In this document: positions 1 through 64,000 of the stretch, one piece after another
Layout: the number at the start of each line of letters is the position of its first letter
Numbering within the stretch: the stretch's first letter is position 1
Origin: Collimonas fungivorans
GTDB lineage: Bacteria; Pseudomonadota; Gammaproteobacteria; Burkholderiales; Burkholderiaceae_D
DNA: 64,000 nt
Direction of reading: 5' to 3'
NCBI RefSeq assembly: GCF_001584145.1
Contig: NZ_CP013232.1
Coordinates: forward strand, 5,535,730 to 5,599,729
Translations under genes and position numbers: made by a program
The notes under the pieces: generated by a model
What the model saw: only the letters and a program-made list of their open reading frames with translations
What the model was told of the DNA's origin: nothing
Database searches by the model: none

Positions 1-148
<148 letters not shown>

Positions 149-784
149 TTAGTTAGTCGTTAATTTGATGCCAAAGCCGATCAGGAAAATGCCCGCGGCC
201 CTGGAAGCGAATGCGGCGATACGGCGGTTGTGCCCCAGCCGCTTGGCGGCGGTATTCCCGAGCAGTACCAGCAGACTACCGTAAAACAGCGCGCAACTGG
301 AGATGATTGCGGCCATGGTAAGGAAGGTCAGGCTGCCGCGCTGCGTGGCCGGATCGATGAACAGCGGGAAGAACGCCATGTAGAACACGATGGCCTTGGG
401 ATTGACCAGGGTCACCAGGAAACCGCGGGTGAAATTGCTGACGCCGGCGAAACCCACGGCAGCGCTTGCGCCCTCGCTCTTCCTGGCAAACAGCAGTTTG
501 CAGCCAAGGTAAGCCAGGTAGGCCGCGCCCAGATACTGCACGGCCTTGAACACCATCGGATTCGCGGTCAGCAAAGCGGCCACGCCGATCGCCGCCAGGA
601 ACATCAGCACCGCGTCGCCCAGCATGATGCCGAACAGCGAGGCATAACCGCCGCGCACACCTTCCCTGCCGGCGCTGGTCAGGATGCAAAACGTACCCGC
701 GCCGGGCAGCGCCAGGAACACCATGGTTGCAACGATCAGTTGCCAGACGTCGGTAATGCCGAGGGTGTGGAAAAAAGCAGTCAT
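149..784 (-). CDS. LysE/RhtB-family amino acid exporter
   Basis: The 211-residue product has the length and hydrophobic layout of the LysE/RhtB family: about six membrane segments, an N-terminal region with LPGAGTFCILTSAGREG, and the family-typical segment NPKAIVFYMAFFPLFIDP near residues 127-144. These inner-membrane proteins export amino acids such as lysine, threonine or homoserine; the substrate here cannot be read from sequence. An upstream in-frame ATG at 832 exists, but its 16 extra residues lie across an inverted repeat, and MTAFFHTLG at 784 is the natural family start. The gene is inserted between rsmG and parA, which are often adjacent in related genomes. Confidence 0.85.
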   Translation of the reverse strand: MTAFFHTLGITDVWQLIVATMVFLALPGAGTFCILTSAGREGVRGGYASLFGIMLGDAVLMFLAAIGVAALLTANPMVFKAVQYLGAAYLAYLGCKLLFARKSEGASAAVGFAGVSNFTRGFLVTLVNPKAIVFYMAFFPLFIDPATQRGSLTFLTMAAIISSCALFYGSLLVLLGNTAAKRLGHNRRIAAFASRAAGIFLIGFGIKLTTN

Positions 785-798
785 TTTTATATTTTGCG

Positions 799-871
799 GG
801 ACAGAGCTGCCCGGGTAGGGTTTAAGAGCCACCGCAGCGTGGCGAATTACCCTACCCGGGCGGCTCTGTCC
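799..871. repeat. Inverted repeat, REP-like
   Basis: Two 23-base arms (799-821 and 849-871) match with one mismatch around a 27-base spacer. The core GGGTAGGGT resembles the GTAGGGTGGGC core of the REP-like family seen elsewhere in this window. It lies just upstream of the LysE-type start codon and would fold in that gene's leader. Confidence 0.7.
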
Positions 872-933
872 TCAACCAATCAATTAAAACGGTTAAGTTA
901 CAAAAAAAGCATGCACAACTTACTGCGTGATAT

Positions 934-1608
934 TTAACTACTGCGTTTGATAAAAACCAGGTGACGTTCCGCATCCAGCCCCGGCACCGCCAGCGGCCTT
1001 GTTTCCGTGACTTGCCAACCGGCCGGCAGGCGCGCGATTTCCTCGTCCGGACGCACGCCCTTGAGGGCGATGAACTGGCCATCATCGGTCAGCAAATGTT
1101 CCGACCAGTTGATAAAATCGGCCAACTCCGCAAATGCCCGCGAAGTGATCACATCGAATTTCTGCGCTACCTGCAATTGCTCTACCCGGGCGGTGTGAAC
1201 GCTTACGTTACCCAGGCCCAGCTCGGCTTTGACCTGGGTCAGGAATGCTGTTTTCTTGTGCACCGTGTCGATCATCGACACCCGCATCTGCGGCTCGGCC
1301 TTGCCGGCCCAGATCGCCAGGACCATCCCTGGCAGGCCGCCGCCGGCGCCGACATCCAGCACATTCCCTGCCGCCGCAAACGCCGGCACTACCGCCAGCG
1401 AGTCCAGCAAATGGTGAGTCATCATCTGCGCCGGTTCGCGGATCGAGGTCAGGTTATACACCTTGTTCCACTTTGCCAGCAGGTCCAGGTAGGCCAGCAG
1501 TTGCTGCTGCTGTTCCAGGTCCAGGGTGATTCCCAGTGCCGACGCACCTTGCTGCAGGCTCGCTTCCAGCGCTTGTTTTGCCGCCGGCGCGGTCTGCGTT
1601 GAACTCAT
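934..1608 (-). CDS. rsmG: 16S rRNA (guanine-N7) methyltransferase RsmG (GidB)
   Basis: A 224-residue cytosolic methyltransferase that makes m7G527 in the 530 loop of 16S rRNA using S-adenosylmethionine. The SAM-binding motif NVLDVGAGGGLPG is at about residues 82-94, and the family segment WNKVYNLTSIREP is at about 47-59. The ATG at 1608 is preceded by a clear CGAGGAG ribosome-binding site. It follows mnmG by 69 bases on the same strand and is probably co-transcribed with it. In this family, loss of function is known to give low-level streptomycin resistance. Confidence 0.97.
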   Translation of the reverse strand: MSSTQTAPAAKQALEASLQQGASALGITLDLEQQQQLLAYLDLLAKWNKVYNLTSIREPAQMMTHHLLDSLAVVPAFAAAGNVLDVGAGGGLPGMVLAIWAGKAEPQMRVSMIDTVHKKTAFLTQVKAELGLGNVSVHTARVEQLQVAQKFDVITSRAFAELADFINWSEHLLTDDGQFIALKGVRPDEEIARLPAGWQVTETRPLAVPGLDAERHLVFIKRSS

Positions 1609-1677
1609 GTTGCCACTCCTCGATTATCCGGGCAATTACCTTGATGGTAGTTGATCAGGTAGTTGATAACTAAGCAA

Positions 1678-3603
1678 TCAGGCAGCCTGATCGTCTGCAT
1701 TCAGGCGCTTCATCCCGCCCTTTTTCAAGTGCACCAGCAGCAGCGACAAGGCAGCCGGCGTGACGCCGGAAATGCGCGAAGCCTGGCCGAAGGTCTCCGG
1801 CTTGTGCAGGTTCAGCTTCTGGCGCACCTCGATCGACAGCGCCTGTACGTCCATATAATCGAGGTCGGGCGGCAGCTTCAGGTTTTCATTGTGCTCGTGG
1901 CGCTCTACTTCTTTCGCCTGGCGGTCGATATAACCGGCGTACTTGACCTGGATTTCGACCTGTTCCCTGACCGAATCGTCCTGCACGCCCGGACCGCCCA
2001 GGTCCTGGCCATCCAGGCCTTTTAGCGTCATCAGTTGATCGTAAGAAACGTTTGGACGGCGCAACAGGTCGACCAGCGAATATTCGCGTTCGATAGTCTT
2101 GCCCAGCAGGCGCTCTGCTTCGGCTTCGGCCACGATGCGCGGATTGACCCAGGTCGAACGCAAGCGCTCCATCTCAAGCGCCACCGCCTCGCGCTTTTTC
2201 TCGAACTGCGCCCATTGGGCATCGCCGACGCAACCCAGCTGGCGGCCGATCTCGGTCAGGCGCAAGTCGGCATTGTCTTCACGCAGGCTGAGGCGATACT
2301 CGGCGCGGCTGGTGAACATGCGGTATGGCTCCTGCACGCCTTGGGTAATCAGGTCGTCGACCAGCACGCCAAGGTAGGCTTCGTCGCGGCGCGGAGTCCA
2401 GGCATCGCGTTCCTGTGTTTGCAGCGCCGCGTTTAGTCCCGCCAGCATGCCTTGCGCCGCCGCCTCTTCATAACCGGTGGTGCCGTTGATCTGGCCGGCG
2501 AAGTACAAGCCCTGGATCGACTTGGTTTCCAGCGAAGCTTTCAAGGCGCGCGGATCGAAGTAATCGTATTCGATCGCGTAGCCTGGGCGCAGGATGTGGG
2601 CATTTTCCAAGCCGCGCATGGAATGCACCAGGGCCAGCTGCACATCAAACGGCAGGCTTGTCGAAATGCCATTAGGATAAAACTCGTTGGTGGTCAGCCC
2701 TTCCGGTTCCAGGAATATCTGGTGCGAATCCTTGCCGGCAAAACGGTGGATCTTGTCTTCTATCGACGGGCAGTAACGTGGCCCTACTCCTTCGATCACG
2801 CCTGTGTACATCGGGCTGCGGTCAAGGCCGGCACGGATGATGTCATGCGTTTGCTGGTTGGTATGGGTTATCCAGCATGGCAGTTGCGCCGGATGCATGG
2901 AGGTATTGCCCATGACCGAGAACACCGGCACCGGATCGAGATCGCCTGGCTGTTCCTGCATCACGGAAAAATCGATAGTGCGGCCGTCGATGCGCGGCGG
3001 CGTGCCGGTTTTCAGGCGGCCCTGCGGCAGCTTCAGTTCTTTCAGGCGCGCCGACAGGGAAATCGCCGGCGGATCGCCGGCACGGCCGGCCGAATAGTTG
3101 TTGAGCCCAACGTGGATTTTCCCGTCGAGGAAAGTCCCGGCGGTCAGCACCACCGCCCTGCTGCGGAACTGGATGCCAACTTGCGTAACGGCGCCGACCA
3201 CACGATCGCCCTCTACCAGCAGGTCATCCACCGCTTGCTGGAACAGCCAGAGATTTTCCTGGTTTTCCAGGCGCGAACGGATGGCTTGCTTGTACAGGAT
3301 ACGATCGGCTTGTGCGCGGGTTGCGCGCACGGCCGGACCTTTGGAAGAATTCAGGATACGGAACTGGATGCCCGCTTCATCAGTGGCAATCGCCATCGCG
3401 CCGCCCATTGCATCGACTTCTTTTACCAGGTGGCCCTTGCCTATCCCGCCGATTGAAGGGTTGCACGACATCTGGCCCAAAGTCTCGATATTGTGTGTCA
3501 ACAATAGAGTCTTTTGACCCATGCGGGCGGACGCCAGCGCGGCTTCGGTGCCGGCGTGACCGCCGCCGACGACGATTACATCAAAATGTGTAGGAAAAAG
3601 CAT
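1678..3603 (-). CDS. mnmG: tRNA uridine-34 carboxymethylaminomethyl modification enzyme MnmG (GidA)
   Basis: This 641-residue FAD protein forms a complex with MnmE and installs the cmnm5 group on wobble U34 of certain tRNAs. The dinucleotide-binding motif [14 protein letters not shown] is at residues 11-24, [10 protein letters not shown] and the [19 protein letters not shown] segment are present, and the length is normal for the family. AAGAGG precedes the ATG at 3603. Its partner mnmE is 56 kb away at the other end of the window; in many bacteria the two lie closer together around the origin. Confidence 0.98.
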
Positions 3604-3694
3604 AGTGCGCCTCTTGGAGACGATGAAAAACGGTGGGCTGAGGCGTGATTATAAAGCATGCAGCCATCGCTTACACTCCCACGGTCATGACATC

Positions 3695-3720
3695 GCCTAT
3701 GTTTCACGTGAAACATAGGC
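3695..3720. promoter_or_regulatory. parS centromere site 1
   Basis: The 16-base core TGTTTCACGTGAAACA at 3700-3715 is a perfect palindrome and matches the widely conserved chromosomal parS consensus bound by ParB/Spo0J. The symmetry extends five more bases on each side, giving a 26-base perfect palindrome. It lies in the 204-base intergenic space upstream of mnmG. Confidence 0.93.
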
Positions 3721-3753
3721 TGAGCCAAGTTTATCGAGCCCTAAAATAATAAC

Positions 3754-3781
3754 GGCGATTGTTTCACGTGAAACAATCGCC
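3754..3781. promoter_or_regulatory. parS centromere site 2
   Basis: This is a second TGTTTCACGTGAAACA core at 3760-3775, embedded in a 28-base perfect palindrome with arms different from those of site 1. The two centres are exactly 60 bp apart. The extended arms could also fold as hairpins in RNA from the TauE gene, but there is no terminator-like T-run. Confidence 0.93.
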
Positions 3782-3807
3782 GCTGCTGAGTGAAGCTACT
3801 ACGGAAG

Positions 3808-4581
3808 TTACTTAAGAAAAGCGTCGTAGCCCGTTTTCAAGATCAGTACCGACACTACCAGCAAAAACAGCTTACGCACAAAACCGCTGCCATGTTTGAG
3901 TGCAAGCCGTGTACCTACCAAAGAACCGCCGACGTTACAGATAGCCATTATCAATCCAAGCTGCCAGATGATATGGCCGCTATATCCAAACCATAGCAAG
4001 GCGGCCAGGTTGGTCGCAACATTGATTACCTTGGATACAGCCGACGCCGCCAGGAAATCAAAACCGAAAAACCGCACAAACAGGAAAATCAGGAAGCTGC
4101 CTGTACCAGGGCCAAAAACACCATCATAAAACCCGATGCCGCCGCCAATCAGCACTGCGAACAGTTTCTCTTTCGAGCCGGTATGCAAGGGTGCATGGAT
4201 ACTGCCGAAATCTTTCTTCTTTATCGTATAGATGGCAACCGCCAGCAAGATGAAAGGCAGCGATTTGCGGATTGCCTCGGTCGGTATGTGGGTCACGGTG
4301 TATGCACCCAGGAAGGCGAACAGGAATGCGGCCCCGGCAGCGGGAAGCGCAGCACTCCAGGCCAGCTTGACCCGTTTCGCAAAATTGACGGCGGCGGCGC
4401 CGGTACCGAATATGCCAGCCAGTTTGTTGGTGCCGAAGACAGTCGCCGGTGCACTGTTCGGCAGCATGGAAAACAAGGCTGGAATCTGGATCAGGCCCCC
4501 TCCTCCAACCACGGCATCAATCAGGCCGGCAATAAAACTGGCAAGGGCAAGGATAAGGAAATCGGGGAATAATTCAGGCAT
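3808..4581 (-). CDS. TauE/SafE-family membrane exporter
   Basis: The 257-residue polytopic membrane protein matches the TauE/SafE (DUF81) family. It opens with ASFIAGLIDAVVGGGGLIQI (residues 14-33), the glycine-rich signature of the first repeat, and carries GFYDGVFGPGTGSFLI in the second. Members are proposed to move sulfite, sulfoacetate or other organic sulfur anions across the inner membrane; the substrate here is unknown. MPELFPDF at 4581 is the family-typical start; an in-frame ATG at 4611 would add ten residues. Neither has a strong ribosome-binding site. Confidence 0.88.
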   Translation of the reverse strand: MPELFPDFLILALASFIAGLIDAVVGGGGLIQIPALFSMLPNSAPATVFGTNKLAGIFGTGAAAVNFAKRVKLAWSAALPAAGAAFLFAFLGAYTVTHIPTEAIRKSLPFILLAVAIYTIKKKDFGSIHAPLHTGSKEKLFAVLIGGGIGFYDGVFGPGTGSFLIFLFVRFFGFDFLAASAVSKVINVATNLAALLWFGYSGHIIWQLGLIMAICNVGGSLVGTRLALKHGSGFVRKLFLLVVSVLILKTGYDAFLK

Positions 4582-4742
4582 GATGAATGAAGCAATATTG
4601 AAGACACGCAATTCTACGTGCCTGAGCCCAGGCCGGCATGCCGGGCGGCTATGTTATTTACTCATAGCTATCCAAGTAATTCGATTAGCTGAATAGGAAC
4701 AAGCAGCTGCCTATTATTTAAGCAGGCAGGGTATGCCTGGCC

Positions 4743-4785
4743 GAAAAACAAAAAACCCGTGCCAGCCAGGCTGCGCACGGGTTTT
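4743..4785 (-). terminator. Rho-independent terminator of the liv operon
   Basis: Arms AAAACCCGTGC (4752-4762) and GCACGGGTTTT (4775-4785) pair perfectly. On the minus strand the stem is followed by a T-rich tract. It lies 20 bases after the livM stop codon. Confidence 0.88.
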
Positions 4786-4804
4786 GGCATCAGGCCGGAT
4801 CACT

Positions 4805-5800
4805 TCATCTGGCGCCGGAAGAACGCTTGAGCAGCGCTGAAATTTCGCCGACGATCCCGCGCCGGAACGCCAGCACGCAGACGATGAAGATGAAACCGGT
4901 AACGATGGTGACCGATTCGCCCAGCCCGTTAAACCAGTCGATATGAGTCACCGAGGCCAGCCAGTTGCCAATATCGCCAAGCTTGTTTTCCAGAATAATG
5001 ATGATCAGCGCGCCGACAATCGGCCCGATGATGGTGCCCAAGCCACCTACCAACGTCATCAGCACCACCAGGCCAGACATGGTCCAGTGGACGTCGGTCA
5101 GCGTTTCAAAACCCAGCACCAGGGTCTTGGTAGAACCCGCCAGGCCCGACAGCGCAGCCGACAAAACAAAAGCCAGCAGCTTGTAGCGATTGACGTCGTA
5201 ACCCAATGAAATGGCGCGCGGCTCATTTTCCTTGATCGCTTTCAGCACCTGGCCGAATGGAGAATTGACGGTGCGCATGATCAACGCGAAGCCGGCCACG
5301 GCAATCGCCAGCACCACGTAGTACAAGGTCAGGTCGTTGCCAAGGTCGATAAACCCCAGCAAATGCCCGCGCGGCACGCCTTGCAAACCGTCCTCGCCGC
5401 CTGTGAACGGCATCTGCAGGCAAACGAAATACAGCATCTGCGCCAGGGCCAGCGTGATCATGGTGAAATAAATTCCCTGCCGCCGGATCGCCAGGCTGCC
5501 CATCACCAGGCCGATCAGCGCACCTGTGGCGGTGCCGGCGAGCAACCCCACTTCGGTCGGCAAGCCCAGTGTCTGCAGCGCATATCCGGCAATGTAGCCG
5601 GCGCCGCCAAAGAAAGCAGCATGTCCAAACGACAACAAACCGGTAAAACCGATCAGCAGGTTGAACGCGCAGGCAAACAGCGCGAAGCAGATGATCTTCA
5701 TCAGGAACACGGGATAGATGCCGAACGGCGCCGCCAACGCGGCGGCCAGCAGCAAGCCGTAGCCGATTTTCTTATTCATGTTCATAACCGCTCCGCTCAT
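4805..5800 (-). CDS. livM: Branched-chain amino acid-type ABC transporter permease LivM
   Basis: A 331-residue inner-membrane permease of the LivM family with about eight to ten membrane segments and the family segment GLLSFGHAAFFGGAGYIAGY near residues 53-72. It pairs with LivH to form the translocation pore. The start at 5800 overlaps the livH stop codon as ATGA, implying translational coupling; ATGs at 5785 and 5779 are alternatives. It is the last gene of the operon and is followed by a strong terminator. Confidence 0.93.
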   Translation of the reverse strand: MSGAVMNMNKKIGYGLLLAAALAAPFGIYPVFLMKIICFALFACAFNLLIGFTGLLSFGHAAFFGGAGYIAGYALQTLGLPTEVGLLAGTATGALIGLVMGSLAIRRQGIYFTMITLALAQMLYFVCLQMPFTGGEDGLQGVPRGHLLGFIDLGNDLTLYYVVLAIAVAGFALIMRTVNSPFGQVLKAIKENEPRAISLGYDVNRYKLLAFVLSAALSGLAGSTKTLVLGFETLTDVHWTMSGLVVLMTLVGGLGTIIGPIVGALIIIILENKLGDIGNWLASVTHIDWFNGLGESVTIVTGFIFIVCVLAFRRGIVGEISALLKRSSGAR

Positions 5801-6681
5801 TTCTCTTTGCCAAACAGGCCTGCCGGCCGGATCATCAGCACAATCGCCATCACGATGAACACCACCGTGGCCGACGCTTCCGGATAAAACACGCGGGTCA
5901 GTCCCTCGATCACGCCCAGCCCCAGGCCGGTGATGATGGAGCCCATGATGGAGCCCATGCCGCCGATCACCACAACCGCGAATACGACGATAATCAGGTT
6001 CGAACCCATCAGTGGCGAGACCTGGATCACCGGCGCCGCCAGCACCCCGGCAAAGGCCGCCAAAGCGACGCCGAAGCCGTAGGTCAAGGTCACCATCAGC
6101 GGCACGTTGATGCCGAACGCTTCCACCAGCTTCGGATTCTCGGTGCCGGCGCGCAGATAAGCGCCCAGCTTGGTCTTTTCAATCACGAACCAGGTCGCAA
6201 AACACACCGTCAGCGACGCCAGCACCACCCAGGCGCGGTAGTTAGGCAACACCATGAAGCCGAGGTCGGTGGCGCCGCTCAGCAGCTCCGGCACCGAAAA
6301 CGGCTGGCCGGAAACGCCGTAGAAGGAGCGGAAGATGCCCTCCACCATCAAGGTGATGCCGAAGGTCAGCAGCAGGCCGTACAGGTGGTCCAGCTTGTAC
6401 AGCCAGCGCAGCATGGTCTTTTCGATGATGATGCCGAACAGCCCCACCAGCAGCGGCGCCAGGGCCAGCATCACCCAGTAGTTCAGGTTGAAATAAGTCA
6501 GCCCGATCCAGGCCAGGAAAGCGCCCATCATGTACAGCGCACCGTGGGCAAAGTTGATCACGTTGAGCAGGCCGAAGATCACTGCCAGGCCGAGCGACAG
6601 CATGGCGTAGAACGAACCGTTGACGAGCCCCAGCAGCAGCTGGCTCATCAAGGCTTGAAAGGGAATGCCGAATATTTCCAT
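5797..6681 (-). CDS. livH: Branched-chain amino acid-type ABC transporter permease LivH
   Basis: This 294-residue membrane permease has the LivH signatures GLVNGSFYAMLSLGLAVIFG (residues 18-37) and NFAHGALYMMGAF (about 43-55). It is the second half of the pore with LivM. It lies 156 bases downstream of the binding-protein gene, with a strong hairpin in the gap. Substrates in this family range from Leu/Ile/Val to amides, urea and aromatic acids, so leucine transport should not be assumed. Confidence 0.93.
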   Translation of the reverse strand: MEIFGIPFQALMSQLLLGLVNGSFYAMLSLGLAVIFGLLNVINFAHGALYMMGAFLAWIGLTYFNLNYWVMLALAPLLVGLFGIIIEKTMLRWLYKLDHLYGLLLTFGITLMVEGIFRSFYGVSGQPFSVPELLSGATDLGFMVLPNYRAWVVLASLTVCFATWFVIEKTKLGAYLRAGTENPKLVEAFGINVPLMVTLTYGFGVALAAFAGVLAAPVIQVSPLMGSNLIIVVFAVVVIGGMGSIMGSIITGLGLGVIEGLTRVFYPEASATVVFIVMAIVLMIRPAGLFGKEK

Positions 6682-6729
6682 GGCAATGTCATCAAAAGAT
6701 CACTCGTGCGAGTGAATAACTATCGAACA

Positions 6730-6780
6730 GCGCGCCACGCAGCGCAGGGAAACCGGTCCCCTTGCACTGCGCGGCGCGCC
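6730..6780 (-). other. GC-rich hairpin between binding protein and permease genes
   Basis: Arms of about 20 bases (6730-6749 and 6759-6780) pair with only a few mismatches or bulges around the loop AAACCGGT. There is no following T-run, so it is probably not a full terminator. A hairpin in this position typically protects the upstream binding-protein message and lowers downstream permease expression; that role is inferred. Confidence 0.65.
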
Positions 6781-6837
6781 AGGCATATCGTCAGCGTCGA
6801 GCGGCGCCCGGAATCGTAGCGCGGCGCGGCAGCCTCG

Positions 6838-8052
6838 TTACTTCCACAAAGCGCACTTGGTCTCAGCCTTGCTGGCGAAAGCCTGTTCGCCCGGGATAGT
6901 CTGGATCTTGTTCAGGTAATCCCAAGGGTATTTCGAATCGGCCGGCGCCTTGACCTGGTACAGCGTCATGTCATGCACTACCCGGCCATCCGCGCGCAGG
7001 TAAGCGTTCTTGGCGTACATGTCGTTGAACTTGACCTTGCGCAGCTGTTCCATCACCTTGTCGCCATCGTCGGTGCCGATCGCTTTGACAGCGGTCAGGT
7101 ACTGCATCGCTGCGGAATAATCGCCTGCCTGCAGGCTGGACGGTTCTTTTTTCATTTTCTCGAAATAACGCTTTGCCCATTTGCGCGACTCGTCGTTCTG
7201 GTCCCAGTACCAGCTGTCGGTCAGGTACATGCCCTGGGTCTGCTTCAGGGTCAGCGAATGGATGTCGTTGATGAACACCAGCAAGCCGGCCAGCTTGGCG
7301 TTCTTGGTGACGCCGAATTCATTGGCGGCCTTGACCGAGTTGATCAGGTCGCCGCCGGCATTCGCCAGGCCGATGATCTGCGCCTTGGACGATTGCGCCT
7401 GCAGCATGAAGGACGAAAAATCGGAAGCGTTGAGTGGATGCTTGACCGCGCCCAGCACCGTGCCGCCGGAGGATTTCACCACTGCCGTCGTATCTTTTTC
7501 CAGCGACGCGCCGAAGGCATAATCGGCAGTCAGGAAATACCAGCTCTTGCCGCCCTGCTTGACTACCGCCGAACCGGTGCCATGCGCCAGAGCGTAGGTA
7601 TCGTAAGCATAGTGGACTGTGTAAGGCGTACATTCCTCATTGGTCAGGCGAGTGCTGCCGGCGCCGATTTCGAAGAACGGTTTTTTCTTTTCCGCTGCAA
7701 TCTTCGCCATCGCCAGCGCGGTGCCGGAGTTGGTGCCGCCGATCAGGACGTCCAGGCCTTGCTGGTCAAACCATTCGCGCGCCTTGCTCGATGCGATGTC
7801 AGCCTTGTTCTGATGATCGGCAACCACCAGCTCGATTTTCTTGCCGTTGATGGCGCCGCCCATGTCGGCAATCGCCATCTTGATCGCTTCCGCGCCGCCA
7901 GGACCGTCGATGTCGGAGTAGACGCTGGACATGTCGGTGATGAAACCGATCTTGATGGTGTCCCCGGAAATCTGCGCCGAAGCCGGCGTTGCAAGACCGA
8001 GGGCAAGAGTGCTGCCGACCGCGACTGCTAAAGTCTTTAATTTGATATTCAT
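6838..8052 (-). CDS. Liv-type ABC transporter periplasmic substrate-binding protein
   Basis: A 404-residue exported binding protein (Peripla_BP_6 family). The start at 8052 has a GGAGAAG ribosome-binding site; an in-frame upstream ATG at 8088 is unlikely. The signal peptide MNIKLKTLAVAVGSTLALGL ends in PASAQ, with cleavage probably after ASA. The mature protein begins IKIGFITDMSSVYSDIDGPG, as in proteins that feed LivFGHM. The phrase GGTNSGTALAMAKIAAEKK fits the subgroup often found near aromatic or small-acid catabolic genes. A single cysteine lies near the C-terminus. It captures the substrate for LivHM; the ligand is unknown. Confidence 0.9.
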   Translation of the reverse strand: MNIKLKTLAVAVGSTLALGLATPASAQISGDTIKIGFITDMSSVYSDIDGPGGAEAIKMAIADMGGAINGKKIELVVADHQNKADIASSKAREWFDQQGLDVLIGGTNSGTALAMAKIAAEKKKPFFEIGAGSTRLTNEECTPYTVHYAYDTYALAHGTGSAVVKQGGKSWYFLTADYAFGASLEKDTTAVVKSSGGTVLGAVKHPLNASDFSSFMLQAQSSKAQIIGLANAGGDLINSVKAANEFGVTKNAKLAGLLVFINDIHSLTLKQTQGMYLTDSWYWDQNDESRKWAKRYFEKMKKEPSSLQAGDYSAAMQYLTAVKAIGTDDGDKVMEQLRKVKFNDMYAKNAYLRADGRVVHDMTLYQVKAPADSKYPWDYLNKIQTIPGEQAFASKAETKCALWK

Positions 8053-8135
8053 TGTCTTCTCCATTTTTTTACATGACCCGTGTATCAAGAAACTACAGTC
8101 GCAACTGCAACAGCAATCAGCGAGACTCCCCAGAC

Positions 8136-8894
8136 TTACACACCCAACAAAGCATTCAACACCGGCATCTTCTGTTCCAGCTGCGACGACGCAAACGACT
8201 CGACGATCTGGCCATGTTCCATCACATAAAAACGGTCCGCCAGCGGCGCCGCAAAACGGAAATTCTGCTCCACCATCACGATCGTGTAACCCTTGGCTTT
8301 GAGTGTGGTGATCATGCGCGCCAGCGTCTGCACGATCACCGGCGCCAGGCCTTCGGATATCTCGTCCAGCAGCAGCAGGCGTGCGCCGGTGCGCAAGATG
8401 CGCGCTACCGCCAGCATCTGTTGCTCGCCCCCCGACAAACGTGTGCCCTGGCTGTTCCGGCGTTCTTTCAGGTTAGGAAACATGTCGTAGATTTCTTCGA
8501 CGGACATGCCTTTTTCAGTGGTCGACAGCGACGGCGGCAGCAGCAGGTTTTCTTCGGTCGACAAGGAAGAAAAAATGCCGCGCTCTTCCGGACAATAACC
8601 GACGCCGTGATGCGCAATCTTGTAGGTCGGCAGTGCAATCGTCTCGACCCCGCCGATCTTGATCGAGCCTTTGCGCGCGCCGGTCAGGCCCATGATCGCG
8701 CGCATGGTGGTAGTGCGGCCGGCGCCGTTGCGGCCCAGCAGCGTCACCACCTCGCCCTTGTTCACGCTCAGGTTGACGTTGTGCAGGATATGCGATTCGC
8801 CATACCAGGCTTGCAGGTTTTCGATGCTGAGCATAACAGGGCCTTGCGTGCCCTGGGCCGCGGCGCTGATGTTTGGAGATTGGACAGCGGACAT
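8136..8894 (-). CDS. livF: Liv-type ABC transporter ATPase LivF, with Arg in Walker A
   Basis: The 252-residue ATPase has LivF-type features: the start of the ABC domain LSIENLQAWYGESHILHNVN, the signature LSGGEQQMLAVARIL and Walker B LLLLDEISEGLAP. The Walker A motif reads GRNGAGRTTT, with arginine where the catalytic lysine normally sits; the codon is CGC. Some LivF-like proteins are known to carry Arg here, so it is probably a natural variant rather than a dead gene. The ATG overlaps the livG stop by one base (TGATG), indicating coupling. An N-terminal extension of about 20 residues precedes the domain. Confidence 0.92.
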   Translation of the reverse strand: MSAVQSPNISAAAQGTQGPVMLSIENLQAWYGESHILHNVNLSVNKGEVVTLLGRNGAGRTTTMRAIMGLTGARKGSIKIGGVETIALPTYKIAHHGVGYCPEERGIFSSLSTEENLLLPPSLSTTEKGMSVEEIYDMFPNLKERRNSQGTRLSGGEQQMLAVARILRTGARLLLLDEISEGLAPVIVQTLARMITTLKAKGYTIVMVEQNFRFAAPLADRFYVMEHGQIVESFASSQLEQKMPVLNALLGV

Positions 8895-9664
8895 CAGTGC
8901 GCTCCTGCCAGTGCTTCGGTGCTGGTGCCCATGTAGGCTTCCATCACCAGCGGGTTCTTCGATACTTCTTCATAGCGGCCTTCCGCCAGCATGGCGCCGC
9001 GCTGCAGTACGCTGATCTTGTCGCAGATGCCCGCCACCACGTTCATGTTGTGTTCCACCATCAGGATAGTGCGGCCGGCGGACACCTTCTTGATCAGCGC
9101 CGTGACGCGATCGACGTCTTCGTGGCCCATGCCCTGGGTCGGTTCATCCAGCAGCATCAGCTCCGGCTCCATGCCCAGGGTAGTGGCGATTTCCAGCGCG
9201 CGCTTGCGGCCGTAAGGCAAATCGACAGTCAGGGTATCGGCAAATTCGGTGAGGTCGACTTCCGCCAGCAATTCCATGGCGCGCTCATTCAGCTGCGCCA
9301 GCGACTTGCCGCTTTTCCAGAAATGGTAAGAGGTCCCCAGTGTACGCTGCAAGCCGATGCGCACGTTTTCCATCACGCTCAAGTGCGGAAACACGGCGGA
9401 AATCTGGAACGAACGGATGATGCCCTGGCGCGCGATCTGGGCCGGCGCATCGGGGGTGATGTCGCGGCCGTTGAACAGGATCTGGCCGGAAGTCGGCACC
9501 AGGAATTTGGTCAGCAGATTGAAGCAAGTCGTCTTCCCTGCCCCGTTGGGACCGATCAGTGCGTGGATATGGCCACGCTCGACCTGCAGGTTAACGCCAT
9601 TGACGGCCGTAAACCCCCTGAACTCCTTGGTCAGGTTTTTTGTCTCCAAGATGATGTCAGTCAT
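8894..9664 (-). CDS. livG: Liv-type ABC transporter ATPase LivG
   Basis: This 256-residue ATPase has a normal Walker A GPNGAGKTT, Walker B LMLLDEPTQGMGHED and the LivG-type segment EFRGFTAVNGVNLQV near the start. The ATG at 9664 (MTDIILETKN) is preceded by AATAGGAG, which decides it over an upstream in-frame start at 9727. It is the first gene of a five-gene operon in the order livG, livF, binding protein, livH, livM. With LivF it forms the nucleotide-binding pair on the cytosolic side. Confidence 0.94.
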   Translation of the reverse strand: MTDIILETKNLTKEFRGFTAVNGVNLQVERGHIHALIGPNGAGKTTCFNLLTKFLVPTSGQILFNGRDITPDAPAQIARQGIIRSFQISAVFPHLSVMENVRIGLQRTLGTSYHFWKSGKSLAQLNERAMELLAEVDLTEFADTLTVDLPYGRKRALEIATTLGMEPELMLLDEPTQGMGHEDVDRVTALIKKVSAGRTILMVEHNMNVVAGICDKISVLQRGAMLAEGRYEEVSKNPLVMEAYMGTSTEALAGAH

Positions 9665-9828
9665 CCGGTCTCCTATTGATGTTGCTTTATCGGAACATCC
9701 CGGGTCGATAGATGATATTGCAATCACCTTATCAGCCTTATATTTTTTTACGGATACTAACCGTTGCCGCTCTGCGGCGGCAATACGTAGAAATACTATA
9801 CAAAAACTTTGGATAAATTAGCCATGTC

Positions 9829-11478
9829 TTACAAAATATCCTGAACCGCGCCCTCCTTGATGAATTTTGCCGCCATTTCCGCAATCATCAGGGTCGGCGA
9901 ATTGGTATTTCCGGATGTAATGGTCGGCATTACCGAGGCGTCAACCACGCGCAGGCCGGCCACGCCCTTCACCCTGAGCTGGCTGTCCACCACCGCCATA
10001 GGATCGTCGCCACGGCCCATCTTGCAGCTTCCTACCGGATGAAAAATCGTGGTGCCGACCTCGCCGGCGGCCTTGATCAATTGTTCCTCAGTCTGGTATT
10101 GCGGGCCTGGCTTGAATTCTTCCGGCGCATATTTCCGCAATGCCGGCGCCGCGGCGATCTTGCGCGTCAACAGCAGCGAAGCCGCCGCAACCCTGCGGTC
10201 TTCTTCTGTATCCAGATAGTTCAGGGTAATTTTGGGCGCGCCCTCGGCCAGGCCCGAAGCTATCCGCACGTGGCCGCGCGAACTTGGCCGCAGGTTGCAG
10301 ACGCTGGCGGTAAAAGCCGGGAACGCATGCAACGGATCGCCGAATTTCTCCAGCGACAGCGGCTGCACGTGATATTCCAGGTTGGCCGTAGCCTGCCCCG
10401 GATCGGACTTGGCGAACGCCCCCAGCTGCGACGGCGCCATCGACATCGGCCCGCTTTGCATCAGCAGGTATTCCAGGCCGATGCGGGCCTTGCCCAGCCA
10501 GCTGCTGCTCATGGCGTTGAGGGTTTTGACGCCGCTTACCTTGAACGCCATCCTGATCTGCAAATGATCTTGCAAGTTCTCGCCGACGCCCGGCAAATCC
10601 TGCATCACAGGAATCTGGTGCTGCTGCAACAGCGCCGCCGGACCGATGCCGGACAACTGCAAGATATGCGGCGAACCGACGGCGCCGGCGCTCAACAAGG
10701 TTTCACGGCTGGCCTCGGCGCTCCATTCCTTGCCGCCGCCGGAAAATTCGACGCCCTTGCAAACCAGCCCCTGCCGCTGGTCCTCCTCACTGCGTTCCAA
10801 CACCAGCCGCTTGACCTGGCAACCGGTCATGATAGTCAGGTTGCCTCGGCCGCTGGCCGAACGCAAAAACGCCTTGGCCGCATTCCAGCGAATGCCGCGT
10901 TTCTGGTTGACGTCAAAATAGCTGCATCCTTCATTGTCGCCGCGGTTAAAGTCATCGACTTTGGGTATGCCGACTTCCGCCGCCGCATCGCGGAAAGCAT
11001 CCAGGATCTTCCAGGACAAGCGCTGTTTTTCAACCCGCCATTCGCCGCCTGCGCCGTGAAATTCGTCGGCGCCGTTGTAATGGTCCTCGCTCTTCTTAAA
11101 CAGCGGCAGCACCTGCTCCCAGCGCCATGCCGGATCGCCGGTCAGCTGCGCCCACTGGTCGTAATCGCGGGCCTGGCCGCGCATGTAAATCATGCCGTTG
11201 ATCGATGAGCTTCCGCCCAGCACTTTCCCGCGCGGATAAATCAGGCTGCGCCCATTCAGGCCGACATCCGGCTCGGTGCGGTACATCCAGTCGGTACGCG
11301 GATTGTTGATGCAGTACAGGTAGCCGACAGGGATGTGGATCCAGATGTAATCATCTTTGGCGCCCGCTTCAATCAGCAATACCTTGACCGAACTGTCCTG
11401 CGTCAGACGGTTCGCCAGCACGCAGCCGGCGGTACCCGCACCGATGATGATGTAGTCGTATTTCCCTGCTGATTCCAT
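9829..11478 (-). CDS. GMC-family FAD alcohol dehydrogenase (choline dehydrogenase/AlkJ-like)
   Basis: A 549-residue flavoprotein of the glucose-methanol-choline family. The FAD-binding motif [17 protein letters not shown] is at residues 8-24, the GMC signature [20 protein letters not shown] is near 83-102, and the C-terminal [19 protein letters not shown] carries the catalytic His/Asn region. These enzymes oxidise alcohols to aldehydes and pass electrons to the respiratory chain. It lies 165 bases downstream of mmsA on the same strand, so the pair may turn an alcohol into an aldehyde and then an acyl-CoA. The start at 11478 has AAAGAGA upstream. The substrate is unknown. Confidence 0.88.
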
Positions 11479-11622
11479 GCGTCTCTTTCTATTTTCTTGT
11501 CTTGTCTTGTGCAAATCTGCTTTATCAACTGTTTTTCAGAATCTCGTCCTGCGCTTTTCCGGAAAAATGAAACATCACAGAACGAGATCTCTATAGAACA
11601 TGAATATCATTTATACCGTTTT

Positions 11623-11650
11623 AAAATAAATTATTTATATAATTTATTTT
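11623..11650. repeat. AT-only palindrome at the mmsA stop codon
   Basis: Arms AAAATAAATTA and TAATTTATTTT pair perfectly around a six-base loop and overlap the mmsA stop codon. It may mark the mmsA 3' end, though an A/T-only stem is weak. Confidence 0.55.
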
Positions 11651-13164
11651 GCCACCGGCATGGTGAATTCGGCGCCTTTTGAAATCGTTTGCGGCCAACG
11701 CTGCATGATCGATTTGTAACGCGTATAAAACCGCACACCCTCTTCTCCATACGCATGCGTGTCGCCGAACAGCGAGCGCTTCCAGCCGCCGAAAGAATGC
11801 CAGGCCATCGGCACCGGAATCGGCACATTGATGCCCACCATGCCGACTTCGATCCGCCGCGAAAACTCGCGCGCCGTATTGCCGTCCGAAGTGAACAGCG
11901 CTACGCCGTTGCCGAATTCGTGGGCATTGATCAGGTTGACGGCGGCGGCAAAATCAGGCACCCGGACGATGCAAAGGACTGGTCCGAAAATTTCTTCCTG
12001 GTAGATTTTCATCTCCGGCGTTACCTGGTCAAACAACGACCCACCAAGGAAAAATCCCTGTTCCAGCCCGGCGACTTTCAGGCCGCGGCCGTCGACCAGC
12101 AACTTGGCGCCGGCAGCAACGCCGCCTTCAATATAAGCCTCGATTTTTTCCTTGTGCACGGCGCTGACCACCGGTCCCATTTCCGCATCGGCTTCCATGC
12201 CGTTCTTGATCTTCAGCGCCTTCACGCGCGGAATCAGGGCTTCTATCAATTTATCCGCGACATTGCCGACCGCGACTGCCACCGATATCGCCATGCAGCG
12301 TTCGCCGGCCGACCCATAAGCAGCACCCATCAGGGCATCCACCGCCTGGTCCAGGTCGGCGTCCGGCATCACCACCAGGTGGTTCTTGGCGCCGCCCAGC
12401 GCCTGCACCCTGAGCGGATAAACGCCCTTGCGCCTGGCGCCTTCCTGGTAGATATATTCCGCGATCGGCGTCGATCCTACAAACGACACCGCTTTCACAT
12501 CGGGATGCTGCAGCAAGGTATCCACCGCCAGCTTGTCGCCCTGCACGACATTGAATACCCCATCCGGCAAACCGGCCTGGTGGAACAGATCTGCCATCAT
12601 CAACGACGGCGACGGATCGCGCTCGGATGGCTTGAGGATAAACGTATTGCCGGTCGCGATCGCCATCGGCGCCATCCACAACGGCACCATCACCGGAAAA
12701 TTGAACGGCGTGATGCCGGCCGTGACGCCCAGCGGCTGGCGCAGGTTCCAGTTATCGATGCCGCCGCCGATATTGTCGGTAAATTGCGTCTTCAGCAGAT
12801 GCGGAACGCCGCAAGCGAATTCGACGATCTCCAGGCCGCGCGTCACTTCGCCTTTGGCGTCGGAAAATACCTTGCCGTGCTCGCGCGTGATCGCCGCCGC
12901 CAGCGCATCGTGATGCTGCTCCATCAATTCCTTGAACCTGAACATCACCCGCGCCCGCTTCAGCGGCGCCGTGTCAGCCCATGCCGGCGCTGCAGCCGAT
13001 GCAGCCGCGACCGCACTGTTGACTTCTTCAACGCTGCCCAGCACGACCCTGGCCGAAACCGCACCGGTAGCCGGATTGAACACATCCTGCAAGCGGCCGC
13101 TGGCGGATTCGGTCACTTTGCCGTTGATGTAATGTTGAATAAGCGGAGTCGGGCTGGTAGTCAT
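11644..13164 (-). CDS. mmsA: CoA-acylating methylmalonate-semialdehyde dehydrogenase
   Basis: The 506-residue aldehyde dehydrogenase-fold protein matches MmsA: the substrate- and CoA-type segment [48 protein letters not shown] and the catalytic cysteine in [14 protein letters not shown]. MmsA converts (methyl)malonate semialdehyde to propionyl- or acetyl-CoA with NAD and CoA, in valine, myo-inositol or beta-alanine breakdown. It is transcribed divergently from a LysR regulator, a usual sign of control by that regulator. Length is normal. Confidence 0.94.
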
Positions 13165-13241
13165 AAGGATTCCTTTTGGTAAAACCGGGTTCGGTTAGCG
13201 TTTTGCCAGAATATCGCTAGATTTCCCAACAATCCAATGAG

Positions 13242-13262
13242 TTATGATCAAGATCAATATAA
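13242..13262. promoter_or_regulatory. Candidate LysR operator between mmsA and lysR
   Basis: An imperfect palindrome TTATGATCAAGATCAATAT and the next two bases has the T-N11-A character of LysR-type sites and sits in the 153-base divergent intergenic space. Assignment is from position and symmetry only. Confidence 0.4.
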
Positions 13263-13317
13263 GCAATGCTAATAAACAAACCCAATAGATAAACCACTCT
13301 GATTAAAAATTGAGCAT

Positions 13318-14205
13318 ATGGACATTACCCAACTTCGCGCCTTCGTCACCGTCGCCAGGGAAGGCAACCTGACACGCGCTGCAGAACTGCTGCACGTCAC
13401 GCAACCGGCTGTCAGCCTGCAAATCAAGTCGCTGCAGGCAAGCCTGAACCTGCAATTGTTTGCACGCATCCCGAGCGGCATGGCGTTGACCGACGATGGC
13501 GTCAAGTTACTGTCATTTGCCGAACGTGCAATCGCCGCCATGGCCGAATTGCGCCAGCAGGCCGAAAGCCTGCACTCGAACAGCTCGGAAATCCTGAGTG
13601 GAAAACTTGCGATCGGCACCATCCTAGATCCTGAATTCATCCGGCTGGGTGCTTTCCTGCAGCGCCTGGTGGAAAGTTATCCCCAGCTTTCTACACAGTT
13701 GCAACACAGCATGTCAGGCGATGTGCTGCAGCAAATCAAATCCGGCCATCTCGATGTCGGTTACTACCTCGGTACGCCAAACAAGAATTTCCACCGGCTC
13801 ACACTGACACAATTTACTTACTGTGTGCTTGCACCATCCGGCTGGAAAAGCAGGGTTTCAGGAAAAGACTGGCCGGCTTTGGCGAAACTGCCCTGGATCT
13901 GGACTCCTCCCGAGTCCGCTCATCATCGTTTGCTCAGCAAAACTTTTGCTCAATACAAAGTCACACCTAACAAAGTTGCCCTGGTCGACCAGGAACCTTC
14001 GATGCTCGACCTGGTGAAATCCGGAGTCGGCTTGTCCCTGGTGCGCGAGTCAGTGGCGTTGCGTGAAGCACATGCTCACGGTCTGGTGATTTCCGATACG
14101 GTCAATTTATCCACCGAACTTTCGTTTATCACCTTGGAGAAGCGTAAAGACGAACCGGTAATTTCCGCAATCTTTGCCATATTGCAATCAATTTGGAAAA
14201 ATTAA
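13318..14205 (+). CDS. LysR-family transcriptional regulator
   Basis: A 295-residue LysR-type regulator. The winged helix-turn-helix is at the N-terminus (MDITQLRAFVTVAREGNLTR, then AAELLHVTQPAVSLQIKSLQ), followed by a periplasmic-binding-fold effector domain from about residue 90. It is divergent from mmsA and probably controls mmsA and the GMC dehydrogenase. The effector is not predictable. It directly borders the AT-rich DnaA-box region to its right, and no terminator is obvious after its stop codon. Confidence 0.92.
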   Translation: MDITQLRAFVTVAREGNLTRAAELLHVTQPAVSLQIKSLQASLNLQLFARIPSGMALTDDGVKLLSFAERAIAAMAELRQQAESLHSNSSEILSGKLAIGTILDPEFIRLGAFLQRLVESYPQLSTQLQHSMSGDVLQQIKSGHLDVGYYLGTPNKNFHRLTLTQFTYCVLAPSGWKSRVSGKDWPALAKLPWIWTPPESAHHRLLSKTFAQYKVTPNKVALVDQEPSMLDLVKSGVGLSLVRESVALREAHAHGLVISDTVNLSTELSFITLEKRKDEPVISAIFAILQSIWKN

Positions 14206-14268
14206 TGCTTTAAAAGTCCTTTTTAGGAAGCAATCCTCCGCTTTTTTCCAAAACCGGCTTTTTCAGCT

Positions 14269-14491
14269 TTGTATTTAAAGATTTATATATATAAATAGTA
14301 GTAGTAGTTAACCACCTGCTTTTCTGTGGATAACTATAAATTTGACTATTCATTCAATAACTTACAACTTGGATAAATGCTGAGTAAACCTTGTATCTGG
14401 AAAGAACATTTCTTGGATAAAAATAGAGGTCTGGTTTGTTGCCTTGTTTATTCACATTAGATTCCTGTAGTTATCCAAAGACTTATCCACA
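14269..14491. repeat. Origin module, copy 1
   Basis: This is the first copy of the origin module. Bases 14269-14312 are identical to 14661-14704, and similarity continues beyond that, with all landmarks offset by 391-392 bases. It ends with the box pair TTATCCAAA and TTATCCACA. Confidence 0.88.
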
Positions 14492-14660
14492 GCCCTCTTT
14501 TTGGATCTCTTCTTTTCCTCATTTTCAAATAGCTGCTTTTCTTGAATTGAAGAAAGAAAAGCTCTGAAAAAAAATGATTTTTCTTAAGAAATTGCATTTT
14601 TAACTTCTTTTTATTAATTCTTTTTTAAAAGCAACTTCAAGAGAAAAAAGCTTTTCGGTT

Positions 14661-14882
14661 TTGTATTTAAAGATTTATATATATAAATAGTAGTAGTAGT
14701 TAACTAACTGCTTTTCTGTGGATAACTGTGAATTTGACCATTCATTCAAGTACTTATGGATTGGATAAAGCCTGAGTAATCGGTGTATCGCAAAAGAACA
14801 GTTCTTGGATAAAAAGATGACTGTGGAAAACTAACTTGGATATCCACAATTTAAAAACACGATATCCACAGCCTTATCCACA
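14661..14882. repeat. Origin module, copy 2
   Basis: This second copy has the same AT stretch, four TAG triplets and inverted perfect box, and ends with the box pair ATATCCACA and TTATCCACA. It carries extra box-like sites (TGTGGAAAA at 14822, ATATCCACA at 14840) that copy 1 lacks. Confidence 0.88.
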
Positions 14883-14944
14883 AAACCTGAAAATCGGCCT
14901 GTTTACCAAGGTTTTTGAACGTCCCAAGCCCGTTTTCAAAAAAA

Positions 14945-14988
14945 TTTTCTCTTGCCTAAATAATGGGCAGTATCAAGGCGAGAGAAAA
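14945..14988 (+). other. Hairpin in the leader of the HTH-ATCase gene
   Basis: Arms TTTTCTCTTGCC (14945-14956) and GGCGAGAGAAAA (14977-14988) pair except for one wobble. It lies 60 bases before the start codon and has no T-run, so it could be a leader structure or operator. Confidence 0.5.
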
Positions 14989-15019
14989 ATCTGGACAGAA
15001 CAAAGCCGAACCTTTAATG

Positions 15020-15032
15020 TACGCAAAGCGTA
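15020..15032. promoter_or_regulatory. Candidate operator of the HTH-ATCase gene
   Basis: The palindrome TACGC-AAA-GCGTA ends 16 bases before the start codon, next to the AAAGG ribosome-binding site. It is well placed for autoregulation by the gene's own helix-turn-helix domain; that link is inferred. Confidence 0.4.
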
Positions 15033-15048
15033 TATAAAGGTGATGATA

Positions 15049-16350
15049 ATGAGTGATCAACAGACTTTCCTGCGCGACGCCATGCGTCGTTTGAACCTGA
15101 CCAGGGACCATTTTTCCGATCGCATCGGCGTCCGCAAGCGCGCATTGGATACTTGGCTGCTTCCTGAAACATCAAGTGAATTCCGGGTCATGCCGGACAT
15201 TGTCAGCAAATTTGTCGGGGAAATCCTCGAAGGTGAATTGCTTCTTCCTGCCTCGACGCAGAGCGTATATCAAAATAAGATTGGCGCCCCGCTCCGCGAA
15301 CAGATTGCCTATAACGGCAGACCTCAGCTGTTATCGGTGGACCAGTTTTCACGCGATTCGCTGGAGCAGCTGTTCCGCATCACGGACATCATGCAGCCCA
15401 TTGCGAGGCGCCAGAAGGTCACGCGCATCCTTGAGGGTGCCGTACTGGCCAATCTGTTCTTTGAAGCCAGCACACGCACGCGTATCAGCTTTGGCGCGGC
15501 GTTTTGCCGGCTGGGAGGTTCGGTTTGCGACACTACCGGCTTCACCTTCTCTTCAATGACCAAGGGCGAGTCGATTTATGACACCAGCCGCGTCATCAGC
15601 GGTTATGCCGACGTCCTGGTAGTCAGGCATCCCGAACAAGGGGCGGTCGACGAATTTGCCCGCGCCACGAATATCCCGGTGATCAATGGCGGCGACGGCC
15701 CGGGTGAGCATCCCAGCCAGGCGATCCTGGACCTGTACACCATACAGCGCGAATTCTCGCGCCTGGGGAAACTGGTCGACGGCGCCCACATCGTCATGGT
15801 GGGCGACCTGAAGTACGGCCGCACCGTACATTCGCTGATTAAGCTGCTGGCGCTGTATCGCGGCCTCAGGTTCACGCTGGTGGCGCCGGCAACGTTGGAG
15901 ATGCCGGCCCATATCCTGGAACGCATTGCGCGCGGCGGCCACGTGGTGGAGCAGTCGACCTCGCTGGCGCAGGGCTTGAAGGGGGCTGACGTCGTGTACG
16001 CAACCCGGATCCAGAAAGAACGCTTCGCCGACGAGGCCATAGAAGGCTACACCCCGGATTTCCAGATCAACCAGGCGCTGATCGACTCCGCCTGCAGCGC
16101 CGACACCATCGTCATGCATCCCCTGCCACGCGACGGCAGGCCCGGCGCCAATGATCTCAGCACCGATCTCAACCACGATCCGCGCCTGGCGATCTTCCGC
16201 CAGACGGACAACGGCATACCGGTGAGGATGGCGATCTTTGCGACCTTGCTGGGTGTGGAAAACCAGGTGCAGCATTCGATGCGCGACGCCAGCTGGCGCT
16301 CGCCGCACCACGTCGGACCGGATGATGCGGCATTTGATGGGGTCGCCTAG
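15049..16350 (+). CDS. Aspartate carbamoyltransferase with N-terminal helix-turn-helix domain
   Basis: The 433-residue product has about 100 N-terminal residues (MSDQQTFLRDAMRRLNLTRD onward, with FSDRIGVRKRALDTWLLP resembling a Cro/XRE helix-turn-helix) and then a full aspartate/ornithine carbamoyltransferase fold. ATCase motifs are intact: STRTR for carbamoyl phosphate, the SMTKGES loop, HPSQAILD, KYGRTVHS and MHPLPR. The reaction is carbamoyl phosphate plus aspartate to carbamoyl aspartate, the first committed pyrimidine step. AAAGG precedes the ATG at 15049 (15043 is possible); the frame stays open to 14836, but that stretch is DnaA-box DNA. A usual catalytic chain is about 310 residues. 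Similar long forms may exist in Burkholderiales. No pyrI, pyrC or pyrR is nearby. Confidence 0.88.
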   Translation: MSDQQTFLRDAMRRLNLTRDHFSDRIGVRKRALDTWLLPETSSEFRVMPDIVSKFVGEILEGELLLPASTQSVYQNKIGAPLREQIAYNGRPQLLSVDQFSRDSLEQLFRITDIMQPIARRQKVTRILEGAVLANLFFEASTRTRISFGAAFCRLGGSVCDTTGFTFSSMTKGESIYDTSRVISGYADVLVVRHPEQGAVDEFARATNIPVINGGDGPGEHPSQAILDLYTIQREFSRLGKLVDGAHIVMVGDLKYGRTVHSLIKLLALYRGLRFTLVAPATLEMPAHILERIARGGHVVEQSTSLAQGLKGADVVYATRIQKERFADEAIEGYTPDFQINQALIDSACSADTIVMHPLPRDGRPGANDLSTDLNHDPRLAIFRQTDNGIPVRMAIFATLLGVENQVQHSMRDASWRSPHHVGPDDAAFDGVA

Positions 16351-16360
16351 ATGGGGTCGC

Positions 16361-16479
16361 GTAGGGTGGGCACCTGTGCCCACGCGTTACCGTGATATCC
16401 GGAGTACTAGCCTACGCACTATCGAAATAAGCATGTACGCGGTATGAATTCACGCGTGGGCACGATGTGCCCACCCTAC
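16361..16479. repeat. REP-like element, paired-hairpin form
   Basis: Two hairpins in mirror orientation: GTAGGGTGGGCAC with GTGCCCACGC at 16361-16385, and GCGTGGGCAC with GTGCCCACCCTAC at 16454-16479. The outer ends are GTAGGGTG and the inner ends GCGTGGG. It lies between the convergent ATCase and AsmA genes. Confidence 0.85.
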
Positions 16480-16492
16480 CCGGCCGCTTGGC

Positions 16493-18532
16493 CTAGCGCG
16501 CTTTCTTTGGCCGCAGCGTCTTGCCGGGCGGCGGCGCCACCGGTTTTTCCTTGGCCAGCGCCAGCAGGCCGGCGCAATCGCTTTGCTGGTCCGGGCTGAT
16601 ATTAATCAAGGGCAGCACCGCCGCCACCGGAGCCAGCACGCCGAGGGCAATCGCGCCGCCAGCTTTCAACGCCAGCACACCCTTGTCCACCCCTACGTCC
16701 GGGTTCTTGAAGCTGCCTGTGACGTGCAGCGGCGACCTGAGCGAGAAAATGCGCAATCCCTTGGTCTTCGGATTGATGGTCAGGGCCAGCGATTCCTGCG
16801 CCAGGTTGACCTGGCCCTGGACGTTGATGATGGCATCGTCGGTATCCATTACGAAGGTGCGCGCATCCATCACGCCATTGGTCACGGCAAAATCGCTCGC
16901 CAGGCAATTCAGCTTGACCTGTTTGTCGCCGAACAGCTTGGAAATCACCACATTGCCGATATTCAGGCCCGCCGCTTCCAGCAGGAACTTGCTGATGGTG
17001 CCCTGGTTGATCAGGGTTTTCAGCTCGCCGTTCGAGCTGCCCAGCAGACTGGCCACCGAATTGCCGACCGCGGACAGCGAAGCGTCGCCATTGATCTCAC
17101 CCAGGCTGGCCTGGGCTGACGCCAGCGTAGGGAACAGCTGCTTGATTTTCAGATGGCGCGCCGAAATTTTCATTTCCGCCTTGATCAGCTTATTGCCGCC
17201 GTCCAGCTTGATGTTGGAAACCAGGTTGCCGCCGGCCACGCCGAAGTTTAGCGGCGTCAGCGACAGCACGCTGTCCTTCAGGTGGAGGTCGGCCACCAGG
17301 TCCTGGATCGGCAGGTCTTTATCGCGGATGATCTTGCGCCCAGTGAACTTGACGTCGGCATCGATGCTGCCCCAGCGCGCGGTATCGAATTGCTCCACCG
17401 GCAGCACCTTGTTGCCCGGCTGCGCCACGCCATCGCCGCGATTGGCCTTGCTGGCGTTGGAGTCGGCGCCGATCAGCGGCGCCAGATCCTGCAGCTTGAG
17501 CTGGTTCGACAACAGCGTGCCTTTCAGCAAAGGCCGCGGCTTCTGCGCGACATATTCCAGCGTGCCGGACAAATCGCTGGAACCGACGCGGCCGCTGAAC
17601 TTATCGTAGATCCAGTCGCCGCCGGCGCTGTTGAGCTTGCCGATCAGCCGCCCTTCGGTGGCGAACGGCGGCGTCGCCGGCAGCACGATGCCGGTCAGCG
17701 GGTACAGGTTGGACATGCTGGCGCCCGACAGTTTCAGGCGCAGGTCCAGCGCCGCCAGGTCGCTCGGCTTGGTCAGCGTGCCCTGGATTGCAATCGCGGT
17801 CTTGCCGACATGGACGCTGGCTTGCAGCGGATACGGCTTGCTCGAATTCTGCAGCGACAGCACCGCGCCGGCCTTGCCTTCGCCGCTGACGGCGGCTTTG
17901 TTGAAGGTGCCGCCGACTTTCCAGCCGATGCCGTAGCCCTCGGCGCTGACAGCCGGCAAGCTGTCGATGTCCGCCTTGATGTCGAGCTTGCTGACGGGAT
18001 CAAGCAATCTCACCGTGCCTTTCGCCAGCACCAGCTTTTGCAGCTGCAGCTGCCAGGAAGACGGTCCGCTGGATTTGAAAGTCCAGTTGTTGTCGCCATC
18101 CGGCTTGCGCTCCAGCGCGATGCTCGGCGTATCCAGTTCCAGCGACGGCACCACGATCTGGTGCGCCAGCAGCGGCAAGGGACTCAAGGAAAACGTCAGC
18201 TGGCCGATCTCTGCCATGTGCGGACCGGTCTTGGCCCAGTCGGGATTGTCCAGCACGATGTCCTTCGCGCTCAGGCGCGGCCAGGGCACCCAGCGGCGCC
18301 AGCTGTCGAGGTCGGTCTGCGATTTTTGCCAGGTAAGCGCGAGGTCGCCGCGAATCGCAAAATTGCGCCCGGTAGCCTCGCTGACCCGCTGGTTCAGCCA
18401 CGGTTTGGCGCGGTTCCAGTCGAACGTGAGCAGCAGCGCCACGCACAGGGCGATCAAACCAATCAGCGCCGCAATCGACCACAACAGCACGCGAACCGGA
18501 CGCCGTAGCGGGGGAAATGTAGAGGTAGTCAT
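16493..18532 (-). CDS. AsmA-family envelope protein
   Basis: The 679-residue protein has one N-terminal membrane segment (VLLWSIAALIGLIALCVALL) followed by a large periplasmic region with AsmA features, including LTFDWNRAKPWLNQRVSEATGRNFAI at the start and GGNLVSNIKLDGG toward the C-terminal AsmA_2 domain. AsmA-like proteins belong to the bridge-like group implicated in moving phospholipids between inner and outer membrane. The ATG at 18532 was chosen; a TTG at 18547 with AGAGAG upstream is an alternative. It is a single gene, divergent from the DUF3300 gene. Confidence 0.85.
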   Translation of the reverse strand: MTTSTFPPLRRPVRVLLWSIAALIGLIALCVALLLTFDWNRAKPWLNQRVSEATGRNFAIRGDLALTWQKSQTDLDSWRRWVPWPRLSAKDIVLDNPDWAKTGPHMAEIGQLTFSLSPLPLLAHQIVVPSLELDTPSIALERKPDGDNNWTFKSSGPSSWQLQLQKLVLAKGTVRLLDPVSKLDIKADIDSLPAVSAEGYGIGWKVGGTFNKAAVSGEGKAGAVLSLQNSSKPYPLQASVHVGKTAIAIQGTLTKPSDLAALDLRLKLSGASMSNLYPLTGIVLPATPPFATEGRLIGKLNSAGGDWIYDKFSGRVGSSDLSGTLEYVAQKPRPLLKGTLLSNQLKLQDLAPLIGADSNASKANRGDGVAQPGNKVLPVEQFDTARWGSIDADVKFTGRKIIRDKDLPIQDLVADLHLKDSVLSLTPLNFGVAGGNLVSNIKLDGGNKLIKAEMKISARHLKIKQLFPTLASAQASLGEINGDASLSAVGNSVASLLGSSNGELKTLINQGTISKFLLEAAGLNIGNVVISKLFGDKQVKLNCLASDFAVTNGVMDARTFVMDTDDAIINVQGQVNLAQESLALTINPKTKGLRIFSLRSPLHVTGSFKNPDVGVDKGVLALKAGGAIALGVLAPVAAVLPLINISPDQQSDCAGLLALAKEKPVAPPPGKTLRPKKAR

Positions 18533-18781
18533 AAGGTTGTGAGGCAACTCTCTATCAAAAGTTCAATTTGACAAGTATCCGGAATATTGTGCTTGCCGCT
18601 TTGATAATAATGAAACTGATAAGAAATTGTATGTCATCGGGACCCGGTGATGAGGCGTTATCCAAAGACTGGCCTCTGCATTTGTGTGAGACATGCAAGC
18701 GTTTGTAACCCGATGTTGCGTAGCCAAGCTGCCGTGCTAGCGTGTAACTACCATCGATTCCTCGTAGTCTGGAGCAAAAAA

Positions 18782-20746
18782 ATGAGCAACAATAAAAATA
18801 CCTCGATGTCGCTGATGCTGAGCGTTTGCGTAGCGGTGCTGCCGCTGGCCGCCTGCGACAAAAAACCCGACGTCGCGCCTGCCCCCCAGCCGCAGCAAGC
18901 ACCGGCGGCACAAGCAGCCCCTGCCTATGTACCGCCAACCGCCGACCAGCTGTATCAGCTGGTCGGCCCCATCGCGCTGTTTCCCGACAAGCTGGTGGCG
19001 CAGGTGCTGGCTGCATCCAGCTATCCGGACCAGATCACCGCCGCCGACAACTGGCTAGCGCAAAACAAGAACCTGAAAGGGGCTCAGCTGCAGGATGCGG
19101 CCAACCAGCAGCCTTGGGACGTCAGCGTCAAAGGCTTGACGCAGTTTCCCAGCGTGCTGGACCAGATGGCGCGCAACATCCCCTGGACCTCGGCCCTTGG
19201 CGACGCTTACGTCAACGATCCCAGCGACGTCATGAATGCGATCCAGGTGATGCGTCAGCGCGCTGCCAGCAGCGGCAACCTGAAAGACAGCAAACAGCAG
19301 CGCATCGCCGTCAGGCCGCGCGTGCAGCCGGCGCCGCCCACGGACTATGCGCCGCCGCCTGGCGAACCGCTGGTCTACGCCGGCCCGGAAATGGTTGCGC
19401 CGCCGCCAGAAACCATCGTGATCGAGCCGGCCGAACCTGATGTGGTGTATGTGCCGGCCTACAATCCCGGCGTAGTCTATGGCCAGCCGTTGCCGGTCTA
19501 TCCCGGTTATACCTACGAACCCCCTCCCCGTTATTATCCGCCGGGCGAGATAGTCACCGCCGGCGTGATTACCTTCGGCCTCGGCGTCGCCGTCGGCGCA
19601 GTGATCAGCCATCACGACTGGGGCTGGAATTCCTGGGGCGTGCATTGGGGCGGCGATGGCGGCGGCGGCAACTGGCGCGGCGGCGACCGCGACCATGGCT
19701 GGCACCGGCCCGCGGTTGTGTACAACAACAATACCTATGTGTCGCGCTCGACGACGATCGTCAATCGCGTGACCAACAACTACAACAACACCTACAACAA
19801 CAGTACGGTGAACAACAACACCCGCAATAATTTTGGCGGCCCCGCCAATAATCCCGCCGCGGCCAACGGCGGACGCCCCCCCGGCCAGCCGGGCGGCGGC
19901 GGTGCTCCTAATTTCTTCAATGGGCAGCGGCCGAATCCGGCGGCGCAAGCGAATCCTGCACAGTCGCAGCCACAGCAGCGTCCGAACCAGAATGCAACAC
20001 CGTTTGCCGGCAATCCGCGGCCGAACCATGGGCAGCCGGATTTCAGCCACATGAGCCGGCCCGATTTCGGCAAGACCCCGCCGCAGGCGAACGGCGGCGC
20101 GCCTAACGCCAATCAACTGGCGCGTCCGGGATTTCTCCATCCGGCTCCCGGCCAGCCGCAAGCTAGTGAACCGGGGCAGAAACCATTGCCGAACCAGCTA
20201 CAGCAAAACGCGCAGAGCCGACGCCCGGGTCAGCCGAGGAACCTGGATGCAGAAAACCCTGTAAACCTGCATAAGAATCCTTTCAACGGCAATGTTCCAA
20301 GGCCGAACGTCAATCGGCCCGCCATGCCCGAGGCGGCAAGACCGCAGCCAACGCCGCAACCTCAGGCGCAGCCGCAAAACCTGCCTAATCGGCAGCCGGA
20401 ACAGTTCCAGCATCGGCCTGAAGGCGGCCAGCAAATGCATCAGGAACCGAACCGGCCGGCGGGCAATCCCGGACCGCAGTTTTTCAACCATCCGGAATCG
20501 CGGCCGCAAGCAGCGCCGCAGCCACAGGCGCAACCCCATCCGCAGCCTCAGATACAGCAGCCGCGGCCGCAACCGGCGCCGCAACCGGCGCCTCAGATGC
20601 AACGGCCACAACCGCAGCCGCAAATGCAGCAGCCGCGACCACAGCCACAACCTCAAGTGCAGGCGCAGCATCCGCCTCAGCAAAATCACGAGCAGCCGCA
20701 TGGGAACAATATCCATCCGCAGAAAAAGGATGACGATCACAAATGA
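18782..20746 (+). CDS. DUF3300 lipoprotein with long Pro/Gln/Asn-rich tail
   Basis: The 654-residue protein begins with a lipoprotein signal peptide; the lipobox LAAC puts the modified Cys at residue 25. A DUF3300 domain follows at about residues 50-200, including LYQLVGPIALFPDKLVAQVL and ASSYPDQITAADNWL. Next come a Gly/Trp/His-rich stretch (DWGWNSWGVHWGGDGGGG), an Asn/Thr-rich repeat and about 280 residues of low-complexity Pro/Gln/Arg sequence. Function is unknown; a cell-envelope location is likely. An upstream in-frame ATG at 18647 would remove the signal from the N-terminus. The gap 18533-18781 shows only this gene's upstream region. Confidence 0.85.
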   Translation: MSNNKNTSMSLMLSVCVAVLPLAACDKKPDVAPAPQPQQAPAAQAAPAYVPPTADQLYQLVGPIALFPDKLVAQVLAASSYPDQITAADNWLAQNKNLKGAQLQDAANQQPWDVSVKGLTQFPSVLDQMARNIPWTSALGDAYVNDPSDVMNAIQVMRQRAASSGNLKDSKQQRIAVRPRVQPAPPTDYAPPPGEPLVYAGPEMVAPPPETIVIEPAEPDVVYVPAYNPGVVYGQPLPVYPGYTYEPPPRYYPPGEIVTAGVITFGLGVAVGAVISHHDWGWNSWGVHWGGDGGGGNWRGGDRDHGWHRPAVVYNNNTYVSRSTTIVNRVTNNYNNTYNNSTVNNNTRNNFGGPANNPAAANGGRPPGQPGGGGAPNFFNGQRPNPAAQANPAQSQPQQRPNQNATPFAGNPRPNHGQPDFSHMSRPDFGKTPPQANGGAPNANQLARPGFLHPAPGQPQASEPGQKPLPNQLQQNAQSRRPGQPRNLDAENPVNLHKNPFNGNVPRPNVNRPAMPEAARPQPTPQPQAQPQNLPNRQPEQFQHRPEGGQQMHQEPNRPAGNPGPQFFNHPESRPQAAPQPQAQPHPQPQIQQPRPQPAPQPAPQMQRPQPQPQMQQPRPQPQPQVQAQHPPQQNHEQPHGNNIHPQKKDDDHK

Positions 20747-20781
20747 GCGTGTCGAAAAAATGCAATTGAGAAGAGTCGCCG

Positions 20782-20927
20782 CAGGAACTCCGGCGCAATA
20801 AAAAGGCTGGCTGAACACAAGGTTCAGTGTAGGGTGGGCACGCTTTTGTGCCCACCCTACTTCTTGGCAAGCCAGCCGCGACAGGAACTCCGGCTCAACA
20901 AAAAAGCTGGCTGAACACAGAGTTCAG
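20782..20927. repeat. Direct repeat pair flanking a REP element
   Basis: The 46-base segments 20782-20827 and 20882-20927 are about 87% identical and exactly 100 bases apart. Both contain CAGGAACTCCGGC and GCTGGCTGAACACA. The second forms half of the putA terminator; in the first, the matching half is interrupted by a REP-like palindrome. Confidence 0.8.
20829..20860. repeat. REP-like element, single-hairpin form
   Basis: Perfect arms GTAGGGTGGGCAC and GTGCCCACCCTAC surround a six-base loop. Only the outer-type ends of the family are present. It lies between the convergent DUF3300 and putA genes. Confidence 0.88.
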
Positions 20928-20937
20928 CCAGCTTTTT
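20901..20937. terminator. Bidirectional Rho-independent terminator
   Basis: The perfect 16-base stem AAAAAGCTGGCTGAAC (20901-20916) / GTTCAGCCAGCTTTTT (20922-20937) has A- and T-runs on its flanks. It serves putA on the minus strand and can also end plus-strand transcription. Confidence 0.9.
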
Positions 20938-20970
20938 CATTTACAACGCGCGCTATCGGGTTTGCTACGC

Positions 20971-23900
20971 TTAAGCTTGCAAGGTCATCAGGCTGGCGTT
21001 GCCGCCGGCGGCGGTGGTGTTGACGCAAACCGCGCGTTCGGCCAGCAGGCGCCACAAGGGAATCGAAGCGTATTCCGAGGTTTCCAGCAACGGCACCAGC
21101 GCCCCGCCTTGTTCTCCGAGCGCGGTCAGCAAAGGACGCAGGCGCGCAGTGCCCGCGCCGTCGACCAGGGCCAGCTGCAAACGGGTGGCGTGGTCGCTGC
21201 CGGCAAGCTGGTCGACCACACGGATCGCAGCGCGCACCGCGCGCGGCAAACCTTCCGGGATCATGGCCGACGAGCCGGCCTCGACCACCGGCAGGTTGCC
21301 GGTAGCGAACACCGCCGCCAATTGATTCAGCATGGCGCCGACGTTATCCGCGCTGCACAGGATCGCGCCGCGCGGCGCGAACGACAGGCTGTTGCGTTCG
21401 CCGGTCGGGCCCGGCAGCACCAGTGAAGTGCCGAGCCAGCTGGCGTGCATGTATTCCTCGCCCAGCGCGGCGATGCGCTGGTGGCCGTGGGTCCTGGCCC
21501 AGCTCAGCAAGGCTTGCAGCACCGGTGTGGCGTTTGCTGCTTCGGGATTCGGCGCATGGATCGTGTGCGCCCCCAGCGATACCGCGGGATTGCGCTGCAG
21601 GCGTTTCAGGTACAACGGCCCGCCGGCTTTTGGTCCGGTGCCGGATTTCCCTTCGCCGCCAAACGGCTGTACGCCGACCACCGCACCGACGATGTTGCGA
21701 TTGACGTAGATGTTGCCGACGTGGGCGTGGGCGACGATGAAATCGATGGTTTCATCGATGCGCGAATGGATGCCGAGAGTCAGGCCGTAACCGCTGCCGT
21801 TGATGGCGTCGACCAGTTGCGGCAGCTCGTTGCGCGCGTAACGCAGCACATGCAATACCGGGCCGAACACTTCGCGCTTCAGTTCCGACATGGAGCCGAT
21901 TTCGATCAGCGCAGGGGCAACGAAAGTGCCATGTTGTTGTTCGGGCGGCAGCGGCAGCTGGTAGAAATCCTTGGCCGTGGCGCGCATCGTTTCGATATGC
22001 GCCAGCAGCTGGCCCTGGGCGTCGGCATCGATCACCGGACCGATGTCGGTGACGAGGCGGTCCGGATTGCCGATCCGCAGTTCCTGCATGGCGCCCTTCA
22101 GCATATGCAGGGTGCGGTCGGCGATATCGTTTTGCAGGCACAGCACGCGCAAGGCGGAGCAGCGCTGGCCGGCGCTGTCGAAAGCGGAATTCAGCACGTC
22201 TTGCACCACCTGTTCCGGCAGTGCGCTGGAATCGACGATCAAGGCATTCTGGCCGCCGGTTTCAGCGATCAGCGGCAAGTCCACCGACTCTGCCAGCGAG
22301 CGTTTGGCCAAGGTGCGGTTGATGATCTGTGCGACCTCGGTAGAACCAGTGAAAATCACTCCCTTGACGCGCGCATCGGCGGTCAGCGTGGCGCCGACGG
22401 TATCGCCCTGGCCCGGCAGGAATTGCAACGCGGCCGGCGGCACGCCGGCTTCATGCAGCAGCTGCACCGCGCGAGCGGCGATCAGCGGCGTCTGTTCGGC
22501 CGGCTTCGCCAGCACCACATTGCCGGCTGCCAGCGCAGCGCTGACTTCGCCGATGAAAATCGCCAGCGGGAAATTCCACGGGCTGATGCATACCACCGGT
22601 CCCAGCGCCAAGGCATTCTGGGTATGCCGCACCTGCGCCGCGTAGTAGCGTAGGAAATCGACCGCTTCGCGCACTTCGGCAATCGCGTTCGGCAATGACT
22701 TCCCTGCTTCGCGGATCGCCAGCGCAATCAGTTCCAGCTGGTGCACTTCAAACAGGGCTGCGGCGCGTTCCAGCTTGTCGGCCCGTTCCGCCGGCGGCAG
22801 GGTTTGCCAGTCCATGGCGTAGACGCTGGCGGCATGCAAGGCCTTGTCGACATCGGCGACGCTGGCTTCGACCACGCTGCCCACCACATCGCGCTTGTCG
22901 GCCGGATTCAATATCGGACGCGCAGCCTGGCTGTAAGTTTGCAGCTCAGCCAGCATTGGCGTGGCATGCCATTGCTGCTTGCCGAACACGCCAAAAGCAC
23001 TGTCGATCTGGCGCAGGACTTCTTCACTGCTCAGGTCCAGGCCGGCCGAATTCTTGCGCTCCGCGCCGTACATCGCGGGCGGCAGGGCGATCTGCGGATG
23101 CGGCTCGCCGCCCAGCTGTTGCGCGGCTTGCAGCGGATCGGCGATGAGCGAATCGATGCTCACGCTTTCGTCGACGATCTGGTTTACGAACGAAGAATTG
23201 GCGCCGTTTTCCAGCAGGCGCCGCACCAGGTAAGCCAGCAGGGTCTGGTGCGAACCGACCGGCGCATAAATCCGGCAAGGCTTGTCCAGCATGTCTTTGC
23301 CGACCACCTGGTCGTACAAGGTTTCGCCCATGCCGTGCAGGCACTGGAATTCATAGTCGGTGATGTTTTTTTCCTGCGCCCAGCTGTAGATGGTCGCCAA
23401 TGTATGCGCGTTGTGGGTAGCGAACTGCGGATAGATGACATCGGTGGAGGCCAGTAGTTTCTGGGCGCAGGTCAGGTAGGAAACGTCGGTGTACACCTTG
23501 CGCGTGTATACCGGGAAGCCGGGCAAGCCGTCGACTTGCGCGCGCTTGATCTCGGAATCCCAATACGCGCCCTTGACCAGCCGCACCATGAACTTGCGGC
23601 CGCTGCGGTGCGCCAGGTCGACCAAGTAGTCGATCACGAAAGGACAGCGTTTCTGGTAACCCTGCACCACAAAGCCGATGCCCTCGAAACCGGCCAGCTC
23701 GGCGTCGAACGCCAGCGCTTCCATCAGGTCCAGCGACAGTTCCAGGCGGTCCGCTTCTTCGGCGTCGATGTTGAGGCCGATGTCATATTGCTTGGCCAGC
23801 AGCAGCAGCTGTTTCAGGCGCGGCAGCAATTCTTCCATGGTGCGTTGCCGCTGCGCGCGCGAATAACGCGGATGCAGCGCCGACAGCTTGACCGAGATGC

Positions 23901-24699
23901 CCGGGCCCTGCTTGATGCCGCGGCCGTTCGATGCCTTGCCGATGGCATGGATCGCATCTTCGTACGAGCGGTAATAAGAGGCCGCATCTTCTTCCGTCAA
24001 CGCCGCTTCGCCCAGCATGTCGTAGGAATAGCGGTAGCCGCGTTTTTCATTGTCGCGGCTGTTGCCAAGCGCTTCGGCGATGGTCTGGCCGGTGACGAAC
24101 TGGTTGCCCAGCATGCGCATGGCGACGTCGACGCCCTTGCGGATCAGCGGTTCGCCGCCGCGCCCGATCAGTTTGGTCAGGGCCGAACCCAGGCCGCGTT
24201 CGCTATTGGTGGCGACCAGCTTGCCGGTAATCAGCAGACCCCAGGTGGCGGCATTGACGAACAGCGACGGCGATTCGCCCAGGTGGCTGCCCCAGTCGCC
24301 CTTGCTGATCTTGTCGGCGATCAGGCGGTCGGCGGTCTGGTGGTCCGGAATGCGCAGCAGCGCTTCGGCCAGGCACATCAGCGCCACGCCCTCTTCCGAC
24401 GACAGCGAGAATTCGTGCATTAAGGCGTCGACGCCGGACGCGCGCGTACGTTTTTCGCGCACCGCCTGCACCAGCTTGCGCGCCAGCGCCTGGCTGGCGG
24501 CATGCGAGCCGGTGCTGGTTTGCACTTGCGCCAGCAGCCATTGCACGGCCAGGGTTTCATCGCGCCGGTAAGCGGCGGTGATGGCGGCGCGCAATGACGT
24601 CGGCTCGCTCATGACTTCCCGGTGGAAGACGCTGAATGCGGGGCTGAACATGGCAGGGGAAGTAGGGTCGGGCTTGGATGACGGCTGTAGCGGCGGCAT
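20971..24699 (-). CDS. putA: Bifunctional proline dehydrogenase / P5C dehydrogenase PutA
   Basis: This 1242-residue enzyme oxidises proline to glutamate in two steps with substrate channelling. The N-terminal FAD proline dehydrogenase barrel includes GPGISVKLSALHPRYSRAQ and LVKGAYWDSEIKRAQ. The C-terminal NAD aldehyde dehydrogenase has SPWNFPLAIFIGE, FTGSTEVAQIINR and the catalytic Cys in FDSAGQRCSALRV. There is no N-terminal ribbon-helix-helix domain, so it should not repress itself. The ATG at 24699 (MPPLQPSSK) was chosen; a GTG at 24768 and later ATGs are possible. It is divergent from an Lrp-family gene and has a strong terminator. The 215-base space up to 24914 is the likely shared control region. 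Confidence 0.95.
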   Translation of the reverse strand: MPPLQPSSKPDPTSPAMFSPAFSVFHREVMSEPTSLRAAITAAYRRDETLAVQWLLAQVQTSTGSHAASQALARKLVQAVREKRTRASGVDALMHEFSLSSEEGVALMCLAEALLRIPDHQTADRLIADKISKGDWGSHLGESPSLFVNAATWGLLITGKLVATNSERGLGSALTKLIGRGGEPLIRKGVDVAMRMLGNQFVTGQTIAEALGNSRDNEKRGYRYSYDMLGEAALTEEDAASYYRSYEDAIHAIGKASNGRGIKQGPGISVKLSALHPRYSRAQRQRTMEELLPRLKQLLLLAKQYDIGLNIDAEEADRLELSLDLMEALAFDAELAGFEGIGFVVQGYQKRCPFVIDYLVDLAHRSGRKFMVRLVKGAYWDSEIKRAQVDGLPGFPVYTRKVYTDVSYLTCAQKLLASTDVIYPQFATHNAHTLATIYSWAQEKNITDYEFQCLHGMGETLYDQVVGKDMLDKPCRIYAPVGSHQTLLAYLVRRLLENGANSSFVNQIVDESVSIDSLIADPLQAAQQLGGEPHPQIALPPAMYGAERKNSAGLDLSSEEVLRQIDSAFGVFGKQQWHATPMLAELQTYSQAARPILNPADKRDVVGSVVEASVADVDKALHAASVYAMDWQTLPPAERADKLERAAALFEVHQLELIALAIREAGKSLPNAIAEVREAVDFLRYYAAQVRHTQNALALGPVVCISPWNFPLAIFIGEVSAALAAGNVVLAKPAEQTPLIAARAVQLLHEAGVPPAALQFLPGQGDTVGATLTADARVKGVIFTGSTEVAQIINRTLAKRSLAESVDLPLIAETGGQNALIVDSSALPEQVVQDVLNSAFDSAGQRCSALRVLCLQNDIADRTLHMLKGAMQELRIGNPDRLVTDIGPVIDADAQGQLLAHIETMRATAKDFYQLPLPPEQQHGTFVAPALIEIGSMSELKREVFGPVLHVLRYARNELPQLVDAINGSGYGLTLGIHSRIDETIDFIVAHAHVGNIYVNRNIVGAVVGVQPFGGEGKSGTGPKAGGPLYLKRLQRNPAVSLGAHTIHAPNPEAANATPVLQALLSWARTHGHQRIAALGEEYMHASWLGTSLVLPGPTGERNSLSFAPRGAILCSADNVGAMLNQLAAVFATGNLPVVEAGSSAMIPEGLPRAVRAAIRVVDQLAGSDHATRLQLALVDGAGTARLRPLLTALGEQGGALVPLLETSEYASIPLWRLLAERAVCVNTTAAGGNASLMTLQA

Positions 24700-24914
24700 G
24701 GCGGTTGTCTCGGTGAGGATATTGGTTTTGTTAATTTGCTTTAGAGCATTATTTAGTGCATCAATCACAGCGACCGGTTTAACAGTCCGGGAAAGTGAAG
24801 TTGTTCGATTGTAGGCGGCATCGGCATGGATTAATTCTGGTAATAATGGTCGCTATCAAAATTTTGTTATTGGTGAGAAAATTTAACCGAATAAAATTTT
24901 TCGGAAGATAGTGC

Positions 24915-25373
24915 ATGCTTGACAAGATCAGCAAGAAAATCCTGGCCGAATTGCAGAACGATGGCCGCATCAGCAACGTCGACCTGTCTGCCCGCGTCAA
25001 CTTGTCACCCGCCGCCTGCCTGGAGCGCGTCCGCAAACTGCAGGAAGCCGGCTACATCCTGCACTACACCGCCCAGCTCAATCCGCAGCTGCTGGACGTC
25101 GCCTTGCTGGTGTTTATCGAAGTGGTGCTGGACCGCACCACGCCGGAAGTCTTCGAAGCGTTCAGCCAGAGCGTGCAGATCATTCCCGAGGTGCTGGAGT
25201 GCCACATGGTGGCCGGCGGTTTCGATTACCTGGTCAAGGCGCGCGTCAAGGACATGAACGCCTACCGCGAGTTTCTCGGCAAGTCGCTGCTGCAGCTCAA
25301 GGGCGTGCGCGAGACGCACACCTACGCGGTGATGGAAGAGGTCAAGCACACCACAAAACTGCCGATTCGCTGA
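24915..25373 (+). CDS. Lrp/AsnC-family regulator (PutR-like)
   Basis: The 152-residue protein has an N-terminal helix-turn-helix (ILAELQNDGRISNVDLSARV, NLSPAACLERVRKLQ) and a C-terminal RAM ligand-binding domain with VAGGFDYLVKARVKDM. Being divergent from putA, it is probably the proline-responsive activator of putA, as PutR is in other proteobacteria; the link is positional. Confidence 0.92.
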   Translation: MLDKISKKILAELQNDGRISNVDLSARVNLSPAACLERVRKLQEAGYILHYTAQLNPQLLDVALLVFIEVVLDRTTPEVFEAFSQSVQIIPEVLECHMVAGGFDYLVKARVKDMNAYREFLGKSLLQLKGVRETHTYAVMEEVKHTTKLPIR

Positions 25374-25459
25374 GGGCCGGCAGTTACAGTTCGTTGGCAG
25401 ATCGTGTCACAATAGTTGTCCTTGTATCATCAGAACAACTATCTTGGAGAAGACACATC

Positions 25460-26839
25460 ATGCAATTGCCGGGAATTCCACACAAATTATTGTTTAGCCT
25501 GATTTGCGGTTTGAGCGGACATGCCGCCATCGCTGTCGCAGCATCCGCGCCTTTGCCGACCGCCATATCCGCTGCTGCCGACGCTGCCCGCTCTGAAATC
25601 GCCCAGCAAGCCAAGGCCCTGGAACCGGCGCTGCTGGAGACGCGGCGCGATATCCATGCGCATCCGGAACTGGGCAATGTCGAGAAGCGTACCGGCGAAC
25701 TGGTGGCGGCGCAGTTGCGCGCCCTGGGACTGGAGGTACGGACCGGCGTTGCACGCACCGGCGTAGTGGCGATACTGAAAGGCGGCTTGCCCGGCCCGGT
25801 CGTCGCCTTGCGCGCCGATATGGATGCGTTGCCGGTGAAGGAAGTATCGGACCTGCCGTTCGCTTCGCACAGCAAAGGCCGTTACCTGGACAAGGATGTC
25901 GACGTCATGCACGCCTGTGGCCACGATGCGCATACGGCGATCCTGCTGACCACGGCCAGGATCCTGAGCGACATGCGGGTGCGCCTGCCGGGCACCGTGG
26001 TGTTCTATTTCCAGCCGGCGGAAGAAGGCCCTAGCGATTTCGTGCCGGACGGGAAAAACACTTGGGGCGCAAAAATGATGGTGCAGGAAGGCGTGATGAA
26101 AGCGCCCAAGCCGGATGCAGTGTTCGGCCTGCATGTGTGGGCCGGGATTCCCGCTGGCCAGATCGCCTATCGCGCCGGTCCGACGCTGGCCAGTTCCGAC
26201 GACCTGCGCATCCGCATCCTCGGCAAGCAGACCCATGCCGGCCGGCCGTGGGACGGCATCGATCCGATCACCGTCAGCGCCGAAGCGCTGGTGGGCCTGC
26301 AAACCGTGGTCAGCCGCCGCACCGATATTTCTTCCTTCCCGTCGGTGGTCAGCATCGGCACGATCAACGGCGGCACCCGCTATAACATCATCCCGGAATC
26401 GGTCGACATGACCGGCACCATCCGTTCCTACGACTATGGCATCCGCCAGAAGCTGCATGCGAACGTGCGCCAGACCGTGGAGAAGATCGCCGAGAGCGGC
26501 GGCGCCAAGGCCGAAGTCACCATCATCGAAAAATACGATCCGACCATCAACGACGCCGGCCTGACCGAAAAAATGGGCCCCACCTTGCGCTGGGCCGCAC
26601 AAAACGATGTGACGCAGAGTCCGCTGGTCGGCGGCGCCGAAGATTTTTCTTTCTTTGCGAAAGAGGCGCCCGGCTTGTTCGTGTTCCTCGGCATCACGCC
26701 GCGCGGCCAGGATATGGCAAAGGCCGCGCCGAACCACAATCCGGGATTCTTCGTGGATGAATCGGCGCTGGTGGTCGGCGTGCGCACCATGGCGTCGCTG
26801 GCGACCGATTACCTGTACGCCGCTGCTGCGCCACGCTAA
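25460..26839 (+). CDS. Exported M20-family amidohydrolase/carboxypeptidase
   Basis: A 459-residue metallohydrolase with a signal peptide (LLFSLICGLSGHAAIAVAAS). Metal-binding and family motifs are intact: RRDIHAHPELGNVE, RADMDALPVKE, MHACGHDAHTAILL, FQPAEEGP and a C-terminal GGAEDFSFF. It resembles HipO/AbgB-type enzymes that hydrolyse N-acyl amino acids or amino acid conjugates, but acts outside the cytoplasm. TTGGAGAAG before the ATG at 25460 decides the start over longer frames that overlap the Lrp gene. Its stop is only 13 bases from that of the convergent LacI gene, with no terminator seen between them. Confidence 0.92.
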   Translation: MQLPGIPHKLLFSLICGLSGHAAIAVAASAPLPTAISAAADAARSEIAQQAKALEPALLETRRDIHAHPELGNVEKRTGELVAAQLRALGLEVRTGVARTGVVAILKGGLPGPVVALRADMDALPVKEVSDLPFASHSKGRYLDKDVDVMHACGHDAHTAILLTTARILSDMRVRLPGTVVFYFQPAEEGPSDFVPDGKNTWGAKMMVQEGVMKAPKPDAVFGLHVWAGIPAGQIAYRAGPTLASSDDLRIRILGKQTHAGRPWDGIDPITVSAEALVGLQTVVSRRTDISSFPSVVSIGTINGGTRYNIIPESVDMTGTIRSYDYGIRQKLHANVRQTVEKIAESGGAKAEVTIIEKYDPTINDAGLTEKMGPTLRWAAQNDVTQSPLVGGAEDFSFFAKEAPGLFVFLGITPRGQDMAKAAPNHNPGFFVDESALVVGVRTMASLATDYLYAAAAPR

Positions 26840-26852
26840 ACCGGTTTCCTGC

Positions 26853-27887
26853 TCAGGTGCTGCTGCGTATCGCCAGCTTGAAGCCGAGGTCGACGCTGGT
26901 GGTTTCCGGCGTCTCGTGCCTGAGCAGCTTGATCAATAACTGGGCGGCGGTAAACCCGATGTCGTAGCGCGGCGTGACGATCGTAGTGATGCCGGGATTG
27001 GCGAAGGCCGACCACGGCAAATCGTTGAAACCGGCGATCGCCATCTGGCCCGGCACCGACAGGCCGCGCCGCTGGCACTCGAACAGGACGCCCAGCGCCA
27101 GGTCGTCGTTGCAACAGAACACCGCATCGCAGGCTGGCGTCTGCTGCAGGATCTGGCCCAACATCTTGGTGCCCAGCTCCACCGTCGACGGCGCCGGCGT
27201 CAGCACTTCGATATCGGGGTTGATGCCGGCTTCCGACAAAGCCTTGCGAAAACCGTGGCGGCGTTTCATCATGCGCGGATCAAGCTGGGCGCCGAGGAAA
27301 CCGGGCTGGCGGTAGCCGCGTTCGATCAGATGGCGGGCGATGCTGTAGCCCGCATCTTCGTGCGAAAAACCGACTGTGACCTCGCTGTTTTCCGGGTTCA
27401 GGTCGAACATGCGCACGGCTGGCACATTGTGCGTCGCCAGTTGCTCGCGCAGCGCATCCTGCTGTTCTATGCCGCTCAGCAAAAAACCGTCCGGCGCATG
27501 CGCCAGGTAAGTGCTGATCAGCTGGCTTTCCTTGTCCGGCGAATAGCTGCTTTCGCCGATCAGGAATTTATAGCCGTGCTGGTTCAGGCTGTCGCGGATC
27601 CCGGTCAGCGTGTCGACGAATACGGAATTGCTGAGCGACGGCACGATGACGCCGATCACCTGCGACTTGGCCGACGCCAGCGTGCTGGCGGCCTGGTTCG
27701 GCACATAACCGAGCTGCTTGATCGCCGCCGCAATGCGGTCGCGCGCTTCCAGCTGCACCAGCGCCGGAGTTTTCAGTGCGCGCGATACGGTCATCGGGCT
27801 GACCCGCGCCAGGCGTGCGACATCGACGATGGTTACCCTGCCGCTGGCGCGGCTGTGGCGTTGTGGCTTGAGTTCCTGGCTGGTCAT
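26853..27887 (-). CDS. LacI-family regulator, GntR-like
   Basis: The 344-residue LacI-type repressor has its helix-turn-helix at about residues 18-38 (VTIVDVARLARVSPMTVSRA) and a sugar-binding core domain after the hinge (YVPNQAASTLASAKSQVIGV). It is divergent from a gluconate kinase gene with a LacI-type palindrome in the shared control region, which fits a gluconate-responsive GntR role. Confidence 0.9.
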   Translation of the reverse strand: MTSQELKPQRHSRASGRVTIVDVARLARVSPMTVSRALKTPALVQLEARDRIAAAIKQLGYVPNQAASTLASAKSQVIGVIVPSLSNSVFVDTLTGIRDSLNQHGYKFLIGESSYSPDKESQLISTYLAHAPDGFLLSGIEQQDALREQLATHNVPAVRMFDLNPENSEVTVGFSHEDAGYSIARHLIERGYRQPGFLGAQLDPRMMKRRHGFRKALSEAGINPDIEVLTPAPSTVELGTKMLGQILQQTPACDAVFCCNDDLALGVLFECQRRGLSVPGQMAIAGFNDLPWSAFANPGITTIVTPRYDIGFTAAQLLIKLLRHETPETTSVDLGFKLAIRSST

Positions 27888-28106
27888 GGTAACGATGGCA
27901 TTGAATGGTCTCTCTACATTTAGCTCGCTGCTGCCAGCTTATTCATTATTCAGCCGGATTCCAGTTATGTATGCCGGGCAATGGAATCTTGTTCATTTGG
28001 CTAGCGTAAGCAATGTTACACGCAAGCCCTGCTGCATTGTTATAGTTTCCTTGGAGTAAGGGTACTAGCAGTGTGCAATATTACTTTCCGTTGTAAAAGA
28101 GACGCG

Positions 28107-28122
28107 ATGTTAGCGCTAACAT
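28107..28122. promoter_or_regulatory. LacI/GntR-type operator
   Basis: ATGTTAGCGCTAACAT is a perfect 16-base palindrome with a central CG, typical of LacI-family sites and close to the known GntR form. It lies in the 370-base divergent space 27888-28257, 136 bases before the kinase start. No other feature was recognised in that space. Confidence 0.72.
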
Positions 28123-28257
28123 ATGATGTATGATTGCGGCCACGCAGCCACGCGGCGGCGCCGGCAAGTACTACAATGAAACGGGTGCGGCGCACGGCGT
28201 CCAGGCAGGATAGCTGCTCATCAGCAGTCGCTTACTCATTTCATCACGAGGTAGTTC

Positions 28258-29826
28258 ATGCAACACCAGCCAGAATACATGCTCGGCGTAGACATCGGCA
28301 CCACCAGCACCAAGGCGGTGCTGTTCACCACCCAGGGACAGGTAGTGGCGCAGCACGCGGTGGAATACCCCCTGCTGTGCACCACGCCGGGCATGGCTGA
28401 GCAAGATCCGCTGCAGATTTACGAGGCGGTGCTGAGCGCGATCAAGAACGCGGTGGGCAACGCTGCTGGCAAGAACGGCGTCGAGGCCGCACAGATAAAG
28501 CTGGTGTCCTTCAGCGCCGCCATGCATAGCGTGATCGCGGTCGGCCAGGACGGCGCGCTGCTGAGCAACAGCATCACCTGGGGCGACAACCGTGCCGGCG
28601 CATGGGCCAACCGCATCCGCGACGAACTGGGCGGCCATGAAATCTACCTGCGCACCGGCACCCCTATCCATCCGATGTCGCCGCTATGCAAGATCATGTG
28701 GCTGCGCCATGACCAGCCGCAGCTGTTTGCGCGCGCGGCGCGCTTTGTCGGCGTCAAGGAATATGTGCTGTACCGCCTGTTCGGCGAATGGCTGGTCGAT
28801 CATTCGATCGCCTCCGCCACCGGCATGTTCAACCTGCAGCAGCTGGACTGGGACCAGGGCGCGCTGGAACTGCTCGGCATCGGCCCGCAGCAATTGTCGA
28901 AACTTGTGCCGACCACTCACCACCTGAGCGGCCTGGCGCCGGCCATGGCGCAGCAGCTGGGCCTGGCGCCGGCGACGCCGTTCGTGATCGGCGCCAACGA
29001 CGGCGTGCTGTCCAACCTTGGCGTCAACGCCATCGGCCCGGGCCAGGTCGCGGTCACCATCGGTACGTCGGGAGCGATGCGGACCGTGATCGACAAGCCG
29101 CTGACCGATCCCTCCGGCCGCACCTTCTGTTATGCCCTGACCGCCAGGCACTGGGTGGTCGGCGGCCCCACCAACAACGGCGGCAGCATTTTCCACTGGG
29201 TGCGCGACGAGCTGGCGACCGCCGAAGCCGCCGCCGCCAAGGCCGCCGGCCTTGATCCCTACGATGCCTTGACCAAAATCGCCGAGGGCGTCAGCGCCGG
29301 CGCCGAAGGGTTGCTGTTCCATCCTTACCTGGCGGGCGAACGTGCGCCGTTATGGAATGCCGACGCGCGCGGTTCCTATTTCGGCCTGGCGACGCATCAC
29401 GGCAAGCCGCACATGATCCGGGCCGCGCTGGAAGGTGTGATTTTCAGCCTGTACAGCATCTTGCCGGCAGTCGAAGACCTGATCGGGCCTACCACCCATA
29501 TGATGGCGACCGGCGGTTTTGCCCGTTCGCCGTTGTGGCGGCAGATGATGGCGGATATTTTCGAACGTGAAGTGGTAGTGCCGGAAAGCGTCGAATCATC
29601 CTGCCTCGGCGCCGCCGTGCTTGGCCTGTATGCGCTGGGCAAAGTCGATTCGCTGGAAGTCATCGGCGGCATGGTCGGCTCTACCCACCGCCATGTGCCG
29701 ATTGCGGAAAACGTCGCGCTGTATCGCCGCTTGTGGCCGATCTATGCGGCTATCCCCAGGCAGCTTGAGCAGCAGTACCGGCAGCTGTCGCAGTTCCAGC
29801 GAGAGACTGCGGTCACGCCGTCTTGA
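28258..29826 (+). CDS. Gluconate kinase, FGGY carbohydrate kinase family
   Basis: The 522-residue FGGY-family kinase starts with the ATP-binding phosphate loop YMLGVDIGTTSTKAVLF (residues 7-23) and has FVIGANDGVLSNLGVNAIGP and a C-terminal MATGGFARSPLWRQMMADI. The closest described type is the FGGY gluconokinase of Gram-positive gnt operons, different from the small GntK of E. coli. It would make 6-phosphogluconate. CACGAGG precedes the ATG. No gluconate permease lies beside it; the membrane FAD dehydrogenase 8 kb away could supply sugar acids. Confidence 0.85.
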   Translation: MQHQPEYMLGVDIGTTSTKAVLFTTQGQVVAQHAVEYPLLCTTPGMAEQDPLQIYEAVLSAIKNAVGNAAGKNGVEAAQIKLVSFSAAMHSVIAVGQDGALLSNSITWGDNRAGAWANRIRDELGGHEIYLRTGTPIHPMSPLCKIMWLRHDQPQLFARAARFVGVKEYVLYRLFGEWLVDHSIASATGMFNLQQLDWDQGALELLGIGPQQLSKLVPTTHHLSGLAPAMAQQLGLAPATPFVIGANDGVLSNLGVNAIGPGQVAVTIGTSGAMRTVIDKPLTDPSGRTFCYALTARHWVVGGPTNNGGSIFHWVRDELATAEAAAAKAAGLDPYDALTKIAEGVSAGAEGLLFHPYLAGERAPLWNADARGSYFGLATHHGKPHMIRAALEGVIFSLYSILPAVEDLIGPTTHMMATGGFARSPLWRQMMADIFEREVVVPESVESSCLGAAVLGLYALGKVDSLEVIGGMVGSTHRHVPIAENVALYRRLWPIYAAIPRQLEQQYRQLSQFQRETAVTPS

Positions 29827-29829
29827 ACC

Positions 29830-29907
29830 GTAGCGTGGGCACCTGTGCCCACGCGGACCTATGTGCATCTGCTGTCACGCCTGGGCAAAAAAACCTGCCC
29901 ACCCTAC
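29830..29907. repeat. REP-like element, paired-hairpin form
   Basis: The left hairpin GTAGCGTGGGCAC/GTGCCCACGC and the right hairpin CCTGGGCA/TGCCCACCCTAC are in mirror orientation, with a few changes from the consensus. It lies between the convergent gluconate kinase and LysR genes. Confidence 0.78.
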
Positions 29908-29912
29908 CGGCT

Positions 29913-30878
29913 TTAATCTTCGTCTTCCGGATCGATCAGGCTGAATTTTTCGTGAGCGGTTTCGCTCAAATGCCCGCGCAGCCATTTGTGCGCCGGGTTG
30001 CGGGAATCCCGTTCGTGCCACAGCATGTCGACATGGACCGCCGGCGTCGGGAACGGCAGCTCGCGCGCTACCAGCTCCTCGGTCATGCCGGTAGCGCCGA
30101 TCAGGTGGCGCGGCAAGACCGTCAGCAGATCTGAACTGGCGACCACCCGGCCAGCCGTGAAGAATTGATTGACGGTCAGCAGGATGCGCCGTTCGCGTCC
30201 CATCGCCGCCAGGGTTTCATCGATCAGGCCATGCGCGCGGCCGGAAAAACTGACCAGCAAATGATGCGATGCGCAGTAATTGTCCAGGGTCAGCACCTGA
30301 TTCGCCAGCGGATGGTTCTTGTGCATCACGCAGACATATTCGCCGGTGTACAGCCGCTCATGATGGATAGGCGAAGCGCTGGTGGTCTGGCCGCCGGCCA
30401 GCTGGGCTGCGACGCCGGGGAAAAAACCCACCGCCAGGTCAACATCGCCGCGCAGCAGCATCTGGCGCGGATCGCGGGTGGTCAGCGGCACCATGCGCAG
30501 GTTCAGCTGCGGCGCGTCGCGCTCGATGGTGCGCACCAGCCCCGGCAGCCACAGCGCAGCGGTAGCGTCCGCCATCGCCATCTGGAAAGTGGTGTGGGCG
30601 CGCGAGACATCGAAGGTCTCCGGCGTGATTGCGGTTTCCAGGTCGGTCAGCGCACGCCTGACCACCGGCCACAATTCTTCGGCATGCTGGGTCGGCTTGA
30701 CGCCGTGCGCGGTGCGGATCAGCAGCTCGTCGTTGAGGGTGTCGCGCAGGCGTTTCAAGGCGTTCGACACGGCCGGCTGGGTCATCGCCAGCCGGCTGGC
30801 GGCGCGCGTCAGGTTCTGCTCGGTCATGACGGCATCGAAGACACGCAGCAGGTTCAGGTCAAGCGTCAGGAAGCTCAT
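29913..30878 (-). CDS. LysR-family transcriptional regulator (NodD/NahR-like subgroup)
   Basis: The 321-residue regulator has an N-terminal helix-turn-helix (LNLLRVFDAVMTEQNLTRAA, SRLAMTQPAVSNALKRLRD) and an effector domain with HERLYTGEYVCVMHKNHPLA, typical of the subgroup containing NodD, NahR and LeuO-like proteins. It has an acidic C-terminus (DPEDED). The neighbour on its promoter side is 392 bases away, so no target is evident. Confidence 0.88.
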   Translation of the reverse strand: MSFLTLDLNLLRVFDAVMTEQNLTRAASRLAMTQPAVSNALKRLRDTLNDELLIRTAHGVKPTQHAEELWPVVRRALTDLETAITPETFDVSRAHTTFQMAMADATAALWLPGLVRTIERDAPQLNLRMVPLTTRDPRQMLLRGDVDLAVGFFPGVAAQLAGGQTTSASPIHHERLYTGEYVCVMHKNHPLANQVLTLDNYCASHHLLVSFSGRAHGLIDETLAAMGRERRILLTVNQFFTAGRVVASSDLLTVLPRHLIGATGMTEELVARELPFPTPAVHVDMLWHERDSRNPAHKWLRGHLSETAHEKFSLIDPEDED

Positions 30879-31269
30879 GGTTGGATCTATCGTTAATTAT
30901 TTTTAGATGGAATATGGCGCCGGCAAATTTAGCTGGAAGCAACATTCACAGATTTTATAACTGTTATATGAAAGCGCAATGACAGATTTCAAGTGCAGTA
31001 AAAATATTGCGTCACAACATAAAACGCATATCAGGCTGGATTATGTCTCAGATGTTCAACTATTGCCGAGTTGAAACCAAGACAAACCGATCTCTCGCCT
31101 CTCATGCTTTATCTTACACATCTTGTCTTAACCACGACATGAGGGACATTCTTCAGCAGCGGCGAACATTATTCGTTGAACACATAACTGATATCCCAAA
31201 TCAGAATTGGATAGCTCCCTAAGTAGTGAATATACTGCAATGCAACATCATCAACAAAGAGTAGTTGCA
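30879..31269. other. Intergenic region with candidate promoter
   Basis: No gene was recognised. A short palindrome TATAACTGTTATA lies at 30956-30968. A possible promoter for the next small gene is TTGGAT, then 18 bases, then TATACT, ending near 31237. Confidence 0.4.
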
Positions 31270-31587
31270 ATGTCTTTATTCGCTTTTGCCCTGCCAGCTG
31301 AAATCGCTTTGTTCGACGCATCGGCCTTGCTTGCTGCCGCTGCCGCCGCATTGCGGCCATTGCTGGGCCTGGGAGCGCTGGCGACCTTGATGGTGTATTT
31401 CAAACCGCTCTGGATGGGGATCTTGCGTGCAGCACTGATGTTGATCAAGCCGCGCAAATCACTGGAACAGCGGATTGCCCGCAGCAAGTTCAGAGGACAG
31501 CAAGTGATACGCCGCATGGCTAACGACCATGCCTCTAGCCAGCCTAACCTGGCTGCAGAGCTGCGATTGCTGGCCGGTCGCGATTGA
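31270..31587 (+). CDS. Small membrane protein, function unknown
   Basis: The 105-residue product has a hydrophobic alanine/leucine-rich N-terminal half with two probable membrane segments (ALPAEIALFDASALLAAAAA and LLGLGALATLMVYF) and a basic cytosolic tail (KPRKSLEQRIARSKFRGQQV). Codon use is like a real gene. The ATG at 31270 is favoured by AAAGAG upstream; 31240 is possible. It is followed 29 bases later by a 37-codon gene, and both end at a strong terminator, so they probably form a two-gene operon. I do not recognise the family. Confidence 0.68.
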   Translation: MSLFAFALPAEIALFDASALLAAAAAALRPLLGLGALATLMVYFKPLWMGILRAALMLIKPRKSLEQRIARSKFRGQQVIRRMANDHASSQPNLAAELRLLAGRD

Positions 31588-31616
31588 TTATTGTTAATAA
31601 CCACGAGGAGTTTGCC

Positions 31617-31730
31617 ATGCACCAATACATTTACCACGACGAAGACGGTTTCCCGACTTTCGCGGTGCTGCAATGGCTGCGTGCCATGGCGACCCGCGTT
31701 CTGGCCTGGATGGGTTTGAACGGCCTGTAA
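31617..31730 (+). CDS. 37-residue small protein
   Basis: A short frame, MHQYIYHDEDGFPTFAVLQW followed by 17 residues with LRAMATRVLAWMGLNGL, begins after a strong ribosome-binding site CACGAGGAG placed seven bases before the ATG. The C-terminal half could form an amphipathic helix. It lies between the small membrane protein gene and a perfect terminator, which supports translation. Function unknown. Confidence 0.62.
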   Translation: MHQYIYHDEDGFPTFAVLQWLRAMATRVLAWMGLNGL

Positions 31731-31783
31731 AAGCTGTCACCGGAATTTTTGACGTCTCCTCTTTCCTGCGATGGAAGGATTCA

Positions 31784-31817
31784 CCCTGCCGGCTTGGCGC
31801 CGGCAGGGATTTTTTTT
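31784..31817 (+). terminator. Rho-independent terminator of the small-gene operon
   Basis: Arms CCCTGCCGGC (31784-31793) and GCCGGCAGGG (31799-31808) are perfect and are followed by A and eight T. Confidence 0.93.
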
Positions 31818-31827
31818 GTCTGCCCAT

Positions 31828-31857
31828 AAAAAAACGCCCGCAGCTTGCGGGCGTTTT
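31828..31857 (-). terminator. Rho-independent terminator of pckA
   Basis: Arms AAAACGCCCGCA and TGCGGGCGTTTT (31831-31842 and 31846-31857) precede a T-run on the minus strand, 27 bases after the pckA stop. Confidence 0.92.
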
Positions 31858-31884
31858 GTATTGCGATAGCAAGCTATCCAGGCC

Positions 31885-33759
<1,875 letters not shown>

Positions 33760-34199
33760 GAAAACTACCTCCAATACCAATAAAGAAATCTGTTTCTTGC
33801 CTTCCTCTTGCCAGCGGGCTGCGCCTGGCTGGCGCGCCGTGTCGGTCGGCTGAATCCTGGTGCGTTTGCTGCGGGCTATCCGCAATCTGTTGCGTGACCG
33901 CAGGCAGCAAAAAATGAAATAATGGGCCGGATTTAGTCTTGTTTACAAAACTGCAGGCGCCGAGCGGGTTTTACTGCAGGCCTTACTGTGATTCAGGCCG
34001 CACACCATGGTCGATATAGCCTGTCTGCTCCGGAAAACTGCATTTATCCTGGAAAAAGTGGGCCGATTGTACACCCGATTTGTAGTGAAATTGACCAACT
34101 ATTGTAGTAAGGTATTTCCCATTTTCCGGATGCTGTTGCTTTATTACGTGGCAGCCCTTTTCCCTTATTTTTTTGTCACACTTACAGCATGGAACTCCT
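33760..34199. other. Divergent intergenic region pckA / hydroxyacid dehydrogenase
   Basis: The 440-base region holds the promoters of both neighbours. No gene, repeat or clear operator was recognised. A weak plus-strand candidate promoter is TTGACC near 34092 with TATTTC 16 bases later. Confidence 0.35.
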
Positions 34200-35192
34200 A
34201 TGAAAATTGCCGTACTGGATGATTATCAAGACAGCGTCCGCCATCTCGACAGCTTCAGATTATTGGATGGCCACGACGTCAAAGTGTTCAACAATTCGGC
34301 GCGCGGTGTTGGCCAGCTGGCAATCCGCCTGGCCGATTTTGAAGCGCTGGTGCTGATTCGCGAACGCAGCAGTTTTTCCAGGGCGCTGCTGCAAAAACTG
34401 CCTAAGCTGAAACTGATATCGCAGACCGGAAAAGTCAGCGGCCATATCGATGTCGAAGCAGCTACCGAATGCGGCATCGCCATCGTCGAGGGCATCGGCG
34501 ATCCGACCGCGCCGGCCGAACTGACCTGGGCCCTGATCATGGCCGCCAGCCGCCGCATCCCGCGTTATGTCAGCAACCTGCAGCAGGGACAGTGGCAATC
34601 GGTGTCGGCGCTACCGCAAAACGATGTGCTGGGCACCGTGCTCAAGGGCCGTACGCTGGCGATCTGGGGTTATGGAAAAATCGGCCGCATGGTGGCCGGC
34701 TATGGCAAGGCGTTCGGCATGCGGGTGCTGGTGTGGGGCCGCGAAGCCAGCCTGGCCGCCGTGCAGAAAGATGGCTATGAAGCGGCGGCCTCGAAACAGC
34801 AGTTTTTCGCCGAAGCCGATGTGCTGTCGCTGCACCTGCGCCTGAACGATGCGACGCGCGGCATTGTCGAGGCGGCCGACCTGGCCTTGATGAAATCCAG
34901 CGCCATTTTTGTCAACACCAGCCGCGCCGAGCTGGTTGCCGAGGGCGCTCTGGAGCCGGCTTTGCAGCAGGGCAGGCCCGGTTTTGCTGCGCTGGATGTG
35001 TTTGAAACCGAACCGCTGGCGCCGGATTCGCCGCTGCTGCGGATGGAGAATGTGCTGGCTTCGCCGCACCTGGGTTATGTCGAAAAAGACAGTTACGAGT
35101 TGTACTTTCGGATCGCATTCCAGAATGTCGTGGATTTCGCCGGCGGCGCGCCCAAGAATGTCCTGAATCCGGACGCGCTGCTGCTGAAGTAA
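34200..35192 (+). CDS. D-2-hydroxyacid dehydrogenase family protein
   Basis: The 330-residue NAD(P)-dependent dehydrogenase begins MKIAVLDDYQDSVRHLDSF. The Rossmann motif GYGKIGRMVAGYGKAFGM is central; the catalytic Arg is in VNTSRAELV, Glu in FETEPL and His in SPHLGYVEK. It belongs to the phosphoglycerate dehydrogenase-like superfamily, which reduces 2-keto acids. The start at 34200 fits the family N-terminus; a frame opening at 34173 would add nine residues. The substrate cannot be assigned. Confidence 0.87.
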   Translation: MKIAVLDDYQDSVRHLDSFRLLDGHDVKVFNNSARGVGQLAIRLADFEALVLIRERSSFSRALLQKLPKLKLISQTGKVSGHIDVEAATECGIAIVEGIGDPTAPAELTWALIMAASRRIPRYVSNLQQGQWQSVSALPQNDVLGTVLKGRTLAIWGYGKIGRMVAGYGKAFGMRVLVWGREASLAAVQKDGYEAAASKQQFFAEADVLSLHLRLNDATRGIVEAADLALMKSSAIFVNTSRAELVAEGALEPALQQGRPGFAALDVFETEPLAPDSPLLRMENVLASPHLGYVEKDSYELYFRIAFQNVVDFAGGAPKNVLNPDALLLK

Positions 35193-35196
35193 ACCG

Positions 35197-35952
35197 TCAG
35201 TCGTCGTCGCCGGCGCCGCTGGGCAGGATCAGCTTGTTCAGGCGCGCTGCCGGCGCCGCCAGCGTGGTGTCGCGCCACATGCCCTGCCAGCCGGGCGGCC
35301 ATGGCAAAGGCGGGCCGCTGTATTCGGGTACGTTCTTGCGCACCGGGATCACCGGCAGGCTGTCCGGCATCGGGCCTTCGCTCCAGCCCAGGCTGAAAGC
35401 GTAATCCGGCAGCAGGGCGTCGCATACCTTGGCGAACCATGCGCTATGGTCCTCGTCGCGCCCCAGCGCTTGCGCCAGCCCATGCGGATCGAACTGCGCC
35501 AGCGCCCTGGCCAGTTCCGGAATCGCGGCCCCCGGCTGGTCGCCCCAGCCGAGGATGGGATTGAAGTTGTAATCGGCGCCGGAGCCGTACCAGCCCTCGC
35601 GCCTTGCCCTTTCCATCCAGCTGCGCCGTCCGCAAAACAGGTGCCAGCGCCAGTGCAGGCCGGACGGCTTGGGCCAGCTGTACAGGTACAGGCGCTGGTA
35701 ACCGGCGCGGTGCAATTCACGCACCAGCGCCATCAGGCGCGCATGCGGCATGCGGTCCGGCGGCGCGTGGCGGAACAGGATCGGCTCGCCGTCCGCGTGC
35801 TGCACCTCGTCAGTGGACAGGTTCAGGTCCAGCGTCCGCTTCTCGCTGCCGAAACGCGCAGCGACCCAGCCGGTCAGCAGGTTGACGGAGGTGATCACGC
35901 CATAACCGCGGAAGCGGTGGAAAATGACGGTGCCGGGTGCGATGGGTTTCAT
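35197..35952 (-). CDS. Conserved-looking protein of unknown function
   Basis: The 251-residue protein is rich in Trp, Pro, Arg and Tyr. The N-terminus (PGTVIFHRFRGYGVITSV) looks like a small beta-barrel of the type found in CarD/TRCF RNA polymerase-interacting domains, and the middle has WHLFCGRRSWMERARREGW. There is no signal peptide or membrane segment. It converges on the hydroxyacid dehydrogenase, with stops five bases apart. Good codon use suggests a real gene; I do not recognise a family beyond the N-terminal resemblance. Confidence 0.7.
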   Translation of the reverse strand: MKPIAPGTVIFHRFRGYGVITSVNLLTGWVAARFGSEKRTLDLNLSTDEVQHADGEPILFRHAPPDRMPHARLMALVRELHRAGYQRLYLYSWPKPSGLHWRWHLFCGRRSWMERARREGWYGSGADYNFNPILGWGDQPGAAIPELARALAQFDPHGLAQALGRDEDHSAWFAKVCDALLPDYAFSLGWSEGPMPDSLPVIPVRKNVPEYSGPPLPWPPGWQGMWRDTTLAAPAARLNKLILPSGAGDDD

Positions 35953-36025
35953 GAGTCGGAATTCTTGTAAAAAGAGATGAACGCTGAAATCAAATGTTAC
36001 CAGTGTAGTCGCTGCACGGCGTTTT

Positions 36026-36068
36026 CCTAGGAGCCTGCCGATCTCCTTAAGTCCGGCAGGCTCCTAGG
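36026..36068. repeat. Perfect inverted repeat, CCTAGGAGCCTGCCG type
   Basis: Two 15-base arms (36026-36040, 36054-36068) pair perfectly around a 13-base spacer. The sequence is unrelated to the GTAGGGTG family. It looks like an extragenic palindrome; only one copy was seen in the window. Confidence 0.8.
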
Positions 36069-36144
36069 GTTGCCAAAAGACGCAGCATGCAATAGCTTAG
36101 CTTAGTATAATCAGGCAACCCACCAGGCAGAAAGGACTAGCCAC

Positions 36145-36765
36145 ATGAAGCAACGTCCACCAGTTGTAGGCCAGCGATCAGGCGACCAGCCGATCACAGC
36201 AGCCCCCGGCCGCGAGGTGTTTTCCGCCAGCAGGCGCAACCTCATGTTGCTGGCCGGTGTCAGTTTCGCGATGATGAGCATCCCCCGCTGGCTGCAGCAA
36301 GCCGCAGCCCAGACCGTCACCCCCGCCGCTTCTCCCCCCAGCGCCAATACCCAGCAGCAAGCGAATTTCATGGCATTGTCAGCCTTGCTGACCGGCGCCG
36401 CGAAGCTCAATCCGCGCACGGGCGCGAGGCTGTACAGTGCGCTCAGCACGCAAGCGATCGAGTTTGAAAAGCAGGCAGCCGCATTGTGGCAATACAGTCT
36501 CGATCACAAGATCAAGGATGTGGATAACCTGGCGGCCGCGGTCGGCGCCGACAGTGCGTTGTCGCTGGTGCTGCATCGTATCGTCAGCGGCTGGTACCTG
36601 GGCGTAGTCGGCGACGGCGGCGTCACCGGCGGCGCCAAGGTCATCGCCTTCGAACAGGCGTTGATGTTCGACCAGGTGCGCGATGCGGTAGTCGTGCCCA
36701 CCTATTGCCGTGCCGCCCCCGGTTACTGGACCACTCAACCGGCAGTCTTGAAAGCGAGGGTTTGA
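36145..36765 (+). CDS. FAD dehydrogenase small (gamma/chaperone) subunit
   Basis: The 206-residue protein has a twin-arginine-type signal (SASRRNLMLLAGVSFAMMSI) and resembles the small subunit of three-part membrane sugar or sugar-acid dehydrogenases, with HRIVSGWYLG and a tyrosine/tryptophan C-terminal region. In such complexes the small subunit carries the Tat signal and helps export the cofactor-loaded catalytic subunit. It is followed two bases later by the GMC subunit and then the cytochrome, a standard order. Confidence 0.85.
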   Translation: MKQRPPVVGQRSGDQPITAAPGREVFSASRRNLMLLAGVSFAMMSIPRWLQQAAAQTVTPAASPPSANTQQQANFMALSALLTGAAKLNPRTGARLYSALSTQAIEFEKQAAALWQYSLDHKIKDVDNLAAAVGADSALSLVLHRIVSGWYLGVVGDGGVTGGAKVIAFEQALMFDQVRDAVVVPTYCRAAPGYWTTQPAVLKARV

Positions 36766-36767
36766 CC

Positions 36768-38369
36768 ATGGCTGATAACTTGTCTGCTGATGTTGTAATC
36801 GTAGGTTCCGGCGTCGCCGGCGCCCTGGTGGCGCATCAACTGGCCTTGTCCGGCGCTTCGGTGCTGGTGCTGGAAGCCGGGCCGCGTCTGGAACGCTGGC
36901 GCATCGTCGAGAATTACCGGAACACGCCCAGCAAGGACGATTTCATGGTGCCCTACCCGTCCACCAAATACGCGCCGCATCCCGAATACACGCCGGAAAA
37001 CAATTACCTGATCCTCAAGGGTTCGCATAAATACAATTCGCAGTACATCCGCGCGGTAGGCGGCACCACCTGGCACTGGGCAGCCGCTGCCTGGCGTTTC
37101 CTGCCCAACGATTTCAAGATGAAAACCCTGTACGGCGTCGGCCGCGACTGGCCGATCAGCTACGACGAGCTGGAGCCCTACTACTACCGGGCCGAAGTCG
37201 AGCTCGGCGTATCCGGCCCCAACGACGGTACCGACCTCGGTTCGCCGCGCAAGCAACCCTATCCGATGGATCACCTGCCGCTGTCCTGGAACGACCAGCG
37301 TTTCAGCGCCGTGGTCAACGGCGCCGGCCACAAGGTGGTGTCGGAACCGGTGGCGCGCAACAGCCGCGCCTACGATGAACGGCCCAACTGCTGCGGCAAC
37401 AACAACTGCATGCCGATCTGTCCGATCGCCGCCATGTATAGCGGCATCATCCACGTCGAGAAAGCCGAAAAGGCCGGCGCCAAGGTGCTGCCCGATGCCG
37501 TGGTGTACCGCATCGAAGTGGACGCCAAGGAGCGCATCAGCGCCGTTCACTACAAGGATCCGGAAGGCGTCACGCACCGCGTCACCGGCAAATATTTCGT
37601 GCTGGCCGCGAACGGCATCGAGATTCCGAAACTGATGCTGATGTCGACCGACGACAAGCATGGCAAAGGCGTAGGCAACAGCTCGGACCAGGTCGGCCGC
37701 AACCTGATGGACCATCCCGGCACCGGGGTTACCTTCCTTGCCAATGAAGACCTGTGGCCGGGGCGCGGTCCGATCGAAATGACCTCCATCGTCGACATGC
37801 GCGACGGCGCTTTCCGCTCCGAATACGCCGCCAAGAAACTGCACCTGAATAACATGGCGCAAACCAACCATGCTGCGCAGACCGCCCTGAAAGACGGCCT
37901 GGTCGGCCTCAAGCTGAACCAGGAAATCCGCCGCCGCGCGGCGCGCACCGTGAATATCAACAGCTTCCACGATATCCTGCCGGATCCGGAAAATCGCATA
38001 CGGCCGAGCGCGGAAAAGCGCGATGCATTGGGTATTCCGCAGCCGGAAATCACCTATTCGATCAATGACTACGTGCAGAAGAGCGCCGTGCTGACGCACC
38101 AGGCCTACGCCAGCATCGCCGCCATGTTCGGCGGCACCGAGATCAAGTTCGACGACGATTTCGCGCCGAACAACCACATCATGGGCGCCACCATCATGGG
38201 CGGCGATCCGCGCGATTCGGTGGTCGACGCCCATTGCCGTTCGCACGACCACGAAAACCTGTTCATCGCCAGCGGTTCGGTGATGCCGGTAGCCGGCACC
38301 GTGAACTGCACCTTGACCATCGCGGCGCTGTCCCTGCGCATCGCCGACACCTTGAGGACAGTGCTATGA
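36768..38369 (+). CDS. GMC-family catalytic flavoprotein subunit with Fe-S cysteines
   Basis: The 533-residue flavoprotein has the FAD-binding motif VVIVGSGVAGALVAHQLALS near residues 8-27, AVGGTTWHWAAAAW and the C-terminal SGSVMPVAGTVNCTLTIAAL with the catalytic His/Asn region. Four cysteines, C208, C209, C214 and C218, have the spacing of the 3Fe-4S ligands in FAD-dependent glucose dehydrogenase. There is no own signal peptide, consistent with export alongside the small subunit. The substrate may be glucose, gluconate, sorbitol or another polyol. The ATG at 36768 is favoured because it directly follows the small-subunit stop. Confidence 0.88.
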   Translation: MADNLSADVVIVGSGVAGALVAHQLALSGASVLVLEAGPRLERWRIVENYRNTPSKDDFMVPYPSTKYAPHPEYTPENNYLILKGSHKYNSQYIRAVGGTTWHWAAAAWRFLPNDFKMKTLYGVGRDWPISYDELEPYYYRAEVELGVSGPNDGTDLGSPRKQPYPMDHLPLSWNDQRFSAVVNGAGHKVVSEPVARNSRAYDERPNCCGNNNCMPICPIAAMYSGIIHVEKAEKAGAKVLPDAVVYRIEVDAKERISAVHYKDPEGVTHRVTGKYFVLAANGIEIPKLMLMSTDDKHGKGVGNSSDQVGRNLMDHPGTGVTFLANEDLWPGRGPIEMTSIVDMRDGAFRSEYAAKKLHLNNMAQTNHAAQTALKDGLVGLKLNQEIRRRAARTVNINSFHDILPDPENRIRPSAEKRDALGIPQPEITYSINDYVQKSAVLTHQAYASIAAMFGGTEIKFDDDFAPNNHIMGATIMGGDPRDSVVDAHCRSHDHENLFIASGSVMPVAGTVNCTLTIAALSLRIADTLRTVL

Positions 38370-39835
38370 CGGCCCGCTCTCAACTCACCTTTCCGCGCTG
38401 GATGGCCGGCATGGTCCTGGCTGCCGGATTGGCGCAAGGCGGTGCCGCAGCAGCAGCCGATACCGCGGCGACCGCTGCCGTGGCTGCCGCTCCGGCCGCA
38501 GCGCCCAACGCCGACCAGATCACGCGCGGCGCTTACCTGGCCAAGGCCGCCGACTGTATCGCCTGCCACACGGTTGATCCGGCCAAGCCGTTCGCCGGCG
38601 GTTATCCGCTGGCGACGCCGTTCGGCACCATCTACGGCCCCAACATCACGCCGGATAAAGAGACCGGCATCGGCAACTGGAGCGATGAGGATTTCATCCG
38701 CGCCCTGCACAACGGCATCGACGACGAAGGCAAGCATCTATATCCTGCCTTCCCCTACGCGTCCTTCACCAAGCTGTCGCGCGACGATGTGCTGGCGATC
38801 AAGGCCTACCTGTTCAGCCTGCCGCCGATCCCGCAAAAGAACCTGGAAAACAAGCTGCCCTTCCCGCTCAACCAGCGCTGGATCCTGGCCGGCTGGAACC
38901 TGTTCAACTTCAAGCCGGGCGAATGGAAGGACGATGCCGGCAAGAGCCCGGAATGGAATCGCGGCGCTTACCTGGTGGAAGGGCTGGCCCACTGCCAGGA
39001 ATGCCATACGCCGCGTAACCTGACCATGGGCGTCGACCTCAAGCGCTCCTTCGGCGGCGCCCAGCTGGGCGGCTGGACCGCGTTCAACATCACGCCCGAT
39101 CCGGTCAGCGGCATCGGCGGCTGGAAGGACGAAGAAATCGTCCAGTACCTGAAAACCGGCCTGGTGCCGGGCAAGGCATCCGCGGCCGGCGGCATGGCGG
39201 AAGCGATCGAACACAGCCTGCAATACCTGAGCGAGCCTGACCTGAAGGCGATCGTCACTTACATGCGCAGCGTGCCGGCCATCAGCGATGCGGCCGACAA
39301 GAAACCGCGCTACGCCTGGGGCCAGGCAGCGGATGACGATGCCGATTTGCGCGGGGTGGCGGCGGTATCGGTCAGCAGCAATGCCGCCAGCGGCGCCGAG
39401 CTGTTCAGCGGCAACTGCGCCAGCTGCCACTCGGCCAGCGGCAGCGGCGTGGTCGGCGGTTATTACCCTTCCCTGTTCAGCAACAGCGTGGTGGGCGCGC
39501 GCGATCCCGGCAACTTGCTGATGGTGATCCTCAACGGCGTGCAGCGCCGCGGCAAGGACGAGCAGACTTTCATGCCCGGTTTTGCCGGCCACCTCAACGA
39601 TGGCCAGGTCGCCATGCTGGCCAACTACGTGGTCAAGCAGTACGGCCATGCCGATACGCCGCCGATTACGCCAGAGCAGGTCAAGGTGCAGCGCCAGGGC
39701 GGGCCGGTGTCGCCGATGCTGACTTTACTGCCATGGGGACTAGGCGCGGCAGGGCTGATCGTGTTATTTATACTGTTTTCACTGATCATGCGTCGTGGCC
39801 GGCGGCCTTCCAAGGACGACTCGGCTGCTTCATAG
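38366..39835 (+). CDS. Triheme cytochrome c subunit of the FAD dehydrogenase
   Basis: The 489-residue protein overlaps the flavoprotein stop as ATGA. It has a signal peptide, three CxxCH heme sites (C64 IACH, C210 QECH, C351 ASCH) and a C-terminal membrane anchor (WGLGAAGLIVLFILFSLIM) followed by a basic tail. Such subunits accept electrons from the flavoprotein and reduce ubiquinone in the inner membrane. The three genes make a complete periplasmic dehydrogenase complex. Confidence 0.93.
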   Translation: MTARSQLTFPRWMAGMVLAAGLAQGGAAAAADTAATAAVAAAPAAAPNADQITRGAYLAKAADCIACHTVDPAKPFAGGYPLATPFGTIYGPNITPDKETGIGNWSDEDFIRALHNGIDDEGKHLYPAFPYASFTKLSRDDVLAIKAYLFSLPPIPQKNLENKLPFPLNQRWILAGWNLFNFKPGEWKDDAGKSPEWNRGAYLVEGLAHCQECHTPRNLTMGVDLKRSFGGAQLGGWTAFNITPDPVSGIGGWKDEEIVQYLKTGLVPGKASAAGGMAEAIEHSLQYLSEPDLKAIVTYMRSVPAISDAADKKPRYAWGQAADDDADLRGVAAVSVSSNAASGAELFSGNCASCHSASGSGVVGGYYPSLFSNSVVGARDPGNLLMVILNGVQRRGKDEQTFMPGFAGHLNDGQVAMLANYVVKQYGHADTPPITPEQVKVQRQGGPVSPMLTLLPWGLGAAGLIVLFILFSLIMRRGRRPSKDDSAAS

Positions 39836-39875
39836 GAACAGGTTCATAGAAATCGCATCATAGGAATATCTACTC

Positions 39876-40361
39876 ATGGCCCTACGTATCATCGCCACCG
39901 GCGGCACTTTCGATAAACATTACGACGAGATCGCCGGTAAACTGACTTTCGCCACCAGCCACCTGCCGCAGGTGATCCAGCGCGCGCGCATCACTACCGA
40001 AATCGCGCTGGAAGAACTGCCGCTGCTCGATTCGCTCGACATGCAAGACATCGACCGCCGGCGCGTGCTGGCTTCCTGCACGCATGCGGCGGAATCGGCG
40101 ATAGTCATCATCCACGGCACCGACACCATGCGCGAGACCGCCGCCGTGCTGGGCGCGGCGGCGCTGGAAAAGACGATCGTGGTGACCGGCGCGATGATTC
40201 CCTATGCGATTGCCAACTCCGATGCCTTGTTCAATTTCGGCTTTGCCTGCGGCGTTGCGCAATCCTTGCCGCACGGCGTGTACGTGGCGATGAACGGCAA
40301 GATTTTTGCATGGGACAAAGTAGAGAAAAACCGGGTTGCAGGAGTCTTTGAGCCTTTGTAA
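39876..40361 (+). CDS. Small asparaginase-domain protein
   Basis: The 161-residue protein corresponds only to the N-terminal domain of type I/II L-asparaginases, which are about 330 residues. Both catalytic threonine motifs are present (TGGTFDKHY near residue 8 and HGTDTMRETA near 79), as is GAMIPYAIANSD, which ends the domain. The C-terminal domain is absent and the stop is followed at once by a terminator, so this is a compact family rather than a recent truncation. Whether it hydrolyses asparagine is unknown. It lies 40 bases after the cytochrome gene. Confidence 0.82.
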   Translation: MALRIIATGGTFDKHYDEIAGKLTFATSHLPQVIQRARITTEIALEELPLLDSLDMQDIDRRRVLASCTHAAESAIVIIHGTDTMRETAAVLGAAALEKTIVVTGAMIPYAIANSDALFNFGFACGVAQSLPHGVYVAMNGKIFAWDKVEKNRVAGVFEPL

Positions 40362-40382
40362 TATCTTTTCTTCAGGCGAAAA

Positions 40383-40411
40383 AAAACGGGGCAGAATTTC
40401 TGCCCCGTTTT
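40383..40411. terminator. Bidirectional Rho-independent terminator
   Basis: Arms AAAACGGGGCAGAA and TTCTGCCCCGTTTT have A- and T-runs outside. It lies between the convergent asparaginase-like and M3 peptidase genes. Confidence 0.93.
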
Positions 40412-40427
40412 CACATCCAGCCCACTG

Positions 40428-42632
40428 TTACTTGGTTACCCCGGTCAGGCCGCGCGCCTCCAGCAGAGGCTCGACTTCCGGCCCGCGTCCGTAGAAGTCC
40501 TTGAACTGGGCGCTAGGGTCGGCGCTGAAGCCGCGCGACAGCACCTTGGCGCGCAACAGGTCGCCGTTGGCGCGTTTCAGGCCGCCGTGGGTGTCCATCC
40601 AGTGCTCGGTATCCTTGGCCAGCACGTCGCTCCAGATATAAGCGTAATAACCGGCTGCATAGCCGCTGGCGAAGATGTGCTGGAAGTATTGCGTGTGGTA
40701 GCGCGGCGGCACCACATAACCGTCGCCGCTGCTGGCAGCCTGCAAGGTTTTGGCTTCAAACGCCATCACATCCTTGGCGGCCGGCGTCTGGCCTGCCGGC
40801 AGCTGGTGCCAGGCCTGGTCCAGCATGGCCGCCGCCAGGTATTCCGAAGTCTCGAAACCGGCATTGAACTTGCGCGCCGCCAGCACCTTGTTGACCAGCG
40901 CCCGCGGCATCGGCTTGCCGGTTTTATAGTGCTTGGCGTAGTGGGCCAGGACTTGCGGATTGTGCGACCACATTTCATTGAACTGCGACGGGTATTCGAC
41001 GAAATCCGGCGGCACCGAGGCGCCAGAGAACATCGGATACTGGACGCTGGAGAACATGCCGTGCAAGGCATGGCCGAACTCGTGGAACATGGTGTTGACT
41101 TCGTCAAACGTCAGCAGCACCGGCTTGCCGGCCGGCGGTTTGACGATGTTGATATTGTTCGAGACCACCGGCTTGGTCCCGAACAGACGCGATTGCGGAA
41201 CATAGCTGTTCATCCAGGCGCCGCCCTGCTTGTTGTCGCGGGCGAAAGGATCGAACAGGAATAAGGCCAATGGCGAACCGTCCTGGTCGAACACTTCGAA
41301 TACCCGCACATCTTTCTGGTACACCGGCAGGTCGGTGCGTTCCTTGAAGTTGATGCCGTACAGCTGCTGGGCAGCATAGAACACGCCGTTCTGCAGCACA
41401 TTGTTCAATTCGAAGTAAGGCTTGATCTGGGATTCGTCGAAGTTGTAGCGCGACTTGCGCACCTGTTCAGAGTAAAACGCCCAGTCCCACGGCTGCAGCT
41501 TGAACGGCTTGGCATGGCTGGCCTTGGCCTGGCGGTCTATCACCTGCTGTATGGCGGCCGCTTCCTTGCGGGCGTTGGCGGCAGCGGGCGGCGCCAGCTG
41601 GGCCAGCATGCGGTTGACGGCGTCCGGCGTGCCGGCGGTTTCATCTTCCAGCTCATAGGCGGCGTGGCTAGGATAACCCAGCAGCGCGGCGCGCTGGGCG
41701 CGCAGTTTGACGATCTGGGCGACGCCGGCGACATTGTCGTCGCTGCCGCCGTTGGCGCGCGTGATGGACGCGGTATAGAGGCGCTCACGCAGCTGGCGGT
41801 TCTTGAGCTGCGCCAGCAGCGGCTGGTCGGTGGTGTTTTGCAGGGCGATCAGCCATTTGCCGTCCAGCTTGCGGCTGCTTGCAGCCTGCGCCGCGGCGCT
41901 GATCTGTTCCGGCGTCAGACCATCAAGGTCGGCCTGGCGATCGACTATCACCGCGCCGTCGTTATTCGCTTTCAGCAGGGTCTGCTGGAATTGCGTGGTG
42001 AGCGAAGAAATCTGCTGGTTCAGCTTGCGCAGCTGGTCCTTGTCGGCGGCCGACAAACGGGCGCCGGCCCTGACGAATTCGGTGCGGTAGCGTTCCAGCA
42101 GGCGCAGCGATTCCGGATCGAGGCCGAGGCTGCTGCGTTGCTGGTACAACTGTTCGACGCGGGCAAACAGTTGCGGGTCGAGGAAAATGGCGTCCTTGTG
42201 GTCGGCCAGCTTGGGCGCCATGTCCTGCTGGGTCTGGTCCAGTTCCGGGCTGGTGTTGGCGCTCACCAGGTTAAAGAATACTTCGCTGACGCGGCTCAGC
42301 ATCTGGCCCGAGCGTTCCATCGCGACGATGGTGTTGTCGAAGTTCGGCGCCGCCGGATTGGCGGCGATTGCGCGCGCTTCCTGGCGTTGCTGCGCCATGC
42401 CTGCTTCGAACGCCGGTTTATAGTCGCTATCCTTGATCCGGTCGAATGGCGGCATGTTGTACGGCAGGCTGCTGACCTGGGCGAACGGGGAATTTGCAGC
42501 GAGCGCCGCGGTGGCGGCTGAGGCTTGCGATGCCTTGGTTGATTCATTGTCGGCTGTCGTGCAGCCTATCATGCCGGCAGCCGCCGTCAACATCAATCCG
42601 CACAGCGTGATACGTCGTGTAGAAACTTGCAT
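40428..42632 (-). CDS. M3-family peptidyl-dipeptidase (Dcp-like), lipoprotein
   Basis: The 734-residue zinc peptidase has the thimet-type motif HEFGH at residues 517-521 within MFHEFGHALHGMF and the Dcp-like layout of a long helical N-terminal part. A lipoprotein signal is present (LMLTAAAGMIGC), putting the lipid-anchored Cys at residue 24, so it probably acts in the periplasm rather than the cytosol as E. coli Dcp is usually described. It removes C-terminal dipeptides from peptides. The gene is monocistronic and is preceded by a large palindrome. Confidence 0.92.
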   Translation of the reverse strand: MQVSTRRITLCGLMLTAAAGMIGCTTADNESTKASQASAATAALAANSPFAQVSSLPYNMPPFDRIKDSDYKPAFEAGMAQQRQEARAIAANPAAPNFDNTIVAMERSGQMLSRVSEVFFNLVSANTSPELDQTQQDMAPKLADHKDAIFLDPQLFARVEQLYQQRSSLGLDPESLRLLERYRTEFVRAGARLSAADKDQLRKLNQQISSLTTQFQQTLLKANNDGAVIVDRQADLDGLTPEQISAAAQAASSRKLDGKWLIALQNTTDQPLLAQLKNRQLRERLYTASITRANGGSDDNVAGVAQIVKLRAQRAALLGYPSHAAYELEDETAGTPDAVNRMLAQLAPPAAANARKEAAAIQQVIDRQAKASHAKPFKLQPWDWAFYSEQVRKSRYNFDESQIKPYFELNNVLQNGVFYAAQQLYGINFKERTDLPVYQKDVRVFEVFDQDGSPLALFLFDPFARDNKQGGAWMNSYVPQSRLFGTKPVVSNNINIVKPPAGKPVLLTFDEVNTMFHEFGHALHGMFSSVQYPMFSGASVPPDFVEYPSQFNEMWSHNPQVLAHYAKHYKTGKPMPRALVNKVLAARKFNAGFETSEYLAAAMLDQAWHQLPAGQTPAAKDVMAFEAKTLQAASSGDGYVVPPRYHTQYFQHIFASGYAAGYYAYIWSDVLAKDTEHWMDTHGGLKRANGDLLRAKVLSRGFSADPSAQFKDFYGRGPEVEPLLEARGLTGVTK

Positions 42633-42654
42633 CAGTTCTCCTTGGGTTGGTACA

Positions 42655-42814
42655 AGTGGACTGTAACAGCCAATTCAGAAGTGCCTGTCACGTACCCGAC
42701 CCGCATGGCGGCGTTGCAAATGCTCGCAATAGTCTCGCTATTGCTCCGCTTTGCGCCTTGCCCTGCGCGCCGGGTACGCGCCCTTCACTCCCGAATCGGC
42801 TGTTACAGTCCACT
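42655..42814. repeat. 160-bp near-perfect palindrome
   Basis: The whole element folds on itself with arms of nearly 80 bases. The outer 17 bases, AGTGGACTGTAACAGCC and GGCTGTTACAGTCCACT, match perfectly. Inner matches include CGTACCCG/CGGGTACG and GCAATAG/CTATTGC. It fills most of the 334-base gap between the peptidase and porin genes. It may be a MITE-like element or a large RNA hairpin; no coding sequence is evident. Confidence 0.85.
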
Positions 42815-42966
42815 AGGTATTATTTTTTTGACGAAACATTCTACGCCAGCATTCAAGCTCCCGGGAATCACGCCTTATTTTGATGAAAAAAAACGGAAGA
42901 CATGCATGTCTTCCGTCTCGAACGGCAGGCCAGCAAAGGCCATGCCGTTTTGCACATCAACCGGGT

Positions 42967-44040
42967 TTAGAAGCGGTGCTGGATGCCGGCGATGACGCCG
43001 GTCTGGCTGCTGCCGTAGGCAATATCGTCACGCGACAAGCCGACCAGCTGCGAATTCTTCGCTTTGGCATAGGCCGCGCTCAGATACAGGTCGGTGCGTT
43101 TCGACAGTGCATACTTGCCGCGCACCGAATACATGATCGGATCGGCATCCTTGCCGCTGGCGACGTTCTTGATGTTCTGGTAGTAGATGGCGCCGATCAG
43201 CGTCACTACCGGCGTCACCTTGTAGCTGGCGCCGCCCCAGAAGAAATCGCTGCGCAGGTCGGCTGCATTCGACGCCAGCGTCTTCTTGTAGTTGCGATAA
43301 CCCAGGCTCAGGCTCAGGTTGCTGCCGAGCTGGTAATTGCCCGCCAGGTGGATGGTGGTGGCCTTGTCGTAAGCACTGTTGGTGGCGCTGGCGGCAGTGC
43401 CGTTGACCCGGTCGAATGTCGCCGCGATGCGGAACGGGCCGCTTTCGTAGCCCACACCCACGTCATATTTTGCGCTGTCGCTGGTGCTGCCAGCCGTCTC
43501 GCCAAAGCCATAGGTAGCGCCCAGCTTGAAGTCGCCGAACTTGCCCTGGTACTTGATGATGTTCGGCTGGTTGGTCGGCATGCCATCCTTGCGGCCACCG
43601 GTGGCGCCAGCGGAAGTCACCCATGAATACTGGGCCGAATAACCCATGGGGTCGAACGGCAGGATGAAATCATAGGTAGTGGTGAAAGAGCGGCCCAGCA
43701 CTACTTTACCGAAGCTGCCTTCCAGGCCGACATTGGCCTGGCGGTTGAACAGCAGGCCGGCGCTGTCGAATTCGCCGGTATCGGTCTTGAAACCGTTTTC
43801 CAGCTGGAATACGGCTTTCAGGCCGCCGCCCAGGTCCTCGGTACCGCGAAAGCCGATGCGCGACGTATTCGTGGCGCCCGAGCTCAGGCGCACCAGGCCG
43901 TCCTTGTTGGCATTGGCGTTGTTCACATACTCGACCCCGGTATCGATGATGCCGTAGACGGTGACGCTGGTCTGGGCGTAAGCGCCGGATGCCAGCGTGC
44001 CGAGTGCGGCCAGTGTTGCCGCCAGGTATTTTCTCTTCAT
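42967..44040 (-). CDS. Gram-negative porin (trimeric, Burkholderiales type)
   Basis: The 357-residue outer-membrane protein has a signal peptide (MKRKYLAATLAALGTLASGA, then YAQ), a mature start SVTVYGIIDTGVEYVNN, alternating beta strands and a terminal phenylalanine (GIQHRF), all typical of general porins. CGGAGGAAC precedes the ATG at 44040. It lies downstream of, and on the same strand as, the ferric-type ABC transporter operon, separated by a REP element, so it may share regulation. The 63 bases before the start hold a plausible promoter area. Confidence 0.95.
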   Translation of the reverse strand: MKRKYLAATLAALGTLASGAYAQTSVTVYGIIDTGVEYVNNANANKDGLVRLSSGATNTSRIGFRGTEDLGGGLKAVFQLENGFKTDTGEFDSAGLLFNRQANVGLEGSFGKVVLGRSFTTTYDFILPFDPMGYSAQYSWVTSAGATGGRKDGMPTNQPNIIKYQGKFGDFKLGATYGFGETAGSTSDSAKYDVGVGYESGPFRIAATFDRVNGTAASATNSAYDKATTIHLAGNYQLGSNLSLSLGYRNYKKTLASNAADLRSDFFWGGASYKVTPVVTLIGAIYYQNIKNVASGKDADPIMYSVRGKYALSKRTDLYLSAAYAKAKNSQLVGLSRDDIAYGSSQTGVIAGIQHRF

Positions 44041-44187
44041 TGTTGTTCCTCCGTTGTGTAATATTTTTTTGTTGGCTGTGCGGTTGCGGCTAAGCTGCAC
44101 AAAGGCTTTTGTGTAACTTGTCTCCCTTCCCTATGGCTTATTGATACTTTCTTCAATCATGACAAAACTTGTTTATCCATCGCTCTC

Positions 44188-44215
44188 GTAGGGTGGGCAC
44201 AGGTGCCCACCCTAC
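44188..44215. repeat. REP-like element, single-hairpin form
   Basis: Arms GTAGGGTGGGCAC and GTGCCCACCCTAC are perfect around an AG spacer. It ends exactly where the ABC ATPase stop codon begins. Confidence 0.9.
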
Positions 44216-45307
44216 CTAGAAGGCCCACAGCGCGTCTTGCGGTAGCTGCAGCCAGTACTCGCCCGGCGCCAGCCGGTGCCGGGCGTAGGCGCGCAGCACG
44301 GTGCTGTCGGCGCTGCTGGCGGCAGCGTTGCGGAACACGCATTCCCAGCGGTCGCCCAGGTACATACAGGTCGACAGCGGCAGCTTGATAGCGTTGTCCA
44401 CCTGCGTAGCGGAGATGTTGACCTGCTCGACGCGGATGATGGCGACCGCATCCTTGTCGCCGCTGCAGATGGTCGGCCCGCGCAGCGTTGCCTTGACGTC
44501 GCCGCCTTCGACCTGCAGCAGGGCATGGCCGCCGTCACGTTCCAGCACCTTGGCCGGCAGGCGGTTGTTGCTGCCCATGAACTCGGCGGTGAACAGGGTG
44601 TCCGGCGTTTCGTACATGCTTTGCGGCGTGCCCTGCTGTTCGATCTTGCCGTTGTTGAGCAGCAGGATGCGATCGGAAATCGCCATCGCTTCGGCCTGGT
44701 CGTGGGTCACCATCAGCGCCGACAAACCGAGCCGCACGATCAGCTCGCGCAGGAAGGCGCGTGCTTCTTCGCGCAGCTTGGCGTCGAGGTTGGACAGCGG
44801 CTCGTCCAGCAGGATCACCGGCGGGTTGTACACCAGCGCGCGGGCGATGGCGACCCGTTGCTGCTGGCCACCCGACAGCTGATGCGGGAAGCGGTCGCCC
44901 AGGTGGCCGAGGCCGAGCTGGCCCAGCACTGTCTTGACGCGGGCGGCGATGTCGCTGCTGTTCATCTTGCGCAGCTTCAGGCCGTAGCCGACATTGTCGG
45001 AAACCGTCTTGTGCGGCCACAGCGCATAGGACTGGAACACCAGTCCCAGGTTGCGCTCTTCTGCCGGGATCTCCAGCTTGCGCTGGCCGTCGAACATGGC
45101 GCGCTCGCCGATCTGTATGCTGCCCGACTTCGGCGATTCCAGGCCGGCTACCGCGCGCAGCAAGGTGGTCTTGCCGCTGCCGGAAGGACCCAGCAGGGCC
45201 ACCACTTCGCCGCGTTGCAATTCCATCGACACGCCCTTGAGGATGGGATTGGCGCTGGCGCCGCTGCCGTAGTCGAGATGCAGGTTGTTGACACTTAATT
45301 CGCTCAT
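44216..45307 (-). CDS. ABC transporter ATPase, ferric/putrescine/phosphonate type (FbpC/PotA-like)
   Basis: The 363-residue ATPase has Walker A GPSGSGKTT near residues 39-47, signature LSGGQQQRVAIARAL, Walker B VILLDEPLSNLDAKLRE, the H-loop MVTHDQAEA and a C-terminal TOBE-like domain. It energises import through the upstream double permease. It lies 27 bases after the permease gene. Such systems carry Fe3+, spermidine, 2-aminoethylphosphonate or sugar phosphates, and the substrate here cannot be fixed. Confidence 0.92.
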   Translation of the reverse strand: MSELSVNNLHLDYGSGASANPILKGVSMELQRGEVVALLGPSGSGKTTLLRAVAGLESPKSGSIQIGERAMFDGQRKLEIPAEERNLGLVFQSYALWPHKTVSDNVGYGLKLRKMNSSDIAARVKTVLGQLGLGHLGDRFPHQLSGGQQQRVAIARALVYNPPVILLDEPLSNLDAKLREEARAFLRELIVRLGLSALMVTHDQAEAMAISDRILLLNNGKIEQQGTPQSMYETPDTLFTAEFMGSNNRLPAKVLERDGGHALLQVEGGDVKATLRGPTICSGDKDAVAIIRVEQVNISATQVDNAIKLPLSTCMYLGDRWECVFRNAAASSADSTVLRAYARHRLAPGEYWLQLPQDALWAF

Positions 45308-45334
45308 GATGATTTCCTGATTGTGTGGTGCAAC

Positions 45335-47155
45335 TTAGTCGTGCAGCTTGACGCCAAAGCGCAGCGCAATGCCGAGGCCGATGGCCACCAGCGTGATGTT
45401 GATGAAGGAGAGAGTGGCGACCAGGTCGACCGAGCCGGAAGCCCACAGCGACACGATCAGCGCGCCGATCACTTCGGTGCCCGGCGAGAGCAGGTAGACG
45501 CCGGTCGAATATTCGCGTTCGAAGATCAGGAACACCATCAGCCAGGCGCCCAGCACGCCGTAGCGCACCAGCGGCAGCGTCACGTCGCGTGTCACCTGCG
45601 AGCGGCGGGCGCCGACTGCGCGCGCCGCTTCTTCCAGCTCCGGGCCGACCTGCAGCAGCGCCGTGGTGATCAGGCGCAAGCCATACGCCAGCCACACCAC
45701 CGAGTAAGCCAGCCACACCGAGAAGATGGTGGAGCGCAGTTCGCGCAGTTGCGGAATCACGTGCTCCACCAGCCACTGCGCCACTACGTTGTCGTAGCCC
45801 TTCAGCATGTTGTCGAGGAACGACGGCACGAACAGGAACACCCACAGGAATGACAAGCCGGCCAGCAAACCCGGCACGGCGCGCGGGATCAGCACGCTGT
45901 AGTCGAGGAAACGGGTGATGCCGTCCGACTTGCGATGCATCGCCAGCGCGATGCAGCAGTAGCAGGCCACCGCGATCGCGCCGCCGATGACGCCGATCAG
46001 GATGGTGTTGACGATGCCGCGCACCAGCGCCGGCTGTTCCCAGATATCGCGGAAGTGCTGCAAGGTGAAAGTGTCGATCAGCGATACGCCGTAACCCCAG
46101 TGCGAGACAAACGCGCGCAGGGCAATGCCGGACAGCGGAATCACGATCGTGAAAATCAGCCAGACCGCGATCAGGCCGAACGCCAGCCATTTCCACTTGC
46201 CCAGCGGCAGCGCCTTCTGGCGTGCGCCCTTGCCCTTGATCGAGACATATTTATTGGCCGAACGCAGCAGCCAGCGCTGGATCATCACCAGCGGCAAAGT
46301 CACCGCCACCAGGCACACCGCCACCGCCGCCATCAGGTGGTAGGACGGCGTGCCGAGCTTGTTGGTCAGCTTGTACAGGTAGGTCGGCAGCACCAGGTGG
46401 CCTTCTGGATCGCCCAGCACCAGCACCAGGCCGAACACTTCGAAACCGAGGAAAAACACCAGCACGCCGGCGTAAGCCAGGGCCGGCATGATCATCGGCA
46501 GCGATACGTTCAACGCCACCTGCAAAGGCGAAGCGCCGGCTACGCGCGCGGCTTCCTCGACATCGGCGCCGAGGCTCTTCAGCGCTGCCGAGGCATACAG
46601 GTAAACGTGCGGCACGTGGGTCAGGCCGGCGATGATGACGATGCTGGGGAAAGCATACACATTCCAAGGCGTCGCTTCGATGCCGACCAGGCGCAGCAGG
46701 TCTTGCACCCACACCGTATAGAAGCCGACCGGTCCCATCGCCACCACATAACCGAAGGCGATCACCATCGGCGATACAAAAATCGGCACCAGCAGCATCG
46801 GTGCGATCCAGCTACGGCCCGGCAGGTCGGTGCGTACCATCAGGAACGCCAGCATGCCGCCCAGCGGCACTGCGATCAGCGCCAGGCCGCTGGCCAGCAG
46901 CAAGCCGTTGATGAAAGCCTGGCGAAAATCTGGATCGTCAAAAATGAAACGATACGGTTCCAGGCTCAGGGTCTTGACCGGCGCGAAGAACGGCGCAGAC
47001 AGAAAACTTTGGTAAAAGATCAGCGCCAGCGGCAGGAAAATCGCCACCGCCGCCAGCGTGACCACCAGTCCGCGCGGCCAATTGAGGCGCGGCCGGCGTA
47101 GGCGCGCCAGCCGGGAACGGCTGGCCAGCGGATGGGGAGGAGAAATGGATGTCAT
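45335..47155 (-). CDS. ABC transporter permease, fused two-domain type (FbpB-like)
   Basis: The 606-residue membrane protein contains two homologous permease halves, each with an EAA loop (EEAARVAGASPLQVALNVSL in the first and EEAARAVGARRSQVTRDVTL in the second). About twelve membrane segments are expected. One chain thus supplies the whole pore. The start MTSISPPHP at 47155 has CAAGGTA upstream; an earlier in-frame start at 47197 is less likely because it lies in a palindrome. Confidence 0.92.
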   Translation of the reverse strand: MTSISPPHPLASRSRLARLRRPRLNWPRGLVVTLAAVAIFLPLALIFYQSFLSAPFFAPVKTLSLEPYRFIFDDPDFRQAFINGLLLASGLALIAVPLGGMLAFLMVRTDLPGRSWIAPMLLVPIFVSPMVIAFGYVVAMGPVGFYTVWVQDLLRLVGIEATPWNVYAFPSIVIIAGLTHVPHVYLYASAALKSLGADVEEAARVAGASPLQVALNVSLPMIMPALAYAGVLVFFLGFEVFGLVLVLGDPEGHLVLPTYLYKLTNKLGTPSYHLMAAVAVCLVAVTLPLVMIQRWLLRSANKYVSIKGKGARQKALPLGKWKWLAFGLIAVWLIFTIVIPLSGIALRAFVSHWGYGVSLIDTFTLQHFRDIWEQPALVRGIVNTILIGVIGGAIAVACYCCIALAMHRKSDGITRFLDYSVLIPRAVPGLLAGLSFLWVFLFVPSFLDNMLKGYDNVVAQWLVEHVIPQLRELRSTIFSVWLAYSVVWLAYGLRLITTALLQVGPELEEAARAVGARRSQVTRDVTLPLVRYGVLGAWLMVFLIFEREYSTGVYLLSPGTEVIGALIVSLWASGSVDLVATLSFINITLVAIGLGIALRFGVKLHD

Positions 47156-47192
47156 TTTGTACCTTGCAGAAAAACCCGGGTCTAGAAAATCC

Positions 47193-47218
47193 GCCATCCC
47201 CGCGCAGGCGGGGATGGC
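47193..47218. repeat. Palindrome of the CATCCCCGC type
   Basis: Arms GCCATCCCCGC and GCGGGGATGGC pair perfectly around CAGG with a slight offset. It sits in the gap between the binding-protein and permease genes of one operon. This sequence type is common between genes in many betaproteobacteria. Confidence 0.8.
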
Positions 47219-47227
47219 ATGCTTGCC

Positions 47228-48328
47228 TTATTTCTTCCCTGCGGCGGCTTTCCACTGTTTCAGGAACGCCAGGCGCTTGGTCTGGTCCAGGTATTGCAGC
47301 AGGGCCGGAGTAATCGCGATCGGCTTCAGCGCGCCGCCCAGCTGGGTAGTCAGGCTGCCCAGGGTGTTGTGGCCGGTGACGTCAGCACGCAAGGCATACA
47401 GCTGGGACTCGTTCGAGATGATGGTCTGGCCGCGCTTGGACAGCAGGTAGTCGATCCACAGCTTGGCCGCGTTCATGTTCTTGGCTGATTTGTTGATGAA
47501 CACCACGCGCGACAGCACCAGGTTGTAATCCTTGGTGAAGGAGACGCCGATCGACGGATCCTTGGCGGCGCGCGCCTGGGCGTAAGAGCCGATCACGTTG
47601 TAGCCGATCAGGTTCTCGCCGGAGGAAATCCGTTCCAGCATGGTGCCGGTCGAAGATTGCACGCGGATGCCGACATCGCCGAAGGTTTTCGCCAGGTCCC
47701 AGAACTGCGGATTGATTTGCGCATCTTCGGTGATGAAAGAGAAACCGACGCCCGATTTTTCGATATCGTAGGTAGTCACCTTGTTGCGGAACTTGTCGGC
47801 CTTGGCGGTCAGCAGCTTGACCAGGTCGGCATGGTTGGCCGGCACTTCGTCGGCGCTCACCAGGCGCTTGTTGTACACAATGGCCAACGGTTCGAAAGTC
47901 GTGCCGTAAGCGCTGTCCTTATAGTTGGCCCAGGCCGGGATCGCAGCGGCTTCCTGCGATTTGTACACCGCGGCATAACCTTCGCTGGCCAGCTTGAACT
48001 GCAGGTCCATCGCCGACGACCACAGCACGTCGGCAGTAGCGCCGCCGGCAGCCGCTTCCGAAATGAAGCGGTTGTACACCTCGGTCGAATTCATGTCGTT
48101 GAACTCGACTTTGACACCAGGGTAGAGTGTGCTGAAATCTTTGATCAACGGTTCCGCAGCCTTGGAATCGGTGGCGCTGTAGATCACCAGCTTGCCTTCT
48201 TTCTTGGCGCCGTCGACGATCTTGGCGTAATCGGCAGGGTAGCCGGCCGGCGCCTGGGCCGAAGCATTCAGGGCCAGGCCCAGCGATATGGCGGCGATTG
48301 CGCCGGCCAGGGTTTTTTTGATAAGCAT
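47228..48328 (-). CDS. ABC transporter substrate-binding protein (FbpA/extracellular family 1)
   Basis: The 366-residue exported protein has the signal peptide MLIKKTLAGAIAAISLGLAL ending NASAQA. The mature part (KIVDGAKKEGKLVIYSATDS) is typical of ferric/AEP-type binding proteins. The Tyr-Tyr pair that binds Fe3+ in FbpA is not obvious near the C-terminus, so iron is not assured. CAGGAGATG precedes the ATG at 48328. It begins 133 bases after the Bug-type gene on the same strand. Confidence 0.9.
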   Translation of the reverse strand: MLIKKTLAGAIAAISLGLALNASAQAPAGYPADYAKIVDGAKKEGKLVIYSATDSKAAEPLIKDFSTLYPGVKVEFNDMNSTEVYNRFISEAAAGGATADVLWSSAMDLQFKLASEGYAAVYKSQEAAAIPAWANYKDSAYGTTFEPLAIVYNKRLVSADEVPANHADLVKLLTAKADKFRNKVTTYDIEKSGVGFSFITEDAQINPQFWDLAKTFGDVGIRVQSSTGTMLERISSGENLIGYNVIGSYAQARAAKDPSIGVSFTKDYNLVLSRVVFINKSAKNMNAAKLWIDYLLSKRGQTIISNESQLYALRADVTGHNTLGSLTTQLGGALKPIAITPALLQYLDQTKRLAFLKQWKAAAGKK

Positions 48329-48460
48329 GGGTGTCATCTCCTGAGTGTTATGCGTGCAGCTGCTTTTAAAAGACGCAGGCGAGCCGGCGCCAGCCGGGAT
48401 TAGGCTGCCGTTTGGCGTTGCTTGCGGGGTTTTTTGCCGGGCCAATTGCCGCGGCGGGAT

Positions 48461-49435
48461 TTATCTGATCAAGCCAAGCTGGTCCGATTGTTTGCGATAG
48501 TCTTCAACGGTTTTTTTAATGTATGCAGTCAGCTTGTCGCCGCTCAGCGCAAACGGATACAGTCCGTTGCGGGCGCGCAGCTGGTCGAATTCCGGGGTCG
48601 CCATCATCTTCTCGAAGGTGCCGACCCAGCGTTTGTAATCGGCGTCGCTTACCTGCGGACCCATATAGACGCCGCGGATGATCGGCCAGCTGACGTCCAT
48701 GCCCTGCTCGCGCGCGGTCGGCACATCGGCCAGTGCGCCTGGCAGGCGTTTTTCGGACAGCACCACCAGCACGCGGATCTCGCCGTCCAGCGAATGCAAG
48801 GTAGCTTCCGAGGCATCGCCGGAGATGATTTGCACGTGGCCGGCGCGCAAGGCGGTGAAGGCTTCGCCGCCGCCTTCCAGGGCGACGAAGCGCAGGTTCT
48901 TGGGATCGATCTGTTTTTGCTTGGCCAGCATGGAAATTTTCAGCCAGTCCTGGCTGCCTACCGTGCCGGCAGCGCCTATGGTGACTTTCGAAGGATTTTT
49001 CTTGAGGGCGTCGAGCAGGTCCGGCAAGGTCTTGTACGGTGAATCGCTGCGCACCGCAATCATGCCGTAGTCGACCCCGAGCGCAGCTACCCAGCGCACG
49101 TTGCTGACATCGGCATCGCCGTATTTTCCTTGCGCCAGGTTCATCAGCGAGCCGCCGGAAAACGCCACCAGCGTATCGGCTTCGGCGCGGCGTTGGGTAA
49201 CAATGGAATTCCAGGCCACGGCGCCGATGCCGCCTGGCAGGTAGCTGATCTTGACGGGATCTGCGGATGAAGATTGCAGCTGCAGGCCCTTCTGCACCAG
49301 CTTGCAGGTCACGGCCATGCCGCCGCCCGGTTTGGCTGGCGCGATACATTGCACATGCGACTGCACCGGCGCCGCGTTGGCGCCGAGCGTGACACATGCA
49401 CTGAGTGCAGCAATCCAGGTGATTACGGAATTCAT
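48461..49435 (-). CDS. Bug/TctC-family tripartite tricarboxylate transporter binding protein
   Basis: The 324-residue exported protein has the signal MNSVITWIAALSACVTLGAN plus AA. Bug signatures are present, including CIAPAKPGGGMAVTC near residue 30, YLPGGIGAVAWN and GAAGTVGSQDWLKIS. TctA and TctB membrane partners are absent, so it is an orphan receptor that may serve signalling. It is divergent from a TctDE-like two-component pair, matching systems where a Bug protein presents a carboxylate to the sensor kinase. Confidence 0.9.
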   Translation of the reverse strand: MNSVITWIAALSACVTLGANAAPVQSHVQCIAPAKPGGGMAVTCKLVQKGLQLQSSSADPVKISYLPGGIGAVAWNSIVTQRRAEADTLVAFSGGSLMNLAQGKYGDADVSNVRWVAALGVDYGMIAVRSDSPYKTLPDLLDALKKNPSKVTIGAAGTVGSQDWLKISMLAKQKQIDPKNLRFVALEGGGEAFTALRAGHVQIISGDASEATLHSLDGEIRVLVVLSEKRLPGALADVPTAREQGMDVSWPIIRGVYMGPQVSDADYKRWVGTFEKMMATPEFDQLRARNGLYPFALSGDKLTAYIKKTVEDYRKQSDQLGLIR

Positions 49436-49610
49436 TGTCTCCTACCCATTCTGTTGTTGTTTCACCTGCAATGCAGATGCGAAACCCAGGGCTTTATTCA
49501 TTTTTTTACATCATAACGGCGGCAGTCTTTCATTTTCCTTTCACTCAGATTTTGCCAAGCAAGGTTTTCTGTGTGAGTATTGACCGCCCCTTTTTGAATT
49601 CTAGCCATTA

Positions 49611-49630
49611 GTTGCCATAAGTTGCCATAG
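49611..49630 (+). promoter_or_regulatory. Direct repeats before tctD-like start
   Basis: GTTGCCATA occurs at 49611 and 49621, one helical turn apart, directly before the ATG at 49633, with a partial GCCATTA just upstream. No Shine-Dalgarno sequence is visible. It may be a response-regulator or translational control site. Confidence 0.45.
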
Positions 49631-49632
49631 CC

Positions 49633-50316
49633 ATGCGGATTTTACTGATTGAAGACCACGTTGAGTTGTCGCGCTGGCTGACCAAGGCGCTGCAGGATGC
49701 GCACTGGTCGGTCGAATGCGCCATGAACGGCGCCGACGCCGACAGCCTGCTGCACACCCAGCAGTATGCGCTGGTGATTCTCGATCTCAGCTTGCCGAAA
49801 ATGGACGGACTGGAAGTCTTGAAGCGCTTGCGCGCGCGCGGCAGCAAGACCCCGGTATTGATCCTGACCGCGCGCGGCGGTTTGCAAGACCGGGTGCAGG
49901 GCCTGAACCTGGGCGCCGACGACTACCTGGCCAAACCGTTCGAACTGGTCGAGCTGGAAGCGCGCGTCAAGGCCCTGCTGCGTCGCGCGCAAGGCGGCGA
50001 AGCGCCGATCTACAGCTGCGGCGCCTTGCAGTTCGATACGGTGTCACGCATGTTCAGTTATGGCAACGCGGTGCTGGCGCTGACGCCGCGCGAGCATGCG
50101 GTGCTGGAAGTGCTGATCAGCCGCGCTGGCCGCGTGGTGTCCAAGGAAAAACTGTTCGACGAAGTGTTTTCGCTGGTTGACGACGCCAATCCCGACGCCA
50201 TTGAAATCTATATTCATCGCCTGCGCAAGAAATTGCAGCGCCCCGGCGCCGAAGCAGTCGCCATCACTACGTTGCGCGGTCTCGGCTACCTGCTGGAAGT
50301 TGTTGCCGAAAAATGA
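49633..50316 (+). CDS. OmpR-family response regulator (TctD/QseB-like)
   Basis: The 227-residue regulator has a receiver domain with acidic pocket LLIEDH, phosphoacceptor Asp51 in LVILDLSLPKMDG and the conserved Lys in LAKPFE. A winged-helix DNA-binding domain with LTPREHAVLEVLISRAGRVV follows. It overlaps the kinase gene as ATGA. It probably controls the divergent Bug-ABC-porin genes. Confidence 0.93.
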   Translation: MRILLIEDHVELSRWLTKALQDAHWSVECAMNGADADSLLHTQQYALVILDLSLPKMDGLEVLKRLRARGSKTPVLILTARGGLQDRVQGLNLGADDYLAKPFELVELEARVKALLRRAQGGEAPIYSCGALQFDTVSRMFSYGNAVLALTPREHAVLEVLISRAGRVVSKEKLFDEVFSLVDDANPDAIEIYIHRLRKKLQRPGAEAVAITTLRGLGYLLEVVAEK

Positions 50317-51821
50317 AGGCGCCGCCAGTCCATCCGCATGCAGCTGCGGCTGAATCCAAGCCGGCAAAGTCTTTGGGCAGCCTGCGCAGCCAGTTGCTGA
50401 GCTGGCTCCTGATTCCCTTGCTGCTGCTGGTGGCGCTGGATGCATTTTCGGTCTACCGCAACGCGCTTGATGTGGCCGACCTGGCCTATGACCGCGCCCT
50501 GCTCGCTTCGACCCGGGCGCTGGCGGAACGCGTATCGGTGGTCGACGGCAAGGTGGTCGCCGATGTGCCGTATGTAGCGCTGGACAGCTTCGAAACCGAT
50601 ACCCTGGGCCGCATCTATTACAAGGTCACCGGTACCCGCGGCGAATTCGTTTCAGGCTACGAAGACCTGCCGGCCTTGCCGCCCGACGTGCCGCGCTCGG
50701 AAATCTATCCGGCGCTGGTGCGTTTTTATCACGCCAGCTATCACAACCAGGCAGTGCGCATCGCCGCCCTGTACCAGCCGGTGTACGACGATTCGATGCG
50801 CGGCATCGCCCTGATCCAGGTCGGCGAAACCATGGATGCGCGCAGCGACCTGACCCGCAAGATTTTATTCAGCACCATGTGGCGCCAGGGTTTGCTGGTG
50901 ACGGTAGCGGCTCTGCTGGTATGGTTTGCGGTGCGTTTTGTGCTGCGTCCGCTGATGCAGCTGAAAGCCGCGGTGGAAGCGCGCGCCACCACCGACCTGG
51001 CCGATTTCGAAGTCAACCAGGTGCACAGGGAAGTGCGGCCGCTGGTGGTTGCGATGAATGGCTACATGGGACGTTTGCAGGCGCTGATCACAGGGCAGCG
51101 CCGCTTCATCGCCGACGCTTCGCATCAGCTGCGCACTCCACTTACTGTACTTAAAACGCAGGCCGAACTGGCGTTGCGCGAACTGGATCGCAATCCTAAC
51201 GATGCGCGCGCCTGGCACAGCCTGCGCGAAATCGTCGCCAGCATTGCCGGCACCACCGATGCCACCGTCCACCTGGCCAACCGGCTGCTGACGCTGGCGC
51301 GCGCCGAGCACGGTGCTGCCGAGAGCGGCAATGAACCGGTGTCGCTCACCGACATCGCACACCAGGTCGGCATGGAACAGGCGCGCGCCGCGGTGAAGAA
51401 ACAGATCGACCTGTCCTTCGATGCGGCCGACCAGCTGATCGTCAGCGGCAATGCCTTGCTGCTGCACGAACTGGCCAGCAATCTGCTGGACAATGCGATT
51501 CATTACACCCCGGCCGGCGGCAAGATCGTATTGCGCGTGCGGCGCGACAGCGTAGCCCAGCGCGCTCTGCTGGAAGTGGAAGACAGCGGCATGGGCATCG
51601 CCGAAGAAGACCGGGAGCGCGTGTTTTCCGCGTTTTATCGCGCTCCGTCGGCGCAACAGCAAAACCCCAGCGGCGCCGGCCTCGGTTTGTCGATCGTGCG
51701 CGATATCGCCTCCGCGCATGGCGCACGGATTACCCTCTCCGCCGTTGAAGAGGGTAAGGAGCTGGCGCCCGGCCTGAAGGTGAGTCTCAGCTTCCCCTTG
51801 GTTTTATCGATGGATTCCTGA
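50313..51821 (+). CDS. Sensor histidine kinase (TctE/QseC-like)
   Basis: The 502-residue inner-membrane kinase has a first membrane segment at about residues 31-47 (WLLIPLLLLVALDAF) and a periplasmic sensor of about 140 residues of the 2CSK_N type. A second membrane segment lies at about 193-211. The dimerisation/phosphoacceptor domain has His271 in ADASHQLRTPL, and the ATPase domain has NLLDNAIHYTP, VEDSGMGI and GAGLGLSIV. All catalytic boxes are present. TctE senses tricarboxylates; the ligand here is probably a carboxylate delivered by the Bug protein (inference). Confidence 0.92.
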   Translation: MKAPPVHPHAAAAESKPAKSLGSLRSQLLSWLLIPLLLLVALDAFSVYRNALDVADLAYDRALLASTRALAERVSVVDGKVVADVPYVALDSFETDTLGRIYYKVTGTRGEFVSGYEDLPALPPDVPRSEIYPALVRFYHASYHNQAVRIAALYQPVYDDSMRGIALIQVGETMDARSDLTRKILFSTMWRQGLLVTVAALLVWFAVRFVLRPLMQLKAAVEARATTDLADFEVNQVHREVRPLVVAMNGYMGRLQALITGQRRFIADASHQLRTPLTVLKTQAELALRELDRNPNDARAWHSLREIVASIAGTTDATVHLANRLLTLARAEHGAAESGNEPVSLTDIAHQVGMEQARAAVKKQIDLSFDAADQLIVSGNALLLHELASNLLDNAIHYTPAGGKIVLRVRRDSVAQRALLEVEDSGMGIAEEDRERVFSAFYRAPSAQQQNPSGAGLGLSIVRDIASAHGARITLSAVEEGKELAPGLKVSLSFPLVLSMDS

Positions 51822-51899
51822 TAGCGTTGGGCATGCCGATAATCTGCGTCGGCCCGGTAAACAGTTGTGTGCGATGTTTCAATACGAAGGAGGCAGGTT

Positions 51900-52211
51900 T
51901 TGAGCGATACGCCCGTTAAAATAGTGCACGGCACAGCCCTGACCGATGAACAGAAAAAAGATCTGCTGCACCGGCTGGCGCGGGTCGAAGGCCAGATCCG
52001 CGGCGTGCAGAAACTGATCGCCAATGCCGCCGTGCCGGCCGATTGCGAAGGCGTCGCCCAGCAGCTGGCGGCGGCGCGCAAGGCGCTCGACAGGGCATTC
52101 GTCACTTTGCTGACGGATGCTATCGTCACTCATACCGCTGCCGCGGCCAATCCGGAGCAAGCCGAAAAAAACGCCAGGAACCTGGCTGCCTTGCTGGACA
52201 AATTTGCCTGA
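51900..52211 (+). CDS. CsoR/FrmR-family transcriptional regulator
   Basis: The 103-residue all-helical repressor has the family core HRLARVEGQIRGVQKLI and LAAARKALDRAF. The start is read as TTG at 51900 because GAAGGAGG lies seven bases upstream; the frame from 51867 has no such site. The first family ligand Cys is present (C49), but the positions 25 and 29 residues later are Ala74 and His78, where CsoR has His and Cys and FrmR has His and Glu. Metal or aldehyde sensing is therefore uncertain. No transporter or dehydrogenase target gene adjoins it. Confidence 0.87.
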   Translation: MSDTPVKIVHGTALTDEQKKDLLHRLARVEGQIRGVQKLIANAAVPADCEGVAQQLAAARKALDRAFVTLLTDAIVTHTAAAANPEQAEKNARNLAALLDKFA

Positions 52212-52316
52212 ACCGCAATAAAGTAATCGCTGAAATTTTTTAAGCGGACCAGCTATTCCTGCGCCGAGCTGCCATTCCTATAATTCTTTTCAGACGATAT
52301 CGAAAAGAGGAAGCGC

Positions 52317-52859
52317 ATGGTCCCAGCTGGCAATCACGCCGTCAGGCAATCCGGAACCGGCATGATAGAAGTGCTGGTGGCGATCGTCATCGCTGCCTTC
52401 GCCATGTTTGCCCTGATCGGCATGCAGACCCTCGCCTTGCATTACCAGAAGAGCGCGCATGTGCACAGCATGTCCAGCCAGTTCAGCGCCGACCTGGCCG
52501 ATCGCGTGCGCGCCAATATCCGCGGCGCCGATAGCGGCGCATACAACTTGTCGCAGCAGACCTATCCGGCCGTCGAGGAATCCGCGCCGTCCTGCTCCGA
52601 GTCGGTCGGATGCACGCCGCAGGAACTGGCGGCAAAAGATATCCAGGAATGGCGCGTCAGCCTCGCCAATGCGGTGCCCGGCGGCTGGGGCGAGATCGCC
52701 GGTTCGCTGGCGGACGGCTTCACGGTCAAGGTGTATTTCCTGGATCCGCCTGCCACCGGCGGAGAGCCTGACGCGGTCGCAAAGAACTGTCTGCCCAGCG
52801 CCGCTGACCCGGCCCTGCACAAAGATGTGATGTGTATCGCCACCGCTTTTTTTCCATGA
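52317..52859 (+). CDS. pilV: Type IV pilus minor pilin PilV
   Basis: The 180-residue prepilin-like protein has a short leader (cleavage likely after Gly13, SG/TGMIEVLVAIVIAAF) with the conserved Glu at +5. A hydrophobic helix and a soluble domain with two Cys pairs follow (CSESVGC, then NCLPSA and VMCIA). AGAGGAAG precedes the ATG. PilV helps start pilus assembly with the other minor pilins. It is the first gene of a tightly coupled pilV-pilX-pilY1 run; no fimT or pilW precedes it. Confidence 0.85.
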   Translation: MVPAGNHAVRQSGTGMIEVLVAIVIAAFAMFALIGMQTLALHYQKSAHVHSMSSQFSADLADRVRANIRGADSGAYNLSQQTYPAVEESAPSCSESVGCTPQELAAKDIQEWRVSLANAVPGGWGEIAGSLADGFTVKVYFLDPPATGGEPDAVAKNCLPSAADPALHKDVMCIATAFFP

Positions 52860-53374
52860 AAAAATCCTTGCGCCGGCAGTCGGGCCTGGTCCTCCCCATG
52901 CTGCTGATCAGCCTGCTGGTGATGATGCTGCTCGCCTTCAGTGTCTTGCGCGCCGCGCTGCTGGAAGAAAAAATGGCGGCCAATGCCGGCAACCAGCAAA
53001 TGGCTTTCCAGGCCGCCGAACACGCGCTGCGTTTTTGCGAAAACCAGCTGCAACTGTCGCCGATCGCCATTCCGCAGCTTAAGCAAGGGCCGGTGCCAGT
53101 CGATGGCGGCAACAGCAAACCCTATTGGGAAATCGCGGACAGCTGGCGCAACAGCGAAGTTTCGGTAGCCGTGCCACGCCAGGCCGGCGAAGGGGCGCAG
53201 CCTGCCGCACCGTCGCGCTGCCTGGTTGAACGGCTGCAGTTCGATGCCGACCTGCAGTACCAGCCGCAACTGCCGCCGCCACGCCCGGCGTTCAGGATCA
53301 CGGCAAGAGGCATAGGCGCCAGCAGCGCCGCAGTGGTGCTGTTGCAAAGCTACCTGCTCTTGCGTCAACCATGA
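52856..53374 (+). CDS. pilX: Type IV pilus assembly protein PilX
   Basis: The 172-residue protein overlaps pilV as ATGA. The N-terminus MKKSLRRQSGLVLPMLLISL is a PilX-type prepilin leader (GLVLP in place of GFTLIE, lacking Glu5), followed by a PilX_N helix (LEEKMAANAGNQQMAFQAAE). It is part of the minor-pilin priming complex with PilV and PilY1. Confidence 0.85.
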   Translation: MKKSLRRQSGLVLPMLLISLLVMMLLAFSVLRAALLEEKMAANAGNQQMAFQAAEHALRFCENQLQLSPIAIPQLKQGPVPVDGGNSKPYWEIADSWRNSEVSVAVPRQAGEGAQPAAPSRCLVERLQFDADLQYQPQLPPPRPAFRITARGIGASSAAVVLLQSYLLLRQP

Positions 53375-55170
53375 AAGCCGTTTTTGCCTGTATCTGCGCG
53401 TGCATGCTGACCTATGGTTACGCGGAAAATACGCCGGATGAGCCGCCGTTCATTTATACGGCGAGCTATGAAGCGGCAACCTGGCAAGGTCACGTCAAAG
53501 CCTATCCAATCGGTGAAACCGGCGTTTCCGGAACGGCGCAATGGGACGCCGCCGACCTGGTCCCAGCCTGGCAGCTGCGCCAAATCCTGACCGCGACGGA
53601 CGAGGACGCTGCGATTCCATTCGAATGGCAACACCTGGATGACCGGCAAAAAGCAGCCTTGTCATCGGAAGAGGTATTGCAATACCTGAGAGGCAACGAT
53701 ACGCTGGAAATCCGGCATGGCGGCCGGTTCCGCGATCGCCGAGGCAAACTGGGCGACATCATCAATTCAGTGCCGCTGTATGTCGGCTTGTCCGATTCCG
53801 CATACCAACGGCTGCCGGCAGAGGCCGGCGGCGACAGTTACCAGCGTTTCTTGAGCAGCAAGAAACAGCGCCGCGCCATGCTCTATGTCGGCGCCAACGA
53901 CGGCATGCTGCATGGTTTCGATGCCATCGATGGTGTGGAAAAATCGGCTTTCATTCCGCGCGCGGTTTTTAATAACTTGTCGGTATTGAGCGAAGCCGGC
54001 TATGTGCACAGGTTGTTCGTCGACGGCCTGCTGACAGCCGGCGACGCCTATCTCGGCAAGGGCGACAGCGCTGCGTGGAAGACCATTCTGCTGGGTTCAA
54101 CCGGCGCAGCTGCAAAGAGCCTGTTTGCATTGGACGCCAGCGATCCGGATGCGGCGCCTGGCTTTCCCTTGCTGTGGCAGAGAAGTGCGGAAGATGACGG
54201 CCAAGGAGCGCCCGACGACGACATGGGTTACCAGCTGGGTGAGGCTTTTGCGATTCGCCTGCGCAATGGCGACTGGGCCGCGATATACGGCAATGGCTAT
54301 CAAAGCGCAAAGCAAGATGCCGCGCTGTATCTGGTCGAACTTGCCGGCGGCGAGCTGATAAGAAAGCTGGTTGTCGATGCAGCTGCATCGCAAGCTCCCA
54401 ACGGTTTGTCGACCCCTGCCCTGGTTTTCAGCAAACAACGCGAGGTAAGCGCAGCCTATGCCGGCGACTTGCAAGGAAGCCTGTGGAAATTCGACCTGGG
54501 CGCAAGTGAGCCGCAAGGCTGGCAAGCTGCGTTCAATGGCCGGCCGCTGTTTGCGGCCGCCGACGACAGCGGCAAGTCGCAATCCCTCATCCTGCAGCCT
54601 TTGCTGGAACATCATCCCAAGGGCGGCGCCCTCGTCATGTTCGGCGCCGGCGACAAGCCGCAAACGACAAGCCTGTACGGTATCTGGGAAAAAACCGGCG
54701 CCGGTCCGATCGCGGACCGGAATCAGTTGCAGCGGCAAACCCTGGCAGAAGGCGAAACAGGGACATGGCAATTGAGCGGCAATGCCGTCGACTGGAACCA
54801 GCAGCGCGGCTGGTATATCGACCTGCCGGAAAAAGTCGGCCAGGTTGTCGGAAAACTGCAGATCATCGATGGCGTGCTGTGGGTGCTGACCTACTCTGCC
54901 GCCGAGGGGAAATCGTATCTGATCGCAATCGAGTACAGCACAGGCGGCGCCACACCAGATGCTGCCCTCGCCGATTTTCCGAAAAACGTCTCAATGATAG
55001 AAGTGGCGCCTTCAACCGTCACTCCCGCCGCCATCACCTTGCCTGACGGCCGCCGGCAACTGGTGATCAAGGGCCGCGACGGCAAACCGCATGCCATTCG
55101 CCTCAATACGCCAGAGCGGCGCCTGCTAAGGACATGGCGGCAATTGCCTGTACCGCTGACCCCTGAATAG
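53371..55170 (+). CDS. PilY1 family protein, short form lacking the N-terminal domain
   Basis: The 599-residue protein overlaps pilX as ATGA and starts with a signal peptide (VFACICACMLTYGYAE). It contains the PilY1 C-terminal beta-propeller, with GDIINSVPLYVG, MLYVGANDGMLHGFDA, GYQLGEAFAIRLRNGDWAAI and YAGDLQGSLWKFDL. Typical PilY1 proteins are over 1000 residues with an N-terminal von Willebrand-like adhesin part, which is absent. It may therefore prime pilus assembly but lack the adhesive tip. The reading frame is intact. Confidence 0.85.
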   Translation: MKAVFACICACMLTYGYAENTPDEPPFIYTASYEAATWQGHVKAYPIGETGVSGTAQWDAADLVPAWQLRQILTATDEDAAIPFEWQHLDDRQKAALSSEEVLQYLRGNDTLEIRHGGRFRDRRGKLGDIINSVPLYVGLSDSAYQRLPAEAGGDSYQRFLSSKKQRRAMLYVGANDGMLHGFDAIDGVEKSAFIPRAVFNNLSVLSEAGYVHRLFVDGLLTAGDAYLGKGDSAAWKTILLGSTGAAAKSLFALDASDPDAAPGFPLLWQRSAEDDGQGAPDDDMGYQLGEAFAIRLRNGDWAAIYGNGYQSAKQDAALYLVELAGGELIRKLVVDAAASQAPNGLSTPALVFSKQREVSAAYAGDLQGSLWKFDLGASEPQGWQAAFNGRPLFAAADDSGKSQSLILQPLLEHHPKGGALVMFGAGDKPQTTSLYGIWEKTGAGPIADRNQLQRQTLAEGETGTWQLSGNAVDWNQQRGWYIDLPEKVGQVVGKLQIIDGVLWVLTYSAAEGKSYLIAIEYSTGGATPDAALADFPKNVSMIEVAPSTVTPAAITLPDGRRQLVIKGRDGKPHAIRLNTPERRLLRTWRQLPVPLTPE

Positions 55171-55197
55171 CCAAAAAAACCGTGGCAGAGGCATGAC

Positions 55198-55280
55198 GTA
55201 GGGTGGGCAGATCTTCTGCCCACGCTGTATGTACTTCTCGCATGACCGACGGTCTGCGTGGGCACAAGTGCCCACCCTAC
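55198..55280. repeat. REP-like element, paired-hairpin form
   Basis: The left hairpin GTAGGGTGGGCAG/CTGCCCACGC and the right hairpin GCGTGGGCAC/GTGCCCACCCTAC are in mirror orientation. It lies between the convergent pilY1 and small exported protein genes. Confidence 0.87.
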
Positions 55281-55290
55281 GAGTTGGCGC

Positions 55291-55327
55291 AAATAAAAAT
55301 GCCGTTCAGACTTAACTGAACGGCATT
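55291..55327 (-). terminator. Rho-independent terminator
   Basis: Arms AATGCCGTTCAG (55298-55309) and CTGAACGGCATT (55316-55327) are followed on the minus strand by a T-rich tract. It ends the small exported protein gene. Confidence 0.85.
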
Positions 55328-55352
55328 GCGCGGGCAGCGGGCTTTTCAGGGT

Positions 55353-55670
55353 TCAATCATCGTCGTCGTGATGGCGGCGATGTTCACGCCAGTTGCGGCG
55401 CCGCCACTCTTCGCGGCGCCATTCGTCGTCGCGGCGCTCCCGCCATTCGCGGTGCTCGCGCCAGCCCGGCTCTACATAGACTGGCTGCGGCGGGTAATAC
55501 ACCGGCGCAGGAACGTAACGAGGTTCGTATTGCACCACCGGCGGGTAATACGGCCGTACCGGCGGATCGACATAAATGCCGACACCGACATTCACGCCGC
55601 CGGCAGCAGCGCTGCCGGAAGCAGCAGCGGCGATGGCGCCGAACGCCAGACATGCTAAAAGTTTTTTCAT
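55353..55670 (-). CDS. Small exported Pro/Tyr/Arg-rich protein
   Basis: The 105-residue product has a signal peptide (MKKLLACLAFGAIAAAASGS plus AAAG), a Pro/Tyr/Val stretch (YYPPVVQYEPRYVPAPVYY) and a very Arg/Glu/Trp-rich C-terminus ending HHDDDD. The layout resembles the small YXWGXW-like or virulence-associated envelope proteins common in betaproteobacteria; function is unknown. AGGAAACG precedes the ATG at 55670. The 291-base space 55671-55961 to the pilin gene shows no other gene. Confidence 0.75.
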   Translation of the reverse strand: MKKLLACLAFGAIAAAASGSAAAGGVNVGVGIYVDPPVRPYYPPVVQYEPRYVPAPVYYPPQPVYVEPGWREHREWRERRDDEWRREEWRRRNWREHRRHHDDDD

Positions 55671-55961
55671 TTCGTTTCCTGTTTGCCAGCACTGTTGCAT
55701 ATGGCGATATCGCCCGATGTTGTCATTCTGTAGCTTCAGTGTAGGGGCAATCGTTAGCCAATGTTGTTCTGAGGGGCAACAATTGTAACGTTAAGTAAAT
55801 GAATGTAGCGAAAACGGAATGAAGAATTGCATTTGATCGCCGTTATTCAAATGCAATTCCGGCTGCCGAGCCTTAATCCAGGCCGCATCTTGCATAAGCA
55901 GTAAGAACAAAACCGGATTTCGACTCTCTAACAGAAGCTTCACCAGATCAGAGAGGGCAAA

Positions 55962-56399
55962 ATGAAAACGTCACATCGCCTGTCTGCCGACAGGGGCCTC
56001 GGCTTCACCTTGATAGAGCTGATGCTGGTCATCGCCATCATTGGCATTCTGGCAGCGGTTACTATCCCGGCCTATCAAAACCACTTGAAGAAAGAAAAAT
56101 TTGCAGAAGTGATTGCGGCAGGCACTGCAGCCAAACCAGCTGTCGAAACGTGCATGCAGCAGTTGAACACCAGCACCGGCTGCGACGGTGGCACCCATGG
56201 CATTCCCGCCGACTCCACAGGAAATCCAGGCAAGTATGTGGCTTCGGTCAGCGTCAAGAACGGCGTTGTCATGGTTGTCCCGCAGGCAAAAGACGGCCTT
56301 CTCGCGACCGACACCTACATATTGACGCCGACACCCGGCGCCCCGGTCAAATGGACGACAGCCGCGAGCGGTTGCATCGCCACGGCGCTATGTAAATAA
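55962..56399 (+). CDS. pilE: Type IV pilin (PilE/PilA-like)
   Basis: The 145-residue prepilin has the class IVa cleavage site after Gly14 (GLG/FTLIELMLVIAIIG, Glu5 present), the long N-terminal helix (ILAAVTIPAYQNHL) and a C-terminal disulfide pair (SGCIATALCK), plus an internal pair (ETCMQQLNTSTGC). It is the likely pilus subunit or a pilin-like paralogue. AGAGAGGG precedes the ATG. It is separated from pilVXY1 by a REP and a minus-strand gene, so it has its own promoter. Confidence 0.93.
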   Translation: MKTSHRLSADRGLGFTLIELMLVIAIIGILAAVTIPAYQNHLKKEKFAEVIAAGTAAKPAVETCMQQLNTSTGCDGGTHGIPADSTGNPGKYVASVSVKNGVVMVVPQAKDGLLATDTYILTPTPGAPVKWTTAASGCIATALCK

Positions 56400-56533
56400 A
56401 TAGCGGAACCTGCTTCCCGCTGTGCCTGTCCAAAATTTTCATACTGTTTGAATGCGTGGATCTTCTGTAGTGAAAGCGGCAAAAACCGCCGCCTGCAGCC
56501 ATGCATTCTGTAGCTGAATTTCAAGAGGCAAGC

Positions 56534-56740
56534 ATGTACGGAGAGGTTGACTGGAAACACGCGCCGAAAGGCGCACGATGGTGGGCGGTGGATGCAAGCG
56601 GACATGCCCATTGGTTCATGGAGCCGACACACAAAGTCAGGACACATTTCTGGTATTCGCAGGAAGTCCACGCACCGGCCTTCGCCTATTCCGGCGACTG
56701 GCGCGAGAGCCTGACCGAACGGCCGGACAAATTCAAGTGA
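56534..56740 (+). CDS. Small protein of unknown function
   Basis: The 68-residue soluble protein is rich in Trp and His: MYGEVDWKHAPKGARWWAVD then GHAHWF. The pattern of alternating aromatic residues around DASGHAHWF resembles small phage-type beta proteins. AAGAGG before the ATG at 56534 supports this start over 56501. I do not recognise a family with confidence. Confidence 0.55.
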   Translation: MYGEVDWKHAPKGARWWAVDASGHAHWFMEPTHKVRTHFWYSQEVHAPAFAYSGDWRESLTERPDKFK

Positions 56741-56793
56741 ACGATAAGGCAACCCTGGGATCGAAACAGATATCAATAATCCCGGAGCCTGCC

Positions 56794-56967
56794 ATGAAAC
56801 GTCTCACAATCTTGTTTGGTCTGGCGGTGGTATTGCTCAGCGGCTGCATAGTTCCCCCGTACGGCGGGAGAGATGGCGGCTACCGGGATCGCGGCGACTG
56901 GCATGACCACCGCGATGACCGGGATGGCGATCGTCGCAGGGATGATGGTCCCCCTAACCGCTACTAG
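56794..56967 (+). CDS. Small lipoprotein with Asp/Arg-rich tail
   Basis: The 57-residue product has a clear lipoprotein signal MKRLTILFGLAVVLLSGC with the anchored Cys at 18, then a Gly/Arg/Asp/His-rich tail (DRGDWHDHRDDRDGDRRRDD). CGGAGCC precedes the ATG. It is likely a small membrane-anchored envelope protein of unknown role. Its stop is one base from that of the convergent small membrane gene. Confidence 0.68.
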   Translation: MKRLTILFGLAVVLLSGCIVPPYGGRDGGYRDRGDWHDHRDDRDGDRRRDDGPPNRY

Positions 56968-56968
56968 C

Positions 56969-57193
56969 TCAGGTCCTGGCCCGGTCTTTTTTCCTGTGGG
57001 TAAGCCAGGCGGCTACCAGCAGCACTTTCAGGGCCAGCAAAGCGGCTATTCCTACCACGCCAAGCTTGAGAGTGGCGCCAATGACGTAGGCGATCCCTAC
57101 TGCGGCGCCCTTGATAACGGCAAACAGCAGGATTATGCATAGCAGACCCGCATAGAGCGGGTTGTCGCGCTGAAGTGTCGAGAGACGTTTCAT
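56969..57193 (-). CDS. Small inner-membrane protein
   Basis: The 74-residue product starts MKRLSTLQRDNPLYAG and has two membrane segments (LLCIILLFAVIKGAAVGIAY, IGATLKLGVVGIAALLALKV) and a basic C-terminus (THRKKDRART). GAAGGGAAG before the ATG at 57193 sets the start; the longer frame to 57421 runs through a hairpin and is unlikely. Function unknown. Confidence 0.65.
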   Translation of the reverse strand: MKRLSTLQRDNPLYAGLLCIILLFAVIKGAAVGIAYVIGATLKLGVVGIAALLALKVLLVAAWLTHRKKDRART

Positions 57194-57294
57194 ACTTCCC
57201 TTCGTTTGGCTGTATAGCCAATGTACACGTTTCATTTGCCGTTGGAAATAGCCCTGCTGGTCCGGGTACTTCGCCACCTCCCCGCTATTCAGAT

Positions 57295-57362
57295 AAAAAA
57301 AAGCCCGCCAGCCTTGCGGCAGCGGGCTAAATCCAAAACTTAGGGAGAGTTGGAGGAGACCA
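57295..57362 (-). ncRNA. Candidate small RNA with anti-Shine-Dalgarno stretch
   Basis: On the minus strand a CU-rich segment, GGTCTCCTCCAACTCTCCC, is followed by about 14 bases and then a stem (AGCCCGC / GCGGGCT, 57302-57328) ending in eight T, a textbook intrinsic terminator. A TTGAAA and a TATTCA 18 bases apart lie just upstream. No gene precedes the terminator. The exposed CUCCUCC could pair with ribosome-binding sites, as in known Hfq-type small RNAs. Start site and function are inferred. Confidence 0.5.
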
Positions 57363-57457
57363 ATTGAATATTGTGTTGCCCAGGCGGTTTTCAATACCTT
57401 TTTGCAGTTATTTTTATCCATATGAAAAGCTCATCATATCCAACTCAACAGTCTATG

Positions 57458-57532
57458 AGCTGTAAATTGCTTTTACAGCTTATGGCTTGTATTTAAAGAA
57501 TACAAGTTATACACTGTATTCTGTGATTACAG
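57458..57532. promoter_or_regulatory. Three operator palindromes upstream of hipBA
   Basis: Palindromes at 57458-57480, 57486-57506 and 57514-57532 share half-sites of the form TGTAWW and WWTACA with five-base spacers. Their centres (57469, 57496, 57523) are exactly 27 bases apart. They are well placed for cooperative autorepression by HipB. Confidence 0.75.
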
Positions 57533-57563
57533 CATCATGCTTGTACTGGAGCTGGAGACTGCA

Positions 57564-57875
57564 ATGAGCTACCCGATCAAAACACTTGGTCAATTACGTC
57601 CCATCCTGCAAGGATTCCGCAAGGAAGCCGGATTTACGCAAGCTGCAATGGCGAGCCAGCTTGGCATTACGCAGCAGAGCTATGCCCAGATCGAGGCCAA
57701 TCCTGCTTCGACCAGCGTGGAGCGCTTATACAAGATCATGCGTCTCCTGAATGTCGAACTGGTATTGGCCCATGAGCCGCCGCAGGCAGGCGACGCCACC
57801 CAGGCCGAGCAACCGAAGAAAGCGCAAACGCTTCGTAAAATTGTTCCACCGTCAGAAAAAAAAGAGCCGTGGTGA
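57564..57875 (+). CDS. hipB: HipB-like XRE antitoxin
   Basis: The 103-residue protein has a helix-turn-helix (LRPILQGFRKEAGFTQAAMA, SQLGITQQSYAQIEANPAS) at about residues 8-48 and a polar tail with KKAQTLRKIVPP. GGAGACTG before the ATG at 57564 is used; 57537 is an alternative. It lies three bases before hipA. It would neutralise HipA and repress the operon through the palindromes upstream. Confidence 0.9.
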   Translation: MSYPIKTLGQLRPILQGFRKEAGFTQAAMASQLGITQQSYAQIEANPASTSVERLYKIMRLLNVELVLAHEPPQAGDATQAEQPKKAQTLRKIVPPSEKKEPW

Positions 57876-57878
57876 GAC

Positions 57879-59219
57879 ATGGGACGACGCTCGCACACCC
57901 AACGCCTCGTCATTTGGCTTAACGGTATTGCTGTTGGCCAATGGACTGCTGCACCCGGCCGCCCCTCGTTCAACTACTTCGACGCATGGCTTGAGGATGA
58001 GCAAGGTCGTCCGCTGTCCCTGTCCTTGCCGTTTACGCCGAACAATGAGCCATACCGAGGCGAACTGGTATCGAATTATTTCGACAATATGCTGCCGGAC
58101 AGCGATCCTATACGCCGGCGCCTGGCGCAGCGTTTTCAAACTGGCGGTATTGAGCCATTTCAGTTGCTGGCCGCGATCGGGCGCGACTGCGTTGGCGCGG
58201 TGCAGCTGCTGCCGGCAGGCGAAGAGCCGGTTGGCCTGTTTAGCATAGCCGGCCAGCCGCTCGACGAAAGCGGCATCGCCCGCCTGCTGCGCAGGAGCAC
58301 CTCGGCAGCGCCGCTGAGCCGGGATGATGAAGAGAACGATTTGCGCCTCTCCATTGCAGGCGCACAAGAAAAAACGGCCTTGTTGAGACATCAAGGACAA
58401 TGGCTGCTTCCCGCCGCCAGTACTCCTACCAGCCATATCCTCAAGTTGCCGCTTGGTCTTGTCGGCCACATGCAGGCGGACATGCGTACTTCGGTCGAGA
58501 ATGAATGGCTGTGCTCGAAGATCGTCGAAGCCTTCGGCTTGCCCGTCGCGTTTTGCGACATCGCATGCTACGAAGACCAGAAGGCGTTGATTGTAGAACG
58601 CTTCGACCGCAGGCTTTCGGCAGACGCCAGCTGGATCGTGCGCTTGCCGCAGGAGGACTTTTTCCAGGCGACAGGTTCCTCGGCGCTGCACAAATACCAG
58701 GCTGACGGCGGTCCCGGCATCGCCGACATCATGGATGTGCTGCTAGGATCAGAACAGGCCAATATTGACCGGCGCAATTTCTTCAAGGCCCAGCTGCTGT
58801 TCTGGCTGTTGGCCGCTACCGATGGCCACGCCAAGAACTTCAGCATTGCGCACCATCCCGGCGGCCGGTTTCGCGCGACGCCGCTATACGATATCTTGTC
58901 GGCCCATCCCATCCTTGGCGCCGGAAATAACCAGCTGGCGCCGCAAAAAGCCAGGCTGGCGATGGCGGTACGGGGCAGCGCCAACTACTACCACCTGGAG
59001 CAGATTCAACGACGCCATTGGGACAAGATGGCCCGGCAGGTTGGCCTTGGCGCTCATGCCGCCGAAGAAATCATCGAGGAATTAATTGCCGCGTCAGGGG
59101 GAGTCGCCGAAGCCGTGTCACGTCAGTTGCCCGCCGATTTTCCGGGCGACGTAGCAGAATCCATCTTGACAGGCATGCTGCGCCAGTGCGAAAAGCTGCA
59201 GGCAATGCAAGCTCTCTGA
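57879..59219 (+). CDS. hipA: HipA-family Ser/Thr kinase toxin
   Basis: The 446-residue kinase is full length compared with about 440 for E. coli HipA. Motifs: SIAGAQEKTALL at 158-169, the catalytic loop TDGHAKNFSI at 314-323 and the metal-binding Asp in PLYDILSA at 335-342. E. coli HipA phosphorylates glutamyl-tRNA synthetase and promotes persistence; other members have other targets. With hipB it forms a type II toxin-antitoxin module. The 159-base gap to mnmE shows no terminator and no gene. Confidence 0.93.
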   Translation: MGRRSHTQRLVIWLNGIAVGQWTAAPGRPSFNYFDAWLEDEQGRPLSLSLPFTPNNEPYRGELVSNYFDNMLPDSDPIRRRLAQRFQTGGIEPFQLLAAIGRDCVGAVQLLPAGEEPVGLFSIAGQPLDESGIARLLRRSTSAAPLSRDDEENDLRLSIAGAQEKTALLRHQGQWLLPAASTPTSHILKLPLGLVGHMQADMRTSVENEWLCSKIVEAFGLPVAFCDIACYEDQKALIVERFDRRLSADASWIVRLPQEDFFQATGSSALHKYQADGGPGIADIMDVLLGSEQANIDRRNFFKAQLLFWLLAATDGHAKNFSIAHHPGGRFRATPLYDILSAHPILGAGNNQLAPQKARLAMAVRGSANYYHLEQIQRRHWDKMARQVGLGAHAAEEIIEELIAASGGVAEAVSRQLPADFPGDVAESILTGMLRQCEKLQAMQAL

Positions 59220-59378
59220 GATTGCCGTTGCCCAGGTTAAAAACTGGTGCCGGTACGGCAGCTGGCGAACGAAGCGCCATTGGTTGCTGCAGCGCCGCAG
59301 CCGAACAGCCCGCATCCTCCGACAAGGAAAACCATTGCGGTCACTGAGCAAACGAGGCGGAGGCGAAGTCGCATACTC

Positions 59379-60776
59379 CTACTTTCCGATGCAAAACCGC
59401 GAAAAAATCACCCCCAGCAAATCATCCGGCGTAAACGCCCCGGTAATGCTGCTAAGCCGATCCTGCGCCAGCCGCAACTCTTCCGCAAACAGATCTAGCG
59501 ACTGATCGTTGACCCGGTTGTCGAGCGAGGCGTGCTGGTCGGCGATCTCCAAATGGTCGCGCGCCGCCTTCAGCGCAATCAGGTGCCGCTCGCGCGCCAG
59601 GTAGCGCGATTCTCCTGTCTGCTGCCAGCCGGCGATGCGCAGCAGTTCCGTGCGCAGCAGGTCGATACCGAGGTGGTCGGTGGCCGACAGGTAGATATGG
59701 GTAGCATCGTTCATCACATCGACCGCGGGTTTGTGGCCCGACTGGTCGATCTTGTTCCAGATGCGGATGATCGGCGCGCTGTTCGGGAAACGCGCGACGA
59801 TTTTTTCATCGGCCAGCGACGGCCCGTGGTTGGCGTCCAGCATGTGCAGGATCACGTCGGCGTTAGCCACTGCTGCCCAGGTGCGTTCGATGCCTATCCG
59901 TTCCACTTCGTCGTTGGCGTCTTCCGCCTCGCGGATGCCAGCGGTGTCGATGATGTTGAGCGGGATGCCTTCCAGCTGGATCGTTTCGGTAACCTTGTCG
60001 CGAGTGGTGCCGGCAATCGGCGTGACAATGGCCACATCGGATCCGGCCAGCACGTTCAGCAAGGACGACTTGCCGACATTCGGCTGCCCCGCCAGCACGA
60101 TGTTTAAGCCGTCGCGCAGCAAGGCGCCTTGCGCGGCCTGGCTGAACACATTGTCTAGCGTGCTGCGGATAGCCGCCAGCTGGCCGCGCGCGTCGGATTT
60201 TTCCAGGAAGTCGATTTCCTCTTCCGGGAAATCCAGGGTCGCCTCAACCAGCATGCGCAAGTTCGTGACCTGCCCCACCAGCGCATGGATTACTTTGGAA
60301 AACGCCCCCGACAGCGATTCCGAAGCCGATTTGGCGGCAGCCTCGGTAGACGCCTCGATCAGGTCCGCCACCGCTTCCGCCTGCGCCAGGTCCAGCTTGT
60401 CGTTGATAAACGCCCGCTGCGTGAATTCGCCCGGTTCCGCCATGCGCAAGCCGATATCCTGTCCCGCCGCCAGGCAACGGCTCAGCAGCATCTGCAACAC
60501 CACCGGCCCGCCATGCCCCTGCAGCTCCAGCACGTCTTCGCCGGTATACGAATGCGGCGCCTTGAAATAGATCGCCAGCCCCTGATCGATGACGCTGCCG
60601 TCGGCATTCTTGAATGGCAGGTAGGTTGCGTGGCGCGGCGTCAGCTTGTTTTCCGCAATGCCGCAAACGGCTTCAATGACGGGACCGAGATGCTTGCCGG
60701 AGATGCGGACTACGCCGATGCCGCCGCGTCCTGGTGCGGTGGCGATGGCGGCGATGGGAGAGGAATCGAAAGACAT
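59379..60776 (-). CDS. mnmE: tRNA modification GTPase MnmE (TrmE)
   Basis: The 465-residue GTPase works with MnmG at tRNA wobble U34. It has an N-terminal folate-binding domain ([20 protein letters not shown]), an inserted G domain with [19 protein letters not shown] and NKID, and the C-terminal catalytic FCIGK. All are intact. It ends the rpmH-rnpA-yidD-yidC-mnmE array, with a strong hairpin between yidC and mnmE. Confidence 0.98.
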
Positions 60777-60832
60777 GGAATTATTCTACGAGGGTTGTTT
60801 GATAATAGAAACATCGGCAAGCAGCCGGCCAC

Positions 60833-60869
60833 AAAAAAGCCCGTGAATCGAACATTCACGGGCTTTTTT
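60833..60869. terminator. Rho-independent terminator after yidC
   Basis: Arms AAAAAAGCCCGTGAAT and ATTCACGGGCTTTTTT are perfect around a five-base loop. On the minus strand it follows yidC by 24 bases, so mnmE probably depends on read-through or its own promoter. Confidence 0.93.
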
Positions 60870-60892
60870 ACGACACTCGCCAAACAGCGATA

Positions 60893-62575
60893 TTAAGCCT
60901 TGGCCGGACCTGCACCCATCTTGCGGGTAATCACCCATTGCTGCGCAATCGACAGCACGTTGTTGGTGACCCAGTACAGCACCAGGCCCGACGGGAAGAA
61001 GAAGAACATTACCGAGAAAATCAGCGGCATGAACATCATCACCTTGGCTTGCATAGGATCGGGCGGGGTCGGGTTCAGCTTGGTCTGGATGAACATCGAA
61101 ATCGCCATCACCACCGGCAGGATGTAGAACGGATCCGGTGCAGCCAGGTCATGGATCCAGCCCAGCCATGGCGCATTGCGAATTTCCACACTGGCCAGCA
61201 GCACCCAGTACAGCGAGATGAACACCGGGATCTGCACCACGATCGGCAGGCAGCCGCCGAGCGGGTTGATCTTTTCGGTCTTGTACAGCTCCATCATGGC
61301 CTGGTTCATCTTCTGCGGTTCGGATTTGAAACGCTCGCGGATCGACGTCATTTTTGGCGTTACCAGCTTCATCTTGGCCATGCTGCGATAGCTCGCTGCC
61401 GACAGCGGGAAGAACGCCAGCTTGATCAGCACGGTCAGGGCGATGATGGTCCAGCCCCAGTTGCCGAGCACTTTGTGGATCTGCGTCATCAGCCAGAAGA
61501 TCGGCTTGGCGATGATGGTCAGCCAGCCATAGTCCTTGACCAGTTCCAGGCCAGGCGCGATGGCCTCCAGGTCGCTTTGCACTTCCGGACCCGAATACAA
61601 ACGCGCATCCATGGTCACGCTGGCGCCCGGAGCAATGGTGCCCAGCGGCAGGATGTTGCCGACTGCGTACAGGTTGGTGGCGATCTTCTTGGTGAAGATT
61701 TCGCGTGGCGCCTTGTCTTGCGGGATGAACGCCGAGACAAAGTAATGCTGGATCAAAGCAAACCAGCCGTCATCCGCCTTGGTAGCGTGGTCAGCCTTGC
61801 CGCCTTCGATTTTGTCGAACGGGAATTTCTGGAACTTGCTGGCCTCGGTATACACCGAAGCGCCGGTGAAGGTGTGCACGAAACGCTGTTCGCCTTCAGG
61901 CGCATTGCCGTCGCGCACCAGTTGCAGGTACAGCGAAGGCGAAACCGGCGCGCCGCTGTCGTTGGTCACTGTGTGCTTGACGTCGATCGAATAATCGCCG
62001 CGCTTGAAGGTGTAGGTCTTGGTCAGCTTGACGCCGCCTTCGGTCGATTCCAGCACCAGTTGCACCTGGTTGCCGTTGTCCAGCGTACGGGCGCCAGGCA
62101 AGGCCGTGAACGGCGACTTGTGGTTAGGGAAAGGACCGCCGATCAGGCCGGTTTCAGCCAGGTAGGTGCGGGTAGCGCTGGAGTCGAACAGCACCAGGTT
62201 CTTGGTCGGGTCGACCGTGTCCTTGTGTTTCAGCAGTTCCAGGCGCTTCAGTTCACCGCCGACAGTATCGATGTCAGCCTTGACCACATCGGTAGTGATG
62301 GTGATGACTTCGCCCTTGGCGTCGGCAGCGGTGGCAGGCACGGCGCTGGCCGATGCGGCTGCAGGCGCGCCGGCGACAGCCGAAGCTTGCGGCACCGAGG
62401 AACTGGCGCCGGCCGATGCGGCAGCGCCGGCAGGACCGGTTGCAGCAGCAGGAACAGTCGGGTTGGCGCTTGGGAAGAACAGCGACGGCTGGCCGTTATG
62501 GCGCTGCCACTGATCCCAGAGGAACAGCAGCGAAACCGAAAATACAACCCACAGGACGGTACGTTTGATATCCAT
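60893..62575 (-). CDS. yidC: Membrane protein insertase YidC
   Basis: The 560-residue insertase has an N-terminal membrane anchor ([20 protein letters not shown]), an Ala/Pro-rich linker, a large periplasmic P1 domain and five C-terminal membrane segments with [20 protein letters not shown] and the positively charged cytoplasmic loop. It inserts membrane proteins alone or with SecYEG. The linker (about residues 40-85) is low-complexity Ala/Ser. It lies 19 bases after yidD. Confidence 0.98.
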
Positions 62576-62594
62576 AAGAGTATTTATCTATGAT

Positions 62595-62879
62595 TCAGGA
62601 ATGGCCGCAACCACACGATCGGCTGGCCGATGCGGGTTTGGTTGCAGATGGAGATGTGGATGATTGCTGCGGCGGCACCGGATCGAGTCCGCCCGCATGC
62701 CAGGGATGGCATTTGCACAGGCGGCGTCCGGCCAGCATGCTGCCCTTCAGGGCGCCATGCGTACGGATAGCTTCGGCTGCGTAATCGGAGCAGCTGGGAT
62801 AAAAACGGCAATTCTGTCCCAGAAACGGGCTGATGCCCAGTTTGTAGAGGCGCAACAGGAACAGTAGAGGCATTTTCAT
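62595..62879 (-). CDS. yidD: Membrane protein insertion efficiency factor YidD
   Basis: The 94-residue protein has the YidD core [20 protein letters not shown] then [11 protein letters not shown], and [13 protein letters not shown]. It is a small membrane-associated helper of YidC-dependent insertion. The C-terminus adds a Ser/Pro/Cys-rich tail. A second frame spans the same bases, but only this one has family motifs. Confidence 0.95.
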
Positions 62880-62988
62880 GACAGCTTTTTTCCCTTCTTC
62901 TTCCGGCCCCGGCTATGTGTGGCCAGGCTGGAACAATACAAGCCGCGGATACAAATAAGCCCAAAAGTAAGCCGAAACTTAGGCGAAC

Positions 62989-63390
62989 TTACGACTTGTC
63001 AGCCCGTTGCGACGCGAACAGCTGCTTCAGTTCGCCATGCAGCTCTCGCTTCAGGCGCGCAGTCGTGGCCGGGCCCGCCTTGGTGTTTACCGGTTTCGAT
63101 AAACGCACAACGCAGTCGATTGGCGGCAATGGTGTCAGACGAAACAGCTCGCGCGTAACGCGTTTGACGGTGTTACGCGTAACAGCGCGCGGCGCCAGCC
63201 GTTTTGCCGCCACCACGCCCAGACGGGCATGCGGCAGCGCATTGAGGCGGGTGTACAAGACGAAGTGCGCCGTTCTATACACAGGGCGCAAACGAAAAAC
63301 GGATGAAAACTCATCCGTTTTAACGATGCGCCGATCACGTGAAAAGTCCTGGACGCTGTTCTGGGAACGGTCGCCGAGTTGATCTGTCAC
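62989..63390 (-). CDS. rnpA: Ribonuclease P protein component
   Basis: The 133-residue basic protein is the protein subunit of RNase P, which removes tRNA 5' leaders. Motifs: VKTDEFSSVFRLRP near the start, LGVVAAKRLAPRAVTRNTVK with the RNR signature, and DCVVRLSKP. A GTG at 63390 is taken as start, 28 bases after the rpmH stop; no strong ribosome-binding site is visible. An upstream ATG at 63477 would overlap most of rpmH. Confidence 0.93.
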   Translation of the reverse strand: MTDQLGDRSQNSVQDFSRDRRIVKTDEFSSVFRLRPVYRTAHFVLYTRLNALPHARLGVVAAKRLAPRAVTRNTVKRVTRELFRLTPLPPIDCVVRLSKPVNTKAGPATTARLKRELHGELKQLFASQRADKS

Positions 63391-63418
63391 GCAAGCAACG
63401 CTGTTGCGTCCGGCTGGA

Positions 63419-63553
63419 TTAAGCTGCCAGACGCTTGCGGCCTTTGGCGCGACGTGCATTGAGCACAGCGCGGCCACCGCGGGTTGCCATACGGGCGCGG
63501 AAGCCGTGAGTACGCTTACGGCGCACGACGGAAGGTTGGTAAGTACGTTTCAT
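63419..63553 (-). CDS. rpmH: 50S ribosomal protein L34
   Basis: This 44-residue protein, [20 protein letters not shown] onward ending KGRKRLAA, is full-length L34. It is the first gene of the array leading to mnmE. In most bacteria it is adjacent and divergent to dnaA. Confidence 0.98.
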
Positions 63554-63673
63554 GTTGGTCTCGCTAATCAGCAAAAATAAATCGGATCTTCACACTCAGA
63601 GCGCTGGGTTTCTACCCTTTCGCGATTCGATCTGGACCAGGCTGCCAAGGCGTCGGAGGACGAAACCGGGGCA

Positions 63674-63701
63674 AATACAAACATGTACAAGGGACAGTCA
63701 A
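63674..63701 (-). promoter_or_regulatory. Candidate promoter of rpmH
   Basis: On the minus strand TTGACT (63696-63701) and TGTATT (63674-63679) are 16 bases apart, about 120 bases upstream of rpmH. Confidence 0.45.
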
Positions 63702-64000
63702 CGCACAAACTGGCAATTCAGCGGACAGTGAACCTTGAATTAGAACGCATTTTCTGCTTGTTTGTCAATCACTTAGGGCTCTTTTCCACAAGGTCTTTTT
63801 GCGCCCGGCGGCCGGAATAATTGCCCGCGCCTGTGGATAACTTGCGCCGGCAAGGGTAGAATAGGGGCTTATGTGTGGCACGCCCGCCAGTTATGCATTG
63901 CTCAGTAGTACGGAATCCATTACTGAACCCAGCGTGCAATAAAAACATCAAGCCAGGGCGTAAAGAACCTCATCCCGCACACTTTCACTTAGAACGATTC
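63702..64000. promoter_or_regulatory. rpmH-dnaA intergenic region with DnaA boxes
   Basis: A perfect inverted DnaA box lies at 63832-63840 and a one-mismatch TTTTCCACA at 63782-63790. No gene is supported up to the right edge. By conserved order the dnaA start should lie just beyond; these boxes fit dnaA autoregulation or a second origin part. Confidence 0.6.

Follow-up and report, generated by a model that had tools for sequence, protein, structure and literature searches.

The published BUS runs in the order DnaA box, spacer and DnaA-trios, and the published search accepted spacers of 0–16 bp from the box to the first trio (PMC8287927). In that survey, as described, screening left a single candidate in more than 99% of genomes (PMC8287927), so arrays of modules would not appear there. 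A single unwinding site is given for the B. subtilis and E. coli origins as reviewed (PMC13220808), and descriptions of the bipartite origins known from B. subtilis and C. difficile assign trios and opening to one part (PMC13220808, PMC7561715). E. coli oriC has a gidA-mioC location (PMC10225481); it is described with one unwinding element, which contains 13-mers and putative trio-like motifs, and it scores weakly as a BUS. Putative double origins have been listed for other chromosomes, their units being, in the entries cited, far apart or beside a duplicated dnaA (Gao 2015, PMC4403523).

The locus described here was found in a window comprising the terminal 64 kb of a single-contig Collimonas genome of 5,599,729 bp (G000), whose base 1 is the start of dnaA. 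We consider it likely to be a Collimonas-like chromosome origin with two complete, direct BUS modules, both of which are kept. Like the BUS of B. subtilis and other bacteria, each module has a perfect DnaA box, a spacer, at least three GAT trios (3'-5') and adjoining AT-rich DNA inside the origin; unlike them, origins of this type have two or three full modules each, with a conserved GTTAAC/GTAAAC beside the trios (partly by construction of the module set). The two DnaA-box clusters, which may act together, recall the bipartite type of origin known from B. subtilis (oriC1/oriC2), H. pylori and C. difficile. Here each part contains a full trio module, in contrast to B. subtilis and C. difficile as described in the sources above, and dnaA does not lie in between. 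Like E. coli oriC, the locus is apart from dnaA and on the mnmG (gidA) side, whereas the E. coli origin, as characterized in the source cited, has no repeated module. More than one origin-like unit per chromosome is a trait shared with the putative double origins of Gao 2015, but modules of the present kind are 0.3–3.6 kb apart and appear to form one origin. The parts are known (DnaA box and DnaA-trios, BUS) and the arrangement appears to be new: repeated trio modules were not found described in the open-access literature, covered mostly as titles and the first lines of abstracts.

Layout of modules A and B

The putative oriC (14206–14890) is intergenic, between a LysR-family regulator gene on its left (13318–14205, plus strand) and an aspartate carbamoyltransferase gene on its right (15049–16350, plus strand). 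The latter encodes a PRK11891-type enzyme that has about 90 residues ahead of the first carbamoyltransferase domain, and its closest named relatives are in six Collimonas genomes (protein identity 89–94%). Collimonas is placed by NCBI in the Oxalobacteraceae, Burkholderiales; throughout the comparisons the genus label g1 is taken as Collimonas and the family label f1 as Oxalobacteraceae. The dnaA gene is found 49.8 to 49.1 kb past the module region (about 49 kb), and a distance of 10.6 kb separates mnmG from the modules. Adjoining mnmG, 10.5 kb from the origin region, are two perfect copies of the parS consensus (3700–3715 and 3760–3775), and no further perfect sites were found in the whole genome beyond this pair at 3700–3775. 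Elsewhere in the window, the minus strand at 57295–57361 matches Rfam family RF02278, Betaproteobacteria toxic small RNA, at 52 bits (cut-off 50).

Modules A (14260–14491) and B (14652–14882) are each about 230 bp long and lie in direct orientation 392 bp apart, the order from DnaA box to AT tract being that of the minus strand in both. In the direction of the coordinates, each consists of an AT tract, DnaA-trios, a spacer, a DnaA box, weak boxes and a closing box pair, and module B repeats the layout of module A at an offset of 391–392 bp. A repeat search returned a direct repeat of 164 nt with 87% identity (14260–14423 and 14652–14815, spacing 392) and a 20-nt repeat with 90% identity at the closing pairs (14472–14491 and 14863–14882, spacing 391). 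The 44-mers at 14269–14312 and 14661–14704 are identical, and both this shared stretch and the complete two-module layout, as put forward in the preliminary description, were recovered.

The AT-rich tract of module A (14269–14295), with the palindrome ATTTATATATATAAAT at 14281–14296, has a mean column identity of 0.907 across 13 genomes of the genus, and that of module B (14661–14687) has 0.962. The trios lie on the plus strand: in module A (14296–14312; mean column identity 0.983) four TAG triplets (14296–14307) are followed by an in-phase TTA and AC, and in module B (14688–14704; 0.976) the four TAG triplets occupy 14688–14699. A perfect DnaA box, TTATCCACA, is found on the minus strand in each module (14325–14333 and 14717–14725), followed on the same strand by weak TTATCCAAG/T boxes at 14368 and 14412 in module A and at 14760 and 14804 in module B. 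The closing pair of module A (TTATCCAAA and TTATCCACA; 14471–14491, plus strand, boxes starting at 14471 and 14483) has a mean column identity of 0.986, and module B ends in extra and closing boxes (14822–14882) at 14822–14830 on the minus strand and at 14840–14848, 14862–14870 and 14874–14882 on the plus strand. The intermodule DNA (14492–14651) is AT-rich, up to 84% AT, and poorly conserved (0.682). Read on the minus strand, each module gives TTATCCACA, GAAAA, a variable stretch, GTTAAC, CTACTACTA and the AT palindrome.

A BUS box may have up to two mismatches, and the box has none in either module; at least three trios with a central A (NAN, 3'-5') are called for, and TAG occurs four times on the plus strand of both, which is the strand on which DnaA would be expected to assemble by analogy with described BUS. 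The spacer of 17 nt from the box to the first TAG is one over the published limit. The TTA after the last TAG is in phase, which raises the number of readable trios to five and shortens the spacer to 14 nt, if a triplet with a central T rather than A is counted as a trio. As expected of a chromosomal origin, the modules form a cluster of DnaA boxes in AT-rich intergenic DNA: between 14201 and 14903 there are 16 DnaA-box sites with at most two mismatches, and AT content is 56–84% per 50 bp. The 64-kb window contains 23 sites within one mismatch of TTATCCACA (6.2 expected; none of 100 shuffles had as many), nine of which fall in 14325–14882, and four of the 29 perfect DnaA boxes of the 5.6-Mb genome sit within 560 bp at the modules. 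Trios and an AT tract are present in both modules, a departure from the single unwinding part of a bipartite origin.

Conservation in Collimonas and arrangement across the Oxalobacteraceae

BLAST against 294 family genomes matched the modules in 13 of 15 Collimonas (g1) genomes, with no match in G102 (1.7 Mb) and G217 (86% complete). In a tree of the copies from the 13 genomes, the A copies and the B copies formed two separate groups with support of 100/100, indicating a duplication that predates these species and copies that have not been homogenized. Across these genomes, mean column identity is 0.94–0.99 for the trios, strong boxes and closing pairs, 0.86 and 0.85 for the stretches from strong box to closing pair, 0.74–0.77 for the spacers, 0.68 for the intermodule DNA and 0.60–0.67 for the flanks. 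The same module pair is present in six named Collimonas loci, which may overlap in species with the numbered genomes. Individual elements vary: the second strong box is altered to TGTGGGTAA in one named locus (L022), a module B trio is altered to TAGTAGTAATAG in another (L027), and two numbered genomes have a changed strong box, G164 in module B (TGTGGGTAA) and G197 in module A (TGTGGACAA). Judging from these alignments, both modules have probably been kept by selection. The comparison with related genomes proposed in the preliminary description showed both copies retained in the 13 genomes, and its suggestion that one module might be spare is unlikely given the long-term conservation of both.

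Across the family, a strict trio-box pattern was present in 156 of 392 genomes, while the reversed-pattern control gave no matches among the 392 genomes listed. A sequence-only module model (R1), built from 71 modules partly collected with a fixed pattern, matched in 335 of the 371 family genomes that are at least 90% complete: 300 had at least two matches, 35 had one and 36 had none, where the 300 are counted as matches per genome and close spacing is confirmed in fetched regions only. A duplicated unit, called unusual in the preliminary description, is therefore the common state in this family. Three matches are often found in genera g6, g15 and g19, and a single match was seen in all eight matched g5 genomes and in 27 others. 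Within G000, only modules A and B match the trio model.

We fetched 80 regions, picked from matching genomes, and scored them with a position-weight scan (16 bits for listing, 35 bits for counts; across 40 shuffled regions, the eight highest maxima were all at the 8-bit floor). At 35 bits or more, ten regions had three modules, 48 had two, 21 had one and one had none; the resulting 58 of 80 multi-module regions, in 17 of 24 genera, are not a family frequency, for which the 371-genome scan is fairer. The modules are direct in 50 of these 58 regions, and direct pairs are spaced by 329–3570 bp (median 529). The other eight (L233–L238, L276, L279) have inverted pairs, minus then plus, with the AT sides facing inward, 452–1074 bp apart; they come from six g23 genomes (L233–L238), G002 and G017. 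Genus g23, with ten fetched regions, includes six inverted, one direct and three single-module regions. In G225, G245, G174, G142 and G089, which belong to other genera than Collimonas, the scan found a low-scoring partner module (17.6–24.4 bits, against at least 60 bits for the other). Some relatives have a gene between the modules, encoding a protein with a 2Fe-2S domain in G239 and one of the phosphorylase superfamily in G002, which is a further likeness to bipartite origins.

In nine of ten family regions viewed, the neighborhood includes at least one of an MmsA-type dehydrogenase, a GMC oxidoreductase, a LysR regulator and an AsmA-like protein, as in G000; these genes were mostly named by eye, with three (one LysR, one dehydrogenase and one GMC) confirmed by Pfam. 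The tenth region, from G292, was without any of the four. The distance between dnaA and the modules, in the genomes for which it was worked out, is smallest in G239, at about 7 kb, and largest in G201, at about 566 kb if the contig is circular. The common neighbor genes around the modules suggest that in many members of the family the origin stayed in place and dnaA moved.

A scan across the order matched 34 of 399 genomes, 11 of them in the Oxalobacteraceae, each with at least two matches; it gave no match in at least two genomes of that family (G004, G013). Matches in other families of the order were weaker. In family f49 (L321 and L323; G590 and G757), direct pairs of trio modules are 611 bp apart, with the second box reading TGTGGACAA.

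GC skew and the position of the origin

Skew within the 64-kb window alone was too flat to place a switch. Stretches sampled along the whole chromosome of G000 have positive skew between 0.1 and 2.7 Mb and, with few exceptions, negative skew beyond 2.85 Mb, indicating an origin near the ends of the record. To locate the change point, we compared 21 stretches from −350 to +320 kb around dnaA in 2lnL. The module pair was better than dnaA by about 11, and better than a second DnaA-box cluster, described below, by 17 (24 without the 1–20 kb stretch). The best change point was at +11 kb or, without the 1–20 kb stretch, at −41 kb, which is 8.5 kb to the right of the modules (−49 kb); the module point was 5.4 or 6.2 under the best in 2lnL and outside the nominal interval, although such intervals assume independent windows and are too narrow. 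Of the switch near 14.5 kb predicted in the preliminary description, G000 shows a better fit at the modules than at dnaA but not the exact position; taken alone, the skew of G000 is only suggestive of an origin at the modules. The stretch C1:4001–20000 (L002), after dnaA-dnaN-gyrB, has a GC content of 0.44–0.56 and negative skew up to 16 kb, and it disturbs the skew near dnaA. It is possibly acquired DNA. KOPS-like GGGNAGGG was also considered as a strand marker for the change point and was dropped, as its forward places among the matches listed reach 1.9 Mb.

Relatives in which dnaA and the modules are far apart separate the two positions more clearly. In G292, dnaA is at 2,390,079 and the module at 2,077,576, 312 kb apart; the best skew point is 2,079,001 (interval 2,076,501–2,083,001, again too narrow), with dnaA 52.1 units of 2lnL below it. 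In G048, with dnaA at 1,117 and the module at 363,653 (362 kb apart), the best point in 2-kb windows is 364,001, dnaA being worse by 20.8; in 5- and 10-kb windows the best point shifts to 252–255 kb, with the module within 0.7 of it and dnaA worse by 16. G234 gave no usable signal, its skew being driven by one odd 20-kb stretch. The switch from negative to positive skew therefore falls on the modules in two of the three relatives tested and on dnaA in none, and lies nearby in G000. A skew minimum at the rpmH-dnaA junction, one part of what the preliminary description would have counted against its reading, was not found: in G000 the modules fit better than dnaA, and in G292 and G048 the switch is on the modules. 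The final kilobase of the contig, on the rpmH-dnaA side, contains one perfect DnaA box. We conclude that the module site is very probably oriC, and the reading of the region as an origin with tandem DnaA-trio modules gains support from the skew of these two relatives. As the main origin, dnaA was rejected on the change points of G000, G292 and G048.

The second cluster of DnaA boxes is in the priA-hemE interval (C1:5499840–5500340; about 112–610 of L019), 50 kb to the left of the modules. It consists of two similar units 465 bp apart, each with ATATCCACA or TTATCCACA, a short gap and TGTGGATAACTTTGTGGACAA, has no match to the trio model, and was matched in all 15 genomes of the genus. Parts of it are kept in the 1.7-Mb genome G102 (genus g1; L146 and L147), which has no trio-module match. 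As the main origin, this cluster was rejected on the 17–24 units by which it falls below the module pair in G000.

Alternative readings and possible roles of paired modules

The most substantial alternative is that one module does the unwinding and the other stays closed as a BUS-like DnaA-loading or regulatory array. This arrangement would resemble what is described for B. subtilis and C. difficile, where unwinding is confined to one part of a bipartite origin (PMC13220808, PMC7561715), and several observations are compatible with it: the strong box is imperfect in module B of G164 and in module A of G197, one partner module is weak in G225, G245, G174, G142 and G089, and only one match was found in all eight matched g5 genomes and 27 others. 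Yet of the two altered strong boxes one belongs to module A and the other to module B, and in Collimonas the trios and AT tracts, beyond the boxes, are conserved in both modules (0.91–0.98), whereas a plain array of boxes needs no in-phase trios. We regard this reading as a real possibility, although we do not favor it.

Much less plausible is that the modules titrate or reactivate DnaA while replication starts at the rpmH-dnaA side or at priA-hemE. The distance of 49 kb to dnaA, the repeated boxes at priA-hemE in all 15 genus genomes and a putative oriC adjacent to hemE listed for Ralstonia pickettii (PMC4403523, as given in that source) could be read in its favor. It is opposed by the change points on the modules in G292 and G048, by the poorer fit of priA-hemE and dnaA in G000, by the restriction of the trio model in that genome to the two modules and by the single perfect box on the rpmH-dnaA side, and we consider it very unlikely. 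Least probable of all is a recent segmental duplication whose second copy has no function. The likeness of the two copies in G000 (44 bases identical; 164 nt at 87% identity) might suggest one, but the A and B groups split before the 13 genus genomes diverged, with the identical core persisting, and other Oxalobacteraceae genera also have paired or triple modules; the tree of A and B copies rejects it.

For the reading of the region as an origin with two complete modules, the observed basis is the sequence, its conservation, the age of the duplication and the agreement of skew in two relatives. By analogy with described BUS, we infer DnaA binding, the strand bound, opening at both modules and cooperation between them. 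DnaA would bind the strong box next to the spacer in each module and would then be handed onto the plus-strand TAG trios, from which its filament would grow leftward into the AT tract, causing the AT tract to open; the weak boxes and closing pair to the right of each module would serve as a DnaA-loading array. Across the trios, a T every three bases is invariant in 71 modules, although the collection pattern fixed those positions for many, and this periodicity fits the trio reading. In direct orientation, both modules would guide DnaA to one and the same strand, so that their simplest roles would be alternative or cooperative opening, and the likeliest use is that either module could start the opening while the two DnaA assemblies assist each other.

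How two helicases load at a bacterial origin is described as unclear (PMC10201434). Direct modules alone are no solution to loading a second helicase; in inverted pairs DnaA would occupy opposite strands, which might allow two to be loaded. A more tentative proposal, which we hold with less confidence than the single-module alternative, is a poly-BUS origin in the Oxalobacteraceae, in which several complete modules each open DNA and seed their own helicase; inverted pairs (six g23 genomes, G002 and G017) would load one helicase per module, and direct arrays would fire alternately or successively. With at least two matches in 300 of 371 genomes, direct or inverted, the Oxalobacteraceae provide natural experiments on the loading of two helicases, and the trio-module motif helps to place the origin in a family where dnaA can mislead. 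The finding bears on how bacterial chromosomes are opened.
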